Assembly: GCA_015066015.1 (NCBI GenBank) | Contig: SVPE01000007.1 | Coordinates: 62,001 to 126,000, forward strand | DNA length: 64,000 nucleotides | From: Oscillospiraceae bacterium | GTDB lineage: Bacteria; Bacillota; Clostridia; Oscillospirales; Acutalibacteraceae | Direction: 5' to 3' | In this document: one piece after another, positions 1 to 64,000 of the stretch | How positions within the stretch are numbered: the stretch's first letter is position 1 | Layout of the letters: each line of letters starts with the position of its first letter | Made by a program: the position numbers and the translations under genes | The notes under the pieces: generated by a model | Seen by the model: only the letters and a program-made list of their open reading frames with translations | Database searches by the model: none | Told to the model about the DNA's origin: nothing

Positions 1-1
1 T

Positions 2-199
2 GGCTTGGGAAATATAATTGACAGAATTTTCCGCGGCTACGTAATAGATTATATCGAGGCACTGTTTGTTGATTTCTATATTTTCAATTTTGCCGACTGT
101 CTTATAACAGTAGCTGCCTTTGTGATGATTTTTTATCAGATGTATCTTATTTATAAAGATAACAAAGAGAAGAAAAAAGCTGGTGAAAACGGTGATTGA
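2..199 (+). CDS. lspA: Lipoprotein signal peptidase (signal peptidase II), C-terminal part
   Basis: The gene runs off the left edge, so only about 65 C-terminal residues are visible. LspA is an inner-membrane aspartyl protease that removes signal peptides from prolipoproteins. Two family motifs are present: GNIIDR near the start of the visible part and FNFADC about 24 residues later, carrying the two expected catalytic aspartates. A final hydrophobic segment is followed by a short lysine-rich cytoplasmic tail. An in-frame TTG at 5 is not a start, because the family sequence continues upstream through the glycine codon at 2-4. The stop overlaps the next gene by 17 bp, and lspA followed by an RluD-type gene is a common Firmicutes order. 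Confidence 0.9.
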   Translation, partial: GLGNIIDRIFRGYVIDYIEALFVDFYIFNFADCLITVAAFVMIFYQMYLIYKDNKEKKKAGENGD

Positions 200-1106
200 T
201 TCTTTTATTATAACAGTAGATGCTGAATTTTCAGGTGAGCGGATTGATAAGCTTGTTGCACTTAAGTGTGAGCTTAATTCACGTTCGGCTGCACAGAAGC
301 TTCTTGACGACGGTGCAGTGAAGGTCAACGGCATTATAGTTACAAAAAACTACAAGGTAAAGCTGAACGATAAGATTACAGTGCAGATTCCCGAGGCAAA
401 GGAGCTTGAGGTTGCAGCTGAAAACATACCGCTTGATATCAGATATGAGGACAGTGACCTCCTTGTTGTAAACAAGCCGAAGGATATGGTTGTTCATCCG
501 GCCGCAGGAAATTACACAGGCACGCTTGTCAATGCACTTCTTTATCATTGTAAAGACAGCCTTTCCGGAATAAACGGTGTAATCCGTCCCGGTATCGTAC
601 ACCGTATAGATAAGGATACAAGCGGACTTCTTATTGTTGCTAAAAATGATTTTGCACATATTAATCTTGCTGAGCAGATTAAGGCTCATTCCTTTAAAAG
701 AGAATATCAGAGTGTTGTTTACGGCAAGATGAAAAACCTTCAGGGAAAAATAGATGCTCCCATTGGCAGACATCCCGTTGACAGAAAGAAAATGACCGTT
801 ACGGCAAAAAACTCCAAAAATGCCGTTACACACTACGAATTGATTGAGCAGTACGATTCCTTTGCTCATTTGAGATTACGCCTTGAAACAGGCAGAACTC
901 ATCAGATAAGGGTTCATATGTCATACATAGGTCATCCCGTTGCAGGTGATCCGGTTTACGGCCCCAGAAAGGTAATTACCGAACTTGGCGGTCAGTGCCT
1001 TCATGCAGGACTTATCGGGTTCAGACACCCGCGCAGCGGCAAACATATTGAGCTTGAAAGTGAGCTCCCCGCATATTTTACGGACTTCTTGAGGAGGATA
1101 AGATAA
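183..1106 (+). CDS. rluD: RluA-family 23S rRNA pseudouridine synthase
   Basis: This 307-residue protein isomerises uridines to pseudouridine in large-subunit rRNA. An S4 RNA-binding domain covers about residues 17-64. The catalytic domain follows, with the signature HRIDKDTSGL at 140-149 (catalytic Asp 143) and the later GRTHQIRVH motif. Length is typical of RluD. The start is a GTG inside the end of lspA with only a weak A/G-rich ribosome binding site, so translation is probably coupled to lspA. The family assignment is firm; which uridines are modified cannot be told from sequence, so the rluD symbol is by closest family type. Confidence 0.9.
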   Translation: MKTVIDSFIITVDAEFSGERIDKLVALKCELNSRSAAQKLLDDGAVKVNGIIVTKNYKVKLNDKITVQIPEAKELEVAAENIPLDIRYEDSDLLVVNKPKDMVVHPAAGNYTGTLVNALLYHCKDSLSGINGVIRPGIVHRIDKDTSGLLIVAKNDFAHINLAEQIKAHSFKREYQSVVYGKMKNLQGKIDAPIGRHPVDRKKMTVTAKNSKNAVTHYELIEQYDSFAHLRLRLETGRTHQIRVHMSYIGHPVAGDPVYGPRKVITELGGQCLHAGLIGFRHPRSGKHIELESELPAYFTDFLRRIR

Positions 1107-1107
1107 T

Positions 1108-1938
1108 ATGCAAAATAATAGCAAAAATCGGTCTCATTGGCTTATTGCTTCGGATATTGACGGAACAATCAATAACAAAGCAAGAAAGCTTGTAAAACGC
1201 AATTATGATGCAATTCATAAATTTACTGAGGAATACTCAGGCAATTTTACTCTGGCTTCAGGCAGATCACCCGACTCAATGCGCAAGCATTATAAGCGTC
1301 TTGATATTGCTGACGGTAAGGCAATTGTTATAAACGGTGCAGGTATATACGACTTTGCTGAGGAAAAAATGATATGGTCATCACCGCTGAACGAGCATTG
1401 CATAGATATTGTGAGAAAAACAGTCAAAAGGATGCCTTTGATTGCATTTCAGGTAATAAGTGATAAGGTTGTTTATATTTACAGACCTACACCCTCAGCG
1501 CGTGTTCTTGCAATCAATGCACGCTATCCGATAAAATATTTCTATGATTTTGAAAAAATTCCGAAAGAAAATTGGTATAAGGTGATTTTTACCGGTATTC
1601 CGCCTGCAATGAAAAGCGTTTCAAAGTATGTTGAAAGTCTTTCAGATACAACAGAAAACCTGATGTTTTCATCTCCGTGGAGCTATGAAATGGTGAACGA
1701 ATATACCAACAAGGGTAAGGCAGTGCTGAAACTTGCTGAGATTCTTGGCGTGAAAAAAGAGCATACTGCTGCAATCGGTGATTATTTCAATGACTACGAA
1801 ATGCTCAGGCAGGTTGCACTTCCGGCTTGCTGCGGTCAGGCACCAAAGGGCATGAAGGACATAGCAAAGCTTGTTACATGTCACTGTAATGACGGCGCGG
1901 TTGCTGATCTGATAAACTATATAATTGCAAACGGTTAA
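1108..1938 (+). CDS. HAD-superfamily phosphatase, Cof type
   Basis: This 276-residue protein has the four HAD motifs: DIDGT at 16-20 (nucleophile Asp 16), the TLASGRS serine at about 48-54, a lysine in NKGKAVLKL near 204, and GDYFNDYEML at 224-233 that binds magnesium. The large cap between motifs II and III is the IIB (Cof) arrangement, usual in phosphatases acting on sugar phosphates, nucleotides or vitamin intermediates. The substrate cannot be predicted. The start lies one base after the pseudouridine synthase stop, so the two are co-transcribed, and a hairpin with a T-run follows. Confidence 0.87.
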   Translation: MQNNSKNRSHWLIASDIDGTINNKARKLVKRNYDAIHKFTEEYSGNFTLASGRSPDSMRKHYKRLDIADGKAIVINGAGIYDFAEEKMIWSSPLNEHCIDIVRKTVKRMPLIAFQVISDKVVYIYRPTPSARVLAINARYPIKYFYDFEKIPKENWYKVIFTGIPPAMKSVSKYVESLSDTTENLMFSSPWSYEMVNEYTNKGKAVLKLAEILGVKKEHTAAIGDYFNDYEMLRQVALPACCGQAPKGMKDIAKLVTCHCNDGAVADLINYIIANG

Positions 1939-1951
1939 CTAAGTAAATTTA

Positions 1952-1988
1952 AGATGCAATTTGAGAAAATCTCATTTCGCATCTTTTT
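1952..1988 (+). terminator. Rho-independent terminator after the HAD phosphatase gene
   Basis: AGATGC at 1952-1957 pairs with GCATCT at 1979-1984, and TTGAGA pairs with TCTCA inside, with a small internal loop. TTTTT follows. It separates the lspA-rluD-HAD unit from the transketolase genes. Confidence 0.7.
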
Positions 1989-2003
1989 ATAAGGAGGATT
2001 CCA

Positions 2004-2846
2004 ATGAACGAAAACAGAAAAAACGAACTCAAAAAAATCGCTTTGAATGTGCGTAAGGGCGTTATCGAAGGCACATTCAATGCAAAATCAGGTCATCCGG
2101 GCGGTTCGCTTTCAATTGCAGATATTGTCACATATCTCTATTTTGAAAAGATGAATGTCAACCCCGAAAAGCCCAACTGCGAAGACAGAGACAGATTTGT
2201 CCTTTCAAAGGGACATACAGCTCCTGCTCTTTATGCAGCACTTGCACTCAAGGGCTTCTTCCCCGTAGAGCTTCTCAAAACTCTTCGTAAGCCTGATTCA
2301 ATTCTTCAGGGTCATCCCAGCATGAGATATACTCCCGGTGTAGATATGAGCACAGGCTCACTCGGTCAGGGAATTTCCGTTGCTTGCGGTATGGCTCTCG
2401 GCGCAAAGCTCAAGGGTAAGGATTTCAAGGTTTATGTACCTCTCGGCGATGGCGAAATCGAGGAAGGTCAGGTGTGGGAGGCAGCTATGTTTGCAGGCAA
2501 CAGAAAGCTTGACAACCTTGTTGCTATCGTTGACTATAACAACCTTCAGATCGACGGCTCACTCGACGAGGTTAATTCACCTTATCCCATTAAGGAAAAG
2601 TTTGAGGCATTCAATTGGAATGTTGTAGAAATCAACGGACATTGCTTTGACGAAATTGAAGCAGCCTTTGCAAAAGCAGATGAATGCAAAGGTAAGCCTA
2701 CCTGTATTGTTGCAAAGACAGTAAAGGGTAAGGGGGTTTCCTTTATGGAAGATAAGTGCGATTGGCACGGTTCAGCTCCCAATGCTGAACAGTATGAACA
2801 GGCAATGGCTGAACTTGATGCAGCTCTTGCAGAATTGGAGGCGTAA
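2004..2846 (+). CDS. Transketolase, N-terminal (thiamine diphosphate) subunit
   Basis: At 280 residues this is the first half of a two-gene transketolase, which moves two-carbon ketol units between sugar phosphates in the pentose phosphate pathway. Visible features are GHPGGS at 30-35, a ThDP/metal-binding GDG at 148-150 with the paired asparagines DYNN ending at 180, and SKGHTAPALY near 68-77. An AAGGAGG ribosome binding site at about 1991-1998 precedes the ATG. The second subunit begins two bases after the stop. Split transketolases are frequent in clostridia and archaea, so the division is not a frameshift. Confidence 0.95.
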   Translation: MNENRKNELKKIALNVRKGVIEGTFNAKSGHPGGSLSIADIVTYLYFEKMNVNPEKPNCEDRDRFVLSKGHTAPALYAALALKGFFPVELLKTLRKPDSILQGHPSMRYTPGVDMSTGSLGQGISVACGMALGAKLKGKDFKVYVPLGDGEIEEGQVWEAAMFAGNRKLDNLVAIVDYNNLQIDGSLDEVNSPYPIKEKFEAFNWNVVEINGHCFDEIEAAFAKADECKGKPTCIVAKTVKGKGVSFMEDKCDWHGSAPNAEQYEQAMAELDAALAELEA

Positions 2847-2848
2847 TT

Positions 2849-3805
2849 ATGGCTGATGTAATCAAATGTGCAACTAGAGACGCTTACGGCGCTGCTTTGA
2901 AGGAACTCGGCGAAAGAGACGATATTCTTGTTCTTGATGCTGACCTTGCAAAGGCAACAAAGACAATCACATTCAAAAAGGCATTTCCGGATAAGTTTAT
3001 TGACTGCGGTATCGCAGAAGGCAATATGATCGGCGTTGCAGCAGGTCTTGCAACAACAGGATATACAGTTTTTGCATCATCATTTGCAATGTTTGCCGCC
3101 GGCAGAGCTTTTGAGCAGGTGAGAAACTCAGTTGCTTATCCTAAGCTTAATGTTAAAATCGGCGCTACTCATGCAGGTATTTCTGTTGGTGAAGACGGCG
3201 CATCACATCAGTGTTGCGAAGATATCGCTCTTATGAGAAGCATCCCCAATATGGTTATCATAAATCCCGCTGACGATGTTGAAGCAAAGCAGGCAGTTTT
3301 TGCTGCAGCAGAGCACGACGGTCCCGTTTACCTTCGTTTCGGCAGACTTGCAGTGCCCCGTGTAAATGCTGAAGACTACAAGTTTGAGCTTGGTAAGGGT
3401 GTGCTCTTAAGAGGCGGTAACGATGTTACTATTGTTGCAACAGGTCTTATGGTCAATGAAGCTCTTATTGCTGCTGATGCCCTTGCAAAGGAAGGTATCG
3501 AAGCAAGAGTTATAAATATTCACACAATCAAGCCTCTTGATAAGGGTATTATCGTAAAGGCTGCAATGGAAACAGGTGCAATCGTTACTGCTGAAGAGCA
3601 CAGTGTTATCGGCGGTCTCGGCGGTGCAGTTTCCGAGGCTCTCAGTGAGGAGTGTCCTGTACCCGTAATCCGTCTCGGTGTAGAGGATACCTTTGGTAAA
3701 TCAGGTCCGGCTGTTGAGCTTCTCAAAATCTTTGGTCTTGATGCTGAGCATATTGCTGAAAAGGCAAAAGCAGCAATTGATTTAAAGCATAAGCTCGGCA
3801 AATAA
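2849..3805 (+). CDS. Transketolase, C-terminal (pyrimidine-binding and C-terminal domain) subunit
   Basis: This 318-residue protein holds the pyrimidine-binding domain (IAEGNMIGVAAGLA, HAGISVGEDGASHQ) and the C-terminal transketolase domain (IVTAEEHSVIGGLG). It completes the enzyme encoded by the gene just upstream; the active site forms at the interface of the two chains. The glutamate of the IAEGNM segment is the expected cofactor-activating residue. The GGAGG ribosome binding site overlaps the end of the upstream gene, which indicates coupled translation. 1-Deoxyxylulose-5-phosphate synthase is excluded because that enzyme is a single longer chain. Confidence 0.95.
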   Translation: MADVIKCATRDAYGAALKELGERDDILVLDADLAKATKTITFKKAFPDKFIDCGIAEGNMIGVAAGLATTGYTVFASSFAMFAAGRAFEQVRNSVAYPKLNVKIGATHAGISVGEDGASHQCCEDIALMRSIPNMVIINPADDVEAKQAVFAAAEHDGPVYLRFGRLAVPRVNAEDYKFELGKGVLLRGGNDVTIVATGLMVNEALIAADALAKEGIEARVINIHTIKPLDKGIIVKAAMETGAIVTAEEHSVIGGLGGAVSEALSEECPVPVIRLGVEDTFGKSGPAVELLKIFGLDAEHIAEKAKAAIDLKHKLGK

Positions 3806-3825
3806 TATTAAGGTAGGTTCACACA

Positions 3826-4029
3826 ATGAAAGAAATTACAAAAGATATGCTTATCGGTGATATTCTCGATGCAGACAGAGGCACAGCGGTATTCTTTTTT
3901 GAAATGGGCATGCACTGCCTCGGCTGTCCTGCTTCAAGAGGTGAAACAGTCGAAGAGGCTTGCACCGTTCACGGTGTAGATGTTGATACACTTATCGCAA
4001 GAATCAACGAGTATCTTGCATCTAAATAA
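3826..4029 (+). CDS. DUF1858 small redox-disulfide protein
   Basis: This 67-residue protein matches the DUF1858 (hybrid-cluster-protein-associated redox disulfide) pattern: an N-terminal helix, a hydrophobic FFFEMGMHCLGCPAS segment with CxxC at 31-34, then VEEACTVHGVD. The two cysteines suggest metal binding or thiol redox chemistry; the biochemical role is unsettled in the family. It is 20 bp after the transketolase subunit, before a terminator, so probably the last gene of that unit. The partner hybrid cluster protein is not in the window. Confidence 0.85.
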   Translation: MKEITKDMLIGDILDADRGTAVFFFEMGMHCLGCPASRGETVEEACTVHGVDVDTLIARINEYLASK

Positions 4030-4039
4030 GCATTTCGGG

Positions 4040-4071
4040 GTGAGCCACTCTTAATCGGGTGGCTCACTTTT
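4040..4071 (+). terminator. Terminator after the DUF1858 gene
   Basis: GTGAGCCAC (4040-4048) and GTGGCTCAC (4059-4067) form a perfect 9-bp stem with a 10-nt loop, followed by a short TTTT. Confidence 0.75.
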
Positions 4072-4088
4072 GCAAAATGAGGTAAATT

Positions 4089-4784
4089 ATGGGAAAAATC
4101 AGACTTGACAGCAGACTTTCGGCTGTCGCCGAACTTGTAAGAGAGGGGAGCACCGTGGCTGATATCGGTACGGACCACGCGTATCTTCTGGCATATCTTC
4201 TTCAGAAAGGCAGAATAAAAAAAGGAATAGCGGCAGATTTGCGTAAGGGACCTCTTGAAAACGCGAGGAAAACTCTTGCTGATTGTAGTATGCTCGGGCA
4301 AGTCAGTCTTGTATTGTCAGACGGCCTGGATGAGATAAAAAAAGGTGAATGTGATGAAATAACCATCGCGGGGATGGGTGGAATTCTGATTAAAGAAATC
4401 CTAGAGCGTACAGAATGGGTATATGACGAAAAAATCCATATCATTGCTCAGCCGATGACACACGGTGAAGTGCTCAGAAGATTTCTTCTTGAAAACGGAT
4501 TTTACATTGAAAAAGAGCTTGCTGCAACAGACGGCAAAAGACATTACTGCATAATATCTGCATTTTATAACGGTGAAAAAAGAGATGCGGAAAACTGGTA
4601 TACATATATAGGTGAGCTTATTCACAACAGTGATGAGAATTCACTTGCTTACATTAATAAGGTTGTGTCGGCACTTGATAAAAAGCTTGATGCAATCAAA
4701 AAAGCAGGCGTTACTGATGAGGAAAACATTGAGAAAACTCTGCTTGAAATCAGACAGAAATTGACGGAGGTACAAAATGGTTAA
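4089..4784 (+). CDS. trmK: tRNA (adenine(22)-N1)-methyltransferase
   Basis: This 231-residue Rossmann-fold methyltransferase belongs to the TrmK (YqfN) family that makes m1A22 in tRNA. The SAM-binding loop VADIGTDHAYL lies at 23-33; the family-typical DEITIAGMGG segment comes near residue 95 and the C-terminal third is helical, as in B. subtilis TrmK. It overlaps the Nif3-like gene by 8 bp, the same pair found together in many Firmicutes. Confidence is high for the family and good for the tRNA position by inference. Confidence 0.92.
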   Translation: MGKIRLDSRLSAVAELVREGSTVADIGTDHAYLLAYLLQKGRIKKGIAADLRKGPLENARKTLADCSMLGQVSLVLSDGLDEIKKGECDEITIAGMGGILIKEILERTEWVYDEKIHIIAQPMTHGEVLRRFLLENGFYIEKELAATDGKRHYCIISAFYNGEKRDAENWYTYIGELIHNSDENSLAYINKVVSALDKKLDAIKKAGVTDEENIEKTLLEIRQKLTEVQNG

Positions 4785-5541
4785 TGTAAAAACTGTTTCC
4801 GATTATATAAATAAAATCGCACCGTACAATACACAATGCTCGTGGGATAACAGCGGAATCTTGGTGGGTGATGAAAATGCCGAAGTAAAAAAGGTGGGTG
4901 TTTGCCTCGATCTTACTGAGGAAACCCTTGAAAACGGAATTGATGAAGGTGTTAACCTTATTATCACGCATCATCCGCTTATTTTTACTGCACAAAAGAA
5001 TTTCCTTTCTGATGACAAGGCATACAAGATTGCAAAAAACGGAATACACCTTATCTCTGTGCACACACCCTTTGACTGTGCCGAAGGAGGTATAAACTGT
5101 GTGCTTTGCGACCTGCTCGGAATTGAAAACGCTGAAGGAATCGAAGATTCAGAATGCCTGCTACCGATGGCTAGAATTGGCGATGTAAAAGAACAAAGCT
5201 CAACGGAATTTGCGCATTTTGTTGCTGAAAAGCTTGGTACGGTCTGCCGTGTAGTGGACTGTGGAAATACACTTAAAAAAGTAGCTGTCTGTGGTGGAGC
5301 CGGCTTCGATTTCTTTTCTGAAGCTGTAAAAATGGGTGCAGATGCTTATGTTACCGGTGAGCTCAAGCATCACGAAATGCTTCTTGCAAAAGAAAAAGGT
5401 ATAACAGTAATTGATGCAGGACACTTCTGTACAGAAAATCCTGCTATGACTGTTCTTAAAAATAAACTTGAAAATGAATTCAGCGGTGTGGAGTTTGTTA
5501 TACTCAATCAGTCTGCACCCTGTGAATTTATAGGGAAATAA
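4777..5541 (+). CDS. Nif3-like dinuclear metal-centre protein (YqfO family, short form)
   Basis: This 254-residue protein has the NIF3 pattern: SWDNSGILVG at 22-31, ITHHPLIF with the metal-ligand histidines at 65-66, SVHTPFDCAEGG, and a C-terminal DAGHFCTENPAM with further ligands. Family members form hexameric rings with a two-metal site, and a GTP cyclohydrolase I type 2 annotation is common but unproven. It lacks the roughly 100-residue insertion of the 370-residue Bacillus YqfO. Its ribosome binding site, GGAGG at 4767-4771, lies inside trmK, so the two are translationally coupled. Confidence 0.88.
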   Translation: MVNVKTVSDYINKIAPYNTQCSWDNSGILVGDENAEVKKVGVCLDLTEETLENGIDEGVNLIITHHPLIFTAQKNFLSDDKAYKIAKNGIHLISVHTPFDCAEGGINCVLCDLLGIENAEGIEDSECLLPMARIGDVKEQSSTEFAHFVAEKLGTVCRVVDCGNTLKKVAVCGGAGFDFFSEAVKMGADAYVTGELKHHEMLLAKEKGITVIDAGHFCTENPAMTVLKNKLENEFSGVEFVILNQSAPCEFIGK

Positions 5542-5543
5542 TT

Positions 5544-7292
5544 ATGGCACTTGACGGAATTTTTCTCACAAAAATCAAAAACGAACTCAACGATAAGGCT
5601 GTCGGACTTCGTGTTGACAAGGTCAATCAGCCTACAAATGATGAAGTTGTACTCAATCTGCGCGGCAGAAACGGTAACTACCGTCTTCTTTTCTGTGTCC
5701 GTGCTGACAGTCCGCGCCTCCATTTTACAAGTCACCCGATAGATAATCCTCCTGTTCCGCCTATGTTCTGTATGCTTCTTCGCAAATACCTGACAGGCGC
5801 TGCTGTAAAAGGTTTCAGACAGCAGGAGTGTGACAGAATCCTTTTTGTCGATTTTGATGCTACCAATGAAATCGGTGACAGAATTGAGGTCAGCCTCTGC
5901 ATTGAAATAATGGGAAAATATTCTAACCTTATTCTTATAAGGGACGGAAAAATCATTGATGCTCTCAAAAGAGTAGATTTCACCACATCCTCTGTAAGAC
6001 AGATTCTTCCCGGTCTTGATTACCGGCTTCCGCCGAAGCAGGATAAGCTGTGTATTTCTGATTGCAGTATTGACGAAATAATGTCGAGGATACTCTCTTA
6101 CAAAGACAAGAGCCTTTCGTCGGCTATAATGTCAACTCTTCAGGGCGTTTCTCCCGTTGTTGCAAGAGAGCTTTCTCACAGAGCCGCTTTTGAAGATATC
6201 AGTGTCTCTCAGTTAAGACAGGAGAATATCTCTATATTGAATGATGCAATCGGCAGTATCAGGGAAAACCTCTCTTCCTATGATGAAGTGTATATGCTTA
6301 CCGAAGAAAAAAACAAGCCGAAGGATATGTCTCATATTGAAGTCAGACAGTACGGTGATGCACTTAACTGTAAAAAATACGAAAGTCCATCGGAGCTTCT
6401 TGACGATTTTTACTTTGAAAGAGACAGAATCAACCGCATTAACCATCGCGGCAGAGAGCTGATAAGACTTCTGAACAACCTTATAGAGAGGACGGCCAGA
6501 AAGATTAATCTTCGTCAGCAGGAGCTGAAGCGTTGTGAAGATAAAGACACGCTCAAGCTTTACGGAGAGCTTATTGTTGCAAATCTTTACCGACTTACTA
6601 AGGGATCAAGCTTTTACGAGGTCGAGAATTATTACGATGATTGCAAGCTGATAAGGATTCCTTGCAATCCTGCTCTCAGTCCTCAGGAGAATCAGAAGAA
6701 ATACTATAAGGACTACCGTAAGGCGCAGACAGCCGAAAAGCTTCTTGTTGAATTGATTGAGCAGGGTGAACAGGAGTTGAGCTACCTTGAATCAGTGCTT
6801 GATGAGCTTTCGAGAGCTGACACCGATACGGAAATTTCCCTTATACGTCTTGAACTTTCTCAGGGCGGTTATATTAAAAACACAAAAGCTAAAAAGCAGA
6901 AGCCGCCCAAGGAGCTTCCGCCTTATGAGTTTGTTACAACGGACGGCTTCAGAGTGCTTGTAGGCAGAAATAATATCCAGAACGATAAGCTTTCTCTTAA
7001 AACGGCAAGAAAAACTGATATGTGGCTCCATACTCAGAAAACTCCCGGCTCCCACGTAATTATCTGCGGTGATAACAAAGAGATCAGTGACCTTGCGATT
7101 GAGGAAGCGGCAGTAATTGCTGCAACATACAGTAAAGCTAAGGACTCATCACTTGTACCTGTCGATTATACAAGGGTCAAGCAGCTTAAAAAGCCCGTCG
7201 GCAGCAAAGCAGGTATGGTTATTTATCATGAGTATTACACTATAATTGTGAATCCCGACAAGGATTTTGCAGACAGGCAGAGAATAAAATAA
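5544..7292 (+). CDS. rqcH: Ribosome quality control protein RqcH (NFACT family)
   Basis: This 582-residue NFACT-family protein is the bacterial Rqc2 homologue. It binds stalled 50S subunits carrying peptidyl-tRNA and directs C-terminal alanine tailing for degradation. The N-terminal NFACT-N domain (about 1-270) is followed by a long charged coiled-coil (about 280-440) and the NFACT-R domain with the signature DMWLHTQKTPGSHVII from about residue 492. Older annotations call these fibronectin-binding proteins. It starts two bases after the Nif3-like stop, so it is in the trmK operon. Confidence 0.93.
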   Translation: MALDGIFLTKIKNELNDKAVGLRVDKVNQPTNDEVVLNLRGRNGNYRLLFCVRADSPRLHFTSHPIDNPPVPPMFCMLLRKYLTGAAVKGFRQQECDRILFVDFDATNEIGDRIEVSLCIEIMGKYSNLILIRDGKIIDALKRVDFTTSSVRQILPGLDYRLPPKQDKLCISDCSIDEIMSRILSYKDKSLSSAIMSTLQGVSPVVARELSHRAAFEDISVSQLRQENISILNDAIGSIRENLSSYDEVYMLTEEKNKPKDMSHIEVRQYGDALNCKKYESPSELLDDFYFERDRINRINHRGRELIRLLNNLIERTARKINLRQQELKRCEDKDTLKLYGELIVANLYRLTKGSSFYEVENYYDDCKLIRIPCNPALSPQENQKKYYKDYRKAQTAEKLLVELIEQGEQELSYLESVLDELSRADTDTEISLIRLELSQGGYIKNTKAKKQKPPKELPPYEFVTTDGFRVLVGRNNIQNDKLSLKTARKTDMWLHTQKTPGSHVIICGDNKEISDLAIEEAAVIAATYSKAKDSSLVPVDYTRVKQLKKPVGSKAGMVIYHEYYTIIVNPDKDFADRQRIK

Positions 7293-7307
7293 AAAGGAGG
7301 CAGTAAT

Positions 7308-10300
7308 ATGGCGTTTACACATCTTCATCTTCATACAGAGTACAGCCTGCTTGACGGTGCCTGCCGTATAGGCAAGCTGATGGACAGGGTAAAGTCCCTC
7401 GGTCAGAACAGTGTTGCAATAACCGACCACGGTGTAATGTACGGTGTTATAGATTTCTACAATGCTGCAAAAGAAAATGGTGTCAAACCGATTATCGGAT
7501 GTGAGTGCTATGTTGCCGCCAGAAGCAGACACGAAAAGGTGCACGGTATTGACAATAAAAGATATCACCTTGTTTTACTGTGCGAAAATGAGACGGGCTA
7601 TAAAAATCTCATTGCTATGGTCAGCCGTGCCTGGACGGAAGGCTTTTATACCAAACCGAGAATTGACAGAGAGCTTCTGAGTAAGCACAGTGAGGGTCTC
7701 ATAGCTCTTTCGGGCTGTCTTGCGGGCGAGGTTTCGTCCTGTCTTGCAAGAGGGGATTATAACGGTGCAAAAGAGGCTGCACTGTGGTACCGTGATCTTT
7801 TCGGAAAGGACAGATATTACCTTGAAATTCAGAATCACGGACTTCGCGAGCAACTTGAGATAAACCCTGATATTATCCGACTGTCAAGAGAAACAGGTAT
7901 ACCTCTTGTTGCAACAAATGACTGTCACTATCTCGAAAAAGAGGATTCTTCTCTTCAGCAGGTGCTTATCTGTATACAGACAAACCATACACTCGGTGAG
8001 GAAACGGGTCTTGAATTTTCTACAGACGAGTTTTACGTAAAGAGTGAAGAGGAAATGCTTTCACTGTTTTCTGATATTCCCGAAGCAATTTCAAATACAC
8101 AGAAAATTTCTGAAATGTGTAACCTTGATTTTGAATTCGGCAATACAAAGCTTCCTCATTTTGAAGTGCCCAATAATATGGATCACTTTGAATACTTTAA
8201 AAATCAGTGCTTTTTCGGTCTGTGTAAGCATTTCGGTGATAATCCTCCGCAGAATTATGTTGAAAGACTCAATTATGAGCTTGAAGTTATAAATAAAATG
8301 GGCTATGTTGATTACTTTCTTATTGTGCATGATTTTATCCGTCACGCCAAAAGCAGAAATATTCCTGTCGGACCGGGCAGAGGCTCAGGTGCAGGTTCAC
8401 TTGCAGCTTTTTGTATCGGTATTACAGGCATTGATCCCATAAAGTATAATCTGCTTTTTGAACGCTTCCTTAACCCCGAGAGAGTCAGTATGCCTGACTT
8501 TGATATTGACTTCTGTTATGTAAGAAGGCAGGAGGTTATTGATTACGTTATATCAAAATACGGAGCTGACCACGTGGCTCAGATTGTTACCTTCGGTACA
8601 ATGGCAGCAAGAGGTGCGGTACGCGATGTCGGACGCGTTCTCGCCATACCCTACGGCACGGTCGATGAGGTTGCAAAGCTTATACCGAATGAACTTAAAA
8701 TAACAATTGATAAGGCTCTTAAGGTTTCTCCCGAATTACGGCAGCTTTATTCCGATGATGACAGAGTGAAAAATCTTATTGACATTGCCCGTAAGGTTGA
8801 AGGTATGCCCAGACACGCTTCAACCCATGCAGCGGGTGTTGTTATTACAAGAGACCCGGTTTCAAGCTATGTGCCACTTGCACTCAACGATGAGGCGGCG
8901 GTTACGCAGTACACTATGGTGGCGCTTGAACGTCTCGGACTTCTTAAGATGGACTTTCTCGGATTGCGTACTCTTACGGTAATTGATGATGCCGTAAAGC
9001 TTATAAAGAAGAACAATCCGGATTTCAATCTTGATTCAATTGACATAAAGGACAAGGCAACCTTTGATATGCTCTCGCAGGGCAGAACCGATGCAGTATT
9101 TCAGTATGAATCTGCAGGCATGAGAAGTGTGCTTTCGCGCCTTAAGCCTGAAAGTCTTGAGGATCTTATTGCGGTAATTTCCCTTTACAGACCGGGCCCT
9201 GCCGATTCAATTGACACATATATCCATAACAGACATCATCCCGAGGATACGGTTTATAAATCTGAGCTTTTAAAGGGTATTCTTGACGTTACCTACGGGT
9301 GTATGGTTTATCAGGAGCAGGTAATGGAAATCTGCCGAAAGGTTGCCGGCTACAGCTACGGACGTGCTGATCTTGTGCGACGTGCCATGAGCAAGAAAAA
9401 GCTTGATATAATGGAAAAAGAGCGTCAGATTTTCATTCACGGTATACCGGGTGATGAAATCTGTACAGGTGCTATAAGCCATGGCGTTAGTGAGAAGGTT
9501 GCCAATGACATATTTGATGAAATGAGTAATTTTGCAAAATATGCCTTCAACAAATCTCATGCAGCTGCATATGCCTATGTCTCTTATCAGACTGCCTGGC
9601 TCAAGTGCCATTATCCATGTGAATTGCTTGCGGCTACTCTTACCAGTGTCCTTGACTCTTCTGTTAAGGTTTCGGGGTATATTGCTGAGTGCACCAGGTT
9701 AGGCATTAAAGTCCTTGCCCCGAGTGTAAACAGCAGCTTTGAGGGCTTTACGGTTAAAAACGGCGCAATCCGTTTCGGACTGCTTGCTATTAAAAATCTC
9801 GGCAGAGGCTTCATACGTACAATAATCAACGAGCGTGAGGCTGCCGGCAGATATACAAACTTCTATAGCTTCTGTAAGCGGGTTTATTCAAAGGAATTCA
9901 ACCGCAGAGCCGTAGAAAGTCTGATAAAAAGCGGTGCACTTGACGGTCTTGACCTTAACCGTAGACAGATGCTTTATATGCTTCCTGTAATTGTCGGTGA
10001 GCTTGATGCTGACAAAAATAAAAATGTAGCAGGTCAGATAGGCTTTTTTGATGAAGGCTCACAGTTTTCAGGTCTCAACGAAATTCAGGCTCCCGACTTT
10101 GACGAGCTGCCCAAAAAGGAGCTGCTATACTTTGAAAAAGAGATAACGGGGCTTTATATTTCGGGTCATCCTATGGATGAGTATAACGATGTTGCTTTGA
10201 AAATAAAGGCTGACCGTATTTCTGAGATAATTGAAACTGACGGAGGCTTCGGATCAAGATATAAAGACAATTGCAAGGTCAGAATTTACGGTATTATTTC

Positions 10301-10772
10301 AAGAGTTGAGAAAAAGACAACAAAGAATAACAGTGTAATGTGCTTTGTTACGTTAGAGGACATCAGCGCTTCTGTTGAGTGTATTGTTTTTTCAAAGCTT
10401 TATGCTGACAGAGTCGTACATCTTCAGGCAGGCAATGTAATTGTCATTACAGGAAGACTAAGTCTTCGTGAAGAAAAGGAGCCAACTGTTATCTGCGAGA
10501 CGATAGAGCCGAATCCGTACAATATTCTGAAGGATGAACTGAAAAAGAAAAAGCAGCGTAAGGGTGTTTTTCTCAGATTCGAAAGCATAAATTCACCGCT
10601 GAAATCAAAGGTTGACAAGCTTTTTGAATCCTGTGACGGCGACAGGGATCTCTATTATTTTTATATCGACACAAAGAAATACGAGCACAGAAAAACTGTT
10701 TCTGTCAATATATCTCTTTTAGACTCGTTGAGAGAGATGCTCGGTGAAGAAAATGTTGTCGTAAGAGATTAA
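7308..10772 (+). CDS. dnaE: DNA polymerase III alpha subunit (DnaE)
   Basis: This 1154-residue C-family replicative polymerase has an N-terminal PHP domain starting THLHLHTEYSLLDG. The polymerase palm carries the catalytic aspartates in PDFDIDF (Asp 397 and 399) and Asp 549 in KMDFLGLRTL. Helix-hairpin-helix and tau-binding regions follow, with an OB fold near 1000-1080 (VRIYGIISRVEKK). Length and order are those of DnaE rather than the exonuclease-containing PolC. An AAGGAGG ribosome binding site precedes the ATG, and the gene is 15 bp after rqcH. Clostridia normally carry PolC as well, so this may be the lagging-strand or repair enzyme. Confidence 0.96.
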   Translation: MAFTHLHLHTEYSLLDGACRIGKLMDRVKSLGQNSVAITDHGVMYGVIDFYNAAKENGVKPIIGCECYVAARSRHEKVHGIDNKRYHLVLLCENETGYKNLIAMVSRAWTEGFYTKPRIDRELLSKHSEGLIALSGCLAGEVSSCLARGDYNGAKEAALWYRDLFGKDRYYLEIQNHGLREQLEINPDIIRLSRETGIPLVATNDCHYLEKEDSSLQQVLICIQTNHTLGEETGLEFSTDEFYVKSEEEMLSLFSDIPEAISNTQKISEMCNLDFEFGNTKLPHFEVPNNMDHFEYFKNQCFFGLCKHFGDNPPQNYVERLNYELEVINKMGYVDYFLIVHDFIRHAKSRNIPVGPGRGSGAGSLAAFCIGITGIDPIKYNLLFERFLNPERVSMPDFDIDFCYVRRQEVIDYVISKYGADHVAQIVTFGTMAARGAVRDVGRVLAIPYGTVDEVAKLIPNELKITIDKALKVSPELRQLYSDDDRVKNLIDIARKVEGMPRHASTHAAGVVITRDPVSSYVPLALNDEAAVTQYTMVALERLGLLKMDFLGLRTLTVIDDAVKLIKKNNPDFNLDSIDIKDKATFDMLSQGRTDAVFQYESAGMRSVLSRLKPESLEDLIAVISLYRPGPADSIDTYIHNRHHPEDTVYKSELLKGILDVTYGCMVYQEQVMEICRKVAGYSYGRADLVRRAMSKKKLDIMEKERQIFIHGIPGDEICTGAISHGVSEKVANDIFDEMSNFAKYAFNKSHAAAYAYVSYQTAWLKCHYPCELLAATLTSVLDSSVKVSGYIAECTRLGIKVLAPSVNSSFEGFTVKNGAIRFGLLAIKNLGRGFIRTIINEREAAGRYTNFYSFCKRVYSKEFNRRAVESLIKSGALDGLDLNRRQMLYMLPVIVGELDADKNKNVAGQIGFFDEGSQFSGLNEIQAPDFDELPKKELLYFEKEITGLYISGHPMDEYNDVALKIKADRISEIIETDGGFGSRYKDNCKVRIYGIISRVEKKTTKNNSVMCFVTLEDISASVECIVFSKLYADRVVHLQAGNVIVITGRLSLREEKEPTVICETIEPNPYNILKDELKKKKQRKGVFLRFESINSPLKSKVDKLFESCDGDRDLYYFYIDTKKYEHRKTVSVNISLLDSLREMLGEENVVVRD

Positions 10773-10788
10773 TATTTGTATATTTTTG

Positions 10789-10817
10789 TTGAAAAAAACA
10801 ATACTTTATGCTATGAT
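10789..10817 (+). promoter_or_regulatory. Promoter of the GH38 mannosidase gene
   Basis: TTGAAA at 10789-10794, 17-bp spacer, TATGAT at 10812-10817. It starts in the 83-bp gap behind dnaE. Confidence 0.65.
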
Positions 10818-10855
10818 ACAAATATATGTAAAGATAAAATTTTACGAGGTGCTTT

Positions 10856-13800
10856 ATGAACTTCAAAGACAAAAAAATCTACACAATTGCAACTGCTCAT
10901 CTTGATACAGTATGGAACTGGGATTTTGAGCACGTTATCAATGTTTGTCTCAAGGACACACTTTATGATAACTTCAATCTTTTTGATAAGTATCCTGATT
11001 ACCGATTCAATTTTGAGGGCGCATACAGATACGAGCTTTTTGAGGAATATTATCCCGAAGAATTCAACAAACTTAAGGAGCTTGTAGCTGAAGGTAAATG
11101 GAATGTTACCGGCAGTGCATACGAAAACGGTGACGTAAACGTACCGTCGCCCGAAAGTCTTTTCCGTAACATTCTTTACGGAAACAGATACTTTGAAAAG
11201 ACCTTCGGCAAAAAAAGTAACGATATCTTCCTTCCTGACTGCTTTGGTTTTGGTTGGGCACTTCCCTCGATTATCAACCATGCAGGTCTGAAGGGTTTTT
11301 CAACTCAGAAGCTTACATGGGGCGGTGCTTACGGCAGGCCCTTCGACATCGGACTCTGGTACGGTGTTGACGGTAATCCTTGTTTTGCTTCAATTGATGC
11401 AAAGTCATATTGCACAACATTTAAAACCGTAAGAGATAAGAAGGATCTTAAGGAAAAGCTCAATAACAACATCGAAAAGTATAATATTCCATGGACTTTT
11501 GCATATCACGGTGTAGGTGATGTAGGCGGTGCTCCGAAGGAGGAATCTGTAAAAACAGTTTGTACAGAGCTCAGCCAGAACGACAGCAACGACATAAAGG
11601 TTCTTTGCTCAACACCTACCGAATTCTTTGAAGATATGGCACAGCTTGACGAAGAGGATATGGCACATCTTCCCACTTGGAATAACGAGCTTGTTATGAC
11701 CGATCACGGTGTCGGATCATATATTTCACGTGCATTCAGTAAAAGAAGCAACAGAAAAAATGAGGAGCTTGCCGATATGGCTGAAAGAGCAGCGGTAACC
11801 GCCTGTGCACTTTCAAAGGTTCCTTATCCTAAAAAGGAGCTTGATCTTGGCTGGAAGAGAACAATTGCACACACCTTTCACGACGATATTACAGGTACAT
11901 CTGTTCAGCGTGTATATCAGCGTTCATGGAATGACTATATTCTCAGTGCAAACCAGCTTTCAAACGTATACGAATCTGCAAGTGCAGAGGTTATCCGTTC
12001 TCTCGATACATCTTGGGTCAAGGGCATTGCCGTTGTTCTCGGTAACAGTATCGAGCACGGACGCTTTTCGGCAGTTGATATTGAAATTCCTGCTACAGAA
12101 GGCTTTGAATATGTAAGAGCTTTTGATAAGGCAGGCAGAGAGCTTCCGGCTCAGGTGAACAGTGCTGACAAAAAATCAATGAAGATTACCGTTGCCGCTT
12201 ATGTTCCGGCTATGGGCTATAAGGTAGTTGATGTAATGTACAGTAAGGAGCCCTGTAAGCTTAATACGGGACTTCGTGTCGGAACAAGAATTATTGAAAA
12301 CTTCAAGTACATTGTTTCTGTTGACGATAACGGTGACATATCATCAATTATCGATAAGACAAGGGACGATGCGGAGCTTCTCAATAAGCCTATAAGATAT
12401 GAACTCAACAAATATAAGGGTGCAAACGAGTATGCTGCATGGGAGCTCAGATATAAGGAAATCAATAAGTATCCCTGGGAGTATGCAAGACACGGTGTAT
12501 GCACGGTATACGAAAAGGGTCCTGCAAGAGTTACACTCAAGGTTGAACAAAAGAGTGGTAAGTCATCCTTCAGATATTACGTTTCACTTGTTGCAGGCTG
12601 TCCTTGGGTTAGTGTCTATAATGAAATAGAGTGGCGCGAATTCAGAAAGACCTTACATAACGGCTTCATCTTCAACGCAGTTAACGAAAACGCTACATTT
12701 GACCTTGGTCTTGGCGCAATCAGAAGAGGCACTGCAACAAAGAAGCTTTACAGTGTACCTGCTCAGAAGTGGGCCGATCTTACCGATAAATCTGAAAACT
12801 TTGGTGTTTCGGTATTCAGTGACTGTAAGTATGCATGGATGAAGAAGGACAACAGAACTCTTCGTCTTACAGTCCTTCACTCACCCAAGAAGTATTACAG
12901 ACATGACAGTGTTCAGGGTATGCTCGATTTCGGTCTTAACAGATATTCCTATGCTATATATTCCCACCTGGGAGATTGCTCGAACGGAACCCAGCTTAAT
13001 GCACGCTTCTTTAATCAGCCGGTAACTGCTTTCATCTGTGATAAGCATAACGGAATTCTCGGTGATGAGTACTCCTTCTGTTCAATTAATACAGAGGATG
13101 TAATCATAAGAGCCGTTAAGAAGGCCGAAGACAGCGATGAGATTATCATCAGAGTAAACGAAGGCTCATGTAAGGTTATAAAGGATGTTGAGATTTCTCT
13201 TGGTAAGGGTATCGTTTCGGCGCGCGAATGCAATGCATTTGAAGAAGAAATCGGTGAAGCTAAGGTTGTCGGCGGTAAGCTTGTGTTTGATATGGATCCT
13301 TATCAGATCCGCACATTTGCTGTAAAGCTTGCAGATTCTTGCGTATCAGAGCCTTCACAGCAGGCGGTAATTGAGCTTCCCTACAACAGAAACGGTGTAA
13401 CCTTCAATACCAACAGAGACAGCACCGTTATTCCCAAGCTTAATGTTTCTATTCCCGGTGAAATCTTCCCTGAAACAATTGAGTGCTACGGTATCAGCTT
13501 CAAGACCGGTGCAACAACCGAAAATGCAAACAACATTCTTGTTGCTGACGGTCAGGAGCTTTCAGTTTACGGTAAGAAGCTTTATATTGTTGCAGCAAGC
13601 CTCGGCGGTGATAAGCAATTCGATTTTACTGTCGGTGATGAAAAAGTGACGGTTAAAGTTCAGTCTATAAACGACCGCATCGGACGTTGGGATCTTTATG
13701 ATCTTGGCGAAACTGCAAAAATCAAGACTGACAGATTGGCTTGGGAGTGCACACACACCCATTCACTTAAGGCGGATAATGCTGCTGCACAGCTTTACTT

Positions 13801-14032
13801 CTTTATGTATGAGTTTAATCTCGGCGATGCAGAGAAGGTTGTTCTTCCTTCTGACAGTGATCTTATCATTCTTGCCGCAACACAGAGCCGCGACGGTTCC
13901 TTCATAAAGCTTGAAACACCCGTTTATGAGAGAGTTCAGGAACGCAAGTTTGATTATAAGATGAATCTTAAAGAAAAGATCAATCATAAATATAATATGA
14001 TGATTTCAAAGAAACCTCACAACAAATCATAA
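10856..14032 (+). CDS. Glycoside hydrolase family 38 alpha-mannosidase
   Basis: This 1058-residue protein is a GH38 enzyme, releasing alpha-linked mannose by a retaining, zinc-dependent mechanism. The zinc site starts with AHLDTVW (His 15, Asp 17). The nucleophile is Asp 128 in LPDCFGFGWALPS, and the conserved HTFHDDITGTS (His 342, Asp 343-344) provides further ligands. The C-terminal two thirds are the usual beta-sandwich domains. There is no signal peptide, so it probably acts in the cytoplasm on imported mannosides or N-glycan fragments. A GH125 alpha-mannosidase at 45.7 kb may act on related substrates. It has its own promoter and a GAGGTG ribosome binding site. Confidence 0.93.
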   Translation: MNFKDKKIYTIATAHLDTVWNWDFEHVINVCLKDTLYDNFNLFDKYPDYRFNFEGAYRYELFEEYYPEEFNKLKELVAEGKWNVTGSAYENGDVNVPSPESLFRNILYGNRYFEKTFGKKSNDIFLPDCFGFGWALPSIINHAGLKGFSTQKLTWGGAYGRPFDIGLWYGVDGNPCFASIDAKSYCTTFKTVRDKKDLKEKLNNNIEKYNIPWTFAYHGVGDVGGAPKEESVKTVCTELSQNDSNDIKVLCSTPTEFFEDMAQLDEEDMAHLPTWNNELVMTDHGVGSYISRAFSKRSNRKNEELADMAERAAVTACALSKVPYPKKELDLGWKRTIAHTFHDDITGTSVQRVYQRSWNDYILSANQLSNVYESASAEVIRSLDTSWVKGIAVVLGNSIEHGRFSAVDIEIPATEGFEYVRAFDKAGRELPAQVNSADKKSMKITVAAYVPAMGYKVVDVMYSKEPCKLNTGLRVGTRIIENFKYIVSVDDNGDISSIIDKTRDDAELLNKPIRYELNKYKGANEYAAWELRYKEINKYPWEYARHGVCTVYEKGPARVTLKVEQKSGKSSFRYYVSLVAGCPWVSVYNEIEWREFRKTLHNGFIFNAVNENATFDLGLGAIRRGTATKKLYSVPAQKWADLTDKSENFGVSVFSDCKYAWMKKDNRTLRLTVLHSPKKYYRHDSVQGMLDFGLNRYSYAIYSHLGDCSNGTQLNARFFNQPVTAFICDKHNGILGDEYSFCSINTEDVIIRAVKKAEDSDEIIIRVNEGSCKVIKDVEISLGKGIVSARECNAFEEEIGEAKVVGGKLVFDMDPYQIRTFAVKLADSCVSEPSQQAVIELPYNRNGVTFNTNRDSTVIPKLNVSIPGEIFPETIECYGISFKTGATTENANNILVADGQELSVYGKKLYIVAASLGGDKQFDFTVGDEKVTVKVQSINDRIGRWDLYDLGETAKIKTDRLAWECTHTHSLKADNAAAQLYFFMYEFNLGDAEKVVLPSDSDLIILAATQSRDGSFIKLETPVYERVQERKFDYKMNLKEKINHKYNMMISKKPHNKS

Positions 14033-14039
14033 AATGACT

Positions 14040-14070
14040 GCAGTCCCTGTTAAACACAGGGATTGCTTTA
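14040..14070 (+). terminator. Hairpin after the GH38 gene
   Basis: GCAGTCCCTGT (14040-14050) pairs with ACAGGGATTGC (14056-14066) with one G-T pair. The following T-tract is short (TTTAT), so termination may be partial. The hairpin lies upstream of the preferred start of the next gene and argues against an earlier start at 14034. Confidence 0.6.
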
Positions 14071-14084
14071 TGCAGGTGATTATA

Positions 14085-14918
14085 ATGTTAAAATCCAATT
14101 GCCACACACATACAACCTATTGTGACGGCAAAAATTCAGCAAGAGAAATGATTGAAGCGGCAATCAGCAAGGGTTTTATAAGTCTCGGTTTTTCAGGTCA
14201 CAGTCCGATGAAAAATAAAAATGACTGGACGATGACAGAGGAAAAAACAAAGCTTTATACCGAAGAAATCCGTCGCCTGAAAGAAGAATATTCTGAGAGG
14301 ATAGATATCCTTTGCGGAATAGAGCTTGATAACGATTTTGACGGTGTAAATCCCGATGACTTTGATTATGTTATCGGCTCTGTACATCAGCTGAAAAAAG
14401 ATGAAACAGTATATGACATTGACTACACTGCTGATATGCTTAAAAAAGCTACTGATGAATTCTTTGGCGGCTCTTTCAACCGGATGAGTAAATACTACTA
14501 TGACACCCTTGCCGATTTTATCATTAATACCAAGGTTGACGTCGTAGGACACATTGACCTGATAACAAAATTCAACCTTGATGTCGCTCTTTTTGACGAG
14601 AGTGATTGTGAATACAGAAAAAACGTTTTTGATGCTGTTGACCGTATCCTTGAGAAAAGGCCCGACGTGTTTTTTGAGGTAAATACCGGAGCTATGTATC
14701 GTGTAGGCAAGAAAACACCTTATCCTGCCGAATTTATTCTCCGTTACATCAAAGAAAGAGGCGGAAAAATTACTCTTACATCTGACTCACACAATACGGA
14801 GTCCCTTGATTTCGCCTATGAGAAAGCAATCGGATTTATCAGAAAATGCGGTTTTGATGAGATTTTTTATATCACCTCAGACGGTTGGAAGAAAATTAAT
14901 ATAGGAGACGCAGGATGA
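14085..14918 (+). CDS. PHP-domain phosphoesterase, probable histidinol-phosphatase
   Basis: This 277-residue PHP protein resembles HisJ/HisK histidinol-phosphatases, which dephosphorylate L-histidinol phosphate. Metal ligands are visible in [11 protein letters not shown] (residues 5-15), [31 protein letters not shown] and the C-terminal TSDSHNTE. The ATG at 14085 is preferred over 14034 because AGGTG at 14074-14078 precedes it and the family begins at this histidine motif. It overlaps mntP by 4 bp. The his operon at 38 kb lacks this activity, which supports the proposed role; another phosphoester substrate remains possible. Confidence 0.8.
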
Positions 14919-15499
14919 GTATATTTGAGCTTTTTATAATTGCAGTCGGGCTTTCTATGGATGCTTTTGCCGTTGCGGTATGTAAGGGTCTTTCTGTGTA
15001 TAAGCTAAAGCCGAAGCATATGCTTGTTACGGGTCTGTGGTTTGGCGGATTTCAGGGACTTATGCCGCTTATAGGTTATCTTCTCGGCTCAACCTTTGAA
15101 AAGTACATAACACCCGTTGACCATTGGGTAGCCTTCGTGCTTCTTGGTATTATCGGTGCAAATATGATAAAAGAGTCTCTTTCAAAAGAGGAGGAGTGTG
15201 ACTGTGAAAACGGCTCAGACAATGCCTTTTCGGTTAAAACGATGTTTGTAATGGCAGTTGCAACAAGCATTGACGCTCTTGCTGTCGGCATAACGTTTGC
15301 TCTTCTTCCTGATGTTAATATTAGTGCTGCAGTTATGTTTATCGGTATAATTACATTTGTTCTTTCTTGTGTCGGTATAAAAATCGGCAATGTCTTTGGA
15401 GCAAAATTCAAAAGCAAAGCTGAGCTGGCCGGGGGAATAATACTTATCCTTATGGGAACAAAAATCCTGCTTGAGCATCTTGGAGTAATAAATTTTTAA
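14915..15499 (+). CDS. mntP: Manganese efflux pump MntP
   Basis: This 194-residue membrane protein is built as two repeats of three transmembrane helices, the MntP (DUF204) fold that exports Mn2+. The repeated aspartate motifs are [12 protein letters not shown] at about 14-25 and [12 protein letters not shown] at about 117-128. A short acidic/cysteine loop ([13 protein letters not shown]) joins the halves. The ATG overlaps the PHP gene stop. No yybP-ykoY manganese riboswitch is possible directly upstream because the preceding gene occupies that space. Confidence 0.92.
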
Positions 15500-15521
15500 G
15501 CTAATAACGGCAAAGTTTCTC

Positions 15522-15550
15522 TTGACAAAGGGGAGATCTTGTGCTATTAT
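15522..15550 (+). promoter_or_regulatory. Promoter of tRNA-Val
   Basis: TTGACA at 15522-15527, 17-bp spacer, TATTAT at 15545-15550, 11 bp before the mature tRNA. Confidence 0.8.
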
Positions 15551-15561
15551 ATATGAGCTTT

Positions 15562-15638
15562 GAGGGTGTAGCTCAGTTGGTCAGAGTACTTGCTTGACAT
15601 GCAAGGGGTCGGTGGTTCGAGCCCACTCATCCTCACCA
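15562..15638 (+). tRNA. tRNA-Val (anticodon GAC)
   Basis: A 77-nt cloverleaf with the CCA end encoded. The acceptor stem GAGGGTG/CATCCTC has one G-T pair. The anticodon stem CTTGC/GCAAG encloses the loop TTGACAT, giving anticodon GAC (valine, GUC/GUU codons). The T-arm contains GGTTCGA. Its 3' half from 15592 is repeated exactly at 17207-17253, so this gene is the likely target of the islet downstream. Confidence 0.95.
15592..15638 (+). repeat. Left copy of 47-bp direct repeat (putative att site in tRNA-Val)
   Basis: The segment from the anticodon stem to the CCA end is identical, base for base, to 17207-17253 (offset 1615 bp). Sequences outside the 47 bp differ at once on both sides. This is the arrangement left by site-specific integration into a tRNA 3' end. 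Confidence 0.85.
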
Positions 15639-15640
15639 AA

Positions 15641-15668
15641 AATCCAAGTCTTCGGACTTGGATTTTTT
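15641..15668 (+). terminator. Terminator after tRNA-Val (left, islet side)
   Basis: AATCCAAGTC (15641-15650), loop TTCG, GACTTGGATT (15655-15664), then a T-run. It differs in sequence from the terminator behind the right repeat copy, as expected if one of the two arrived with the islet. Confidence 0.9.
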
Positions 15669-15861
15669 CATTTATGTCCGTAGGATATAACATCATTTTT
15701 TGACCAACGGGAAAAAACTTCATTCAGCTACCGAGCTGACTTCATTTGCGGACATAAATGAATGAAGTTGCCTTATGGCAAATGAAGTGCTTCGCAATGA
15801 AGTGTGCCTGCGGCACAATGAAGTTGCCCTGACGGGCAAAATTAAAAGGCGGGACACCCGC
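15667..15861 (+). repeat. Array of short hairpins joined by an 8-base AATGAAGT linker
   Basis: This stretch has no gene. TTCATTTATGTCCG (15667-15680) and its exact complement at 15749-15762 enclose two linkers in inverted sense, ACTTCATT at 15717 and 15739, around the hairpin CAGCT-ACCG-AGCTG. Then come four direct AATGAAGT copies, at 15761, 15781, 15796 and 15817. They alternate with hairpins TGCC-TTAT-GGCA, GC-TTC-GC, GTGCC-TGC-GGCAC and TGCCC-TGAC-GGGCA. A last hairpin, GCGGG-ACA-CCCGC, ends at 15861. Unit length varies, so this is neither a CRISPR array nor a simple tandem repeat. Function is unknown. Confidence 0.75.
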
Positions 15862-15889
15862 ACCCGATTATTATAAAAAAATAAAGGTA

Positions 15890-15918
15890 TTGATTTTTTC
15901 GCGTAAAAGTGCTAAACT
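15890..15918 (+). promoter_or_regulatory. Promoter of the structured RNA
   Basis: TTGATT at 15890-15895, 17-bp spacer, TAAACT at 15913-15918 (4 of 6 in each box). The predicted start, about 15925, is exactly the first base of the long inverted repeat. Confidence 0.55.
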
Positions 15919-15924
15919 AATTAT

Positions 15925-16142
15925 GCCAAACAAACTGAATAAACAGAATTGACGGGGATATTTTATCTTTTTACGGGATAACTATACCTTTATTTAGTCA
16001 TAATATCATTGAATTTGTTAAAAATGCAGATTCCATTAGATATTATGGCTTGGATTGTTATATCCCCATTCTGTTTAGTTTGTTTGGCGACAATCGGAGT
16101 TTGCATTTTATGTGTGTCAGCTTCGGTTGGCGCACTTTTTTA
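15925..16142 (+). ncRNA. Putative highly structured RNA (about 218 nt), family not recognised
   Basis: The 5' end (15925-15961) pairs with 16060-16088 as a 29-bp helix of 12, 9 and 8 perfect pairs, interrupted only by two 4-nt bulges on the 5' side (GAAT and TGAC). Inside is an asymmetric bubble, then a second 12-bp stem, AGTCATAATATC with GATATTATGGCT, capped by a small GAAT/ATTC stem. GGGATA occurs twice on the 5' side, so the 3' strand TATCCCC could pair in two registers. A promoter-like sequence precedes it and a strong terminator ends it. It could be a free-standing RNA or the leader of the LRR gene, 88 bp further on. Confidence 0.55.
16112..16142 (+). terminator. Terminator of the structured RNA, upstream of the LRR gene
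   Basis: GTGTGTCAGC (16112-16121), loop TTCG, GTTGGCGCAC (16126-16135): ten consecutive pairs including three G-T, followed by seven T. No clear promoter lies between it and the LRR gene at 16231. Confidence 0.85.
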
Positions 16143-16230
16143 TTTTGTGGGATGAAATTGTGTAGCATTCAGGAAGGGAGAAAAGAAAGAAAACTATCCA
16201 CAGAAATATTTTATTGAAAGGATTTTTGTA

Positions 16231-16965
16231 ATGAAGAAAATAGGTTTATTGTTTGCGACGGTGCTTATGATTATGCTTTTTGCATTTTCTGCCAGTGCGG
16301 CAACTGAGGGTTATTACACCTATGAGATTAAAAACGGTGAAGCGACTATAACAGATGTTAACACATCAATCAGCGGTGACATAACTATACCTGCCACACT
16401 TGGCGGTTACAGTGTTACTACTATAGGTTATGGGGCTTTTGATCGTTGCAACAACCTCACAAGTGTAACAATCCCCGACAGTGTTACATATATAGTTAAT
16501 TTAGCCTTCAGTAACTGCACAAGCCTTAAAAGTGTAACAATCCCCGACAGTGTTACATCAATTTACGACAGCGCCTTCTATAACTGCACAAGCCTTGAGA
16601 GTGTAACAATCCCCGATAGTGTTGCATCTATAGGTATTGAGGCCTTCCATGGCTGCGAAAGCCTTCAGGCGGTATATTTTGGTGGTACCGAGAAGAAGTG
16701 GGATGAAATTACATCAGGTAATAATGATGAGAGTTTGAAAAATGCCACAATATTTTTTAAAGATGGAGTGAGATGTAAGAAACACACCGATGAAGACCAC
16801 GACGGTTACTGTGACATTTGCAAAGAAATGACACCTGAAAGAGCCAACTGCTCCTGCAATTGCCACAAATCAGGCTTTATGGGCTTTATTTGGAAGATTA
16901 TACTCTTCTTCAACAAGCTCTTTAAAATCAATCCCGTTTGTGCCTGCGGTGTAGCACACTATTAA
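16231..16965 (+). CDS. Secreted BspA-type leucine-rich-repeat protein with Cys-rich C-terminal module
   Basis: This 244-residue protein starts with a signal peptide ([22 protein letters not shown]). About five LRR_5 repeats follow at roughly residues 55-155, with the unit C[12 protein letters not shown]; at DNA level they are close to 69-bp tandem copies. BspA-like repeats usually mediate surface adhesion. Near the end come [13 protein letters not shown], then CSCNCHK, a hydrophobic aromatic stretch ([13 protein letters not shown]) and the terminal CACGVAHY. The protein lacks an LPxTG sorting signal. It is the only gene of the tRNA-Val islet. Ribosome binding site GAAAGGA lies before the ATG. 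Confidence 0.85.
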
Positions 16966-16974
16966 AAACAACAA

Positions 16975-17010
16975 AAGGGAACGGATCAAAACCGTTCCCT
17001 TAAATTTTTT
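16975..17010 (+). terminator. Terminator after the LRR gene
   Basis: AAGGGAACGG (16975-16984), 7-nt loop, CCGTTCCCTT (16992-17001), then AAATTTTTT. Confidence 0.9.
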
Positions 17011-17206
17011 ATAGTTATTATAATGCTTCAAAAAAGTTGCTAATTACTTGCTTAAGACCTGTTGCTTTTCTGCTGCTTTTGGATTATACTGTTATTGGTT
17101 TATTTGTTCGACTTTTATGGGTAACAACTTACCCCAAAACCCGAAATAATGATTATTAAAAGCAAGAGAAATGCTATGAAAATCGTACCTTAACGCCGTC
17201 AGGCGG
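17011..17206. other. Gene-free right end of the tRNA-Val islet
   Basis: No credible gene, promoter or integrase remnant was seen. The last bases before the right repeat form a small CGCC-GTCA-GGCG hairpin (about 17194-17205) that resembles the hairpins at the left end of the islet. Confidence 0.5.
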
Positions 17207-17253
17207 GCTTGACATGCAAGGGGTCGGTGGTTCGAGCCCACTCATCCTCACCA
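17207..17253 (+). repeat. Right copy of 47-bp direct repeat: displaced 3' half of tRNA-Val
   Basis: Identical to the tRNA-Val 3' half at 15592-15638, including the CCA. There is no acceptor 5' strand or D-arm before it, so it cannot make a tRNA. By the usual logic of tRNA-site integration this would be the original gene end, pushed 1615 bp downstream. Confidence 0.85.
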
Positions 17254-17254
17254 T

Positions 17255-17291
17255 AAATATCCCGTTCGTGAAAACGAATGGGATATTTTTT
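17255..17291 (+). terminator. Terminator behind the displaced tRNA-Val end
   Basis: AAATATCCCGTTCGT (17255-17269), loop GAAA, ACGAATGGGATATTT (17274-17288): 15 pairs with one G-T, then a T-run. It was probably the tRNA gene's own terminator before the islet inserted. Confidence 0.85.
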
Positions 17292-17296
17292 GTAAT

Positions 17297-17326
17297 TAAA
17301 AAACGAGGTCAGACGACCTCGTTTTT
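17297..17326. terminator. Bidirectional terminator
   Basis: AACGAGGTC (17302-17310), loop AGAC, GACCTCGTT (17315-17323), flanked by A-run and T-run. It serves the minus-strand membrane protein gene that ends at 17342 and would stop plus-strand readthrough too. Confidence 0.85.
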
Positions 17327-17341
17327 GCTGTAATTGTCCGA

Positions 17342-18163
17342 TTATACTAATCTTAACTTCTTTGCTATATCGTTTCCGTTAACGCTTATGTAACTGCTGC
17401 TGGGAGCTCTGAGTCCTGCGTGTATTGTTTCACCGTTGATTATTGCTGTAAGCTCATGAGGTGTCTCGGCAAGCATCTCTATTTCATCGAAAACATATCC
17501 GTCAATAACCAGCTCATTTACTTTCTTTACTCTGCGGTAGCAGATACGGTGACCATTGTAGTCGGCTTCGGCAAGAACACGGAATTTCACATCAAAGTCT
17601 GCTATTCTGATATACAGCGAATTGCCGTTTTGGTCAACATTGTTCTCGTAGTTTGTGTAGCCGTCTTCAGCGATTCCTTCACCGAGAACTCCTTTTTTTG
17701 CTTCAAGCTCTTTCAGCTTTTTGCCTGTGTTGAAGCCTACAACGAGATAATACAGAACAACGCCGTGAATGATGATATCAATAATGCCGGACTCTATATC
17801 ACCTGAAGAAGCATAAAGATATACAGTCGCGATTGTATCGAGTGCAAAAAATACAGTTGCGACGATTAACCACTGATGCTTTTTCTTGCTCATAAACCAG
17901 CAAAGGAGGTAAAGTGCAACACAGATTACGGCAACGATTATTCCGAAAACCGTAAGCTCCGGTTCATTATTCCAATATCCCGTTCCTACGGCAAAATAGG
18001 GGATGGTTGCTGAAAACAGCATCATTGTATCACTGCCGATGAACATCAGCACAATGTTAAGGATTGTAAGAGCAATCATTATCAGCAGATCAGCTCTTGC
18101 GGCTGAATAGCGTTTCTGATAGGCTTCGAGCGTGTTTCTTGCGGGTGCGTTATTGTTTTTCAT
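17342..18163 (-). CDS. Membrane protein of unknown function with C-terminal soluble domain
   Basis: This 273-residue protein is not recognised. The N-terminal half has about five hydrophobic segments (roughly residues 24-44, 46-66, 71-90, 97-118 and 126-144). A hydrophilic domain of about 120 residues follows, rich in beta-prone sequence and ending with NGETIHAGLRAPSSSYISVNG. No signal peptide, catalytic motif or cysteine pair stands out. An AAAGGAG ribosome binding site precedes the ATG. It is transcribed alone, away from the T-box/alaS unit. Confidence 0.8.
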   Translation of the reverse strand: MKNNNAPARNTLEAYQKRYSAARADLLIMIALTILNIVLMFIGSDTMMLFSATIPYFAVGTGYWNNEPELTVFGIIVAVICVALYLLCWFMSKKKHQWLIVATVFFALDTIATVYLYASSGDIESGIIDIIIHGVVLYYLVVGFNTGKKLKELEAKKGVLGEGIAEDGYTNYENNVDQNGNSLYIRIADFDVKFRVLAEADYNGHRICYRRVKKVNELVIDGYVFDEIEMLAETPHELTAIINGETIHAGLRAPSSSYISVNGNDIAKKLRLV

Positions 18164-18292
18164 TTTGAATCTCCTTTGTCATGATTTTATGTCGCAGATA
18201 AATTATACTATATTAATTTCTAAAGTTCAACTGTTTTTATTGAACGATTAGTTAAGTTGACTGAAACGTACATTTCTTTTGCTGAAAATATC

Positions 18293-18322
18293 TTGACAAA
18301 GCACCTTCTTTTATAGTAGAAT
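18293..18322 (+). promoter_or_regulatory. Promoter of the alaS leader
   Basis: TTGACA at 18293-18298, 18-bp spacer, TAGAAT at 18317-18322. Confidence 0.75.
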
Positions 18323-18328
18323 TACATC

Positions 18329-18559
18329 GGTAAGTTAATAAATGAAAGCGTTAAGGAAAGAAGTTCATCCTTTCACCTTTTCAGAGAGTGATGCCGACGG
18401 CTGAAAGCATCATAAGGCAGGGGAATGAACCGCTACTTTCCGAGCTGTTCCCGAAAGGGTAACCGTTTACCTGCGTTAAAGGTTTTGAGTGGCACTTTGT
18501 GCAATTCGGGTGGTACCGCGAGTTAGTCTCGTCCTGATTTTTTAGGACGGGATTTTTTT
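18329..18559 (+). promoter_or_regulatory. Alanine T-box leader of alaS
   Basis: The conserved T-box GGGTGGTACCGCG lies at 18508-18520. It is followed by a terminator stem TCTCGTCCT (18527-18535) with AGGACGGGA (18544-18552) and a T-run. The probable specifier is GCT (alanine) at 18432-18434, in the usual place before ACTTTCCGAG. Uncharged tRNA-Ala would stabilise the antiterminator and allow transcription of alaS. Confidence 0.92.
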
Positions 18560-18599
18560 ATTTAAATATTATAATATCTGATAAAGGAAGGTTTTAATT

Positions 18600-21233
18600 A
18601 TGCAATGGATGGGTTTGAACGAAATCAGAGAGAAATACCTCTCATTTTTTGAAAGCAAGGATCATCTGAGACTTCCCAGCTTCTCACTTGTTCCCCAGGG
18701 TGATAAGAGTATTCTTCTTATCAATGCAGGTATGACTCCAATGAAAAAGTATTTCACAGGTGAAATAACTCCTCCGAGTAAAAGAGTCACAACCTGCCAG
18801 AAATGTATCCGTACGCCGGATATTGAAAATGTAGGTAAGACTGCACGTCACGGCACATATTTTGAAATGCTCGGCAATTTCTCCTTCGGTGACTACTTTA
18901 AAAGAGAAGCAACCGCCTGGGCTTGGGAGTTCTTTACAAAGGTGCTCGAAATCCCCGAAGAGCTTCTTTATGTCAGCGTTTATCTTGAAGACGATGAGGC
19001 TTACGATATCTGGACAAAGGAAGTCGGTGTTGACCCCTCACATATGGTCCGTTTCGGCAAGGAAGATAATTTCTGGGAGCACGGTGCAGGTCCCTGCGGC
19101 CCTTGCTCTGAGATTTATTTTGACAGAGGCCCTTCAAAGGGATGCGGCAGCCCTGACTGCAAGGTAGGCTGCGAGTGCGACCGTTTTATCGAGGTGTGGA
19201 ATCTCGTTTTCACACAGTTCGAAAATGACGGTAACAATAATTACACACGCCTTGCTCATCCTAATATTGATACAGGTATGGGTCTTGAAAGACTTGCTTG
19301 CGTTATGCAGGATGTAGACAATCTCTTTGAGGTTGACACCGTGCAGAATATTATGAAGCATATTATCAGAATTGCCGGTATCAACTACCACGATGATGCA
19401 AACAAGGATATTTCCCTTCGTGTTATAACTGACCACATCAGAAGTACAACCTTTATGGTCGGTGACGGTGTTCTTCCTTCGAACAGTGGCAGAGGCTATG
19501 TTTTAAGAAGACTTCTCCGCCGCGCCGCAAGACACGGAAGGCTTATCGGCATCGACAGACCATTCCTCGCAGAGGTTTGCGACACTGTTATTGCTGAAAA
19601 TGCAAATGCTTATCCCAACCTTGTTGAAAAGAAGGACTACATCAAAAAGGTCATCTCTATGGAAGAGGATAGCTTCTACAAGACAATCGATTCAGGTCTC
19701 GGTCTTCTTAACGAGATGATTGCTAAGAGTGAAAACGGTGTTCTCTCGGGTGAGGATGCCTTCAAGCTTCAGGATACCTACGGATTCCCCATTGATCTTA
19801 CAAAGGAAATTGCAGAGGAAAACGGGCTTACTGTTGATGAGGCAAAGTTCAGAGAGCTTGTACAGGAAGCCCGACTTCTTGCAAAGAGCGCAAAGCGTGA
19901 TGCAGCTGATTCTGACTGGAGAAATTCGGGTGTATCACTCAAGGATCTTCCTTCAACAGAGTTTACAGGTTACACCGAAAATAATACTTCAGCAACGGTA
20001 CTTGCCATTGTAGCTGACGGTGAAAGAAAAGATTTTCTTGAAAGCGGTGCAGATGCAACACTCGTTCTCGACAAAACCTCATTTTATGCTGAAAGCGGCG
20101 GACAGGTCGGCGACTGCGGTGTTATCACAATCGGTGAAAGCGTATTCGAGGTAACAAAGACCACTAAGGACGCTGACGGTGTAGTCCTTCATCACGGTAC
20201 GCTTTCAGGTGACGGCATAAAGGTCGGTGACAGTGCAGTTACATCCTACTGCGAAAAAGCCCGTCAGGCAACTGTCAGAAACCACACTTCAGCACATCTT
20301 CTGCAGGCCGCTTTAAGAGAAGTTCTCGGCTCACATGTTGAGCAGGCAGGTCAGCTTGTTGATAAGGATGTATGCCGTTTTGACTTCGTTCACTTTGCCG
20401 CTATGACAAGTGAGGAGCTTGCTGTTGTTGAGGATAAGGTCAATGATATTATCCTTTCAGCAATTGATGTAGATGTTAGAGAAATGCCTATCGAGGAAGC
20501 AAAGGCAATGGGTGCTATGGCACTCTTTGGAGAAAAATACGGTGATGTTGTAAGAGTTGTAAAGGTCGGTGATTTCTCAACAGAGCTTTGCGGCGGTACT
20601 CATGCTGAAAATACAGGTAAAATCGGTCTGTTCAAGATTGTTTCTGAATCTTCTGTTGCTGCAGGTGTAAGACGAATTGAGGCAGTAACCGGTAAGAATG
20701 TTATGAAATACATCGATTCTAAGCTTGGACTTATTTCTGATGCCGCTGCCGCAATGAAGGTCGCAAACGCCAACGATCTTGCAGTCAAAGCTGCTGCTCT
20801 TACTTCTGAGCTTAAGGCTAAGGAAAAGGAAATTGAAAAGCTTTCGGGTGTTCTTGCGAATATAAAAACAGAATCAATGCTTTCAAATGCCGTTAAAGTA
20901 GGCGACATGATGCTCGTTACTGCTTTCCTTGAGGATACAACCGTTGACGAGCTTCGTAAGATGTGCGACCTTGTAAAGAGCAAGGGTGACAATTATGTTG
21001 GCGTAATCGGCGGTGTTCAGAAAGCAAAGGGCACAGGTAATATCTGTACCTGCTGCGGTAAGGCTGCAGTTTCAGCAGGTGCACACGCCGGTAATCTTGC
21101 AAGAGAGGTTGCAAAGCTTGCAGGCGGTTCAGGCGGTGGTAAGCCCGACAGCGCAATGGCAGGAGCCAAGGATGTTGATGCACTTCCTGAGGCTGTCAGA
21201 AAGGCAGAGGAAATTCTTTCTCAGATGATTTAA
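18600..21233 (+). CDS. alaS: Alanyl-tRNA synthetase
   Basis: This 877-residue class II synthetase charges tRNA-Ala. The catalytic core (about 1-240) opens with LNEIREKYLSFFESKDH and has the zinc-binding CGSPDCKVGCECDRF region. The editing domain carries HTSAHLLQAAL and CGGTHAENTGKIG, and the C-terminal C-Ala domain ends in a glycine-rich stretch (LAGGSGGGKPDSAMAG). Length is normal. Its expression is under the T-box leader upstream. The ATG at 18600 has an AAGGAAGG site 8 bp before it. Confidence 0.97.
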   Translation: MQWMGLNEIREKYLSFFESKDHLRLPSFSLVPQGDKSILLINAGMTPMKKYFTGEITPPSKRVTTCQKCIRTPDIENVGKTARHGTYFEMLGNFSFGDYFKREATAWAWEFFTKVLEIPEELLYVSVYLEDDEAYDIWTKEVGVDPSHMVRFGKEDNFWEHGAGPCGPCSEIYFDRGPSKGCGSPDCKVGCECDRFIEVWNLVFTQFENDGNNNYTRLAHPNIDTGMGLERLACVMQDVDNLFEVDTVQNIMKHIIRIAGINYHDDANKDISLRVITDHIRSTTFMVGDGVLPSNSGRGYVLRRLLRRAARHGRLIGIDRPFLAEVCDTVIAENANAYPNLVEKKDYIKKVISMEEDSFYKTIDSGLGLLNEMIAKSENGVLSGEDAFKLQDTYGFPIDLTKEIAEENGLTVDEAKFRELVQEARLLAKSAKRDAADSDWRNSGVSLKDLPSTEFTGYTENNTSATVLAIVADGERKDFLESGADATLVLDKTSFYAESGGQVGDCGVITIGESVFEVTKTTKDADGVVLHHGTLSGDGIKVGDSAVTSYCEKARQATVRNHTSAHLLQAALREVLGSHVEQAGQLVDKDVCRFDFVHFAAMTSEELAVVEDKVNDIILSAIDVDVREMPIEEAKAMGAMALFGEKYGDVVRVVKVGDFSTELCGGTHAENTGKIGLFKIVSESSVAAGVRRIEAVTGKNVMKYIDSKLGLISDAAAAMKVANANDLAVKAAALTSELKAKEKEIEKLSGVLANIKTESMLSNAVKVGDMMLVTAFLEDTTVDELRKMCDLVKSKGDNYVGVIGGVQKAKGTGNICTCCGKAAVSAGAHAGNLAREVAKLAGGSGGGKPDSAMAGAKDVDALPEAVRKAEEILSQMI

Positions 21234-21251
21234 CGAAAGGTCTGATGATTA

Positions 21252-22091
21252 ATGAAAAAGATTATTGCGTTATCATTTACTGTGGTCCTTCTGTTTTCGA
21301 CATTTACAGCAAGCGCTTACAATTACACGGAATTCAATTTTGAAGAGATTTATTTTTCTGTACCTGAGTATTGTTCGGAGACTTCGTTTAACGGTGATTA
21401 TTATACTATAGGTAAATGGCAGACCGATGATGCTTCAGTTGAATTCACACTTAAATGGGAGTATAACTATGATGAATTATATTTTCCTGAGATAACCCGG
21501 GAGGAGATTATCTCATTTTATCATAGCTATTTTTATCCTGATGAAAATCAATTGAAAATTGACAGCGCTGAAGTGGTTGGCGACTTCGGTTTTGATACAG
21601 TATTGATAACAGGTGCAATTTCTGATGACGAAGTGAAATCTGATTACACTGCATATCTCTTTTTTACAGATGAATATGTTTATGTTCTCGAGTTCGAAGT
21701 CTACGGTGAAGATACCCATGGCTGTATAGGAGAGGTTGTTTCCTCTGTTTACATTGAGCCGTATTACGCCGATGGTGGCAAGGATTATTATGAGGAATAC
21801 GATGATGATGAGGAGATTCTTGCTGTTCTGCCTATAGTGTTCTTTTCGGGCTTTGCAGTTTTGTTTAAGGTCCTGAACAAAAAAGAAAAATCTAAAGCTA
21901 AACAAGCTCCCGTGAGTACAAATAACCCCGTACCCGTTCAGCAACCGAAGGCAAAGACAGACTATGAGCTTAACGGCAAAAATATCAATAATTTCAATGA
22001 GCGAATTGTTACCGGAAGCAGCAGAGCAACGGGATTTGCAGCAAGAGAGCTTGAAAGAGAAAGAAAAGAAAGAGAAAATATGTTTAAATAA
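21252..22091 (+). CDS. Secreted single-pass membrane protein, first of a paralogous pair
   Basis: This 279-residue protein is not recognised. It has a signal peptide (residues 1-22, ending TASA), an acidic, tyrosine-rich extracellular domain (about 23-185), a transmembrane helix (ILAVLPIVFFSGFAVLFKVL, about 191-210) and a lysine/proline/glutamine-rich tail. The tail ends GFAARELERERKERENMFK. The next gene has the same architecture and the same kind of final motif, so they look like diverged duplicates. It lies 18 bp behind alaS and may be read through from it. Confidence 0.82.
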   Translation: MKKIIALSFTVVLLFSTFTASAYNYTEFNFEEIYFSVPEYCSETSFNGDYYTIGKWQTDDASVEFTLKWEYNYDELYFPEITREEIISFYHSYFYPDENQLKIDSAEVVGDFGFDTVLITGAISDDEVKSDYTAYLFFTDEYVYVLEFEVYGEDTHGCIGEVVSSVYIEPYYADGGKDYYEEYDDDEEILAVLPIVFFSGFAVLFKVLNKKEKSKAKQAPVSTNNPVPVQQPKAKTDYELNGKNINNFNERIVTGSSRATGFAARELERERKERENMFK

Positions 22092-22105
22092 AGGAGAATA
22101 AAAAA

Positions 22106-22969
22106 ATGAAAAAAATAATATCGGTTTTAGCGGTAATTTTTATTATTATCAGCTTCACAGCTTTCTGTGCAAGTGCAGAGGTTTATACGGAAAAAAATAT
22201 GATGATTAATTTGCCGAGTAATCTGATTGCTGACAGTGAGTACGCGGCTGAAAATGAATATACCGGTTTCTGGTATTCGGAGGACGGTAATTTTAATTTT
22301 GGTACCTGGACAAGTGTTAATGATGATAATTATACTTATGTTGATTATTCTGAAAAAGACATTCAGAAGCTTTACAAGGATTACGCAGGTGATGATGAAG
22401 CATATTGCACTTTAAAAAAAGGCGAGAATATTACTGTTGGTGATTTTGAGGGTGTAAGACTTGATATTCATATTGATGACGGCCAGGGCACGGTGGTTGA
22501 TCATGTAGTATGCGCATTCTCAACTGATAGCACGATTTATGAATTTTACTTTTATATTTACGATAGCAGCTATATGTCCTATGTTGATAAAATCCTCGAT
22601 GCTACAACAATTGCAGGTGTTGCCTACAAGCCTAAGGCTGAAGTTAATACTGATGCAATAGCCTATATCATTGTGTTTGTTATTCTTGTTCCTCTTTTTA
22701 AATTCATTAAGAAGAAAAGTGATGAGAAGAAGGCAGCCCGTGCTCAGGCTCAGCAGCCCGTATATTATCAGCCTCCTGTGGATAATCAGGTAAACGGCAA
22801 CACACAGAATACAGTTTACAGTCCGCGCCAGGAATATAATCCTCAGCCCGGTTATAATCCTCAGCCGGTTGCACCTGAAAATCAGTATAACACACCTTCT
22901 GCTGATAACGGCTTTGCATCCGCAGAGGCAGAAAGAGAACGCAAAGAAAGAGAAAAAATGTTTGACTAA
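22106..22969 (+). CDS. Secreted single-pass membrane protein, second of a paralogous pair
   Basis: This 287-residue protein is not recognised. A signal peptide (about 1-24, ending CASA) leads to an acidic extracellular domain, then a transmembrane helix (AIAYIIVFVILVPLFKFI, about 191-208), a basic stop-transfer segment and a long Gln/Pro/Tyr-rich cytoplasmic tail with repeated YNPQPG-like units. It ends GFASAEAERERKEREKMFD, matching the end of the upstream paralogue although the extracellular parts are only loosely alike. An AAGGAG site precedes the ATG; the gap to the neighbour is 14 bp. Confidence 0.82.
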   Translation: MKKIISVLAVIFIIISFTAFCASAEVYTEKNMMINLPSNLIADSEYAAENEYTGFWYSEDGNFNFGTWTSVNDDNYTYVDYSEKDIQKLYKDYAGDDEAYCTLKKGENITVGDFEGVRLDIHIDDGQGTVVDHVVCAFSTDSTIYEFYFYIYDSSYMSYVDKILDATTIAGVAYKPKAEVNTDAIAYIIVFVILVPLFKFIKKKSDEKKAARAQAQQPVYYQPPVDNQVNGNTQNTVYSPRQEYNPQPGYNPQPVAPENQYNTPSADNGFASAEAERERKEREKMFD

Positions 22970-22981
22970 AGGAGTTTTAAG

Positions 22982-23320
22982 ATGGATTGCATTTTTTGTA
23001 AAATAGCAGCAGGGGAGATCCCTTCAAAAAAAGCTTATGAGGACGACAAGGTTTTAGCATTTTATGATCTTGAGCCTCAGGCGCCTGTACACATTCTCAT
23101 TATCCCTAAAGAGCACATTTCTTCCTGCGCCGAAATCACCGAGAAGAACAGTGCGGTAATTTCTCATATTTTTGAGGTTGCGGCAAAGCTCGGAAAGGAA
23201 CTCGGACTTGACAACGGCTACCGCATTGTTAATAATTGCGGTGCAGACGGCGGTCAGACTGTGCATCATCTTCATTTCCACTTTATGGGTGGCAGACAGT
23301 TCGGCTGGCCTGCAGGCTGA
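22982..23320 (+). CDS. HIT-family purine nucleoside phosphoramidase (HinT type)
   Basis: This 112-residue protein belongs to the histidine triad family, small dimers that hydrolyse nucleoside phosphoramidates and adenylates. The triad VHHLHFHFMGG lies at about 96-106 near the C-terminus, and the N-terminal DCIFCKIAAGEIPSKKAYEDD is the standard HinT opening, including the CxxC usually seen in this group. Length is typical. It is 12 bp behind the second membrane protein gene with a GGAG site. Confidence 0.93.
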   Translation: MDCIFCKIAAGEIPSKKAYEDDKVLAFYDLEPQAPVHILIIPKEHISSCAEITEKNSAVISHIFEVAAKLGKELGLDNGYRIVNNCGADGGQTVHHLHFHFMGGRQFGWPAG

Positions 23321-23371
23321 TGAAAAAAAGCATTTTCGACAAGCTGGCAGACTGCTGAGAATGTTGCAAGA

Positions 23372-23476
23372 TGCCCTTTTCTTCACTCCGAAGGCGTACA
23401 CAGGTACTCCGAGAGGGCGAAAAAAGGGCAAATATATGCGAAAATCCGGGGGAATTCGATGTTCCTCCGGATTTTG
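23372..23476 (+). other. Structured 3' region behind the HIT gene
   Basis: Two stacked structures lie in this 283-bp gene-free gap. TGCCCTTTT (23372-23380) pairs with AAAAGGGCA (23422-23430) around an inner stem GGCGTAC/GTACTCC and two near-copies of ACTCCGA-AGGCG. Then AAAATCCGGGGGAA (23441-23454) pairs with TTCCTCCGGATTTT (23462-23475), which looks like a terminator with a poor T-run. No promoter was found, so it may be a 3' untranslated region. The rest of the gap shows nothing clear. Confidence 0.5.
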
Positions 23477-23563
23477 TTGGCAATATTGTTATTGTCTTAG
23501 CTTTAATTTATATGTATATATATTATTCCGCATATATGTTCTTGTGACTTTATCGACAGTCTG

Positions 23564-23588
23564 AGGCGTGACTGTGAAAGTCACGCCT
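23564..23588. terminator. Hairpin between convergent HIT and glpQ genes
   Basis: AGGCGTGACT (23564-23573), loop GTGAA, AGTCACGCCT (23579-23588), a perfect 10-bp stem. Neither side has a good T-run, so its terminator role is tentative. Confidence 0.5.
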
Positions 23589-23603
23589 TACTTGATTATA
23601 AGC

Positions 23604-24368
23604 TTAGTCTTCGTTGTATCTTTCTCTCATACCGCCGACAACATCAGGCAGGTCTGTAATGATGCCGTCGCAACCGTATTTAAGAAGTCTGTCGATGTTG
23701 AAGGGGTCATCAACTGTCCATGGGTTAACCTTGATACCCATTTTGTGGGCATCCTCAACAAATTTTTTGTTTACGAAGCTGTAATGAGGATGAACTGCAT
23801 CGCAACCTATCGACTTTGTGAATCTGAGCTGCCTCCAGATCATCTGCAAAAGAGTGGGACTTTTGGGAGAATAGAGAAAACCGGTTTTACATCTGTTGTC
23901 AATTATTTTTGCTTCAATAAGAAGTCTGGGGTCGAAAGAAGAAATAAGAAGCTTATCGAGAAGATCGTGCTCTTTAACCGCCTTGATTGTTTCTTTTACA
24001 ATAGCTGTTTCTTTTTCTCTCGGGCTTTTGATTTCAATGTTGAGTACTGAAATATCTGTTGTTGCAACAAAGTCAAGAAACTCATCGAGGGTGGGGATTT
24101 CCGTATCCTGATATTTTTTGCTGTAATAAGAGCCGAAATCATAACTTTTAAGCTGATCGAGGGTCATATCAGCAACCTTGCCCTTACCTGTTGATGTTTC
24201 GTCAATAGTGTAGTTATGGCAGATTACGATTTTGCCGTCTTTTGTGATGTGAACATCAGTTTCAAATCCGTCACAACCGAGCTCGTAAGCCTTTTTAAAT
24301 GCAGGAAGGGTATTCTGCGGGGCATATTTATTGGCTCCGCGATGAGCAATTACCAAAGTTTTTGACAT
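23604..24368 (-). CDS. Glycerophosphodiester phosphodiesterase
   Basis: This 254-residue GDPD-family enzyme hydrolyses glycerophosphodiesters to glycerol 3-phosphate and an alcohol. The signature is AHRGANKYAPQNTLPAF (about 8-24), then FETDVHITKDGKIVICHN with the acidic metal ligands and the second catalytic histidine. The C-terminal half keeps the TIM-barrel elements VNPWTVDDP and GCDGIITDLPD. There is no signal peptide, so it is the cytoplasmic type. An AGAGGA site precedes the ATG. It is transcribed alone, convergent with the HIT gene. Confidence 0.92.
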   Translation of the reverse strand: MSKTLVIAHRGANKYAPQNTLPAFKKAYELGCDGFETDVHITKDGKIVICHNYTIDETSTGKGKVADMTLDQLKSYDFGSYYSKKYQDTEIPTLDEFLDFVATTDISVLNIEIKSPREKETAIVKETIKAVKEHDLLDKLLISSFDPRLLIEAKIIDNRCKTGFLYSPKSPTLLQMIWRQLRFTKSIGCDAVHPHYSFVNKKFVEDAHKMGIKVNPWTVDDPFNIDRLLKYGCDGIITDLPDVVGGMRERYNED

Positions 24369-24469
24369 AGCTGATTCCTCTTATTTCTTTGTTTTTTTAT
24401 ATTATATCACCCTATATTATAAAAATCAATAATGTTTCTTAAGTATAAAATTTTTTTAATCATTTATTA

Positions 24470-24499
24470 TTGACCTTCAATGGCACAGTGTGGTAAAAT
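24470..24499 (+). promoter_or_regulatory. Promoter of the GH30 gene
   Basis: TTGACC at 24470-24475, 18-bp spacer, TAAAAT at 24494-24499. Confidence 0.55.
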
Positions 24500-24529
24500 A
24501 ATTAAAAATATATTCTCAAGGAGATTATT

Positions 24530-26059
24530 ATGGAAAGAAATACATTGATTAAGAAGATTATTTTCCGTCTTTCGGCACTCCTTTTTGTTATGAGCACAAT
24601 TGTCGGCTGGTTTAATATCGGTCCCGAACGTGTTCTTCTTAAGGTTGACACAATCTGTCAGCAGCAGGAAATCACCGGTTGGGGCACTTCAGCTTGCTGG
24701 TGGGCACAGGTTGCCGGTAAAAGTGAAAAAGCTGAAGATTACGCCAGACTCCTTTATTCAGAAGAAGGACTCGGTCTTAACGTTTACCGTTACAATGTCG
24801 GCGCCGGTGAAAAGGATAACCCTGATTCACGCATCTGGGATAATGAGAATTCCTGGAGAGCTGCCGAAAGCTTTCTCGTTTACAATGAAGAATCAGGCGA
24901 ATATGAGTATGACTGGAATAAAGATAAGGCGGCTCAGGATATGCTCGACCTGTGTCTTTCTTACGGTTGTATAGATACAGTTGTTCTTTTTGCAAACTCA
25001 CCTCATTATTCGATGTGTGTTTCGGGTCAGGCATCAGGTGGTCTTGAGCCTGCACAGAGCAACCTTAAAAAGGATTGCTACGACGACTTTGCTGAATATA
25101 TGCTTGATATTGCAGAATACTTTATAAGCAAAGGTGTACCTGTAAAATATATCAGTCCCGTCAATGAGCCTCAGTGGGATTGGGGCGGTGAATGGGTTGG
25201 CCAGGAGGCTTGCCATTATGAAATTGACGAAGTGATTGAATTAGGCAAGGTTTTCGCCGCTGAAATCAAAGAAAGAAATCTTGACGTCAAGCTTTCTCTT
25301 GCAGAAAGTGGTCAGGTTGGCGACCATGCAATGGATTGCATTGATAAAATCTATGAGAATGATGACATAGTTGATGTTCTTGGCACATATGCATATCATA
25401 GCTACTGGACAAACGATTTCCTTTTAAAGAAGGCATACGGCGAATATATTCACAAGAATTACGGCGATGTTGAGCTTGAAATGAGCGAGTGGTGTGAGCT
25501 TCCTTGTGAGCACACAATTGACGATATTGAAGGCGCACTTATTATGGCCAGAACCATCAGTGAAGATGTTACACTTACGGGTGTAAACAGCTGGAGTGCA
25601 TGGGTTGCTGTTAATCAGGGAGGCACTTTTGCAGACAGTATGATTGCCGCTTCCGATGACTGCAACAGCTATGAAATTGCAAAGCGTTATTATGCAATGG
25701 CTCATTTTTCAAAGTTCGTTCCTGTAGGAAGCCACGCTGTAAACTTTGATGTGAGCATTGCTGACATTACTGCTGAAGAAGCATGGTGGAAGCAGGAAAT
25801 TGACGGTAAGGAATATCCTGTATATCTTATTGAAAACAATATGAATGTTTCGTCATTCAAGACACCGGATGGTGATTATGTGGTTGTTATTGTTAATCAG
25901 GGTAATGATAAGTCGGTCAGCTTATGTATGCCTCTGTTTGATGTGAAGGCATATACAACAGATGCTGACAGAAATCTTGAGCTTACACACGAAAGCTGCG
26001 GTGTTACAACAGTTGATATTCCTGCAAGCAGCATTACAACGATTGTTTTTGAAAAATAA
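24530..26059 (+). CDS. Glycoside hydrolase family 30 enzyme
   Basis: This 509-residue protein has the GH30 layout: an (alpha/beta)8 barrel (about 45-400) followed by a beta-sandwich. The acid/base is Glu 213 in PVNEPQWDW and the nucleophile Glu 320 in EMSEW, typical for retaining GH30 enzymes. The N-terminal ITGWGTSACWWA and VYRYNVGAG segments resemble beta-1,6-galactanase-like members, but glucosylceramidase, xylanase or beta-1,6-glucanase activity cannot be excluded. Residues 12-33 are hydrophobic, suggesting an uncleaved signal anchor or export signal. An AAGGAG site precedes the ATG. Confidence 0.87.
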   Translation: MERNTLIKKIIFRLSALLFVMSTIVGWFNIGPERVLLKVDTICQQQEITGWGTSACWWAQVAGKSEKAEDYARLLYSEEGLGLNVYRYNVGAGEKDNPDSRIWDNENSWRAAESFLVYNEESGEYEYDWNKDKAAQDMLDLCLSYGCIDTVVLFANSPHYSMCVSGQASGGLEPAQSNLKKDCYDDFAEYMLDIAEYFISKGVPVKYISPVNEPQWDWGGEWVGQEACHYEIDEVIELGKVFAAEIKERNLDVKLSLAESGQVGDHAMDCIDKIYENDDIVDVLGTYAYHSYWTNDFLLKKAYGEYIHKNYGDVELEMSEWCELPCEHTIDDIEGALIMARTISEDVTLTGVNSWSAWVAVNQGGTFADSMIAASDDCNSYEIAKRYYAMAHFSKFVPVGSHAVNFDVSIADITAEEAWWKQEIDGKEYPVYLIENNMNVSSFKTPDGDYVVVIVNQGNDKSVSLCMPLFDVKAYTTDADRNLELTHESCGVTTVDIPASSITTIVFEK

Positions 26060-26079
26060 AATATAAATTTTCTGAAAGG

Positions 26080-26123
26080 TGCGTCCCGGGTATTTCTGTG
26101 TTTTTGGAGATATCCGTGACGCA
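26080..26123 (+). promoter_or_regulatory. Stable hairpin overlapping the start of the NAD(P)HX repair gene
   Basis: TGCGTCCCGGGTAT (26080-26093) pairs with ATATCCGTGACGCA (26110-26123) with 13 of 14 positions paired. The loop contains GGAG (26106-26109), the only Shine-Dalgarno-like sequence nearby, and the base of the stem covers the first ATG (26123). There is no T-run, so it is not a normal terminator. Confidence 0.5.
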
Positions 26124-26134
26124 TGGTAATTATT

Positions 26135-27682
26135 ATGAGACTTTTGAGTTGTGAAGAAATGAAGCTGGTTGAGCAGGCTGCAGCAAGAACGGGGTTGTCT
26201 TATCAGCGAATGATGGATAATGCGGGAAGCGCCTGCGCAAGAAATATCCGCAATGAAATTGAAAAAGAGCCGATGCATAAGAACAGGGTCGCTGTTGTCT
26301 GCGGTAAAGGTAATAACGGCGGAGACGGCTTTGTTGTTGCCAGAAAGCTTGCTGAAAACGGCTACAATGTATGCGTCATACTTGCGTTGGGTTACCCTAC
26401 AAGTCAGGAAGCAACCTATATGTATAAGCTTGTTCTTGACCAGTCAATAAGGACTGTATGGTACGATGCCGATAAGGATCGTGCACTTCAGACAATAAAG
26501 AATGCAGATGTTCTCGTTGATGCAGTTTTTGGATTCAGCTTTGCAGGTTCACTTGACGAGGAAATGCGCACTCTTATAAGAGAAATGAATGCATCTGAGG
26601 CGGTTAAATTTGCCCTTGACGTACCAAGCGGTGTTTACTGCGACAGTGGGTACTGTGACCCTGACTGCTTTAGAGCTGATTATACAATTGCTATCTCTGC
26701 GCTTAAGCCGGCACATATTTTCCATCCTGCATCTGAGTGTTGCGGTGATATCATAATTGCGAATATAGGTATACCCGATGAATGCTATAGCGTTGCAGGC
26801 GATAATATTTACACATATAATAAAGCTGAAGTAAAAAAACTCTTTCCTAAAAGGCGCATAACTGCGCACAAAAACACCTTCGGACACGTTCTTTGCATTT
26901 GCGGAAGCAGAACAATGGCAGGTGCTCCTGTTCTTGCGGCTTCAGCGGCTCTGAGAAGCGGCGCCGGACTTGTCACTCTTGCTTTTCCCGAAAGCCTTTA
27001 CAACGTCGTTTCCGGCAAAATAACAGAGGCTTTACTGATGCCTGTTGCCGAAAACAGTGAGGGTACTTTTTCAGCTTGCGGTCTAAAAAAAGTTCTTGCA
27101 GAGCTTGATAAATACGATGCAATTGTTATCGGTTGCGGAATGGGTGTCAACGAGGATACAAGAGCGATACTGTGTGCAGTACTTGAAAATGCAAAGGTGC
27201 CCGTAGTTATTGATGCTGATGGACTGAATATTCTCTCAAAGGATCTGTCTGTTTTGTCACAGGCAAAAGGCAAAATTGTAATTACTCCGCACATCGGAGA
27301 AATGCAGCGCCTTTGTAAACTTGATAAAGACGTGATTCTTACAGATAAAATTCGTGTTGCACAGCAGTTCGGTGAGAAGTATGGTGTTTACGTTGTTTTG
27401 AAGGGGGCAAATACTGTTGTTGCCTCACCGGACAGTAAACGAGTCTATATAAACAATACGGGCAACACAGGTCTTTCCAAGGGCGGAAGCGGTGATGTGC
27501 TCGCAGGGCTTATAGGCGGATTTATTGTTCAAGGCTTCGACTTTACAGATGCCGTTACATCAGCCGTGTTTGTTCACGGATATACCGGTGACGTTGTAAG
27601 TGAACGTACATCAAAAAGAGGAATGCTTCCATCTGATGTTGTAAATGAGCTTGCTTATTCTCTCGCTCATTTTGAAAACTGA
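26135..27682 (+). CDS. nnrD: Bifunctional NAD(P)HX epimerase / ADP-dependent dehydratase
   Basis: This enzyme of about 515 residues repairs damaged NAD(P)H. The N-terminal YjeF_N epimerase domain (about 1-210) has VVCGKGNNGGDGFVVARKL and the LDVPSGV loop. The C-terminal ribokinase-like dehydratase domain (about 225-510) has VICGSR-type core, DADGLNIL, ITPHIGEM and the nucleotide loop TGLSKGGSGDVLAG. An in-frame ATG at 26123 would add four residues, but it lies in the stem of a strong hairpin, and family members usually begin like MRLLSCEEM, so 26135 is preferred. The fusion of both activities is usual in bacteria. Confidence 0.92.
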   Translation: MRLLSCEEMKLVEQAAARTGLSYQRMMDNAGSACARNIRNEIEKEPMHKNRVAVVCGKGNNGGDGFVVARKLAENGYNVCVILALGYPTSQEATYMYKLVLDQSIRTVWYDADKDRALQTIKNADVLVDAVFGFSFAGSLDEEMRTLIREMNASEAVKFALDVPSGVYCDSGYCDPDCFRADYTIAISALKPAHIFHPASECCGDIIIANIGIPDECYSVAGDNIYTYNKAEVKKLFPKRRITAHKNTFGHVLCICGSRTMAGAPVLAASAALRSGAGLVTLAFPESLYNVVSGKITEALLMPVAENSEGTFSACGLKKVLAELDKYDAIVIGCGMGVNEDTRAILCAVLENAKVPVVIDADGLNILSKDLSVLSQAKGKIVITPHIGEMQRLCKLDKDVILTDKIRVAQQFGEKYGVYVVLKGANTVVASPDSKRVYINNTGNTGLSKGGSGDVLAGLIGGFIVQGFDFTDAVTSAVFVHGYTGDVVSERTSKRGMLPSDVVNELAYSLAHFEN

Positions 27683-27700
27683 ATCGCGATTTGTATTACA

Positions 27701-27735
27701 GGTGTCCTTGCAAATAAATGTAAGGGCATCTTTTT
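27701..27735 (+). terminator. Terminator after the NAD(P)HX repair gene
   Basis: GGTGTCCTTGCA (27701-27712), 6-nt loop, TGTAAGGGCATC (27719-27730), twelve pairs including wobbles, then TTTTT. Confidence 0.8.
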
Positions 27736-27844
27736 ATGCACATAATCAGGCACTATACATAAAATAATATTGATTCCGATTGATTAAAACTTTGCCCTCA
27801 GGGTAAGAATATGACTGTAATGCGAGAATATCTGGAGTGGTTTC

Positions 27845-28195
27845 ATGTCAGTCAAACGCGGAGAAATATATTATGCAGATCTTAGTCCGGTTGTAGGCTC
27901 TGAGCAGGGTGGTATAAGACCGGTACTTATTGTACAGAACGATGTCGGAAACAAATTCAGTCCGACTGTAATAGCTGCTGCAATAACAAGTCAGCGGTTT
28001 AAAAGTAATCTGCCAACTCATATCAAAGTTGATGCAGACAATTGCGGTCTTGCGAAGGACTCCATTGTCTTACTTGAACAGGTAAGGACGATTGACAAAC
28101 AAAGATTAAGGGAAAAAATGGGGATTCTCGGCAAGCAGGATATGAGTAAAATTGACAAAGCTTTGTCCGTAAGTTTCGGTCTTATGGAGATGTAA
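27845..28195 (+). CDS. MazF/PemK-family endoribonuclease toxin, no antitoxin gene beside it
   Basis: This 116-residue protein matches MazF (EndoA/NdoA): KRGEIYYADLSPVVGSEQGG at the start, GIRPVLIVQND, and the IAAAITSQ strand with the conserved serine/threonine region. Homologues cut single-stranded mRNA at short motifs. In Bacillus the antitoxin gene sits directly upstream; here the 162 bp before the start hold no MazE-like reading frame, and none follows. Position after the NAD(P)HX repair gene is similar to the Bacillus ydcC-alr-ndoAI-ndoA neighbourhood. A GGAG site precedes the ATG. Confidence 0.9.
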   Translation: MSVKRGEIYYADLSPVVGSEQGGIRPVLIVQNDVGNKFSPTVIAAAITSQRFKSNLPTHIKVDADNCGLAKDSIVLLEQVRTIDKQRLREKMGILGKQDMSKIDKALSVSFGLMEM

Positions 28196-28213
28196 TACAT
28201 AAGACTGAACAAA

Positions 28214-28257
28214 AAAGGAGCTGCTACCGTTTGGGTAACAGCTCTTTAAATTTTTTG
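28214..28257. terminator. Terminator between mazF-like and permease genes
   Basis: AAAGGAGCTG-CTACC and GGGTAA-CAGCTCTTT form a stem around GTTT, with A-run upstream and TTTTTT downstream. It can serve both convergent genes. Confidence 0.8.
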
Positions 28258-28266
28258 ATTTACAAC

Positions 28267-29691
28267 TTATGATTTCTTTTTATTCTTCATGAAGAATGCG
28301 CCGATTATCATAAGAACAGCATATGTGATAAGGTAGAAGAGAACGGGAAGAGAGAACTTGCCGTCAGCCTGTGCTGCCTGATAGGGATAAATACCGTGAG
28401 CAAATATTGCGGCAACAACCATAAAGATTGAACCGAAAATTGCAAGAACAGGAGCGATTTTACCTTTTACAACGCCGAGGTCTTTACTTTTGATAAACAT
28501 GCTGATGAAGATGGGAATGTACATAGCATATGTTGTGATAATGGGAAGCTCAGATGAGTCAAATGAGAAGAGACCGAACCAGGCTGTGTCGAGGTTTGCA
28601 CCGTAGAAGTAGAGAAGCCAAAAACCGCTGATTAAAAGACCGATCATTGAGGAGTTAACAGGCATATTTGTTGCGGAATCAACCTGCTTGAAGATTTCGG
28701 GCTTGGGTCCCATATTACGTGCAGCAATAGCGTGGAAAGCTCTTGAGCATCCGAGTGTGAGACCGTTGAGAGTACCAAGACAGGAAATAACAACAAAGAG
28801 GAAGAGTGCGACACCGGCAAAATTACCGAATACAGATGAGAATGCAATTCTTGCACCTGCTTCGCCGCCGTCCATGATAACTTTATTTTCAATGCCGCCG
28901 GCAAGACCAATGTAATAAGTGATGTAAACAGCAACGATAATAAGTGTACCCATAACAAGAGCCTTGGGAAGATTCTTTTTTGCATCTCTGAGCTCTGCGT
29001 TGATTGAAGTTGCACAAATCCAGCCTTCATAAGCAAAGGCAGTAGCAACAACAGCCTTGAAGAGACCGCTGGATGTTGAAATGTCCTCGTTAACTACGTT
29101 CTGGAAATTCTGAATAAGAAGTCCGTCGCCTGTAAGACCCTTAATTGTACCTACAATAGCCATAAGAAACAGAGGAATAAGCTTGATGAATGTTGCGGAA
29201 ATCTGGAATTTACCTGCAATCTTCGGAGCAATTGCATTAAGGAAGAAAATTGCTATAAGAAGAACACCGGCAATTGTCATACACTGAGGGCCGGCAATGC
29301 TGAGCTGAGCTTCTTCAGGAAGGAAAGCGTTAATGAATACACAAAGGTATCTTGCACTTACCCAAGCGAGAACTGATGTGAGTGTGGGATAGTAGAAAAC
29401 TGCAAGGAACCATCCCATAAAGTATGCGTATTTTTTACCGCACATTGCTTCTGCATAGTCAACGATACCGCTTACCTTTTCGTGCTTTGTTGCAAGGATT
29501 GAAAATGCATAAGCACAGACGACCATAATGATACCGCCGATGATCCATGCGAGAATACCAACGGGAAGATTACCGCCGGTTTCGGTGAGAATTTTCTCCG
29601 CCTTGAAGAAAACACCGCTACCGATAACAGTACCGACTACGGTGCAGATTGCTGTGAGCAATCCGTATTTTTTATTAAGTTGAGTTGCCAT
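28267..29691 (-). CDS. APC-family amino acid permease
   Basis: This 474-residue protein has twelve predicted membrane segments and the APC-superfamily opening (GLLTAICTVVGTVIGSGVFF), with the TM1 glycine motif GSGVF for substrate backbone binding. A conserved FAYEGWI segment falls in TM6. LAT-like exchangers and serine/threonine transporters share this pattern; the substrate cannot be assigned. It ends in a basic tail (MKNKKKS). An AAGGAG site precedes the ATG at 29691, and it is transcribed alone, divergently from recA. Confidence 0.88.
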   Translation of the reverse strand: MATQLNKKYGLLTAICTVVGTVIGSGVFFKAEKILTETGGNLPVGILAWIIGGIIMVVCAYAFSILATKHEKVSGIVDYAEAMCGKKYAYFMGWFLAVFYYPTLTSVLAWVSARYLCVFINAFLPEEAQLSIAGPQCMTIAGVLLIAIFFLNAIAPKIAGKFQISATFIKLIPLFLMAIVGTIKGLTGDGLLIQNFQNVVNEDISTSSGLFKAVVATAFAYEGWICATSINAELRDAKKNLPKALVMGTLIIVAVYITYYIGLAGGIENKVIMDGGEAGARIAFSSVFGNFAGVALFLFVVISCLGTLNGLTLGCSRAFHAIAARNMGPKPEIFKQVDSATNMPVNSSMIGLLISGFWLLYFYGANLDTAWFGLFSFDSSELPIITTYAMYIPIFISMFIKSKDLGVVKGKIAPVLAIFGSIFMVVAAIFAHGIYPYQAAQADGKFSLPVLFYLITYAVLMIIGAFFMKNKKKS

Positions 29692-29721
29692 AAAGAATTC
29701 TCCTTTTTATTTGATAAACTA

Positions 29722-29750
29722 AATTTATCACATTTTTGAGCTATAGTCAA
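29722..29750 (-). promoter_or_regulatory. Promoter of the permease gene
   Basis: On the minus strand, TTGACT (29750-29745), 17-bp spacer, TAAATT (29727-29722). Confidence 0.6.
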
Positions 29751-29822
29751 TAAAATTTTTCTTTTTTGCTTTAATTTTACCAACTTCGAATTTAAAAATT
29801 TTAAAAATATACCGAAAAACAG

Positions 29823-29851
29823 TTGATTTTTAGTAATCTATGTTGTATAAT
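29823..29851 (+). promoter_or_regulatory. Promoter of recA
   Basis: TTGATT at 29823-29828, 17-bp spacer, TATAAT at 29846-29851. The bases TGTTGTATAATG around the -10 box also occur at the lon promoter. Confidence 0.8.
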
Positions 29852-29859
29852 GTGTTCAT

Positions 29860-29873
29860 CGAACATTTGTACG
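29860..29873 (+). promoter_or_regulatory. LexA (SOS) box of recA
   Basis: CGAACATTTGTACG fits the Firmicutes LexA box CGAAC-N4-GTTCG with one mismatch in the second half. It covers the predicted transcription start, so LexA bound there would block recA until DNA damage. Confidence 0.8.
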
Positions 29874-29890
29874 TTTGGAGGAATAGGATT

Positions 29891-30991
29891 ATGGCTGACA
29901 AAAAAAGTGCTCTTAATGCTGCTCTTGCGCAGATCGAAAAACAGTACGGTAAAGGTGCGATTATGCGCCTTGGTCAGAATACAGAAATGAATGTTGAGGC
30001 AATTTCTACAGGCTCAGTAGGGCTAGACCTTGCAACAGGTATCGGCGGACTTCCCAAGGGAAGAATTGTTGAAATTTACGGTCCTGAATCTTCGGGTAAG
30101 ACAACCCTTGCGCTTCATTGTATCGCCGAAGCACAGAAGGCAGGCGGTGAAGCTGCTTTTATTGATGCTGAGCATGCACTTGATCCCGTTTATGCAAAGG
30201 GTGTAGGTGTTGACGTTGATTCACTTCTTGTTTCACAGCCGGATAACGGTGAAGATGCGCTTTCTATCACTGAGGCGCTTGCTCGTTCAGGTGCTCTTGA
30301 TGTAATTGTTGTTGACTCTGTTGCTGCTCTTGTACCCAGAGCCGAGATTGAAGGTGAAATGGGAGACAGCCATGTCGGACTTCATGCGAGACTTATGTCT
30401 CAGGCGTTAAGAAAGCTCACAAGCGTTGTTGCAAAGTCAAACACTCTTGTTATTTTCATCAATCAGCTTCGTGAGAAGGTCGGTGTTATGTACGGCAATC
30501 CTGAGGTTACAACCGGCGGCAGAGCACTTAAATTCTATTCATCATTAAGAATTGACGTAAGAAAGATAGAACAGCTGAAGGCTCCCGGCAACGAATTTAT
30601 CGGTGCGAGAACAAGAGCGAAGATTGTTAAAAACAAGGTTTCACCTCCATTCAAAGAGGCTGAGTTTGACATTATGTACGGTAAGGGTATTTCCCGTATC
30701 GGTGAAATTGTTGATCTTGGCGTGAAGTTTGATATTATCAATAAGAGCGGCGCATGGTTCTCTTACGGTGAGACAAGACTCGGTCAGGGAAGAGACAATG
30801 TTAAGCTTCTTCTTGAAAGAGAAAAAGCTCTCTGTGCAGAAATTGAAGGGAAAATCCGTAAGGCAATGCTCGGAAAAGATGAGAAGGATGAAAAAGTTGC
30901 TGAAAAAAAAGAGCCTGTTATTCTTACTCCGAAGAGACCTGCAGGCAGTGTAAGAGCAAGAATTGACATTGCTGTTGATGATGACGAATAA
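29891..30991 (+). CDS. recA: Recombinase RecA
   Basis: This protein of about 366 residues drives homologous recombination and induces LexA cleavage. Walker [10 protein letters not shown], the catalytic EAEHALD-like segment (IDAEHALDP), Walker [11 protein letters not shown] and the L2-region [20 protein letters not shown] are all present, with an acidic/lysine-rich C-terminal tail. The ATG at 29891 is chosen because GGAGG (29877-29881) lies 9 bp upstream and the protein then begins with the family-typical [12 protein letters not shown]; an earlier in-frame ATG at 29840 lies before the transcription start. recX overlaps its stop by one base. Confidence 0.98.
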
Positions 30992-31614
30992 TGAAGCTTA
31001 CTTATAAAAAAGGAAAAGGCGACAAAATACACATAAGCATCGACGGTGAGTACAGGCTTACCGTCGATGAAATGTATTTTTCATCCCTGTACCTCAAAGA
31101 CGGTCAGGAGATAAGCGAAGAAGAATACAGCGAACTTGAAAGCACGGTAAATATACGCCGTGCTTATAACTGTGCCGTCTCACTTCTTTCAAGGCGTGAC
31201 CACAGTGAAAATGAGCTTTTGAAAAAGCTTTGTGAAAAGGGATTTTCAGCCGGTGCAGAAGAAGCGATTGAGAAGCTGAAGTCGGGAGGCTATGTTGACG
31301 ATGAACGTTTTTGCCGCATGTTTGCTTCTGAGCTTATCAGGCTTAAGGGCTACGGCAGACGAAGAGTTGAGCAGGAGCTTTACCGTAAGGGTGTCAGCCG
31401 TGAAATAATCGGCGCTGTTCTTGAAGAAATTTCCTTTGACAGTGAAAAATTAATCAGTATAATTAAAAGAAAGTATCTTACAAAGCTGACTGACGAAAAG
31501 GGTAGAAAAAGAGTTGTCGATACGCTTGTGCGCCTTGGTTACTCTTATAGCGAAATACGCGATGCTTTAAAAGAAATCGATGAAGAAATTCCGTGTGAGG
31601 TGTACGATGAGTAA
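30991..31614 (+). CDS. recX: RecA regulator RecX
   Basis: This 207-residue helical protein belongs to the RecX family that modulates RecA filament growth. Three-helix repeats are visible, with the typical SLLSRRDHSENELLKKL, GYVDDERFCRMF and GYGRRRVEQELYRKGV segments. The ATG shares its first base with the recA stop (TAATGA), so the two are translationally coupled and both fall under the LexA box. Length is within the family's usual 150-270 residues. Confidence 0.92.
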   Translation: MKLTYKKGKGDKIHISIDGEYRLTVDEMYFSSLYLKDGQEISEEEYSELESTVNIRRAYNCAVSLLSRRDHSENELLKKLCEKGFSAGAEEAIEKLKSGGYVDDERFCRMFASELIRLKGYGRRRVEQELYRKGVSREIIGAVLEEISFDSEKLISIIKRKYLTKLTDEKGRKRVVDTLVRLGYSYSEIRDALKEIDEEIPCEVYDE

Positions 31615-32932
31615 AATTGCAATGATAGGTCTTGGTTGTCCGAAAAATCAGGTTGACGGAGAGATGCTTCTTTCGCGACTTATTGACGGAGGCTTTGATA
31701 TAGTCGGTGACCTTGACGTGGCAGACCTTGTAATTATAAATACCTGCGGTTTTATTGACGATGCAAAAAAAGAGGCTATAGACAACATTTTATATGCAGT
31801 TTCTCTTAAAGATGAAGGAATGATCAAGGGTGTTGTTGTTACCGGTTGCCTTGCCGAGCGTTATCAGCAAGAAATACTTAATGAAATTCCTGAGGTCGAT
31901 GCGGTTGTAGGCATCGGAGCAAACGGTGAGATTGCTGAAATATGCAGAAAGGTCCTTGAAGGCAATACTGTTGCAGAGTTTCCGTCGAAATACTGTATGC
32001 CCCTCGAGGGCGACAGGATTCTTTCTACACCGCCTCACTATGCCTATCTTAAAATAGCGGAAGGATGCTCTAACTGTTGCACATACTGTGCGATTCCGTC
32101 TATCCGCGGTAAATTCAGAAGCCGGGAAATAGAAAACATCCTCGAGGAAGCAAATAGCCTTGCTATCAACGGTATTAAGGAGCTTATAGTTGTTGCTCAG
32201 GATACTACACGCTACGGTATTGACCTTTACGGCGAGCTTAAATTACCCGCTCTGCTCAGAGAGCTTTGCAGAATTAACGGTATTGAATGGATAAGAATAC
32301 TCTATTGCTATCCCGAATGTCTTACAGATGAGCTTATTGATGTAATGGCAAGTGAGGATAAGATTTGTAATTATATTGATTTACCTTTACAACATGCCGA
32401 CGGTGACGTGCTCAAACGTATGAACAGAACCGGAGATGAGCAGAGCCTTACAGAGCTTATAAGTAAGCTCAGAGCAAAAATCCCCGATGTCGTAATCCGC
32501 ACGACCTTTATTACGGGATTTCCCGGGGAAAGTGAGGAGAACTTTGAAACTCTTTCACGATTTATAAATAATATAAAGTTTGACCGTCTCGGTTGCTTCG
32601 CTTATTCACCCGAAGAGGGTACCTTTGCGGCAAAAATGGGAAATCAGATTGACGATGAGATCAAAGCTCACCGCAGCGAAATTATTATGCAGCAGCAGTA
32701 TGAGATATTTGCCGGAAAGCAGGAAAGCAGAGTCGGTACTGTTATGACCGCAATTGTTGACGGCTTCGATGATGATAATATGCTCTATATGGGCAGAACC
32801 TATATGGATGCACCTGAAATAGATTCAAGCGTAATCATTTCAACGGAGAATGAGCTTGAAGCCGGACAGTTCGTAAAAATAAAAATTCTCGGCGTTGACG
32901 ATTGTGATCTTGTCGGTGAAGTGATCGATTAA
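31607..32932 (+). CDS. rimO: Ribosomal protein S12 methylthiotransferase RimO
   Basis: This radical-SAM enzyme of about 441 residues adds a methylthio group to the conserved aspartate of ribosomal protein S12. The N-terminal MTTase domain has its iron-sulfur cysteines in IGLGCPKN, INTCGFID and VTGCLAERY. The radical-SAM cluster is CSNCCTYC in AEGCSNCCTYCAIPSIRG, and a TRAM domain closes the protein. An ATG at 31580 in frame would begin inside recX; the start at 31607 with GAGGTG before it gives the standard opening MSKIAMIGLGCPKNQVD. It overlaps recX by 8 bp. Confidence 0.95.
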   Translation: MSKIAMIGLGCPKNQVDGEMLLSRLIDGGFDIVGDLDVADLVIINTCGFIDDAKKEAIDNILYAVSLKDEGMIKGVVVTGCLAERYQQEILNEIPEVDAVVGIGANGEIAEICRKVLEGNTVAEFPSKYCMPLEGDRILSTPPHYAYLKIAEGCSNCCTYCAIPSIRGKFRSREIENILEEANSLAINGIKELIVVAQDTTRYGIDLYGELKLPALLRELCRINGIEWIRILYCYPECLTDELIDVMASEDKICNYIDLPLQHADGDVLKRMNRTGDEQSLTELISKLRAKIPDVVIRTTFITGFPGESEENFETLSRFINNIKFDRLGCFAYSPEEGTFAAKMGNQIDDEIKAHRSEIIMQQQYEIFAGKQESRVGTVMTAIVDGFDDDNMLYMGRTYMDAPEIDSSVIISTENELEAGQFVKIKILGVDDCDLVGEVID

Positions 32933-32947
32933 AACAAGAGGTATCTT

Positions 32948-33835
32948 ATGGTTTATTTAAGCAGCTTTCACTTGCCGTCTCAGGGTGAAGACGAGGGCTT
33001 CTTTTTCGGTTTTAACCCCAAAAATATGAGAAATATTTACACGTCAAAATACCCCTTCGGAATGTTCCGTTACAGGGGGTTGCCTGAAGATTTTGAGTTT
33101 TCTGATATAACGATTATCTGCGGAAACAACGGAAGCGGTAAAAGCACTATTCTGAACGTAATTGCCGAAAAGCTTGAGCTGAAGAGAAATTCACCCTTTA
33201 ACCGTACGGATTTTTTCGGTGACTATGTTGATCTTTGCGATTACACGCTTGAAAGATCCCTTTCCCCGAGAAGCTGTGTTATAACAAGTGATGATGTGTT
33301 TGACCGTGTGCTGGATATCCGTCGCGTTAATGACGGAATTGACAGTAAGCGGGAGGATTTATTGCAGGAATGGCTTGAAAGCAACAGCGACACCGCCGAT
33401 ACAACTCTTCACGGGCTTGACGATTACGAGCGATGGAAAAGAGTTTCTGATGCAAGAAACCGAAAAAAGAGCCAATCTCAGTTTATCCGCTCACATCTTG
33501 TAAGAAACATTCAGGAGCGCTCCAACGGTGAAAGCTCCTTGTCCTTGTTCGTTGACAGTATTACCGATGACGCCCTGTATCTTCTTGATGAGCCGGAAAA
33601 CAGCCTTTCTCCGTCAAATCAGCTTGAGCTTAAATATTTTATAGAAGATTCTGTAAGAAATCACGGCTGTCAGTTTATTATATCGACGCATTCTCCCTTT
33701 CTTCTTTCGCTCAAGGGTGCAAGAATTTATGACATCGACTCCAATCCCGTTAAGCTTTGCAAATGGACAGAGCTTGAGTGCGTTAAGGTCTACCGCGATT
33801 TTTTTAAGGATAATGAGGAAAAGTTTAGTCCGTAA
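32948..33835 (+). CDS. Predicted AAA/ABC-type ATPase (COG3910-like)
   Basis: This 295-residue soluble ATPase has Walker A GNNGSGKST at 59-67, a Walker B ALYLLDEPE near 210 followed by NSLSP in signature position, and a switch histidine in ISTHSPFLLSL near 240. It has no transmembrane part and no coiled-coil long enough for an SMC or RecN protein. The closest group is the stand-alone predicted ATPases of COG3910, whose role is unknown. It starts 15 bp after rimO and is probably in the recA-recX-rimO transcript; no partner effector gene lies beside it. Confidence 0.85.
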   Translation: MVYLSSFHLPSQGEDEGFFFGFNPKNMRNIYTSKYPFGMFRYRGLPEDFEFSDITIICGNNGSGKSTILNVIAEKLELKRNSPFNRTDFFGDYVDLCDYTLERSLSPRSCVITSDDVFDRVLDIRRVNDGIDSKREDLLQEWLESNSDTADTTLHGLDDYERWKRVSDARNRKKSQSQFIRSHLVRNIQERSNGESSLSLFVDSITDDALYLLDEPENSLSPSNQLELKYFIEDSVRNHGCQFIISTHSPFLLSLKGARIYDIDSNPVKLCKWTELECVKVYRDFFKDNEEKFSP

Positions 33836-33840
33836 ATGTG

Positions 33841-33869
33841 TTGACAAACAGGCAGCAGCTGTGTATAAT
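33841..33869 (+). promoter_or_regulatory. Consensus promoter of the cysE-cysS leader
   Basis: TTGACA at 33841-33846, 17-bp spacer, TATAAT at 33864-33869, a perfect match to the housekeeping consensus. Confidence 0.9.
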
Positions 33870-33875
33870 GTATTA

Positions 33876-34125
33876 AACAATATTCAAATGCGTTTAAAGG
33901 GAGAAGTAGTCACATACCCCTTCATCCAAGAGAGGAACTGTAAGGTGAAAGTGTTCCGTTGAAGAAGTGATGAAATGCACCCGTCAGCACCCGAGGGGAA
34001 CAAAGTATCCGAGGGCGTAGACCGGCGTTAACGGTAAAGCTATTATTATGTAGCTGAGTTATAAGTCAGAGTGGAACCGCGTATTAACGCCTCTGTCCGA
34101 AATTTTTTCGGATGGGGGTTTATTT
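33876..34125 (+). promoter_or_regulatory. Cysteine T-box leader of cysE-cysS
   Basis: The T-box variant AGTGGAACCGCG lies at 34070-34081. It is followed by a terminator stem, CCTCTGTCCGAA (34090-34101) with TTCGGATGGGGG (34107-34118), and a T-rich run. The probable specifier is TGC (cysteine) in GAAATGCACC, near 33976-33978. The leader would let uncharged tRNA-Cys raise both cysteine synthesis (cysE) and tRNA charging (cysS). Confidence 0.9.
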
Positions 34126-34147
34126 TTTTATAAATAGGTGATAGAAT

Positions 34148-34786
34148 ATGTTTGACAGATTAAAGGAAGATCTTCAATGTGTCAAGGACCGCGACCCTGC
34201 CGCACGAAGCAATCTTGAAATTATGCTTCTTTATCCCGGCTATAAGGCGGTCAGAGCGTACAGAAGAGCACATTGGTTTTATAATCACAAAATGTACTTT
34301 CTTGCCCGTGCGATATCACAGCACAGTGTAAAAAAAACAAATATAGAAATTCATCCCGGTGCACAGATAGGCAGACGCTTTTTTATCGACCACGGAACAG
34401 GTGTCGTTATCGGTGAAACAGCTATAATCGGTGATGACTGCACAATTTATCAGGGTGTAACTCTTGGTGGTACAGGTAAGGATCACGGCAAGCGACATCC
34501 TACGCTCGGCAATAACGTACTTGTCGGTGCGGGCGCAAAGGTGCTCGGTCCCTTTACTATCGGTGATAACTCGAATGTAGCTGCAGGTTCTGTCGTTCTC
34601 TCTGCGATTCCTGAAAATTCAACTGCCGTCGGCTCGCCTGCGAGAGTTGTGAAGCAGAACGGCAAACGGGTCGATAAGCTTGACCACATTCATACACCCG
34701 ACCCCTTATCACAGGAACTTTGCTTGTTAAAAGCTAAAATAGATAAACTTGAAAAACATATAAAAGAACTGGAGGAAAAACAATGA
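34148..34786 (+). CDS. cysE: Serine O-acetyltransferase
   Basis: This 212-residue enzyme acetylates serine with acetyl-CoA, the first step of cysteine synthesis. After a helical N-terminus come left-handed beta-helix hexapeptide repeats from about residue 65, with the signature IHPGAQIGRRFFIDHGTGVV and GVTLGGTGKDHGKRHPTLG. The C-terminal 30 residues form a charged helix (KAKIDKLEKHIKELEEK). It overlaps cysS by 4 bp and shares its T-box control. Length is that of the short Firmicutes CysE. Confidence 0.95.
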   Translation: MFDRLKEDLQCVKDRDPAARSNLEIMLLYPGYKAVRAYRRAHWFYNHKMYFLARAISQHSVKKTNIEIHPGAQIGRRFFIDHGTGVVIGETAIIGDDCTIYQGVTLGGTGKDHGKRHPTLGNNVLVGAGAKVLGPFTIGDNSNVAAGSVVLSAIPENSTAVGSPARVVKQNGKRVDKLDHIHTPDPLSQELCLLKAKIDKLEKHIKELEEKQ

Positions 34787-36183
34787 AAGTTTTCAACACA
34801 CTCAAAAGAGATAAGCAGGAGCTTATTCCCATAAAGGAAGGCGAATTCAAAATTTATGCCTGCGGTCCTACCGTTTATAATTTTATCCACATCGGTAACG
34901 CAAGACCTCTTTGTGTTTTCGACGTTCTTCGCCGCTATCTTGAATACAGAGGTTATAAGGTTAATTTTGTTCAGAACTTTACTGATATTGATGACAAAAT
35001 TATCCGTCGTGCAAACGAAGAAGGTGTCACCTTCAAGGATATCTCCGAAAAATATATCGAAGAATTCTGGACTGATGCTAAGGGCATGAACATCCGTGAA
35101 GCAACAACACATCCCAAAGCAACTGAGACAATGGATGAAATCATCAGCATTGTTGAGGGTCTTGTGGAAAAGGGTTATGCATACGAGGTAAACGGTGATG
35201 TTTATTTCAGCACCAAGAAATTCAGCGAATACGGTAAGCTTTCACATCAGCCTCTTGAGGACCTCGAGGCGGGCGCAAGAATCAATGTAGGCGAAGTAAA
35301 GCGTGAGCCTATGGATTTCGCTCTCTGGAAGAGTGCAAAGCCGGGCGAGCCCTATTGGGAGTCACCCTGGGGTCACGGCAGACCCGGTTGGCACATTGAG
35401 TGCTCTGCTATGGTACGTAAATTCCTTGGCGAAACAATTGACATTCATTGTGGCGGTCAGGATCTTATCTTCCCTCACCACGAAAACGAAATCGCACAGA
35501 GTGAATGCTGCAACGGTGCTCCTTTTGCAAATTATTGGATGCATAACGGCTTTATCACTGTTGATAAGGTTAAGATGTCAAAGTCGCTCGGAAACTTTTT
35601 CACTGTCCGTGATGTTGCCGAACAGTACGGCTATGAGCCCATCCGTTACCTTATGATTTCCTGTCAGTACAGAAGTCCCATCAACTACAGCTTTGATGCT
35701 ATCGCACAGTGCAAGGCTTCCCTTGAAAGACTCTATACCTGCCGTGACAATCTTGACTTTGCTCTCAAGAATGCAAAGGATGAGGCAGGGGATAAGGATG
35801 CTGAAATTCTTGCTCTTATTGACAGTAAGAAGGATAAATTCATTGAAGCGATGGAGGATGATCTCAACACTGGTGAGGCTCTCGGAGCAGTGTTTGAGCT
35901 TGTCAAGGATATCAACACCAATGTAAATGACGGTGTGCAGTCAAAAGCTCTCGTTGAATATGCAATCAAGGTATTTGATGAGCTTATGGAGGTTCTCGGT
36001 CTTCTTTATAACCGTAAATCAGCCTCAAGCCTTGACGATGAAATAGAAGCACTCATTCAGCAGAGAAATGATGCGAGAAAGAACAAGAACTGGGCTGAGG
36101 CTGACCGAATCAGAGACGAACTCAAGGCTCAGGGTATTGTTCTTGAGGACACCCCCCAGGGCGTAAAGTGGCACAGAGCATAA
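34783..36183 (+). CDS. cysS: Cysteinyl-tRNA synthetase
   Basis: This 466-residue class I synthetase charges tRNA-Cys. The HIGH-type motif is FIHIGNARP (about 36-44), zinc ligands include CGPTVYN and the GWHIECSAM segment, and the KMSKS motif is KMSKSLGNFF (about 264-273). A helical anticodon-binding region closes the protein. The ATG lies 4 bp inside cysE with an AGGA site, so expression is coupled. A terminator follows. Confidence 0.97.
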   Translation: MKVFNTLKRDKQELIPIKEGEFKIYACGPTVYNFIHIGNARPLCVFDVLRRYLEYRGYKVNFVQNFTDIDDKIIRRANEEGVTFKDISEKYIEEFWTDAKGMNIREATTHPKATETMDEIISIVEGLVEKGYAYEVNGDVYFSTKKFSEYGKLSHQPLEDLEAGARINVGEVKREPMDFALWKSAKPGEPYWESPWGHGRPGWHIECSAMVRKFLGETIDIHCGGQDLIFPHHENEIAQSECCNGAPFANYWMHNGFITVDKVKMSKSLGNFFTVRDVAEQYGYEPIRYLMISCQYRSPINYSFDAIAQCKASLERLYTCRDNLDFALKNAKDEAGDKDAEILALIDSKKDKFIEAMEDDLNTGEALGAVFELVKDINTNVNDGVQSKALVEYAIKVFDELMEVLGLLYNRKSASSLDDEIEALIQQRNDARKNKNWAEADRIRDELKAQGIVLEDTPQGVKWHRA

Positions 36184-36198
36184 AATTGTAACAAAATT

Positions 36199-36244
36199 CC
36201 GCAGAAACTTGTAGAAAATGAGTTTCTGCGGTTTATTTTTTTTA
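36199..36244 (+). terminator. Terminator after cysS
   Basis: CCGCAGAAACT (36199-36209), 11-nt loop, AGTTTCTGCGG (36221-36231), then a long T-rich run. Confidence 0.92.
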
Positions 36245-36286
36245 AAAGCTGTGGTATAATACCTTGACAAGGTTGGTGAAAATGTG

Positions 36287-37063
36287 ATGATTAATAAAAA
36301 ATCAGATCCTATTGCGGTAATTGACTCGGGTATGGGTGGTATCACAGTACTTCGAAAACTTTATAAGCTTATGCCCAACGAGAATTTTATATATTTCGGA
36401 GATTCTGCCAATGCACCTTACGGAATCAAAACGACCGATGAAATCCGTCAGCTTACTGTTGACGGTGTTGAAATGCTAATGGGCATGGGGGCAAAATCTA
36501 TTGTAATAGCATGCAATACAGCAACCAGTGCTGCTGCAGCGGGACTTCGCGAAAAATATCCCGGGTATCCGCTTGTTGGTCTTGAGCCTGCTGTAAAACC
36601 GGCCGCTCTTTCTATGGAGCAGCCGATTGTGCTTGTTCTTGCAACACCGCTTACATTGAGGGAGCAGAAATACCTTAAGCTTGTTGAACGCTTTGAGGGT
36701 GAAGCAACTTTCATACCTTTGCCTGCTCCCGAGCTTGTAAGGTTTATTGAAAGCGGTAATCTCGACAGCCCCGAAGAAATAGCTTATCTGGAAAAGATTC
36801 TCGCCCCCTATGCAGACAACAAGGTCGATGCCGTTGTTCTCGGATGCACGCACTTTCCCTTTGCACGACGACAGATTCAGCGTATACTCGGTGATGAAGT
36901 GCTTGTTTTTGAAGGTGGAAAGGGTGCGGCAAGACAGTGTAAGCGGCTACTTGAAAATCTTGATCTTCTCGCTGATGAGGAGCAGGAGGGTTCAATCAAG
37001 TTTATGAACAGCGATGAAAATAAGATAGAGCTTTGCAAAAAGATGTTTTTCTACAAAGGATGA
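36287..37063 (+). CDS. murI: Glutamate racemase
   Basis: This 258-residue cofactor-independent racemase makes D-glutamate for peptidoglycan. Both catalytic cysteines are visible, in VIACNTATSAA and VLGCTHFPFARR, along with IDSGMGGITVL at the N-terminus and YFGDSANAPYG. A GTG immediately upstream (36284) is an alternative start that would add one residue. A TATAAT at 36255-36260 may be its -10 box. The next gene begins six bases after the stop. Confidence 0.95.
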   Translation: MINKKSDPIAVIDSGMGGITVLRKLYKLMPNENFIYFGDSANAPYGIKTTDEIRQLTVDGVEMLMGMGAKSIVIACNTATSAAAAGLREKYPGYPLVGLEPAVKPAALSMEQPIVLVLATPLTLREQKYLKLVERFEGEATFIPLPAPELVRFIESGNLDSPEEIAYLEKILAPYADNKVDAVVLGCTHFPFARRQIQRILGDEVLVFEGGKGAARQCKRLLENLDLLADEEQEGSIKFMNSDENKIELCKKMFFYKG

Positions 37064-37068
37064 TAAAT

Positions 37069-37737
37069 ATGCGTATTCAGGATGAATTAAAAGAATACCT
37101 TATTTCACAGGGTGCAAGTGATGTAGGCTTCTGCAGTATTGATGACGGTGATTTTGGTGAGTGCCGCTACGCTGTAAGCGTTGTTGTTGCTCTTTCAAAG
37201 GCTATAGTTAATGAAATCGGCGAAGAGCCTACACACACTTATTTTAACCATTACCGGAGTGTCAATGCCTTTATTGACTCACTTCTTCTTAAGGCTGGTC
37301 TTTTTCTGCAACAGAGAGGATATGACTACATTACTGTTGCTGCCTCTCAGTCCATAAACAAGGATGGCTGGAATTATAAGGGCAGATATTCCCATAAGAA
37401 AATCGCCGCTCTTTCAGGTCTTGGCACCGTAGGGAAAAGCTCGATGTTTCTCCACAGCAAATTTGGTGCAAGTGCCCGACTCGGCACAGTCTTTACTGAT
37501 TGCCCCTTTGAGGTGACGAATACTGTTCCCGTATCACCCTGCGAAAGCTGCAATGCCTGCGTAAAGGCTTGCCCGAGCGGCGCAATCAGCGGCAAAATGT
37601 GGACACCTTATTGTGAGCGTGAGGACATCTTTGATGCTGAAAAATGCAGCACCTATATGAAAACCCACTTCAAGCACATCGGCAGAGGTGCCGTCTGCGG
37701 TATATGTATGAAGGTCTGTCCTTATGGGGAAAAGTGA
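37069..37737 (+). CDS. QueG-like iron-sulfur protein (short epoxyqueuosine reductase relative)
   Basis: This protein of about 222 residues has the C-terminal double ferredoxin motifs CESCNACVKACP and CGICMKVCP, enough for two 4Fe-4S clusters, and a KIAALSGLGTVGKSSMFLH segment typical of the QueG/COG1600 group. It is much shorter than true QueG (about 350-380 residues) and has no HEAT-like tail, so epoxyqueuosine reduction is uncertain. The start at 37069 follows an AAAGGATG site; an in-frame ATG at 37033 lies inside murI. It is co-transcribed with murI. Confidence 0.8.
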   Translation: MRIQDELKEYLISQGASDVGFCSIDDGDFGECRYAVSVVVALSKAIVNEIGEEPTHTYFNHYRSVNAFIDSLLLKAGLFLQQRGYDYITVAASQSINKDGWNYKGRYSHKKIAALSGLGTVGKSSMFLHSKFGASARLGTVFTDCPFEVTNTVPVSPCESCNACVKACPSGAISGKMWTPYCEREDIFDAEKCSTYMKTHFKHIGRGAVCGICMKVCPYGEK

Positions 37738-37826
37738 ATTTTGTGCATATTTTCTTGTGATTTTGTATAAAATTATTCTGACATTAAGTGTATAACCGAC
37801 ACCTTGCCGAAAATGAATTAAAGCTA

Positions 37827-37855
37827 TTGAAATTTTATCGGATTTATGCGATAAT
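37827..37855 (+). promoter_or_regulatory. Promoter of the small conserved-looking protein gene
   Basis: TTGAAA at 37827-37832, 17-bp spacer, GATAAT at 37850-37855. Confidence 0.6.
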
Positions 37856-37890
37856 AACAATATAAATTTAAATATAAGGAGTTTGTCATA

Positions 37891-38121
37891 ATGAAAAAGA
37901 TTATTTGCAAAGTTACTTATGATACCGATGCTTCAGAGCTTGTAATGAAGAAGACAAGCGGCGAATTCGGTGACCCTGCAGGCTACGAAGAAAGCCTTTA
38001 CAAGACTGCTGACGGAAAGTTTTTCCTCTATGTCAACGGCGGTGCAGAATCAATCTACCCCAAGGAAGACATAAAGAGAATGGCTGCAAAGAAAGCAGAA
38101 GAGTGGCAGGCTAACGCATAA
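37891..38121 (+). CDS. Small protein of unknown function
   Basis: This 76-residue protein is not recognised. It is charged and soluble, with an N-terminal beta-like stretch (KKIICKVTYDTD), a middle YEESLYKTADGKFFLYVNGG and a C-terminal lysine/alanine helix (DIKRMAAKKAEEWQANA). It is a real gene by signs other than homology: promoter, strong AAGGAG site 9 bp before the ATG, and a terminator directly behind. No domain or catalytic residue is evident. Confidence 0.8.
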   Translation: MKKIICKVTYDTDASELVMKKTSGEFGDPAGYEESLYKTADGKFFLYVNGGAESIYPKEDIKRMAAKKAEEWQANA

Positions 38122-38123
38122 TC

Positions 38124-38170
38124 AAAAAAGTTACATCCGGCTGCAGTAAGCTGTAGCCGGAACTTTTTTA
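38124..38170. terminator. Terminator after the small protein gene
   Basis: AAAAAAGTT, then CCGGCTGCAG, loop TAAG, CTGTAGCCGG and AACTTTTTT. The inner 10-bp stem is perfect; A- and T-runs extend it. Confidence 0.88.
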
Positions 38171-38189
38171 TATTATTATGAAAAAACTC

Positions 38190-38218
38190 TTGACTTTACC
38201 GTGCTACTATGTTAAAGT
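38190..38218 (+). promoter_or_regulatory. Promoter of the his operon
   Basis: TTGACT at 38190-38195, 17-bp spacer, TAAAGT at 38213-38218. The leader is only about 25 bases, so neither a T-box nor an attenuator fits before hisZ. Confidence 0.65.
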
Positions 38219-38250
38219 ATTAAAGCAATATGTTTTTAGGGGAAAGTATA

Positions 38251-39351
38251 ATGAATATCGAATCAAAAATCCTTAAGTCTGACGAAAGAGCTGCCTGTGT
38301 GCTTCGCTCTCTTTACCGTAATCTCGGTTACTGTCAGTATAAAATGAGTAAATTTGAGGAATATGCCCTTTATGTGAAAAATAAGGATTTTCTTGTTTCA
38401 GACGGCATAATCTCTTTTACCGATACGAATGGCAGACTTCTTGCACTCAAGCCTGACGTAACACTTTCAATAATAAATAATTCTAAGGATGTGCCCGGAA
38501 GTGTACAAAAGCTTTATTATGACGAAAATGTATACCGTATCTCAAAGAGCTCGCGTGCATATAAGGAAATCCGTCAGACCGGACTTGAATGTATAGGTGA
38601 TGTCGGACTGCTTGAGATATGCGAGGTTCTGCTGCTTGCCGTGAGAAGTCTCGAAAGCATCAGTGAAAATTACATATTTGAGCTTTCACATGAAGGCGTT
38701 GTTGAATCAATTCTCGATGATTACAATATTATTTCTTCACTGCGCAAAAAGATACTTTCTGCCGTCAGCCGTAAAAGTAAGAGTGAGCTTGAAGGTATAT
38801 GTGACGAAAACGGCATTTCTTCCGTTGTGAAAGAAAGTCTTCTTGTCTTTACTGAAAATTATAATGATACTGACAGCGCACTTTCTGAGCTTGAGCGCAT
38901 ATGCAAAAGCGAAAAGGTTTCAAAGTGCTTTGAAGAATTCTCATTCCTTGTAAACTTTCTTAAAGAAGCCGGCTTCGGCAAATACATAAAAATTGACTTT
39001 TCACTTACAAACGATATGAGCTACTATAGCGGTATTGTTTTTAAGGGATACATTAAAGGTATACCGGCCAGCATCCTTTCAGGCGGTCAGTATGATAAGC
39101 TTATGAAAAAAATGGGAAGAAGCTCGGGTGCAGTGGGTTTTGCAGTTTACCTTGATGCTTTGGAAAGATTCAATCTTGAAGAGGAAGCATATGATGTTGA
39201 TATCGTACTGCTTCATTCCGGTAATATTGCTGATACTCTTAAAACAGCAGAGTCACTTTCATCGGCCGGTAATACAGTAAGAGTGTGCAGCGAGGTACCC
39301 AAAGGGCTTCGCTACCGTCATATTCTCAATGTTTCACAGAAGGGAGAGTAA
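38251..39351 (+). CDS. hisZ: ATP phosphoribosyltransferase regulatory subunit HisZ
   Basis: This protein of about 366 residues is a histidyl-tRNA-synthetase-like (class II) protein without synthetase activity. It pairs with the short HisG to form the octameric first enzyme of histidine synthesis. Motif-like segments are ALKPDVTLSI, RQTGLECIGD and YYSGIVFKGY with ILSGGQYDKL. The start at 38251 follows AGGGGAAAG; an ATG at 38230 lies too close to the promoter. It opens the his operon. Confidence 0.9.
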   Translation: MNIESKILKSDERAACVLRSLYRNLGYCQYKMSKFEEYALYVKNKDFLVSDGIISFTDTNGRLLALKPDVTLSIINNSKDVPGSVQKLYYDENVYRISKSSRAYKEIRQTGLECIGDVGLLEICEVLLLAVRSLESISENYIFELSHEGVVESILDDYNIISSLRKKILSAVSRKSKSELEGICDENGISSVVKESLLVFTENYNDTDSALSELERICKSEKVSKCFEEFSFLVNFLKEAGFGKYIKIDFSLTNDMSYYSGIVFKGYIKGIPASILSGGQYDKLMKKMGRSSGAVGFAVYLDALERFNLEEEAYDVDIVLLHSGNIADTLKTAESLSSAGNTVRVCSEVPKGLRYRHILNVSQKGE

Positions 39352-39354
39352 ACC

Positions 39355-39984
39355 GTGGAAATGCTTGATATTGCTCTTCCTAAGGGAAGACTCGGCGAAA
39401 AGGTTTATTCAATGTTTGAAAAAGCAGGCTTTGAGTGTCCTTCAATCCGAGAGGAAAACAGAAAGCTCATTTTTGAAAATGAAGAGCTTGGTATAAGATT
39501 TTTCTGGGTTAAGCCCTCAGATGTTGCTATATATGTTGAAAGAGGTGCCGCAGATATCGGTGTAGCCGGTAAAGACATACTTTTAGAGTATGAGCCTGAT
39601 GTCTATGAGTTACTCGACCTTAATATAGGTAAGTGCCGTATGGCAGTTGCCGCTAAGAAAAACTTTCACGACAATGTTAATACTACTTTGCGTGTTGCCA
39701 CTAAATTCGGCAATATAGCTGAGCGTTTTTACAGAGAAAAGTGCCGTGATATTGACATAATACATCTTAACGGTTCGATTGAAATTGCACCGATTCTCGG
39801 ACTTTCCGATGTAATCGTCGATATTGTCGAAACGGGTAAAACGCTTTTAGAAAACGATCTTGAGCCTATTGAAACAATTGTTCCTATCAGCGCAAGGCTT
39901 ATTTCAAATAAAGCCAGCTATCAGTTTAAAAATGAAATTATTGAAAAAATCAGACTCGGACTTTCCGGGCAGGTAGGTGTATAA
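39355..39984 (+). CDS. hisG: ATP phosphoribosyltransferase, short catalytic form
   Basis: This 209-residue enzyme condenses ATP with PRPP, the first committed step of histidine synthesis. It begins IALPKGRLGEK and keeps AADIGVAGKD and the PRPP loop region DVIVDIVETGKTL. It lacks the C-terminal regulatory domain, which agrees with the HisZ gene next to it. The start is GTG at 39355, with GGGAGAG 7 bp before it; an ATG two codons later is a possible alternative. Confidence 0.95.
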   Translation: MEMLDIALPKGRLGEKVYSMFEKAGFECPSIREENRKLIFENEELGIRFFWVKPSDVAIYVERGAADIGVAGKDILLEYEPDVYELLDLNIGKCRMAVAAKKNFHDNVNTTLRVATKFGNIAERFYREKCRDIDIIHLNGSIEIAPILGLSDVIVDIVETGKTLLENDLEPIETIVPISARLISNKASYQFKNEIIEKIRLGLSGQVGV

Positions 39985-39985
39985 A

Positions 39986-41260
39986 ATGATAAGCATTTTA
40001 AAATACGGAGAGGTTTCAAATGATGAAATCTTTGCTCGTGGTACTGCAGTTACAGACGTTTCTGCAATAGTAAGTGATATTATTGCAAATGTAAGAAGCA
40101 ACGGTGATAAGGCTCTTTTTGAATACTGCAAAAAGTTCGATAAGGCTGAGCTAACATCTCTTGAGGTGAGTGAAGAGGAAATTCAGGAAGCCTTTGAAAG
40201 CGTTGAGCCGAGATTTATTGAGATTCTTGAAAAGGCTGCAGCTAATATACGCGCCTTTCACGAAAAACAGGTTCGTAACAGCTTTATCATAAACGATAAT
40301 GACGGAATCGTAATCGGTCAGAAGGTTATTCCCGTTGAAAAGGCGGGTCTTTATGTGCCCGGTGGTACGGCAGCTTACCCTTCAACTGTTCTTATGGACA
40401 GTATTCCCGCTAAAATTGCGGGGGTGAAAGAAATATGTATTACGACACCTCCGAATGCTGAGGGCAAGGTTAATCCCGTAATTCTCGCCGCCGCAAAAAT
40501 TGCAGGCGTTGACCGTATATTCAAAGTCGGTGGAGCACAGGCTATTGCTGCTCTTGCCTACGGTACGGAAACTGTGCCGAGAGTAGACAAAATTGTCGGT
40601 CCCGGCAATGCTTTTGTTGCCGAAGCAAAAAAACAGGTTTACGGACTTGTATCAATTGACATGATTGCCGGACCAAGTGAAATTCTTGTTGTTGCAGACG
40701 GAAAAAGCAATGCAAAGTATGTTGCCGCTGACCTTCTTTCTCAGGCTGAGCACGACAAAATGGCAAGTGCTGTGCTTGTTACCGACAGTATGGATTTTGC
40801 AAAGGCAGTAAGTGACGAACTTGAAATACAGATACCTCTTCTTACGAGAGAAGAAATTGCAAGGGTTTCAATTGATAATAACGGCAAAATCATTGTAAGT
40901 GACAATCTGATGAGGGCGATTGACATTGCTAACGAAATTGCTCCTGAGCATCTTGAGCTCTGTGTTGACAATCCCTTTGATTATCTTGATAAAATCAAAC
41001 ATGCAGGCTCAATCTTTATGGGAAGATACTGTCCTGAGGCCCTCGGAGACTATTTTGCAGGTCCGAATCATACATTGCCTACTACGGGTACAGCAAGATT
41101 TTCAAGTCCGCTTTCCGTTGACGATTTTGTAAAGAAGACTCAGTACACCTATTATACAAAAGAAGCTCTCGAACGTGTTGCAGATGATGTTGCTTTCTTT
41201 GCTGAAAAGGAAGGACTTTCTGCTCACGCCAGAAGTGCTACAGTACGTTTTGAGGATTAA
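39986..41260 (+). CDS. hisD: Histidinol dehydrogenase
   Basis: This 424-residue enzyme oxidises histidinol to histidine in two NAD-dependent steps. Visible family segments are PGGTAAYPSTVLM, VGGAQAIAALAYGTE, DMIAGPSEILVVAD, LSQAEHDKMA with zinc ligands, and the active-site APEHLEL and GPNHTLPTTGTARFSSPL. The ATG at 39986 follows AGGTAGG; an in-frame GTG nine bases upstream overlaps hisG and is less likely. Confidence 0.96.
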   Translation: MISILKYGEVSNDEIFARGTAVTDVSAIVSDIIANVRSNGDKALFEYCKKFDKAELTSLEVSEEEIQEAFESVEPRFIEILEKAAANIRAFHEKQVRNSFIINDNDGIVIGQKVIPVEKAGLYVPGGTAAYPSTVLMDSIPAKIAGVKEICITTPPNAEGKVNPVILAAAKIAGVDRIFKVGGAQAIAALAYGTETVPRVDKIVGPGNAFVAEAKKQVYGLVSIDMIAGPSEILVVADGKSNAKYVAADLLSQAEHDKMASAVLVTDSMDFAKAVSDELEIQIPLLTREEIARVSIDNNGKIIVSDNLMRAIDIANEIAPEHLELCVDNPFDYLDKIKHAGSIFMGRYCPEALGDYFAGPNHTLPTTGTARFSSPLSVDDFVKKTQYTYYTKEALERVADDVAFFAEKEGLSAHARSATVRFED

Positions 41261-41262
41261 AA

Positions 41263-42327
41263 ATGAGCAGATTTTTAAATGAAAAATATCAGAAGCTTGA
41301 AGCATATACTCCCGGTGAGCAACCAAGAGATATGAAATACATAAAGCTTAATACAAATGAATCACCTTATCCGCCGTCGCAAGGTGTTCTTGACGCGGTA
41401 AATTCAGTAGAGGCGGCTAATCTGAGGCTTTATTCCGATCCTGAATGCAAGCGTCTTAAAGAAGCAATAGCAGAGTTGTATGAAGTAGATACAGAAAATA
41501 TTTACCTTTCAAATGGTTCTGATGATATACTCAACTTTTCCTTTATGGCTTTTGCGGGCAACGGAGTGCCTGCGGCTTTTCCTGAGATAAGCTATGGCTT
41601 TTATAAGGTTTATGCTGAGCTGTACGGTCTTGAGTACAGAAAAATCTCTCTTAAAGAGGATTTTTCCGTTAATGCCGGTGATTATTGCGGAATCAACAGT
41701 TTTATAGTTATTGCAAATCCCAACGCACCGACGGGAAAAACGATCTCTGAAGAAGATATCAGAAGAATTCTTGAATCTAATCCGGATAATGTTGTGCTTA
41801 TTGATGAAGCATATGTTGATTTCGGTGGCGAATCGGTATATCCTCTTATCAGGGAATATAAAAACCTCCTTGTTGTTCAGACTTTCTCTAAATCCCGTTC
41901 AATGGCCGGAGCAAGACTTGGTTTTGCTTTTGGTGATAAGGAGCTTATCAGTGACCTTAACAGAATCAAGTATTCCACAAACCCTTATAATCTTAACAGA
42001 ATAACTCTTGTGGCAGGTGAGGCTGCAATAAAAGAAAACAGTTATTATATGGATAACTGTAAAAGAATTGTTGACACAAGAGAATATACAACGGTGCAGC
42101 TGAAAAAGCTCGGTTTTGAGGTTTTAGATTCAAAGGCAAACTTTATTTTCGCAAAAAGTAATAAGATTGACGGTGAGGAGCTTTATAAAAAGCTTAAGGA
42201 GAATGGGATTCTTGTAAGACACTTTCCTGATAAAAAAATCAGTGCTTTTATAAGAGTTACAATTGGTGCAAGGGCTGATATGGAAACCTTTATAGAAGCG
42301 GTTAGAAAAATATTGGAGGAAAAATAA
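41263..42327 (+). CDS. hisC: Histidinol-phosphate aminotransferase
   Basis: This 354-residue PLP enzyme converts imidazole-acetol phosphate to histidinol phosphate. The fold type I markers are present: YIKLNTNESPYPPS at the start, IANPNAPTGK, LIDEAYVDFGG and the PLP lysine in TFSKSRSMAGARLGF. The C-terminal arginine region GILVRHFP and RVTIGA fits HisC. It starts two bases after hisD and overlaps hisB by one base. Confidence 0.95.
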   Translation: MSRFLNEKYQKLEAYTPGEQPRDMKYIKLNTNESPYPPSQGVLDAVNSVEAANLRLYSDPECKRLKEAIAELYEVDTENIYLSNGSDDILNFSFMAFAGNGVPAAFPEISYGFYKVYAELYGLEYRKISLKEDFSVNAGDYCGINSFIVIANPNAPTGKTISEEDIRRILESNPDNVVLIDEAYVDFGGESVYPLIREYKNLLVVQTFSKSRSMAGARLGFAFGDKELISDLNRIKYSTNPYNLNRITLVAGEAAIKENSYYMDNCKRIVDTREYTTVQLKKLGFEVLDSKANFIFAKSNKIDGEELYKKLKENGILVRHFPDKKISAFIRVTIGARADMETFIEAVRKILEEK

Positions 42328-42914
42328 TGAGAACAGCTGAAATTATGCGTAAAACTGCTGAAACTGACATACTTCTGAGAGTTAATATTGACGGAACAGG
42401 CAAGTCTATAATTGATACGGGGTGCGGATTTTTCGATCATATGCTGACTCTTTTTGCAAAGCACGGCAGATTCGACCTTCAGGTTGAATGTAAGGGTGAT
42501 ACAAATGTTGATTATCATCACACTGTTGAAGATATTGGTATTGTATTAGGTAAGGCTTTTGCTCAGGCATTAGGTGAAAAAAGAGGCATTGTCCGTTACG
42601 GTAATTTTATTCTGCCAATGGATGAAAGTCTTATTATGAGCGCAATTGACATTTCAGGAAGAGCCTATCTCGGATTCTCGCTTGACATTCCGACACAGAA
42701 GGTCGGTGATTTTGACACAGAGCTTGTTGAAGAGTTTTTTACTGCTTTTTGTCACAATGCTGCACTTAATCTTCATATCCGCCAGCTTTCAGGCTCTAAT
42801 TCGCACCACATAATTGAAGGTGCGTTCAAATCTGTTGCACGTTCACTTAAGGCGGCGTGCGCAATAGACGAAGCCTTTAGCGACGAAATTCCCTCAACAA
42901 AAGGAGTGCTGTAA
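42327..42914 (+). CDS. hisB: Imidazoleglycerol-phosphate dehydratase
   Basis: This 195-residue protein is the monofunctional dehydratase. Metal-binding histidine motifs occur in FFDHMLTLFAKHG, VDYHHTVEDIGI and SGSNSHHIIEGAFK, and it ends STKGVL. It has no N-terminal HAD phosphatase domain, so histidinol-phosphate phosphatase activity must come from another gene. Start and stop overlap its neighbours by one base each. Confidence 0.97.
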   Translation: MRTAEIMRKTAETDILLRVNIDGTGKSIIDTGCGFFDHMLTLFAKHGRFDLQVECKGDTNVDYHHTVEDIGIVLGKAFAQALGEKRGIVRYGNFILPMDESLIMSAIDISGRAYLGFSLDIPTQKVGDFDTELVEEFFTAFCHNAALNLHIRQLSGSNSHHIIEGAFKSVARSLKAACAIDEAFSDEIPSTKGVL

Positions 42915-43534
42915 TGATTGCTATTATTGATTACGGTGTGGGAAATCTTTTTTCTCTTTCATGCTCACTTAAGGCGGTAGGTGTCGATGTTGTTGTAACC
43001 GGAGAGGCCGATGTTATAAGAAAAGCTGACAAGCTTATTTTGCCCGGTGTCGGAGCCTTTGAGGATGCCGCAAAGAAGCTTTTTTCCTCCGGGCTTGATA
43101 AGGTGGTGCTTGAAGAGGTTAAAAAAGGTAAGCCTCTTATGGGCATATGTCTTGGCATGCAGATGCTTTTCGAAAAAAGCTATGAATACGGCGAGCATAA
43201 GGGTCTGGGTCTTATAAAGGGCGATATTGTTTCTATGGAAGGAAGAATACCCAAAGAATTAAATATTCCTCATATCGGCTGGAATGCACTTTCTTTCAAA
43301 AAGGACAGTGTGTTGTTTAAATACATAAATGAGGGCGAATGTGTTTATTTTGTGCATTCGTACTACGCTTGTGACTGTGACAGCAGTGTTACTGCTACTG
43401 CTGAGTACGGTATAGATATTACTGCGTGCGTTGAAAGCGGAAACATATTCGGTTGTCAGTTTCATCCGGAAAAAAGTGGAGAAACAGGACTTAAGATTCT
43501 TAAAGCATTTTGTGAAACGGGGGAACAGAAGTGA
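42914..43534 (+). CDS. hisH: Imidazole glycerol phosphate synthase, glutaminase subunit
   Basis: This 206-residue class I glutamine amidotransferase supplies ammonia to HisF. The nucleophile cysteine is in LMGICLGMQMLF (about residue 80), the oxyanion and interface region is GVGAFEDA, and the triad ends with FHPEKSGETG. It overlaps hisA by 4 bp. Length is normal. Confidence 0.96.
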   Translation: MIAIIDYGVGNLFSLSCSLKAVGVDVVVTGEADVIRKADKLILPGVGAFEDAAKKLFSSGLDKVVLEEVKKGKPLMGICLGMQMLFEKSYEYGEHKGLGLIKGDIVSMEGRIPKELNIPHIGWNALSFKKDSVLFKYINEGECVYFVHSYYACDCDSSVTATAEYGIDITACVESGNIFGCQFHPEKSGETGLKILKAFCETGEQK

Positions 43535-44244
43535 ATATTTTTCCCGCAATTGATATAGTCAGAGGTTGTGCTGTGCGACTTTATAAGGGTGATTATGATC
43601 AGATGACGGTCTACAGTGAGAATCCGGAAGAAATTGCCGCTGATTTTGAAAGCTGCGGCGCCAAATTCCTTCATCTTGTTGATCTTGAGGGCGCAAAGGA
43701 CGGCACAACGCCTAATATTGAAACTGTAAAAAAAATAAGAGAAGCTTGTAGTCTCTACATTGAAATCGGTGGCGGAATCCGTAATATTGAGACTGTTAAA
43801 ACCTATCTTAATGCAGGCGTCGACAGAGTGATTCTCGGTACGGCAGCAGTAAATGATGAAGAGTTTCTTAAGGCTGCCGTAAAAAAATACGGTGAAAAAA
43901 TAGCAGTTGGCGTTGATATAAAAGACGGCTTTGTTGCAATTAAAGGCTGGACTGAAAAATCAGAATACGACGGTTTTGAATTCTGTGAGAAAATGCAGAA
44001 GCTTGGCGTTAAAACTATAATCTGTACTGATATATCAAAAGACGGAGCTATGGTAGGTACAAACCGTGAGCTATACAGACAATTGTCTGAAAAGCTCAAT
44101 ATAAACATAACTGCTTCCGGCGGCATCTCTACAATCGATGATGTCAAGGCGCTTGCTGATATGAATCTTTACGGTGCAATTATTGGTAAGGCTTATTATA
44201 CGGGTGCAATTAATCTTCGTGAGGCTCTGGAGGTGGCTGAATGA
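43531..44244 (+). CDS. hisA: ProFAR isomerase
   Basis: This 237-residue TIM-barrel enzyme isomerises ProFAR to PRFAR. The first catalytic aspartate is in FPAIDIVRGCAVRLY, and the second is in the region VGVDIKDGFVAIKGW; phosphate-binding loops GGGIRN and ASGGIST are intact. It starts with GTG at 43531, with GGGGGAA before it. It overlaps hisF by 4 bp and is half of the usual HisA-HisF pair. Confidence 0.95.
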   Translation: MNIFPAIDIVRGCAVRLYKGDYDQMTVYSENPEEIAADFESCGAKFLHLVDLEGAKDGTTPNIETVKKIREACSLYIEIGGGIRNIETVKTYLNAGVDRVILGTAAVNDEEFLKAAVKKYGEKIAVGVDIKDGFVAIKGWTEKSEYDGFEFCEKMQKLGVKTIICTDISKDGAMVGTNRELYRQLSEKLNINITASGGISTIDDVKALADMNLYGAIIGKAYYTGAINLREALEVAE

Positions 44245-44999
44245 TTACAAAAAGAATTATTCCCTGTCTTGATGTAAGAAACGGCAGAGTTGTTAAGGGG
44301 GTAAATTTTGAAGGTTTAAGTGACGTGTCGTCACCGGTCAGCCTTGCAGAGTATTACAGTAACAATGGCGCCGATGAGCTTGTATTTTATGATATAACGG
44401 CTTCTTTTGAGGAGAGAAAGCTTTTTACTGATATTCTTACAGAGGTTGCTTCCAAGATTTTTATTCCTCTTACTGTGGGTGGAGGCATAAATACTCTTGA
44501 GGACTTCGAACGAGTGCTTGGATCTGGTGCTGATAAGGTAAGTGTTAATTCGGGCGCAATCAGAAATCCTGATCTTATCGAGCAGGCGGCAAAGCGTTAT
44601 GGAGATCAGTGTGTTGTGCTTTCGGCTGACATCAAGCGTGTTGACGGTGTTTTTCGCGTCTTTGCAAAAGGAGGCAGAGAAAACACCGGAATGGAAGCTA
44701 TTGAGTGGATTAAGCGCGGTGTTTCAATGGGGGCAGGTGAAATAGTCGTAAATTCTATCGATACCGACGGCGTGAAAAAGGGCTTTGATATTGAAATGCT
44801 CAAGGCGGTCTGTGAGGCTGTAAAGGTGCCCGTTATTGCTTCAGGCGGAGCAGGTTGCATTGATGATTTTACGAAGCTTTTCAATGAAGTGCCCGAAATA
44901 TCAGCGGGTCTTGCTGCTTCGATTTTTCATTTTGGCGAGGTTGCAATCAACGACCTTAAAAGCGAGCTGAAAAACAAAGGAATTACTGTGAGGTTATAA
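44241..44999 (+). CDS. hisF: Imidazole glycerol phosphate synthase, cyclase subunit
   Basis: This 252-residue TIM barrel closes the imidazole ring using ammonia from HisH. IIPCLDVRNGRVVKGVNF with the catalytic aspartate, FYDITAS, TVGGGI, LSADIKR and VIASGGAG are all at the expected places. It follows hisA with a 4-bp overlap and a GGAGG site. Confidence 0.97.
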   Translation: MITKRIIPCLDVRNGRVVKGVNFEGLSDVSSPVSLAEYYSNNGADELVFYDITASFEERKLFTDILTEVASKIFIPLTVGGGINTLEDFERVLGSGADKVSVNSGAIRNPDLIEQAAKRYGDQCVVLSADIKRVDGVFRVFAKGGRENTGMEAIEWIKRGVSMGAGEIVVNSIDTDGVKKGFDIEMLKAVCEAVKVPVIASGGAGCIDDFTKLFNEVPEISAGLAASIFHFGEVAINDLKSELKNKGITVRL

Positions 45000-45002
45000 T
45001 AT

Positions 45003-45662
45003 ATGGTTAATATTGATGAACTTAAATTTGATGATAAAGGACTTATTCCGGCTATTGTTGTTGATTCACTTTCGGGTAAAGTTCTTACTCTTGCCTATAT
45101 GAACAGAGAGAGTCTTGAAATTTCAGTTGAAAAGAAGCTTACATGCTTTTTCAGCCGTTCAAGACAGGAGCTCTGGCTCAAAGGCGAAACGAGCGGCAAT
45201 TATCAGCATATCGTTTCTATTACCGCTGATTGCGACAAGGATGCACTCGTTGTAGTTGTTGAAAAAGACGGACCTGCTTGCCATACGGGTACAGATTCCT
45301 GCTTCACTGCTCCTGTTTTTGAAAGTGATGAGCTTTCACACTTCACAATGGACGGACTTTACGAATTGCTTGAAGGAAGAAAAGTGAATCTTCCCGAAGG
45401 CTCTTACACTACATATCTTTTCCGGAAAGGCATCGATAAGATTCTTAAGAAAATAGGTGAGGAATCAACAGAGGTAATCATTGCCGGAAAGGCAAACGAT
45501 AAAAAGGAAACTATTTATGAAGTTGCCGACCTTGCGTATCATGTTATGGTGATGATGGTTGAAATGGGTATCAGCGTTGATGACATCAGAAAAGAGCTTG
45601 CTTCACGCCATATAATTGATCATAAGGTAAAACAGGAGAAAATGACAGGCAATGAGGCCTGA
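45003..45662 (+). CDS. hisI: Bifunctional PR-AMP cyclohydrolase / PR-ATP pyrophosphatase
   Basis: This 219-residue fusion performs steps two and three of histidine synthesis. The HisI half (about 1-110) has [28 protein letters not shown] and the metal cysteines in ITADCDKDA and [12 protein letters not shown]. The HisE half (about 118-215) has [14 protein letters not shown] and the [13 protein letters not shown] helix. The fusion is common and is often called hisIE. It is the last histidine gene of the operon. Confidence 0.95.
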
Positions 45663-45677
45663 TTCAGAGGATGTAAG

Positions 45678-46946
45678 ATGAAACTTAATGAAGTTGCACA
45701 GCAATATGCAGCAAAGATAAAGGATGAAAAACTGTCGAAGATGTTTGTACAGTGCTTTATGAGCACCTTTGACACAACTGCAAAATTTGAAAAAGACGGA
45801 AGTTGCTTTGTAATAACAGGTGATATACCTGCAATGTGGCTTCGCGATTCCTCTGCTCAGGTGAATCATTACATTCCTTTTGCAAAGGTTTCAGAAGAGG
45901 CTTACAGGATTATTTTCGGTCTTATTTGCCGTCAGGTAGGCTGCATTCTTACTGATCCCTATGCAAACGCCTTTAACCGTGAGGCTGATGGAAAAGGACA
46001 GACAAAAGATAAAACCGATTATAAGTCTCCTTATGTATGGGAAAGAAAGTATGAAATTGATTCACTTTGCTATCCGGTGCGACTTGCTTACCGTTTCTGG
46101 AAAGAGGTGGGTGAAACAAGGCATTTCACTTTCGAGTTTCATAAAGCAATAACAAAGATTATTGAGCTCTGGACTCTTGAGCAGAATCACAAAAATTCTC
46201 CCTACTTCTTCAAAAGATATTTCTGTCCTAAATCAGACACGCTTTCACATAAGGGTAAGGGTACTCCTGTCGCTTATACCGGTATGACGTGGTCTGGTTT
46301 CCGTCCGAGTGACGATGCTTGCGAATACGGTTACCTTGTGCCGTCGAATATGTTTGCGGTGGTTGTTCTCGGCTACATCAGCGAAATAGCTTCCGATGTA
46401 TACAAGGATCTTAATCTAAGCAAAAAAGCACTTGAGTTAATGAGCGAGATTCAGCAAGGTATTAACACTTTTGCAATAGCACGTTTTGAAGATAAAGACG
46501 TATATGCTTACGAAACTGACGGTTACGGTAATCACAACTTAATGGATGATGCCAATGTTCCGAGCCTTTTGTCGCTTCCGTATCTCGGTTATTGTGCTAA
46601 GGAGAATAAAATTTACAGAAATACACGTGCATTAATTCTGAGTTCAGGAAATCCCTATTATTATGAAGGTGCTTCAGCTAAAGGAATTGGCAGTCCGCAT
46701 ACCCCGAAAAATCACATCTGGCCGATTTCGCTTTGTATGCAGGGCCTCACCAGCAATTCTGAAAGTGAGATACTTGACATAATTCATACTCTCCGCAATA
46801 CTGATGCGGGTACAAATTATATGCATGAAAGCTTCCATAAGGACAACCCGGAAAAATTCACCAGAGAGTGGTTTTCCTGGGCGAATACGCTTTTTGCGGA
46901 GCTTATTATTATGTACCTTGACGAATTCGAGGGAACTGAGCTATAA
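45678..46946 (+). CDS. Glycoside hydrolase family 125 exo-alpha-1,6-mannosidase
   Basis: This 422-residue protein fits GH125, metal-independent inverting exo-alpha-mannosidases studied in Clostridium perfringens and Streptococcus. Conserved segments include DIPAMWLRDSSAQVNHY, the DPYANAFNREADG substrate-loop region, WERKYEIDSLCYPVRLAYRFW, SGFRPSDDACEYGYLVPSNMF, and C-terminal MHESFHKDNPEKFTREWFSWAN. There is no signal peptide, so it acts in the cytoplasm. It lies 15 bp after hisIE with no promoter between, so it appears to be part of the his transcript. The GH38 enzyme at 10.9 kb is a plausible functional partner. Confidence 0.92.
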   Translation: MKLNEVAQQYAAKIKDEKLSKMFVQCFMSTFDTTAKFEKDGSCFVITGDIPAMWLRDSSAQVNHYIPFAKVSEEAYRIIFGLICRQVGCILTDPYANAFNREADGKGQTKDKTDYKSPYVWERKYEIDSLCYPVRLAYRFWKEVGETRHFTFEFHKAITKIIELWTLEQNHKNSPYFFKRYFCPKSDTLSHKGKGTPVAYTGMTWSGFRPSDDACEYGYLVPSNMFAVVVLGYISEIASDVYKDLNLSKKALELMSEIQQGINTFAIARFEDKDVYAYETDGYGNHNLMDDANVPSLLSLPYLGYCAKENKIYRNTRALILSSGNPYYYEGASAKGIGSPHTPKNHIWPISLCMQGLTSNSESEILDIIHTLRNTDAGTNYMHESFHKDNPEKFTREWFSWANTLFAELIIMYLDEFEGTEL

Positions 46947-46957
46947 TTAATTTACTT

Positions 46958-46993
46958 AATGACCCTCATTATCAGATGGCGGTCATTTTTTTG
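46958..46993 (+). terminator. Terminator after the GH125 gene, end of the his transcript
   Basis: AATGACC (46958-46964) pairs with GGTCATT (46981-46987), 16-nt loop, followed by a T-run. Confidence 0.75.
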
Positions 46994-47124
46994 GTTTAAT
47001 AAGGCGTATACACCTTTTTTTATTTGCAGACGAGCATGTTGAAAAAAATTTAGAAAACAGTAGAAATTTCTTTTATTATTTGGTATCATAATAAAAATTG
47101 TAATATTGTAAGGAAGGTGACACA

Positions 47125-47682
47125 ATGTCAGATTTAAACAATAATGTAAATAATAAAGGCAGATCGCTTAAGATCGGTTTTCTCGGAACGGTGGGATATA
47201 TTCTTTTGCTCGTTTTCGTTTATCTTGCCGTCAGCTTTTTGACATCTGCGTGGGGTTGGACATGGCTTCTTCTTGTCGGAGGCTTGCTTGTGCCGGCGGG
47301 GCTTCTTATGATTCTATCTGCATTCAGAGGAACAAAAAGCGGTGTTTTACAAAGAGCCGGCATCTTTTTCGGGGTCATGCTGATTGTAACTGTTCTTTTT
47401 CTTTTTATGCAGATTATTCTGGGTGTTAGTAAAAGCTGGGTGCTCTTTCTTCTTGGTATAGTTGCCGCACTCCTTGCCGATGCAGGTTATGCAACTGCCA
47501 GAAAAGAAAAGGTCAGTTATGCAACCTATGCCGCTTACATTCCGATAATTTCAACGCTCATTTATGTTATAGGCGGACTTGCAAGAGTTATTCCGTGGCA
47601 TCCCGGCTGGATGCTTATCCTTGCATCGATAATTGTTGATATTTTTATTCTTTTGTTCAGTGTTATTACTTCAAAAAAATAA
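47125..47682 (+). CDS. Polytopic membrane protein of unknown function
   Basis: This 185-residue protein is not recognised. A short polar N-terminus rich in asparagine is followed by about six hydrophobic helices (roughly residues 18-40, 44-65, 77-98, 103-118, 132-150 and 158-180) and a lysine-rich end. No charged residue pattern or catalytic motif suggests a transport or enzyme function. An AAGGAAGGTG site lies 8 bp before the ATG, and the gene stands alone. Confidence 0.8.
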   Translation: MSDLNNNVNNKGRSLKIGFLGTVGYILLLVFVYLAVSFLTSAWGWTWLLLVGGLLVPAGLLMILSAFRGTKSGVLQRAGIFFGVMLIVTVLFLFMQIILGVSKSWVLFLLGIVAALLADAGYATARKEKVSYATYAAYIPIISTLIYVIGGLARVIPWHPGWMLILASIIVDIFILLFSVITSKK

Positions 47683-47701
47683 TATGTGAATATTTTATTA
47701 T

Positions 47702-47757
47702 CGTATTAATGATATATGAAACGGATGTTGTTTATGCAGCATCCGTTTCCTAATACG
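47702..47757. repeat. Nested inverted repeat between the membrane protein gene and lon
   Basis: Outer arms CGTATTA (47702-47708) and TAATACG (47751-47757) enclose a 13-bp stem, GAAACGGATGTTG with CAGCATCCGTTTC, around TTTATG. The strict T-run of a terminator is missing, so it may be a weak terminator or a folded 3' end. Confidence 0.6.
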
Positions 47758-47792
47758 TGGATTTTTAAAAGCTTCTTTTTAACATATAGTTG

Positions 47793-47821
47793 TTGATTTA
47801 CTCAAACAATTGTTGTATAAT
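47793..47821 (+). promoter_or_regulatory. Promoter of lon
   Basis: TTGATT at 47793-47798, 17-bp spacer, TATAAT at 47816-47821. A perfect palindrome AACAATTGTT lies in the spacer (47805-47814) and could bind a regulator; it is not a CtsR or CIRCE site. Confidence 0.75.
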
Positions 47822-47858
47822 GATTTAGATTTATGATTTATTAAGGAATGGTAAAAAA

Positions 47859-50279
47859 ATGGCAGTAAACAGAATTCATAAAGCAATACCAACTGTTGCT
47901 ATAAGAGGAATCGTTATTTTTCCCGGCATCAGGTTTCATTTTGATATAGCGCGCAGTATGTCAACTGCGGCAATTGAAGCATCTATGGAACAAGGTCAGA
48001 AGGTTTTTCTTGTAGCACAGAAGGATCCCTCAATTGAAAATCCAACACCGGACGATCTTTACAGAATGGGTGTTATTGCTAATATAAAGCAAATCATCAA
48101 GGATCCGAAAGCAAATCAGATCAAGGTTGTTGTAGAAGGCTCGGTAAGAGCTGAAATTACCGATATTGAAGCAACTGATCCTTATTTTATCTGCAATGTA
48201 AGAGAAAGAAAAACTCCCGATGTAAGCGAAGAAGATATCGAATACAAGGAAGCACTTGTAAACAAACTCAAGACGGAGCTGTTTAATTTTATGCAGTTCA
48301 CCTCGAGAAATGAGGAAGAAGCACGTCGTGATGTTGAAATATTCTATTCAAATGATGCAAGTGATTTTTCTGACTTTGTGGCAGGTAATGTTATACCTGA
48401 TTTTTATGTAAAACAGAATTTGCTTGAAAGAGTCTCTCTTATTTCCAGAATGGAGCTTCTTATAGATGCTCTGCGAAAAGAAAATAATATTCTTGAGCTT
48501 GAAAACCGTATTGAGAATCAGGTAGAGCAGCAGATGGAATCAAACCAAAGGGATTATTATCTCAGAGAGAAAATCCGCGCAATTTATTCTGAATTGGGTG
48601 AGGGTGAAGATACTCTTTCCGACTCTCAGAAATATAAAGCAAAAATCCGTCAGCTTAAGTGTTCCGATGAAATTAAGGAGAAGCTTATTTCTGAATGTGA
48701 CAAGCTTTCAAAAATGCAGGGCACATCAGTTGATGCAGCTATTATCAGATCATATCTTGATACGGCGTTGTCTTTGAATTTCGGTGTTTACACAGTGGAT
48801 AACCTTGATGTTGAGAGGGCAGAGTCAATACTTGAAGAGGACCATTACGGACTTAAAAAAGTAAAAGAGCGTTTTGTTGAAATGCTTGCAATTAAATCGC
48901 GCACTGAAGACATTAAAGGACAGATCATCTGTCTTGTCGGACCTCCGGGTGTCGGTAAGACATCAATCGTACGCAGTGTTGCAAAGGCAATGGGCAGAAA
49001 ATATGTCAGAATGTCTTTAGGTGGCGTCAGTGATGAATCTGAAATAAGAGGTCACAGGAAGACTTACGTTGGTGCAATGCCCGGCAGAATAGTTAATGCA
49101 CTTATACAGGCCAAGACATTTAATCCTGTTATTTTGCTTGACGAAATTGATAAACTCGGTAAAGATTACAAGGGCGACCCTGCATCTGCTCTGCTTGAGG
49201 TGCTTGACCCTGAGCAGAACAACACCTTCAGAGACAACTATATGGAGTTTCCGATTGATCTTAGCAAGGTAGTTTTCATAACAACGGCAAACGACGCTTC
49301 TGCTATTCCCGGACCTCTTTATGACAGAATGGAAGTAATTGAGCTTGTTAGTTATACCCAGCAGGAAAAGGAGATAATAGCAAAGCAACATCTTATAAAA
49401 AAGCAGACAGAGCTTCACGGTCTGAACGGAAACAGCATCCGATTTACAGATGAAGCAATAAGTGAAATGGTTACGGCTTATACATCTGAAGCCGGTGTAA
49501 GAAGACTTGAACAGGTTATAGCCGCTGTTTGCAGAAAAAGTGCCGTGCTTATTGAAAAAGGTGAGCTTAAGCGTGTTAATGTTACAAAAGATGTATTAAG
49601 TAAATTTTTAGGCCCCGGCAGATATAAGAAGGATGATCTTCTCGGCGAGGATGCCGTAGGCGTAGTAAATGGTCTGGCATGGACTCGCGTCGGTGGTGAA
49701 TTGCTTCAGGTTGAGGCCGTCACAATGGAAGGTGACGGTAAAATTGAGATCACCGGTTCACTCGGTGATGTTATGAAAGAATCTGCTAAAGCTGCGTATA
49801 GTTTTTTAAGGAGCAAAAAAGAGAAATACGGCATTTCTATTGAGTCGTTTACAAAAAATGATATTCATATTCATGTGCCTCAGGGGGCAGTACCGAAGGA
49901 CGGTCCTTCTGCCGGAGTTACTATTGCTACGGCATTGCTTTCTGCTCTGACCGGTAACACGGTGGATAAATCGGTTGCAATGACAGGCGAAATTACTCTT
50001 ACGGGCCGAGTTCTTCCTATTGGCGGACTCAGAGAAAAGTCGATGGCAGCATATAAGGCAGGAATCAAAAAGGTTATTATCCCTAAGGACAATTATGTTG
50101 ACTTATGGGAGATAGATGATGTTGTTAAGGAAAATGTTGAGTTTATACCTGTATCAAGGCTGGATGAGGTTTTTGCAATAGCTGTAAAGAACAGTGCTTC
50201 GGATGGCAAATCATCGGTAATTTTTTCTCATCACGATATAGTTATAAACAACAGGAGGAAAAATAATGAGGTTCGATAA
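47859..50279 (+). CDS. lon: ATP-dependent protease Lon
   Basis: This 806-residue protease degrades misfolded and regulatory proteins. The N-terminal substrate domain (about 10-200) leads into a coiled-coil, then the AAA+ module with Walker A GPPGVGKTS (about 363) and Walker B ILLDEIDKL. The protease domain has the catalytic serine in PKDGPSAGVT and the lysine in GLREKSMAAYKAG. The C-terminal tail is longer than usual by about 20 residues. The ysxC gene begins 14 bp inside its end, matching the Bacillus lonA-ysxC pair. Confidence 0.97.
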   Translation: MAVNRIHKAIPTVAIRGIVIFPGIRFHFDIARSMSTAAIEASMEQGQKVFLVAQKDPSIENPTPDDLYRMGVIANIKQIIKDPKANQIKVVVEGSVRAEITDIEATDPYFICNVRERKTPDVSEEDIEYKEALVNKLKTELFNFMQFTSRNEEEARRDVEIFYSNDASDFSDFVAGNVIPDFYVKQNLLERVSLISRMELLIDALRKENNILELENRIENQVEQQMESNQRDYYLREKIRAIYSELGEGEDTLSDSQKYKAKIRQLKCSDEIKEKLISECDKLSKMQGTSVDAAIIRSYLDTALSLNFGVYTVDNLDVERAESILEEDHYGLKKVKERFVEMLAIKSRTEDIKGQIICLVGPPGVGKTSIVRSVAKAMGRKYVRMSLGGVSDESEIRGHRKTYVGAMPGRIVNALIQAKTFNPVILLDEIDKLGKDYKGDPASALLEVLDPEQNNTFRDNYMEFPIDLSKVVFITTANDASAIPGPLYDRMEVIELVSYTQQEKEIIAKQHLIKKQTELHGLNGNSIRFTDEAISEMVTAYTSEAGVRRLEQVIAAVCRKSAVLIEKGELKRVNVTKDVLSKFLGPGRYKKDDLLGEDAVGVVNGLAWTRVGGELLQVEAVTMEGDGKIEITGSLGDVMKESAKAAYSFLRSKKEKYGISIESFTKNDIHIHVPQGAVPKDGPSAGVTIATALLSALTGNTVDKSVAMTGEITLTGRVLPIGGLREKSMAAYKAGIKKVIIPKDNYVDLWEIDDVVKENVEFIPVSRLDEVFAIAVKNSASDGKSSVIFSHHDIVINNRRKNNEVR

Positions 50280-50856
50280 TCCTGTATTTGAGACATCCTT
50301 TGGATCATTCAAGCAACTCAAAGCTTCAGATTTACCCGAAGTTGCTTTTTCCGGAAGATCCAATGTAGGTAAAAGCTCACTTCTTAACAGATTGCTTTCA
50401 CGCAAGTCTCTTGCAAGGGTGAGCTCTGTGCCGGGAAAAACAGTAACTATTAACTTCTTCAGGGTTGATAAATGCCGTTTCGTCGATTTGCCCGGTTACG
50501 GATATGCTAAGGTGGCACGTGACGAAAAGCTTCGTTGGGCTGAGCTTATGGAAGGTTATTTTTCATCCGGCAGAGACATCAGGCTTGTTGTTCAGCTTAT
50601 CGATATGAGACATATGCCATCCGAGCAGGACATTGATATGATTGAGTATATGATAAGTATGAATATACCTTTTGTTGTTGCACTTACAAAATGTGATAAG
50701 CTCAACAAAACTGAAAAAATGAATCAGTTAGAGGCAATATGTTCACTTCTTGCAAAGTACGGAAATATAAGCGTTATTCCTTTTTCAAGCACAAAGGGCG
50801 ACGGTGTTGATGAGCTTCGTGCATTAATTTCCGGGGCGATAGAAGGTGAACAGTAA
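50266..50856 (+). CDS. ysxC: Ribosome biogenesis GTPase YsxC/EngB
   Basis: This 196-residue GTPase assists late 50S subunit assembly. G1 is GRSNVGKSSL (about 26-35), G3 is VDLPGYGYAK, G4 is TKCD and G5 is FSSTKG. Length and motifs are typical. It overlaps lon by 14 bp, with GGAGG at 50253-50257 as ribosome binding site, and its stop shares one base with the next start. Confidence 0.96.
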   Translation: MRFDNPVFETSFGSFKQLKASDLPEVAFSGRSNVGKSSLLNRLLSRKSLARVSSVPGKTVTINFFRVDKCRFVDLPGYGYAKVARDEKLRWAELMEGYFSSGRDIRLVVQLIDMRHMPSEQDIDMIEYMISMNIPFVVALTKCDKLNKTEKMNQLEAICSLLAKYGNISVIPFSSTKGDGVDELRALISGAIEGEQ

Positions 50857-51431
50857 TGAAAAAGATTTTTTGTGATAAGCTTAAAAGTAATCCTGTAATC
50901 GTCGGTCTGAAAGATATGTCAAATCTTGACGATGCTTTGAAATCTGATTGCTCCGTTATATTTCTTCTTTGCGGTACAATTTTTGATGTGAAGGATACGG
51001 TTCACAAGGTAAAAGAGGCGGGTAAGCTTATTTTTATTCACGTTGATCTTCTTGACGGATTTTCGAAGGATACAACCGCTCTTAAGTATATAAGCAGCGA
51101 AATATGTCCCGACGGTATTATTTCAACCAAAAACAGTATACTTAAGGCAGCAAAAAAGCTTGGCTTGCTTACTGTACAAAGAGTATTTATTATTGACTCT
51201 CTTTCAATTGATACAGCAGTCAATGCATCTCAGCTTATAAATCCCGATGCAATTGAAATTATGCCGGGTATAATGCCTCGTATCATTGAAAAGTTGAGTT
51301 CAAGTATGGACGTGCCGGTTATTGTAGGCGGTCTTGTAAGCGCAGAAGAAGATGTTTCGGTTGCCGTCAAATGCGGTGCTCTCGGAGTTTCTACTTCATC
51401 GAAGGAATTATGGAGGACAAAGATATGTTAA
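50856..51431 (+). CDS. glpP: Glycerol-3-phosphate-responsive antiterminator (GlpP family)
   Basis: This 191-residue protein has the G3P_antiterm barrel: NPVIVGLKDMSNLDDAL, FIHVDLLDGFSKD, CPDGIISTKN, and IEIMPGIMPRIIEKL followed by VIVGGLVSAEEDV. In Bacillus GlpP binds glp leader mRNA when glycerol 3-phosphate is present and prevents termination. No glpFK or glpD operon is in this window, so its target lies elsewhere. It overlaps ysxC by one base. Confidence 0.88.
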   Translation: MKKIFCDKLKSNPVIVGLKDMSNLDDALKSDCSVIFLLCGTIFDVKDTVHKVKEAGKLIFIHVDLLDGFSKDTTALKYISSEICPDGIISTKNSILKAAKKLGLLTVQRVFIIDSLSIDTAVNASQLINPDAIEIMPGIMPRIIEKLSSSMDVPVIVGGLVSAEEDVSVAVKCGALGVSTSSKELWRTKIC

Positions 51432-51982
51432 AAATCAGAAAATATCAGGAAAAAGATAAACCTGCTGCTTTAAAAATTCTCGTTGAGACATCGAGAATTC
51501 CTACCGAAACAGAGAAAGACCTTGCTTATCTCAGACTTATGTATAACGACTATTATACAGAAGTTGAGCCGGAAAATTGCTTTGTGGCGGTAAACGAGGA
51601 TGATGAAGCTGTCGGATATATCATTTGCGCGTCTGACCACAAAAGGTTCAAGAGGCTGTTTAAAAAGTTTTATCTTCCCGAAATCAAGGAATTGGGCAGA
51701 GATTACTATACCCGTGCGCTTATGGATATCTACGGCCATATTTTCTTTGAAAAGAAATATACTGCGCATCTTCACATCAATGTTCTCAGTGTGTGTCAGG
51801 GACAGGGCACCGGCTCTCAACTTATGGATGCATTGAAAAATGAACTCAGACTTAAGGGTGTAAAAGGTCTCATGCTTTCGTGTGCCGCAGATAATGACGG
51901 TGCTATCAGATTTTATAAGCGAAACGGCTTCAAGGAGCTTTTAACAATAGCAGGCGGCTGCATAATGGCAACTGAATTATAA
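51425..51982 (+). CDS. GNAT-family N-acetyltransferase
   Basis: This protein of about 185 residues has the GNAT fold with the acetyl-CoA loop VCQGQGTGSQLMDAL and the C-terminal AIRFYKRNGFKEL. The substrate is unknown. The start at 51425 is preferred because GGAGG (51412-51416) lies 8 bp upstream; an ATG at 51410 is a possible longer start. It overlaps glpP by 7 bp and so ends the lon-ysxC-glpP transcript. Confidence 0.85.
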   Translation: MLKIRKYQEKDKPAALKILVETSRIPTETEKDLAYLRLMYNDYYTEVEPENCFVAVNEDDEAVGYIICASDHKRFKRLFKKFYLPEIKELGRDYYTRALMDIYGHIFFEKKYTAHLHINVLSVCQGQGTGSQLMDALKNELRLKGVKGLMLSCAADNDGAIRFYKRNGFKELLTIAGGCIMATEL

Positions 51983-52035
51983 ATGTATAAACAAATTAAT
52001 TGTGTCAATAATAAAACCGAAGGAGTTGAATTGAC

Positions 52036-52242
52036 ATGATTGATAAAATAGCATTGATTCTTGCTATTGTAGGAGGACTTAACTGGGGGCTTATCGGGAT
52101 TTTTCAGTTTGATCTTGTTGCTTGGATTTTCGGCGGACAAAGCGGAATCTTTTCCCGTATAATATATACTCTGGTTGCCCTTGGTGCAATATGGTGCATT
52201 TCATTACTTTTCAGTGACAGAAAATGCAGTGAAAAAGAATAA
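52036..52242 (+). CDS. DUF378 family small membrane protein
   Basis: This 68-residue protein has two transmembrane helices and the DUF378 (YuzA-like) opening KIALILAIVGGLNWGLIG, then VAWIFG and the second helix IIYTLVALGAIWCISLLF. The family is widespread and of unknown function. An AAGGAG site lies before the ATG and a terminator directly behind. It could be in the lon transcript or on its own. Confidence 0.88.
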   Translation: MIDKIALILAIVGGLNWGLIGIFQFDLVAWIFGGQSGIFSRIIYTLVALGAIWCISLLFSDRKCSEKE

Positions 52243-52248
52243 AAATTT

Positions 52249-52280
52249 CTCCGATGTGTTTTTCATATCGGAGATTTTTT
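52249..52280 (+). terminator. Terminator after the DUF378 gene
   Basis: CTCCGAT (52249-52255) pairs with ATCGGAG (52267-52273), followed by TTTTTT. Confidence 0.8.
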
Positions 52281-52300
52281 CTTAAAGATTAATTTAAATG

Positions 52301-52329
52301 TAGACATAAATTGAAAGCTGTGTTAAAAT
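52301..52329 (+). promoter_or_regulatory. Promoter of the UxaA-family gene
   Basis: TAGACA at 52301-52306, 17-bp spacer, TAAAAT at 52324-52329. Confidence 0.55.
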
Positions 52330-52360
52330 GATTGCGAACTTTGATTGATTGGAGAAAATA

Positions 52361-53734
52361 ATGGATATTGTCAAAATAAATGAGTCTGATAATGTGGGAG
52401 TTGTTCTTTCTACGGGACACAAAACAGCACTTTGCAATATCAGAAAGGGCGAAGAAATAATTAAATACGGATATCCTATAGGTATTGCAAGTTGTGATAT
52501 TGCTGAAGGTGAGCATGTTCACACTCATAATATGAAGACCGGTCTTGCTGATGTGCTGGAGTATTCCTATGAACCCGATTTTGAGTTTCCCGAAAATATC
52601 GAGCCATTTGAAATAAATGCTTACATAAGAGAAAACGGTGAAATCGGTATCCGTAATGACATATGGATTTTACCAACTGTCGGATGTGTTAACGGTATTG
52701 CAAAAAGAATTGCTGAAAAGACGGGTGCGATAGCTTTTTCTCATCCCTACGGCTGTAGTCAGCTGGGTGGCGATATGGAGACTACGCAACTGATACTGAG
52801 AGGTCTTATAAAACATCCTAATGCAGGCGGTGTACTTGTTCTGGGGCTCGGTTGTGAAAACAACAATATTGATTCAATGAAGAAGATCTTAGGTGCTTAT
52901 AACGAAAAAAGGATAGTTTTTCTTTCTGTTCAGGAGTGTACTGATGAAATTACTGAGGGTATAAGTCTGGTTGAGCAGCTTAAGGCTATCGCTACCACAG
53001 ACAAAAGAAAACCGGTGCCTGCTTCAAAGCTTCGTGTCGGTCTTAAATGCGGCGGATCTGATGGTTATTCGGGAATAACTGCAAATCCAGTTGTTGGTCT
53101 TGTAACTGACAGATTATGCGCAATGGGAGGTTCAGCGATACTTACTGAAGTGCCTGAAATGTTCGGTGCAGAAAAGGTGCTTTTCAAACGTTGCGTAAAT
53201 CAGACAGTTTTTGAAAAAAGTGTCAGACTGATCAACAATTTTAAAACGTATTTTCGGCGGCATGGAGAGCCTATATCCGAAAATCCGTCTCCCGGCAACA
53301 AAGAGGGCGGTATTACCACTCTTGAGGATAAATCATTAGGTTGTGTACAAAAGGGCGGGAAAGCACCTATAACGGACGTTTTGCATTATGGTGATGTTGT
53401 ATGCAAGCCGGGACTTAGCCTTCTTAACGGTCCCGGAAATGATATTGTTTCAATTACAAATCTTTCTGCAGCAGGTTGCCACTTGATTTTATTTACAACA
53501 GGCCGAGGAACACCTTTAGGTGCAGCTGTGCCGACGGTGAAGATTGCATCAAATGAAAAAATTGCAACTAATAAGCCTCATTGGATTGATTACTGTGCTT
53601 GGGGTGATGATAAAGAAAAAACAGCAACAGGACTTCTTGAGCTGATAAGACAGGTTGCTGACGGTAAATTAACTGCAAACGAAAAAAACGATATGAGGGA
53701 AATCGCGATTTTTAAAGACGGAGTGACATTGTAA
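52361..53734 (+). CDS. UxaA-family hydro-lyase (altronate/galactarate dehydratase type)
   Basis: This protein of about 457 residues combines the N-terminal SAF domain (NVGVVLSTGHKTALCNIRKG and AEGEHVHTHN) with the large UxaA catalytic domain: GIRNDIWILPTVGCVNGIA, FSHPYGCSQLGGD, LGLGCENNNI, LKCGGSDGYSGITANP and LFTTGRGTPLG. Members dehydrate altronate, galactarate or similar sugar acids with iron. The sugar acid cannot be told and no uronate genes adjoin. ATG at 52361 follows GGAG at 52351-52354; an in-frame TTG at 52349 is less likely. Confidence 0.87.
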   Translation: MDIVKINESDNVGVVLSTGHKTALCNIRKGEEIIKYGYPIGIASCDIAEGEHVHTHNMKTGLADVLEYSYEPDFEFPENIEPFEINAYIRENGEIGIRNDIWILPTVGCVNGIAKRIAEKTGAIAFSHPYGCSQLGGDMETTQLILRGLIKHPNAGGVLVLGLGCENNNIDSMKKILGAYNEKRIVFLSVQECTDEITEGISLVEQLKAIATTDKRKPVPASKLRVGLKCGGSDGYSGITANPVVGLVTDRLCAMGGSAILTEVPEMFGAEKVLFKRCVNQTVFEKSVRLINNFKTYFRRHGEPISENPSPGNKEGGITTLEDKSLGCVQKGGKAPITDVLHYGDVVCKPGLSLLNGPGNDIVSITNLSAAGCHLILFTTGRGTPLGAAVPTVKIASNEKIATNKPHWIDYCAWGDDKEKTATGLLELIRQVADGKLTANEKNDMREIAIFKDGVTL

Positions 53735-53743
53735 AAAAAATGA

Positions 53744-53777
53744 GGAGCTGTTTCAATTCAGAACAGCTCCATATTTT
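53744..53777. terminator. Terminator between UxaA-family and PRPP synthetase genes
   Basis: GGAGCTGTT (53744-53752) and AACAGCTCC (53762-53770) form a perfect stem, with an A-run before and TTTTT after, so it can stop transcription from both sides. Confidence 0.88.
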
Positions 53778-54973
53778 TATTTAAGGTTATATTTTTCTAT
53801 GTAGTAGTTAATTTTCTGAATAGGATTAAGGAAGGGGCTTACCGATCTGTCGTGGTTGAGTGTGTCAATAATAAGAGCAACATACTTTGACATATCAACA
53901 GAGTAGTACCATTCTTTCTTGAGAAGCTGAGGTGTCTGATAAATAAGATTTGTTGTGAAGATCTTATCGAATATGCCTTCAGCATAAGCGGCATCGAATC
54001 TCTCAAGACCTGATGAGAAAAGACCAAATGATGAGAATACAAAGATTCTTTTTGCATGGAGGCTCTTGAGCTGACGACAAACGTCAAGCATTGAGTCGCC
54101 GCTTGAAATCATATCATCAACAACGATAACATCTTTGCCTTCAACATTTGTGCCGAGGAATTCATGAGAAACGATGGGGTTTCTTCCGTCAACAATTTTC
54201 GAGAAGTCTCTTCTCTTGTAGAACATACCGAGCTGAACGCCAAGGACCTGTGAGTAGTAGACGCATCTGCCCATACCGCCTTCGTCGGGAGAGATCATCA
54301 TTGTGGTTTCAGGTGTGAATTTTATATCGTTATTGAGGCTTTTTGCAATAGCCTTGATCATCTGATAAGTGGGGGATACACTTTCAAAACCTATTCGGAT
54401 TGAGTTCTGAACTCTGGGGTCGTGTGCATCAAAGGTTATGATGTTGCTTACGCCCATGTTTTCGAGCTCCTGAAGTGCAAGCGCGCAGTCAAGGGACTCT
54501 CTGGCAGATCTCCTGTGCTGTCTGCCTTCATAAAGCATAGGCATAATTACTGTGATTCTTTTTGCCTTACCTGCACAAGCAGAGATAACTCTCTTAAGAT
54601 CAGCAAAGTGATCATCGGGACTCATGGGAACATTGAGAGGTTCACCGTTTGCATTCTTAAGGTCGTACATTTTGTATGTGACACTGTAATTGAAGCAATC
54701 GCTGATGATGAAAAGGTCATATCCGCGGATTGATTCGTTGATAACTGCCTTGCCTTCACCGGTAGAAAATCTGGGGAAGGTTGCAGAGAGAATATATGAA
54801 TCTCTGTGATAACCCTTAAGGTGAAGATTGGTTTCGTTTTCTGATTCGAATTTTGCACGGCATTCAACAATCTGGTCGCTGACTCTTTTTGCAAGCTCTT
54901 CGCAACCTCTCATAGCGATAATGCCGAGACGTCCCTGAGGAATTGTGTCGAGATACTCTGTAAGTGACATCAT
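53777..54973 (-). CDS. prs: Ribose-phosphate diphosphokinase (PRPP synthetase), long clostridial form
   Basis: This 398-residue enzyme makes PRPP, the precursor consumed by HisG and by nucleotide synthesis. The PRPP-binding loop is VIVVDDMISSGDSML and the metal/ribose-5-phosphate region MPMLYEGRQHRR followed by TFDAHDPRVQ. It is about 80 residues longer than the standard Prs (about 315), with a long N-terminal section and a C-terminal extension; similar long forms are known in clostridia. A second ATG three bases in (54970) is an alternative start. It is transcribed alone. Confidence 0.9.
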   Translation of the reverse strand: MMSLTEYLDTIPQGRLGIIAMRGCEELAKRVSDQIVECRAKFESENETNLHLKGYHRDSYILSATFPRFSTGEGKAVINESIRGYDLFIISDCFNYSVTYKMYDLKNANGEPLNVPMSPDDHFADLKRVISACAGKAKRITVIMPMLYEGRQHRRSARESLDCALALQELENMGVSNIITFDAHDPRVQNSIRIGFESVSPTYQMIKAIAKSLNNDIKFTPETTMMISPDEGGMGRCVYYSQVLGVQLGMFYKRRDFSKIVDGRNPIVSHEFLGTNVEGKDVIVVDDMISSGDSMLDVCRQLKSLHAKRIFVFSSFGLFSSGLERFDAAYAEGIFDKIFTTNLIYQTPQLLKKEWYYSVDMSKYVALIIDTLNHDRSVSPFLNPIQKINYYIEKYNLK

Positions 54974-55022
54974 AAGAATAAAACCCCCGAAATTTTTACT
55001 TAATATTTTTAACTATAGATAT

Positions 55023-55051
55023 ATTTTACTTTTTTCACTGTTTTTTTTCAA
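55023..55051 (-). promoter_or_regulatory. Promoter of prs
   Basis: On the minus strand, TTGAAA (55051-55046), 17-bp spacer, TAAAAT (55028-55023). Confidence 0.6.
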
Positions 55052-55136
55052 TAGATTTATTAAAATTCAGCATAGAATAAATTAGAATATTTATACAATA
55101 TTTTGTGCAGTTTGTCTTTCGTACACAAAATATGTA

Positions 55137-56303
55137 TTAAACATAACTGTTGTCGACAGTGATTACACAGTAACATCTGTTGTCAACGGCATTGATTTTA
55201 TCTTCAATAAGCTTCTTGAGTTTTTTATCACTGATTTCAAAATTATGAGGTACAACAACATCGAAAACGAGGTTCGTGTGTGTCGGTCCATCGACTATTC
55301 TGAAGTCATGTAAGCTAAGCTCACTGTTGATTTCTGAAACAGCTTTTATCGCAATTTCTTTAAGAGCATTAATTTTTTCATTGTTTGTTTCTATCGGATC
55401 TATGTGTATGACGAGTTCAATTCCAAAATTTTTCTTAACCTCTTTTTCGATATTGTCAATTGTGTCGTGGGCATAAAGGATATTCTCTTCTGATGAAATT
55501 TCAGCGTGAATGGAAGCAAAAATTCTTGATACACCGTAAGAATGAATTACGAGGTCGTGAACTCCGATTATTTCCTCGTGGCTGAGTATGTATCCGACAA
55601 GATTGTTGACTGTTTCTGCATTGGGCGGTGTTCCGAGCAGGATACTTATGGCCTCCTTAAGTATACCATAGCCTGATGTGATGATAAACAGTGACACAAT
55701 AATTCCCATATATCCGTCAACAGGGAAATCGGTAAATATTGAAAGCACCAGTGAAACTGCAGCTACAAGTGTTGCAGTTATATCACTGAGGCTATCTTTT
55801 GCGACCGCCAGCATTGCAGGGGATTGGATTTTTTTGCCGAGCTTTTTGTTGAAAAGATATAGCCAGAATTTACCGAGAACGGAGACGAGAAGCACTGCTG
55901 CGGCCGGAACGGAAAATTCTACAGGTTCAGGATTGATGATTTTCTTGATTGATGATTTTATAAGCTCATATCCCATAAGCTCAACAAGAAAACCTACCGC
56001 AAGGGCTGCGATGTATTCTATTCTGCCGTGACCGAAGGGATGCTCTTTGTCAGGTTTTCTTGCCGCCATTCTGAAGGAAACAAGTGTAACAATGCACGAA
56101 GCAGCATCGGCAAGGTTGTTGATAGCATCAGCAGTGATAGAAACACTCTTGCTTATTACGCCTATAAAATATTTACCAATTGAAAGTAGGATGTTTACTA
56201 TTATTCCTACGATGCTGCCGAACATACCGTATTTTTCTCTCACATCAGTATCTTTTGCGTTGTTGTGGTTTTTTATAAATAATTTTATCAAAAATTCTGT
56301 CAT
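55137..56303 (-). CDS. Cation diffusion facilitator metal exporter
   Basis: This 388-residue CDF-family protein has six transmembrane helices and a C-terminal ferredoxin-like cytoplasmic domain. The transport site aspartates are in SITADAINNLADAAS and KDSLSDITATLV, and HPFGHGRIEYIAA is the family signature between TM2 and TM3. The C-terminal domain holds HDLVIHSYG and VIHIDP. Zinc, iron or manganese are possible substrates. It overlaps the MscS gene by 4 bp and is the second gene of that pair; the C-terminal part is longer than in E. coli FieF. Confidence 0.92.
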   Translation of the reverse strand: MTEFLIKLFIKNHNNAKDTDVREKYGMFGSIVGIIVNILLSIGKYFIGVISKSVSITADAINNLADAASCIVTLVSFRMAARKPDKEHPFGHGRIEYIAALAVGFLVELMGYELIKSSIKKIINPEPVEFSVPAAAVLLVSVLGKFWLYLFNKKLGKKIQSPAMLAVAKDSLSDITATLVAAVSLVLSIFTDFPVDGYMGIIVSLFIITSGYGILKEAISILLGTPPNAETVNNLVGYILSHEEIIGVHDLVIHSYGVSRIFASIHAEISSEENILYAHDTIDNIEKEVKKNFGIELVIHIDPIETNNEKINALKEIAIKAVSEINSELSLHDFRIVDGPTHTNLVFDVVVPHNFEISDKKLKKLIEDKINAVDNRCYCVITVDNSYV

Positions 56304-57244
56304 TTTTCCTGTCCTTTATCTTCTGATTTTACGTGAACATCAATCTGGTTGAAGGGAATTGAGATATTGTTAGCGTCGAAAGCGAGCTTTACGTCCTCTT
56401 GCATTCTGTAATAAACGTCCCAATAATCAGCGCTTTTGCACCAAATTTTCGCAACAAGGCTTATGCTGCTTGCTTCGTGTGAATTTACGTAAATTCCGGG
56501 TGCGGGGTCAGATAAAATTGCCTCGTTAAGCTCAGCGACATTTCTGATAACATTTTTTGCCTTTTCAATGCTGTCAGTGTAGCTTATTGAATAGGTCAGA
56601 TCAAGTCGTCTTATATCTTCAGCAGAATAATTTACAATATGACTTGTTGTAATGTGTGAGTTTGGGATAATAATACGCTTGTTGTCGGCAGTTGTGATTA
56701 CAGTATTCATAAATCTTATATCAGCAACATTTCCCTGTACACCGTTAACCTCGACATAATCTCCGTTTTTAAACGGGTGGTTCATAAGTATTTGTATACC
56801 GCTTGCGAACTGCGCAACGCTATCCTGAAGACCGAGACCGGCTGCAACACCTGCAGCACCGATTGCCGTTACGAGTGAACCGATGTTGAAGAAAAGTGAG
56901 CAAGCCGTAAGAATAAATCCGAGTTTGATTACGACGGAAACAGCTCTGTTAATAAAGTTGTAGACCGTCGGATCAATATTGCGGGCTTTCATACCTTTGA
57001 TTATCAGCTTGGATATAAGCTTCGAAAGTATGAATCCTGTGAAAACAAGAATGATTGCGATTATCAAAGCGGGTATCTTTTCAATGATTTTGTTCAGCAG
57101 ATCAAGCTTGTCCCACCAATTTGTTACATTATCGATGGCTTCTGACGGACCAACCAACTGACCGTTTTCATCAAAGAGTATATTTCCCGGAGTCAATATG
57201 TCAGGAATATTTACTGTGGCATTACAAATATTAAAATATTTCAT
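56300..57244 (-). CDS. Small-conductance mechanosensitive channel (MscS family)
   Basis: This 314-residue protein has an N-terminal extension, three transmembrane segments and the MscS core: the pore helix GAAGVAAGLGLQDSVAQFAS, NHPFKNGDYVEVNGVQG of the beta domain, and a C-terminal alpha/beta domain. Such channels release solutes under hypoosmotic shock. A GGAGATG site precedes the ATG at 57244. The CDF exporter gene follows in an overlapping pair. Confidence 0.93.
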   Translation of the reverse strand: MKYFNICNATVNIPDILTPGNILFDENGQLVGPSEAIDNVTNWWDKLDLLNKIIEKIPALIIAIILVFTGFILSKLISKLIIKGMKARNIDPTVYNFINRAVSVVIKLGFILTACSLFFNIGSLVTAIGAAGVAAGLGLQDSVAQFASGIQILMNHPFKNGDYVEVNGVQGNVADIRFMNTVITTADNKRIIIPNSHITTSHIVNYSAEDIRRLDLTYSISYTDSIEKAKNVIRNVAELNEAILSDPAPGIYVNSHEASSISLVAKIWCKSADYWDVYYRMQEDVKLAFDANNISIPFNQIDVHVKSEDKGQEK

Positions 57245-57324
57245 TGTTGTTCATCTCCGATTATAACATTAAATAGTATGATAGCATTTTTATTGATTTT
57301 TTTCAATTGAATTTAACTTATATC

Positions 57325-57352
57325 TTGACAAAAAATAAAATTTTTTTATAAT
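57325..57352 (+). promoter_or_regulatory. Promoter of the fur-like/metal ABC transporter operon
   Basis: TTGACA at 57325-57330, 16-bp spacer, TATAAT at 57347-57352; a second TATAAT overlaps at 57352-57357. Confidence 0.8.
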
Positions 57353-57363
57353 ATAATTGAATT

Positions 57364-57378
57364 TGAAAATCATTTTCA
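57364..57378 (+). promoter_or_regulatory. Fur/Zur-type operator
   Basis: TGAAAAT-C-ATTTTCA is a perfect 7-1-7 inverted repeat, the layout of Fur-family boxes. It sits at the predicted transcription start of the regulator gene, so the regulator very probably represses its own operon when metal is plentiful. Confidence 0.85.
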
Positions 57379-57396
57379 TTTTTCGGGAGGGGTAAT

Positions 57397-57810
57397 ATGT
57401 CGACTTCAGTTTACAAAACCAAACAAAAGAAGCTGATTTATGATTTTTTCAAAATCAACAAACAAAAACAGTTTACCTGTGATGAAATAACATATATGCT
57501 TTTAAATGATGGGACACCTGTCGGAAAAACAACAGTTTACAGGCAACTCGAAAATCTTATAATTGAAGGTAAAATTAAAAAGCTCAATCCGCATAAGGGG
57601 AAGAGCTTTATGTATCAGTATATAGATGAAAGCCTTGACTGTGAAAACCATATGCACTTGAGGTGCACAAGATGCGGAAAGTATATTCATCTCGGATGTG
57701 ATTTTATGAATCAGGTAAGTGAACATATTTCAAAGCATCATAATTTTACAGTTGATAATTCAAAAACCGAGATTCTCGGGATTTGCGAAAACTGTACTGA
57801 AAAGGAGTAA
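57397..57810 (+). CDS. Fur-family metal-responsive repressor (Zur-like)
   Basis: This 137-residue protein has the Fur winged helix (TCDEITYMLLNDGTPVGKTTVYRQLENL) and a dimerisation domain with the structural zinc cysteines CTRCGK and CENC. Regulatory-site histidines are present in CENHMHLRC and EHISKHHNF. The operon content (a ZnuABC-type transporter) suggests zinc sensing, but manganese or iron cannot be excluded. A GGGAGGGG site lies before the ATG. The ABC ATPase gene begins three bases after the stop. Confidence 0.9.
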   Translation: MSTSVYKTKQKKLIYDFFKINKQKQFTCDEITYMLLNDGTPVGKTTVYRQLENLIIEGKIKKLNPHKGKSFMYQYIDESLDCENHMHLRCTRCGKYIHLGCDFMNQVSEHISKHHNFTVDNSKTEILGICENCTEKE

Positions 57811-57813
57811 ACA

Positions 57814-58521
57814 ATGTCACTTATAAGTTGCAGAAACGTTTGTCTGAGCTACGAAAATAATATTGTTGTTGACAACCTTTCCTTTAACGTTGAGGCAGGG
57901 GATTACCTCTGTATTGTGGGTGAAAACGGCAGCGGTAAGAGCACATTGGTAAAAGCTGCTCTGGGTCTTAAGGAAACAACATCGGGTCATCTTCACTTTG
58001 GTGAAGGTCTGAAAAAAGGTGAAATAGGATATTTGCCGCAACAGACAACGGCACAGAAGGATTTTCCTGCCTCAGTTTTCGAGGTTGTGATTTCAGGCTG
58101 TTCAGCTGATAAAAAGGGAATATTTTATTCGAAATCCCACAAAAAACTCGCTTATGAAAATATGAAGAAGCTTGATATTATCAGCCTTGAGAAAAAGTGT
58201 TTCAGAGAGCTTTCGGGCGGACAGCAGCAAAGAGTTCTTCTGGCAAGAGCACTGTGTGCTACCAAAAAGCTGATTCTCCTTGATGAGCCTGTTACAGGTC
58301 TTGATCCCGTTGTGACGAATGAACTTTATTCTATTATTTCAGCAATAAATAAAGAGCTCGGAATTACAATCGTGATGGTATCTCATGACCTGCATTCCGC
58401 AATTGATAATGCGAGCCACATACTTCACCTTAATAAAAATGCACATTTTTTCGGTACCGTTGAGAAGTATTTGTTAAGCGATATATATAAGAGCTTTTCG
58501 GGAGGTGCTGCAAATGATTGA
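57814..58521 (+). CDS. Metal ABC transporter ATP-binding protein (ZnuC-like)
   Basis: This 235-residue ATPase powers import of zinc or manganese. Walker A is GENGSGKST (about 37-45), the Q-loop YLPQQT, the signature LSGGQQQRVLLARAL, Walker B LILLDEPVTGLDP and the switch SHDLHSAID. It overlaps the permease fusion gene by 8 bp. It is the second gene of the Fur-box operon. Confidence 0.94.
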   Translation: MSLISCRNVCLSYENNIVVDNLSFNVEAGDYLCIVGENGSGKSTLVKAALGLKETTSGHLHFGEGLKKGEIGYLPQQTTAQKDFPASVFEVVISGCSADKKGIFYSKSHKKLAYENMKKLDIISLEKKCFRELSGGQQQRVLLARALCATKKLILLDEPVTGLDPVVTNELYSIISAINKELGITIVMVSHDLHSAIDNASHILHLNKNAHFFGTVEKYLLSDIYKSFSGGAAND

Positions 58522-60295
58522 TTCAATAGGTCTGATTTTTAGTCAGCAATTTCTCACAAGAGCTTTATTTGTAGGCGTCATGATATCTTTATGCTGTGCG
58601 CTCCTGGGCGTGAGTCTTGTATTGAAGCGTTTTTCGATGATAGGTGATGGCCTTTCTCACGTTGGCTTCGGCGCAATGGCTATTGGCTGTGCTGCTAATG
58701 TGGCACCTTTGTATTTTTCGCTTCCGATTGTTCTTGTTTCGGCATTTTTGCTTCTGAGAATGAACGAAAAAGGGAAAATAAAAGGTGATGCAGCAATTGC
58801 GCTGATATCAACTGCCGCACTTGCAGTCGGTGTTATGGTGACATCCGTTACAACAGGTATGAATGTTGATATTTATAACTATATGTTTGGCAGCATTCTT
58901 ACGATGAGTAATGACGATGTGGTAATTACTGCAATTATTTCTGTTGTAATCATTGCACTGTTTGCTATTTTTTACGATGAGATTTTTGCGGTAACATTTG
59001 ACGAGAGCTTTGCTCAGGCGACAGGAACAAAAACATCCTTTTACAATATGCTTATCGCGGGGCTTACTGCGGTGACAATTGTAATAGGAATGCGTATGAT
59101 GGGTGCACTTCTTATATCGTCGCTCATAATTTTTCCGACAGTTACATCTATGCGCCTTTGTAAAAGTTTCAGAAGTGTTGTAATTACGAGCTCTTTTGTT
59201 TCTGTAATCTGTTTTGTTGTCGGTCTGATACTTTCTGTAGAATACGAAACACCGACAGGCGCAAGTGTTGTATGTGTAAATATATATGCCCTGGCGCTTT
59301 TTGCTACGGTCGCCGCAGTTAAAAAGCGTTTTATAAAGAGTTGTTTAGTAAAGATTTCAGTCGTTACCGTTGTGATTGCCTTTGCTCTGCTGCCTTTCTG
59401 CCTTTCTGCACTTAATCAGGCTGAGCTTATTGAAGGTAAAGATGTATCTGTTGTCACAACAGGCTTTGCTGAGTATGATTTTGCAAAGGAAATAGTCGGG
59501 GACAAGGCTGAGGTTACAATGCTTCTTTCTCCGGGGGAAGAAAGTCATACCTATGAGCCCACTCCGGCAGATATTGTTAAAATTCAACAGTGCGATGTTT
59601 TTATATACGGTGGAGGCGAATCGGACAAATGGGCAGATAAAATCATCGAAACATCAAAGGAAAATTTAATCGTTGTAAAGATGATGGATGTAACCGATGT
59701 ATGCACTATCGATCACGCTCATGAGCAAGAGGAAGAGCGCGAGGGGGATGAACACATTCATGAAGAGTATGATGAGCACGTGTGGACCTCTCCGGTAAAA
59801 GCCGTCGATATTGTCGGTGCAATATGTGATGCAATATGTGGTGCCGACAAGGAAAATGCAGATTATTACAGAGAAAAAGCTGAAGCTTATATCATAAGAC
59901 TACGTGCGCTTGATAATAAATTTTCTCAACTTTCGAAAACATATCCTAATAAATATATTGTAATTGGAGACAGGTTTCCTTTAAGATATCTCATGCTTGA
60001 ATACGGCATTGAATATTTTGCGGCATTTCCGGGCTGCTCTGCTCAGGTTGAGGTGAATCCTACTACTATTGCAGAGCTTAATAATATGATAAAGCAGGAT
60101 GGAGTTGGTTATGTGTTCAAGGTTGACCTCAGCAAAGGCGATGTTGCTGAATCGATCAGCGAAGCTACAGGTGCGCAGGTTGACACGCTTTATTCCTGTC
60201 ATGTTGTATCAGCGGAGGATATGAAGAATGGTGAAGGATATATTTCACTTATGAATCGCAATTATGAAGCAATAAAAAGAGCGCTTCAATACTGA
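58514..60295 (+). CDS. Fused metal ABC permease and substrate-binding protein (ZnuB-ZnuA type)
   Basis: One reading frame of about 593 residues joins two normally separate transporter parts. Residues about 1-265 are an ABC-3 permease with eight or nine helices, including SMIGDGLSHVGFGAMAIG. After a further hydrophobic helix (about 278-300) residues about 310-590 form a ZnuA-like cluster 9 binding protein: GEESHTYEPTPADI with a ligand histidine, the His/Glu-rich loop around HAHEQEEEREGDEHIHEE, DEHVWTSP, and YIVIGDRFPLRYL. The helix would tether the binding domain outside the cell. ATG at 58514 follows GGAGG; an in-frame GTG at 58505 is less likely. Confidence 0.9.
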   Translation: MIDSIGLIFSQQFLTRALFVGVMISLCCALLGVSLVLKRFSMIGDGLSHVGFGAMAIGCAANVAPLYFSLPIVLVSAFLLLRMNEKGKIKGDAAIALISTAALAVGVMVTSVTTGMNVDIYNYMFGSILTMSNDDVVITAIISVVIIALFAIFYDEIFAVTFDESFAQATGTKTSFYNMLIAGLTAVTIVIGMRMMGALLISSLIIFPTVTSMRLCKSFRSVVITSSFVSVICFVVGLILSVEYETPTGASVVCVNIYALALFATVAAVKKRFIKSCLVKISVVTVVIAFALLPFCLSALNQAELIEGKDVSVVTTGFAEYDFAKEIVGDKAEVTMLLSPGEESHTYEPTPADIVKIQQCDVFIYGGGESDKWADKIIETSKENLIVVKMMDVTDVCTIDHAHEQEEEREGDEHIHEEYDEHVWTSPVKAVDIVGAICDAICGADKENADYYREKAEAYIIRLRALDNKFSQLSKTYPNKYIVIGDRFPLRYLMLEYGIEYFAAFPGCSAQVEVNPTTIAELNNMIKQDGVGYVFKVDLSKGDVAESISEATGAQVDTLYSCHVVSAEDMKNGEGYISLMNRNYEAIKRALQY

Positions 60296-60297
60296 TT

Positions 60298-61176
60298 TTA
60301 ATCAAAGCGGCTGAAAAACTCTTTGGAGCTAATGCCGCTTTCTCTGTTGTATCGACCCAGATTAAAAAGAGATTCCGGCTCTTTTTTTACTATGGTATTT
60401 ACTCTTTCTTCACAAAGCATTGTGCTTTTGAAACCGAGCTTTTTTATTATTCCGATAGTTTCTGCACTATATGCTCCGAAGGGATATACAACACATTCAG
60501 GTGTCATATAACACTTTAGGTTCAGTGTTTTCTGTAAGGTGAGCAAATCCTCGGTTAAGGCTTTTTCGTAATCTTCGTAGCTTTCCTCCGGAAGCTTGCT
60601 GATGCCCTTGCGTTCGCCTGATCCTGACTTATGCATATCATAACTGTGATTCTGTATTTCAACAAGACCTTCGGATAACAATTCGTTTATTTTATCAAAG
60701 TTTAGATTTGAATAGTTAATATTGTGATCTTCGAACTCTGAATATTTTTCTGTCACACTGCCTATCACAGAGACGATTGACTTCATGTTGTTCTTTTTAA
60801 GAATCGGATATGCGAGTGTGGCAAAGCTCTCAAATCCGTCATCAAATGTAATCATTATCGGCCTTTCGGGAAGCTCAGAATCACCGTTAACATAATTAAT
60901 CAAATCCTTAACGGTTACAGTGCTGTATCCCTTTTCTTCAAGCAAAAGCAGATCATTTTCAAACTCATCAACAAGTACAGTATATTTACCGGCTTTGTTT
61001 TTGTTTTCGGTTATATGGTGATACATAATAATCGGTAATTCAACAAATTCTTTGCTGCTTGAAGTAGGGGAGACAGTATTTTCAGAACGCAAGGCAAAAA
61101 TGAAAGATACACATATCAGTATCCCGCTTAAGAGAACTGCTTCGAATTTTCCGGGGCGTATAATCAAAATAATCAT
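60298..61176 (-). CDS. Polysaccharide deacetylase family protein
   Basis: This protein of about 292 residues has a NodB-homology domain: IMYHHITENK, MITFDDGFESFATLAYPIL with the two catalytic/metal aspartates, and IQNHSYDMHKSG with the metal histidines. The N-terminal VLLSGILICVSFIFAL makes a signal peptide or membrane anchor, so it acts on extracellular or wall polysaccharide. The exact start is uncertain: the GGAG site abuts the ATG at 61176, and a TTG nine bases downstream (61167) has better spacing. It meets the transporter fusion gene tail to tail, 2 bp apart. Confidence 0.85.
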   Translation of the reverse strand: MIILIIRPGKFEAVLLSGILICVSFIFALRSENTVSPTSSSKEFVELPIIMYHHITENKNKAGKYTVLVDEFENDLLLLEEKGYSTVTVKDLINYVNGDSELPERPIMITFDDGFESFATLAYPILKKNNMKSIVSVIGSVTEKYSEFEDHNINYSNLNFDKINELLSEGLVEIQNHSYDMHKSGSGERKGISKLPEESYEDYEKALTEDLLTLQKTLNLKCYMTPECVVYPFGAYSAETIGIIKKLGFKSTMLCEERVNTIVKKEPESLFNLGRYNRESGISSKEFFSRFD

Positions 61177-61242
61177 CTCCAATAAAAAGTGTTATAATTA
61201 TATGCTGAGTATTTTTTAATGTTGCAGTTCTTTGTATTTTTC

Positions 61243-61270
61243 TTGACATTTGTGCTATTTATGATATAAT
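61243..61270 (+). promoter_or_regulatory. Promoter of tRNA-Leu
   Basis: TTGACA at 61243-61248, 16-bp spacer, TATAAT at 61265-61270. Confidence 0.88.
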
Positions 61271-61283
61271 ATCACGGTGATAG

Positions 61284-61368
61284 GCGGGTATGGTGGAATT
61301 GGCAGACACGCAAGATTTAGGTTCTTGTGCCGTAAGGTGTGCAGGTTCGACCCCTGTTACCCGCACCA
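61284..61368 (+). tRNA. tRNA-Leu (anticodon TAG)
   Basis: An 85-nt class II tRNA with encoded CCA. The acceptor stem is GCGGGTA/TACCCGC. The anticodon stem CAAGA/TCTTG holds the loop TTTAGGT, anticodon TAG, reading CUA and other CUN leucine codons. A long variable arm (TGCCGTAAGGTGTG region) precedes the T-arm with GGTTCGA. Intact on both sides, with no duplicated fragment. Confidence 0.95.
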
Positions 61369-61370
61369 AA

Positions 61371-61398
61371 AAAACGACAGGCATTGCCTGTCGTTTTT
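61371..61398. terminator. Bidirectional terminator of tRNA-Leu and the SDR gene
   Basis: AAAACGACAGGC (61371-61382), loop ATT, GCCTGTCGTTTT (61386-61397). A- and T-runs on both sides let it serve tRNA-Leu and the convergent minus-strand gene. Confidence 0.92.
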
Positions 61399-61404
61399 CA
61401 TATT

Positions 61405-62199
61405 CTATTTTGCGTATAGCATACCGACAATCTTGTTTCTTACTCTGCAGGGAAATGTCTTGCAAAGTACGCTGAGAATTTTATAGGTCGCTCCTATTGT
61501 ATAAATAGGCTTGACATTATTTTTCAATGCGATTTTTGCAATATATTCACCGGCGACTTCGGGCTTCATACCTTTTTGCTCATCTTTTTCCATACTGCTT
61601 ACGCTTCTTCTGATTCTGCCAAGGTAAATATCGTCACCGTTAAAAGATCTCTGTCTTGCCTGAGTAAATTCTGTACAGATATCACCGGGTTGAATGGCAG
61701 TAACGCTTATGCCAAAGGGTCTGATTTCATTGTCGAGAGCACAGGTGTACGATTCTATTGCTGCTTTTGAAGCTGAGTAGAATGTTTGAAATGGGATGTG
61801 AGCAACGGCAGCAACTGAACTTATGTTTACGATTCTGCCGATGTTTTTGCTTCTCATATGCGGAATGACGGCTTTATTCATATTGACCATTCCGAAAAAG
61901 TTCACATCAAATTGTGATTTTGCAGCTTCAGCGGTAGTAAACTCTACCGCACCTGAAATGCCGAATCCGGCACAATTTATGAGGATATCTATTTTTCCTT
62001 CCTCGCATATGACTTTTTCAACGGCTGATTTTACACTGTTTTCATCCGTGACATCTGTTTTTATGTGTTTTATTCCGTCAACGGGTATGTTTCTTCTGCT
62101 GAAATCATATACAGTACATCCTGAATTTTTCAGGGAAATAGCCGTACAACGTCCTATACCTGAGTTTCCACCGGTTACTATTGCGATTTTTTTATTCAT
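61405..62199 (-). CDS. Short-chain dehydrogenase/reductase
   Basis: This 264-residue classical SDR has the cofactor motif TGGNSGIGRCTA near the N-terminus, LINCAGFG, the catalytic serine in VNISSVAAV and YSASK for the tyrosine and lysine. The substrate is unknown. It lies 13 bp downstream of a CDP-glycerol glycerophosphotransferase gene on the same strand, so a role in surface polymer or lipid synthesis is possible but unproven. It ends at a terminator shared with tRNA-Leu. Confidence 0.9.
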   Translation of the reverse strand: MNKKIAIVTGGNSGIGRCTAISLKNSGCTVYDFSRRNIPVDGIKHIKTDVTDENSVKSAVEKVICEEGKIDILINCAGFGISGAVEFTTAEAAKSQFDVNFFGMVNMNKAVIPHMRSKNIGRIVNISSVAAVAHIPFQTFYSASKAAIESYTCALDNEIRPFGISVTAIQPGDICTEFTQARQRSFNGDDIYLGRIRRSVSSMEKDEQKGMKPEVAGEYIAKIALKNNVKPIYTIGATYKILSVLCKTFPCRVRNKIVGMLYAK

Positions 62200-62212
62200 T
62201 TTTTTACCGCCT

Positions 62213-63448
62213 TTATCTGATCATTTCATCAAATATTCTTTTTGCTGAGTTTCCGTCACAGGCACTCATAAACTTGTTTTTAAATGAAACTGTTTTTGAA
62301 GGATTAAATTCTTTTTCTGCTTTTCTTATTTCATTTATAATTCCGTCAGTATCCTTAACTATAGGTCCCGGGACAAAGTCAGTGTATTCATAATAAAATG
62401 ACCGTGAGTTATCGTATTCTTTCAGATCATAAGCAAAAAATATCATAGGTCTTTCGAGTAGTGAATACTCAAATATAAGAGAGGAGTAGTCTGAAATAAC
62501 AATATCAGCCGCGCAAAGCAGATTTTCAATAGGATAAGTCGGATGCGGCTTGATTGCAAAATTTTTCATATAATCAGGGGCAAACGTGTTTGCGTTGAAG
62601 CCTTTTACAAGATGGGGATGAAGCTTGATAAGAAGCACATATTCCTCTTTCAGCTCACTGTACATTTTTTCAAGGTCAAAGGTGATTTCGTTGTGGGATT
62701 TTTGTAAGCTGTCTCCACGATAGGTAGGTGCCCACAGTATAATTTTTTTGTCTTGGGGAATTTTATATGTTTTCCTGACTTCTTCGCTCTTTTCTTTTAT
62801 AAATTTTTCGTCAAAGAAAACATCCGTGCGGGCAACACCGAGAGCCTTGACTTTTTTTATGTCTGCTCCGAAAGCTTCGGCATAAATTTCATTTACGCTT
62901 TCTGCCGATGTGATTATATCTGTATAGGTTTTATGTACGTTGTATTTTTCAAAAAAATCGTCCTTGAGACCCCAATTGCTATTTCTGGTGGAATAACCCC
63001 ATTTTTTAAACGCTCCGCAGCCGTGCCACACTTGAATAAGCTTTGAACTTTTTCTCGGATCGTTCGCAAAGGCCGGAAGATAATAATCGTTTACAAATGT
63101 GCATTTTGCCTGTGCGTAATATTTTGTGAACTGAAGGTCAAAGTTTATCTTTCTGATTTCATTGATATAGAAGGTTTTGCTCCTGACCTTGGGCATACAG
63201 AGACAAATAGGTTTATATCCGCAATTTTCTGCATGTTCGAATATACCTTTGTATTCAGCCGGTATTTTGTCGTCTCTGTTTGCAACGAATAAAATCAGTT
63301 TTTCATTAACTTTTTTTATGGAGTAAATCTTATACACAAGCTTCCAAAGGAAAAAAAAGAGAAAGTTATTGAGCATGTTTCTGTATTTTTCTTTGTGAAG
63401 GTATTTATAGTAATGGTTATTGAGAATTTTTTTGATTTGTTCCTTCAT
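62213..63448 (-). CDS. CDP-glycerol glycerophosphotransferase family protein (TagB/TagF type)
   Basis: This protein of about 411 residues matches the glycerophosphotransferase family that extends teichoic-acid or related polymers. It has VWHGCGAFKKWGY, the ILWAPTYRGDS segment, LLIKLHPH and ADIVISDYSSLIFEYSLL with the CDP-binding acidic/serine motif. Near the N-terminus is a hydrophobic amphipathic stretch for membrane association. The ATG at 63448 is chosen because GAGGTG precedes it by 9 bp; an earlier in-frame ATG at 63487 lacks a site. No CDP-glycerol synthesis gene is in the window. Confidence 0.9.
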   Translation of the reverse strand: MKEQIKKILNNHYYKYLHKEKYRNMLNNFLFFFLWKLVYKIYSIKKVNEKLILFVANRDDKIPAEYKGIFEHAENCGYKPICLCMPKVRSKTFYINEIRKINFDLQFTKYYAQAKCTFVNDYYLPAFANDPRKSSKLIQVWHGCGAFKKWGYSTRNSNWGLKDDFFEKYNVHKTYTDIITSAESVNEIYAEAFGADIKKVKALGVARTDVFFDEKFIKEKSEEVRKTYKIPQDKKIILWAPTYRGDSLQKSHNEITFDLEKMYSELKEEYVLLIKLHPHLVKGFNANTFAPDYMKNFAIKPHPTYPIENLLCAADIVISDYSSLIFEYSLLERPMIFFAYDLKEYDNSRSFYYEYTDFVPGPIVKDTDGIINEIRKAEKEFNPSKTVSFKNKFMSACDGNSAKRIFDEMIR

Positions 63449-63539
63449 GTTGTTGATCACCTCACTGACAGGAGTATTATATATCATCCGGCATTTTTTT
63501 TCAATAGCACTTAGGATTATTATTTTTATAAAGAAAAAA

Positions 63540-63561
63540 GACTCTCCTGAAACGGAGAGTC
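63540..63561. terminator. Terminator of rpmB
   Basis: GACTCTCC (63540-63547), 6-nt loop, GGAGAGTC (63554-63561), with a T-run on the minus strand side. Confidence 0.88.
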
Positions 63562-63583
63562 AATTTTTTATAAAGTCCTTAAA

Positions 63584-63772
63584 TCAGATGGCACGAGTAA
63601 CCTTGCCTGAACGTAAGCAACGAGTGCAAGCATAAACTCTCTTGGGTGAGCCGTTAACGATAGCTTTAACACGCTTTACGTTGGGCTTCCATGTTCTGTT
63701 GGATCTTCTGTGTGAGTGGGAAACCTTGATGCCGAAAGCAACATCTTTACCGCAATATTCACATTTTGCCAT
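63584..63772 (-). CDS. rpmB: 50S ribosomal protein L28
   Basis: This 62-residue ribosomal protein begins MAKCEYCGKDVAFGIKVSHS and ends YACTRCLRSGKVTRAI, with two CxxC pairs, so it is the zinc-binding form. An AGGAGGT site lies six bases before the ATG at 63772; an in-frame upstream ATG would put the site inside the gene. It is monocistronic and divergent from the gene at the right edge, an arrangement usual in Firmicutes. Confidence 0.96.
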   Translation of the reverse strand: MAKCEYCGKDVAFGIKVSHSHRRSNRTWKPNVKRVKAIVNGSPKRVYACTRCLRSGKVTRAI

Positions 63773-63925
63773 TAGTCGCACCTCCTAAAAATAATTTGTA
63801 ACTACATAAGCGAGGTATATAATAACAGAAAGAAAAAGAAAAAGCAAGAGTTTTTTCAAAAAAAATCATTAATATTTTCACAAAATGCTAAAATATGTAA
63901 AAAAAACTTTTTACAGCCACTTTTA

Positions 63926-63954
63926 TTGACAAGTAAAGTGTCTTTGTATATAAT
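63926..63954 (+). promoter_or_regulatory. Consensus promoter of the right-edge gene
   Basis: TTGACA at 63926-63931, 17-bp spacer, TATAAT at 63949-63954, a perfect consensus match. Confidence 0.88.
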
Positions 63955-63985
63955 TATTTCATAATGGTAACGGAGGTTTAATATC

Positions 63986-64000
63986 ATGAAAATAACAATT
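63986..64000 (+). CDS. Start of a gene cut by the window edge
   Basis: Only five codons (MKITI) are visible, after a CGGAGG ribosome binding site and a consensus promoter. In many Firmicutes the gene divergent from rpmB encodes an Asp23/YloU-type protein followed by a DAK-type kinase, but five residues are too few to assign anything. Confidence 0.6.

Follow-up and report, generated by a model that had tools for sequence, protein, structure and literature searches.

Riboswitches that act by terminating transcription consist of a structured domain, followed by a mutually exclusive antiterminator and terminator and then by the ribosome site of the regulated gene. In the guanidine-IV (mepA) riboswitch the terminator is controlled by a pairing between a loop and a distal strand, and put and EAR are processive antitermination RNA families. 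A variant of the guanidine-IV (mepA) riboswitch is the subject of PMC9788692. We investigated a leader RNA in a 64,000-nucleotide stretch of Oscillospiraceae DNA (the window) that shares the general architecture of transcription-terminating riboswitches but matches no known family and has no coherent gene set behind it. We consider it, with a probability of roughly 0.78, to be a cis-acting transcription attenuator, an orphan leader resembling riboswitches that serves unrelated accessory genes and frequently sits next to tRNA genes. It resembles the T-box leader (RF00230) in carrying both a terminator and an antiterminator, but 15640-16300 gave no T-box match up to E = 10, and many of the divergent copies do not conserve the UGG at the end of the closing helix (P1). 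An alaS T-box leader lies in the window about 2.2 kb downstream of the RNA (18342-18539; 91.3 bits, just below the threshold of 93), which shows that the permissive scan does pick up a leader of known class. The resemblance to the guanidine-IV (mepA) riboswitch lies in the loop-to-distal-strand pairing that would control the terminator; the window RNA differs in size, genes and sequence, and has no Rfam match. A weak match to Gut-1 RNA (RF01706; 15759-15829, 25.5 bits, threshold 50) falls in the repeat upstream, outside the RNA and below threshold.

The initial annotation had described an unrecognised, highly structured RNA with a promoter and a terminator in front of a leucine-rich repeat (LRR) gene, and had left open whether it was a leader or a free small RNA. 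The promoter-like pair, the closing helix starting at 15925 and the terminator hairpin with six T behind the closed domain are all present in the sequence (Table 1), as are the two occurrences of GGGATA opposite TATCCCC and the 12-bp apical stem (15996-16007 with 16039-16050, 92% complementary). The claim of strong structure is borne out by the predicted fold of 15920-16145 (-76.2 kcal/mol), which is far more stable than that of 200 shuffled sequences (-41.95 ± 4.34 kcal/mol, z = -7.9), none of which did as well. Transcription is predicted to start at 15925, the first base of P1. At the 3′ end of the RNA, the minimum-energy fold is the hairpin of linker with terminator (the antiterminator), not the terminator. 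A simple promoter scan of the plus strand from the terminator to the ATG returned one weak match (9/12) overlapping the start codon.

Table 1. Positions of the leader RNA, its pairing elements and its surroundings in the window.
Feature	Position	Strand	Details
tRNA-Val(gac)	15562..15638	+	left boundary of segment
52-nt direct repeat, left copy	15592..15643	+	tRNA 3′ end
Promoter	15890..15918	+	-35 TTGATT 15890-15895, 17-nt spacer, TG 15910-15911, extended -10 TG-C-TAAACT (TAAACT 15913-15918)
Leader RNA, 217 nt	15925..16141	+	first P1 base to end of T tract
P1 5′ arm GCCAAACAAACTGAA	15925..15939	+	fold, complementarity, alignment
Apical hairpin P4 GAATTTGTTAAAAATGCAGATTCC	16011..16034	+	loop and 3′ strand 16021-16034 pair with linker
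P1 3′ arm TTTAGTTTGTTTGGC	16074..16088	+	fold, complementarity, alignment
Linker	16087-16111	+	between helix P1 and terminator
Antiterminator 5′ strand	16087..16106	+	segments 16087-16089, 16091-16101, 16103-16106
Linker strand GGAGTTTGCATTTT	16096..16109	+	long-range (pseudoknot) pairing with 16021-16034, 14/14 pairs, -18.9 kcal/mol
Intrinsic terminator	16112..16141	+	hairpin 16112-16135, T tract 16136-16141 (six T); -12.8 kcal/mol
Antiterminator 3′ strand	16114..16133	+	segments 16114-16117, 16119-16129, 16131-16133; within terminator
Downstream gene, 244 aa, BspA-type LRR (PF13306)	16231..16965	+	AAAGGA, 8 nt before ATG
52-nt direct repeat, right copy	17207..17258	+	98% identical; then terminator-like hairpin

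The window RNA is one copy of a large and apparently undescribed family of leaders found in gut Clostridia. A DNA search gave one full-length match in its own genome and matches in 19 of the 34 genomes of the genus. A 24-base linker pattern was found in at least 119 stretches of genome contigs and in three viral contigs; among the matches listed, the sources were Clostridia, Oscillospiraceae and similar metagenome assemblies. The P1 5′ arm lay upstream in 116 of these 122 loci; in five of the six loci where it was not recognisable, the motif lay no more than 125 nt from where the retrieved sequence ended. The family has a long form (187-234 nt in alignment A1), to which the window RNA belongs, and a short form, mostly of about 160 nt. 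A1 comprises 103 long forms: the window sequence, 88 of the 93 kept from 113 at 88% similarity (L116, L131, L136, L152 and L166 were left out by hand) and 14 same-genus copies; ten further trimmed same-genus copies and the divergent short forms stand outside it. In one match set, 30 of 41 matches were used, the rest being three long forms and eight low-scoring overlaps on the opposite strand.

From 103 sequences, including the window RNA and some same-genus copies, we derived a covariance model, R1, which matched the window at 15925-16140 with 174.7 bits, a score to be read with that training set in mind. Within the genus, R1 had matches in 28 of 34 genomes (E = 0.01), with up to 23 per genome, a few weak ones being the opposite strand of real matches; one match in the window's own genome is a short-form relative (C2:58536-58706). 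R1 also matched 49 of 150 genomes of the family (E = 0.01) and 67 of 197 genomes of the order (E = 1e-4), the latter spread over 18 numbered families by our count of rows. In a sample of 398 genomes of the phylum, searched with stricter filters, it matched the window's own genome alone; the sample contained five others of the same family or order, all without a match. No Rfam 15 family was assigned to the leader at gathering score, either in the window or in 14 loci with copies; the scan of the 14 loci is not decisive alone because its filters lost a tRNA (L253) that the permissive scan placed above threshold. In the permissive scan itself, the best score was 17.5 bits (threshold 100) for the window leader and 28.2 bits (threshold 245) for further copies, with none above threshold. 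The literature, as represented by the beginnings of abstracts and with subscription journals poorly covered, yielded no RNA like the window leader. The initial description of the RNA as unrecognised is thus supported.

The helices and the promoter are conserved as a unit. In the 103 aligned sequences, 97.5% of the 2980 cells of P1, P4 and the terminator were paired, compared with at most 44.3% when the strands were slid and 89.1% when columns were shuffled, and 15 of the 29 pairs had changed on both sides. Among 209 copies with enough upstream sequence, a promoter pair was present in 198 (by a loose test, at least 8/12), the -10 element ended 6 or 7 nt before the first P1 base in 192, the spacer was 17 in 171, and the TG extension occurred in 179. 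This geometry, the closing helix and the terminator recur in divergent copies, a comparison that excludes chance. Of 173 copies, 128 have the motif AAUA immediately internal to P1 (22 when shuffled), which is only a hint that ligand or ion binding might take place there. G-U cells were far more frequent than A-C cells in the linker-P4 pairing (223:2), the antiterminator (457:10), the terminator (198:4) and P1 (39:0), with 38:17 in P4. Such an excess of G-U over A-C is consistent with the transcribed strand having been selected as RNA, rather than as a DNA hairpin.

The linker has two rival partners. Its pairing with the loop and 3′ strand of P4 was kept in 98.9% of 1429 cells in the 103 long forms (22-57% when slid), a figure that shows conservation and not covariation because shuffled columns reached 98.6% and only four cells had a two-sided change. 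In divergent copies, by our reading, the pairing recurs with changes on both sides, as GAUUGCACUUUUU with AAAAAGUGCAAUC in L050 and as GAGCUAUGUGUUUUU with AAAAACAUAUAUGCUC in L045, the latter with one bulge. The antiterminator forms 18 pairs in the window and is predicted to be more stable than the terminator (-22.0 vs. -12.8 kcal/mol). It was paired in 94.3% of 1837 cells in 103 sequences (slid: 27-48%; shuffled columns: 91.6%), the model omitting a conserved A mismatch at 16090 that is unpaired in 94 of 103; two weak pairs were unpaired in 50 and 32 of the 103. Three of its pairs showed two-sided change, one of which holds 47 of the 49 cells (A-U 50, U-A 32, U-G 15); as this pair partly tracks two sequence types, we did not rely on it alone. 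We read the antiterminator strands as CAAACGAG and CUCGUUUG in the divergent copy L054, and as CAGUUG and CAACUG in L047. Because the linker-P4 pairing and the antiterminator both use 16096-16101 and 16103-16106, they exclude each other. The RNA thus has, by computation, the mutually exclusive structures of a riboswitch expression platform.

An alignment-free swap test on 183 of 185 copies (one copy, L248, has a misplaced 5′ end) showed that both linker pairings are partner-specific. The linker paired more strongly with its own terminator (-17.6 vs. -14.1 kcal/mol) and with its own inner domain (-17.4 vs. -14.2 kcal/mol) than with swapped ones, each beating all 2000 permutations. Among the controls, the reversed domain gave z = -1.6 and the terminator 5′ arm z = -2.2; the reversed terminator likewise reached significance (z = -8.1), at about a quarter of the effect (0.8 vs. 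3.5 kcal/mol). For long copies alone the two z values were -9.4 and -5.3 (an effect of just 0.4 kcal/mol in the second case), and for short and divergent copies -11.0 and -13.0. When linker and terminator were folded alone, the antiterminator was the minimum-energy fold in 170 of 183 copies, compared with 58% for swapped and 5% for shuffled linkers, and its mean gain over the terminator was 8.8 kcal/mol (5.7 swapped, 3.7 shuffled); among those listed, the copies that did not fold this way include L054 and one unit of L199. A constrained energy test, in which the terminator 5′ arm was barred from pairing and the antiterminator came out on average 3.2 kcal/mol weaker than the terminator, is superseded because the unconstrained fold puts that arm inside the antiterminator.

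These structures suggest how the leader might operate. Transcription would start on the first P1 base, and the upstream domain, composed of P1, variable inner helices and the apical hairpin P4, would fold first. The emerging linker could then be captured by the P4 loop and 3′ strand (GGAGUUUGC[A/G]UUUU with AAAA[U/C]GCAAAUUCC); a captured linker would be unavailable, the terminator would form, and the downstream gene would be off. If capture were prevented, the linker would fold onto the terminator as an antiterminator and the polymerase would read into the gene, whose ribosome site usually follows the U tract directly. We infer transcription from the window promoter, the direction of the switch and a signal that sets it. 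A first guess at the signal is a ligand or ion bound by the domain around the conserved AAUA bulge and P4.

The position of the RNA relative to genes favours a leader. In 107 distinct loci, the nearest downstream ORF (at least 90 aa) was on the same strand in 98 and on the opposite strand in nine, the median distance to the terminator being 16 nt (100 of 109 with duplicates kept); the nearest upstream ORF was on the same strand in 63 loci vs. 43, at a median of 214.5 nt. The 59 short-form loci gave 50 same-strand, five opposite-strand and four without a downstream ORF (median 20.5 nt), and 43 vs. 14 upstream. A scan favouring ribosome sites placed the start within 35 nt in 86 of the 142 loci with an ORF, out of 150. 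Both sets of loci (98/107 and 50/59) therefore have the 5′-leader location typical of a riboswitch. In the window itself the ATG lies 89 nt behind the T tract, which is longer than usual, and the LRR protein has, by our reading, a signal-peptide-like start. Gene adjacency is shown computationally, as are the three structures, their conservation, their mutual overlap and their partner specificity.

An alternative is that the RNA is a free small RNA acting in trans and ending at a constitutive terminator, with the neighbouring gene expressed by leak-through or placed there by chance. Both ends of the RNA are paired or hairpinned, one genome can hold as many as 23 matches, and some loci consist of two to four complete promoter-RNA-terminator units with one gene at the end, all of which would suit a free RNA. 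The same-strand ORF a median of 16 nt behind it in 98 of 107 loci points the other way, since in those loci the gene must be read through the RNA, and a conserved antiterminator would have no evident use. We therefore regard the free small RNA as improbable: of the two possibilities left open at the outset, ORF proximity and the conserved antiterminator favour the leader.

The arrays bear on the same question. At L198, L199, L200, L201, L204 and L205, two to four complete units stand in tandem, each with its own promoter and terminator; they differ in their inner sequence (variable stems), and the last unit precedes a gene where followed. Inner units have a terminator before the next promoter and mostly no gene of their own, and L199 has a further terminator-like end upstream of the array. 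A simple leader model does not account for tandem units that each have a promoter. The inner unit of L201 is followed by a ribosome site and a start codon that resembles the start behind the last unit and soon runs into a stop. Some arrays may therefore have arisen by tandem duplication, with decay of the genes; in others, the units may add promoters, or some of them may be free RNAs.

The leader is often found beside tRNA genes. The window RNA lies within a segment some 1.6 kb long, bounded by tRNA-Val on one side and by a 52-nt repeat of the tRNA-Val 3′ end on the other; no integrase gene was seen within it. Of 136 loci, 26 had a same-strand tRNA gene (13 isoacceptors) no more than 900 nt upstream, compared with two for opposite-strand upstream, none for same-strand downstream and one for opposite-strand downstream. 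An exact copy of the tRNA tail occurred downstream in four of the 26, the window included, and in L023 an inner part is repeated over 30 nt. In one genome (G012, locus L235), the same tRNA-Val is followed by a different insert, roughly 1 kb long, with the same right end (AACGCCGTCAGGCGGGCTTGACATG...) as in the window, and the contig with this insert gave no R1 match at E = 0.01. This argues that the RNA is the leader of a cargo gene and not a part that the element needs, and the shared right end suggests small elements moved in trans. In another genome (G002), tRNA-Val is directly followed by a related terminator; the search for an empty site of the window element yielded no clean orthologous one with both flanks. 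A palindromic repeat just upstream of the promoter (15644-15885) has five matches in its own genome and matches in 19 of the 34 genomes of the genus.

The tRNA linkage (26 of 136 loci vs. two opposite-strand upstream), the arrays with variable stems and the tRNA-end repeats around the window copy would also fit the end of a mobile element or a single-stranded DNA recombination hairpin (MITE or attC-like). We hold this to be very improbable, since the promoter and terminator are constant components of the unit, G-U cells greatly exceed A-C cells, and the G012 insert, which has the same right end but no R1 match on its contig at E = 0.01, indicates that the element can do without the RNA. Transposon ends scattered without promoter and terminator, which the initial annotation had named as one of the findings that would speak against its proposal, were not what we observed: both belong to the conserved unit. 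The reading of the RNA as a MITE or repeat was rejected, the multi-copy repeat being the upstream one, outside the RNA.

Phage-like settings were also seen. The same RNA, together with a zinc-ribbon gene, adjoins phage-like genes at L176, L177 and L178, and at L176:5171-6181 the pair stands directly before terminase- and portal-like frames, as a moron would. In the three viral-contig loci the RNA is the same, judged by its score and trimmed sequence, and by our reading it adjoins terminase- and portal-like genes. At L222:338-2829, in a record named as a phage scaffold, the RNA precedes an EcoRI-type methyltransferase-like frame; we read the second frame as DUF262-like, and later genes look bacterial. 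The phage records gave one partial match, on a scaffold of unverified status with later reading frames that we read as bacterial, and the plasmid records gave none; with this single partial match and zero among plasmids, a phage or plasmid origin was rejected. A processive antitermination RNA (put- or EAR-like) that modifies RNA polymerase would agree with the leader position, the phage-like and mobile contexts (L176-L178) and the long structured domain, but is highly unlikely, since the conserved pairing is with the terminator itself and so accounts for antitermination locally, a polymerase-binding module was not recognised and there was no Rfam match above threshold.

The genes behind the attenuator are diverse. 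Of 131 downstream proteins, 129 were scanned, and these included 17 LRR_5, seven Zn_Ribbon_1, six DUF6809, five SHOCT, four AMP-binding and four MazE/AbrB-like proteins and one EcoRI-type methyltransferase; a defence library gave scattered matches, one protein per model. No coherent regulon was found among the 129 with Pfam, NCBIfam, PADLOC and PHROGs, nor the one-ligand gene set that is usual for riboswitches without strictly defining them. In most metabolite riboswitches the downstream genes share a function, unlike here. As the genes point to no single metabolite, a trans-acting factor or a general stress cue may set the switch.

The initial observation is confirmed and is larger than first described, with the antiterminator, the apical-loop pairing, the tandem arrays and the tRNA-bounded segment added to it. 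We put forward, tentatively and as a rather doubtful extension, that the leaders are a new riboswitch class, so far of one order of gut Clostridia, that responds to one shared cue, for which a nucleotide messenger produced under phage attack or stress is a possibility, and that works as a transferable on/off module for accessory and mobile-element cargo; it is likewise conceivable, if less than likely, that this cargo comprises surface proteins, zinc-ribbon proteins, methyltransferases and a phage moron. If so, a tandem array would supply a single gene with additional promoters, each sensing independently. Since exact compensatory mutations follow from the structural model, it can be tested by a standard in vitro termination assay. 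The finding adds a common and computationally well supported family of RNA switches without an Rfam match, in gut bacteria known mainly from metagenomes. With a single regulatory RNA preceding unrelated accessory genes, one must ask which cue surface proteins, small unknown proteins and mobile cargo have in common.
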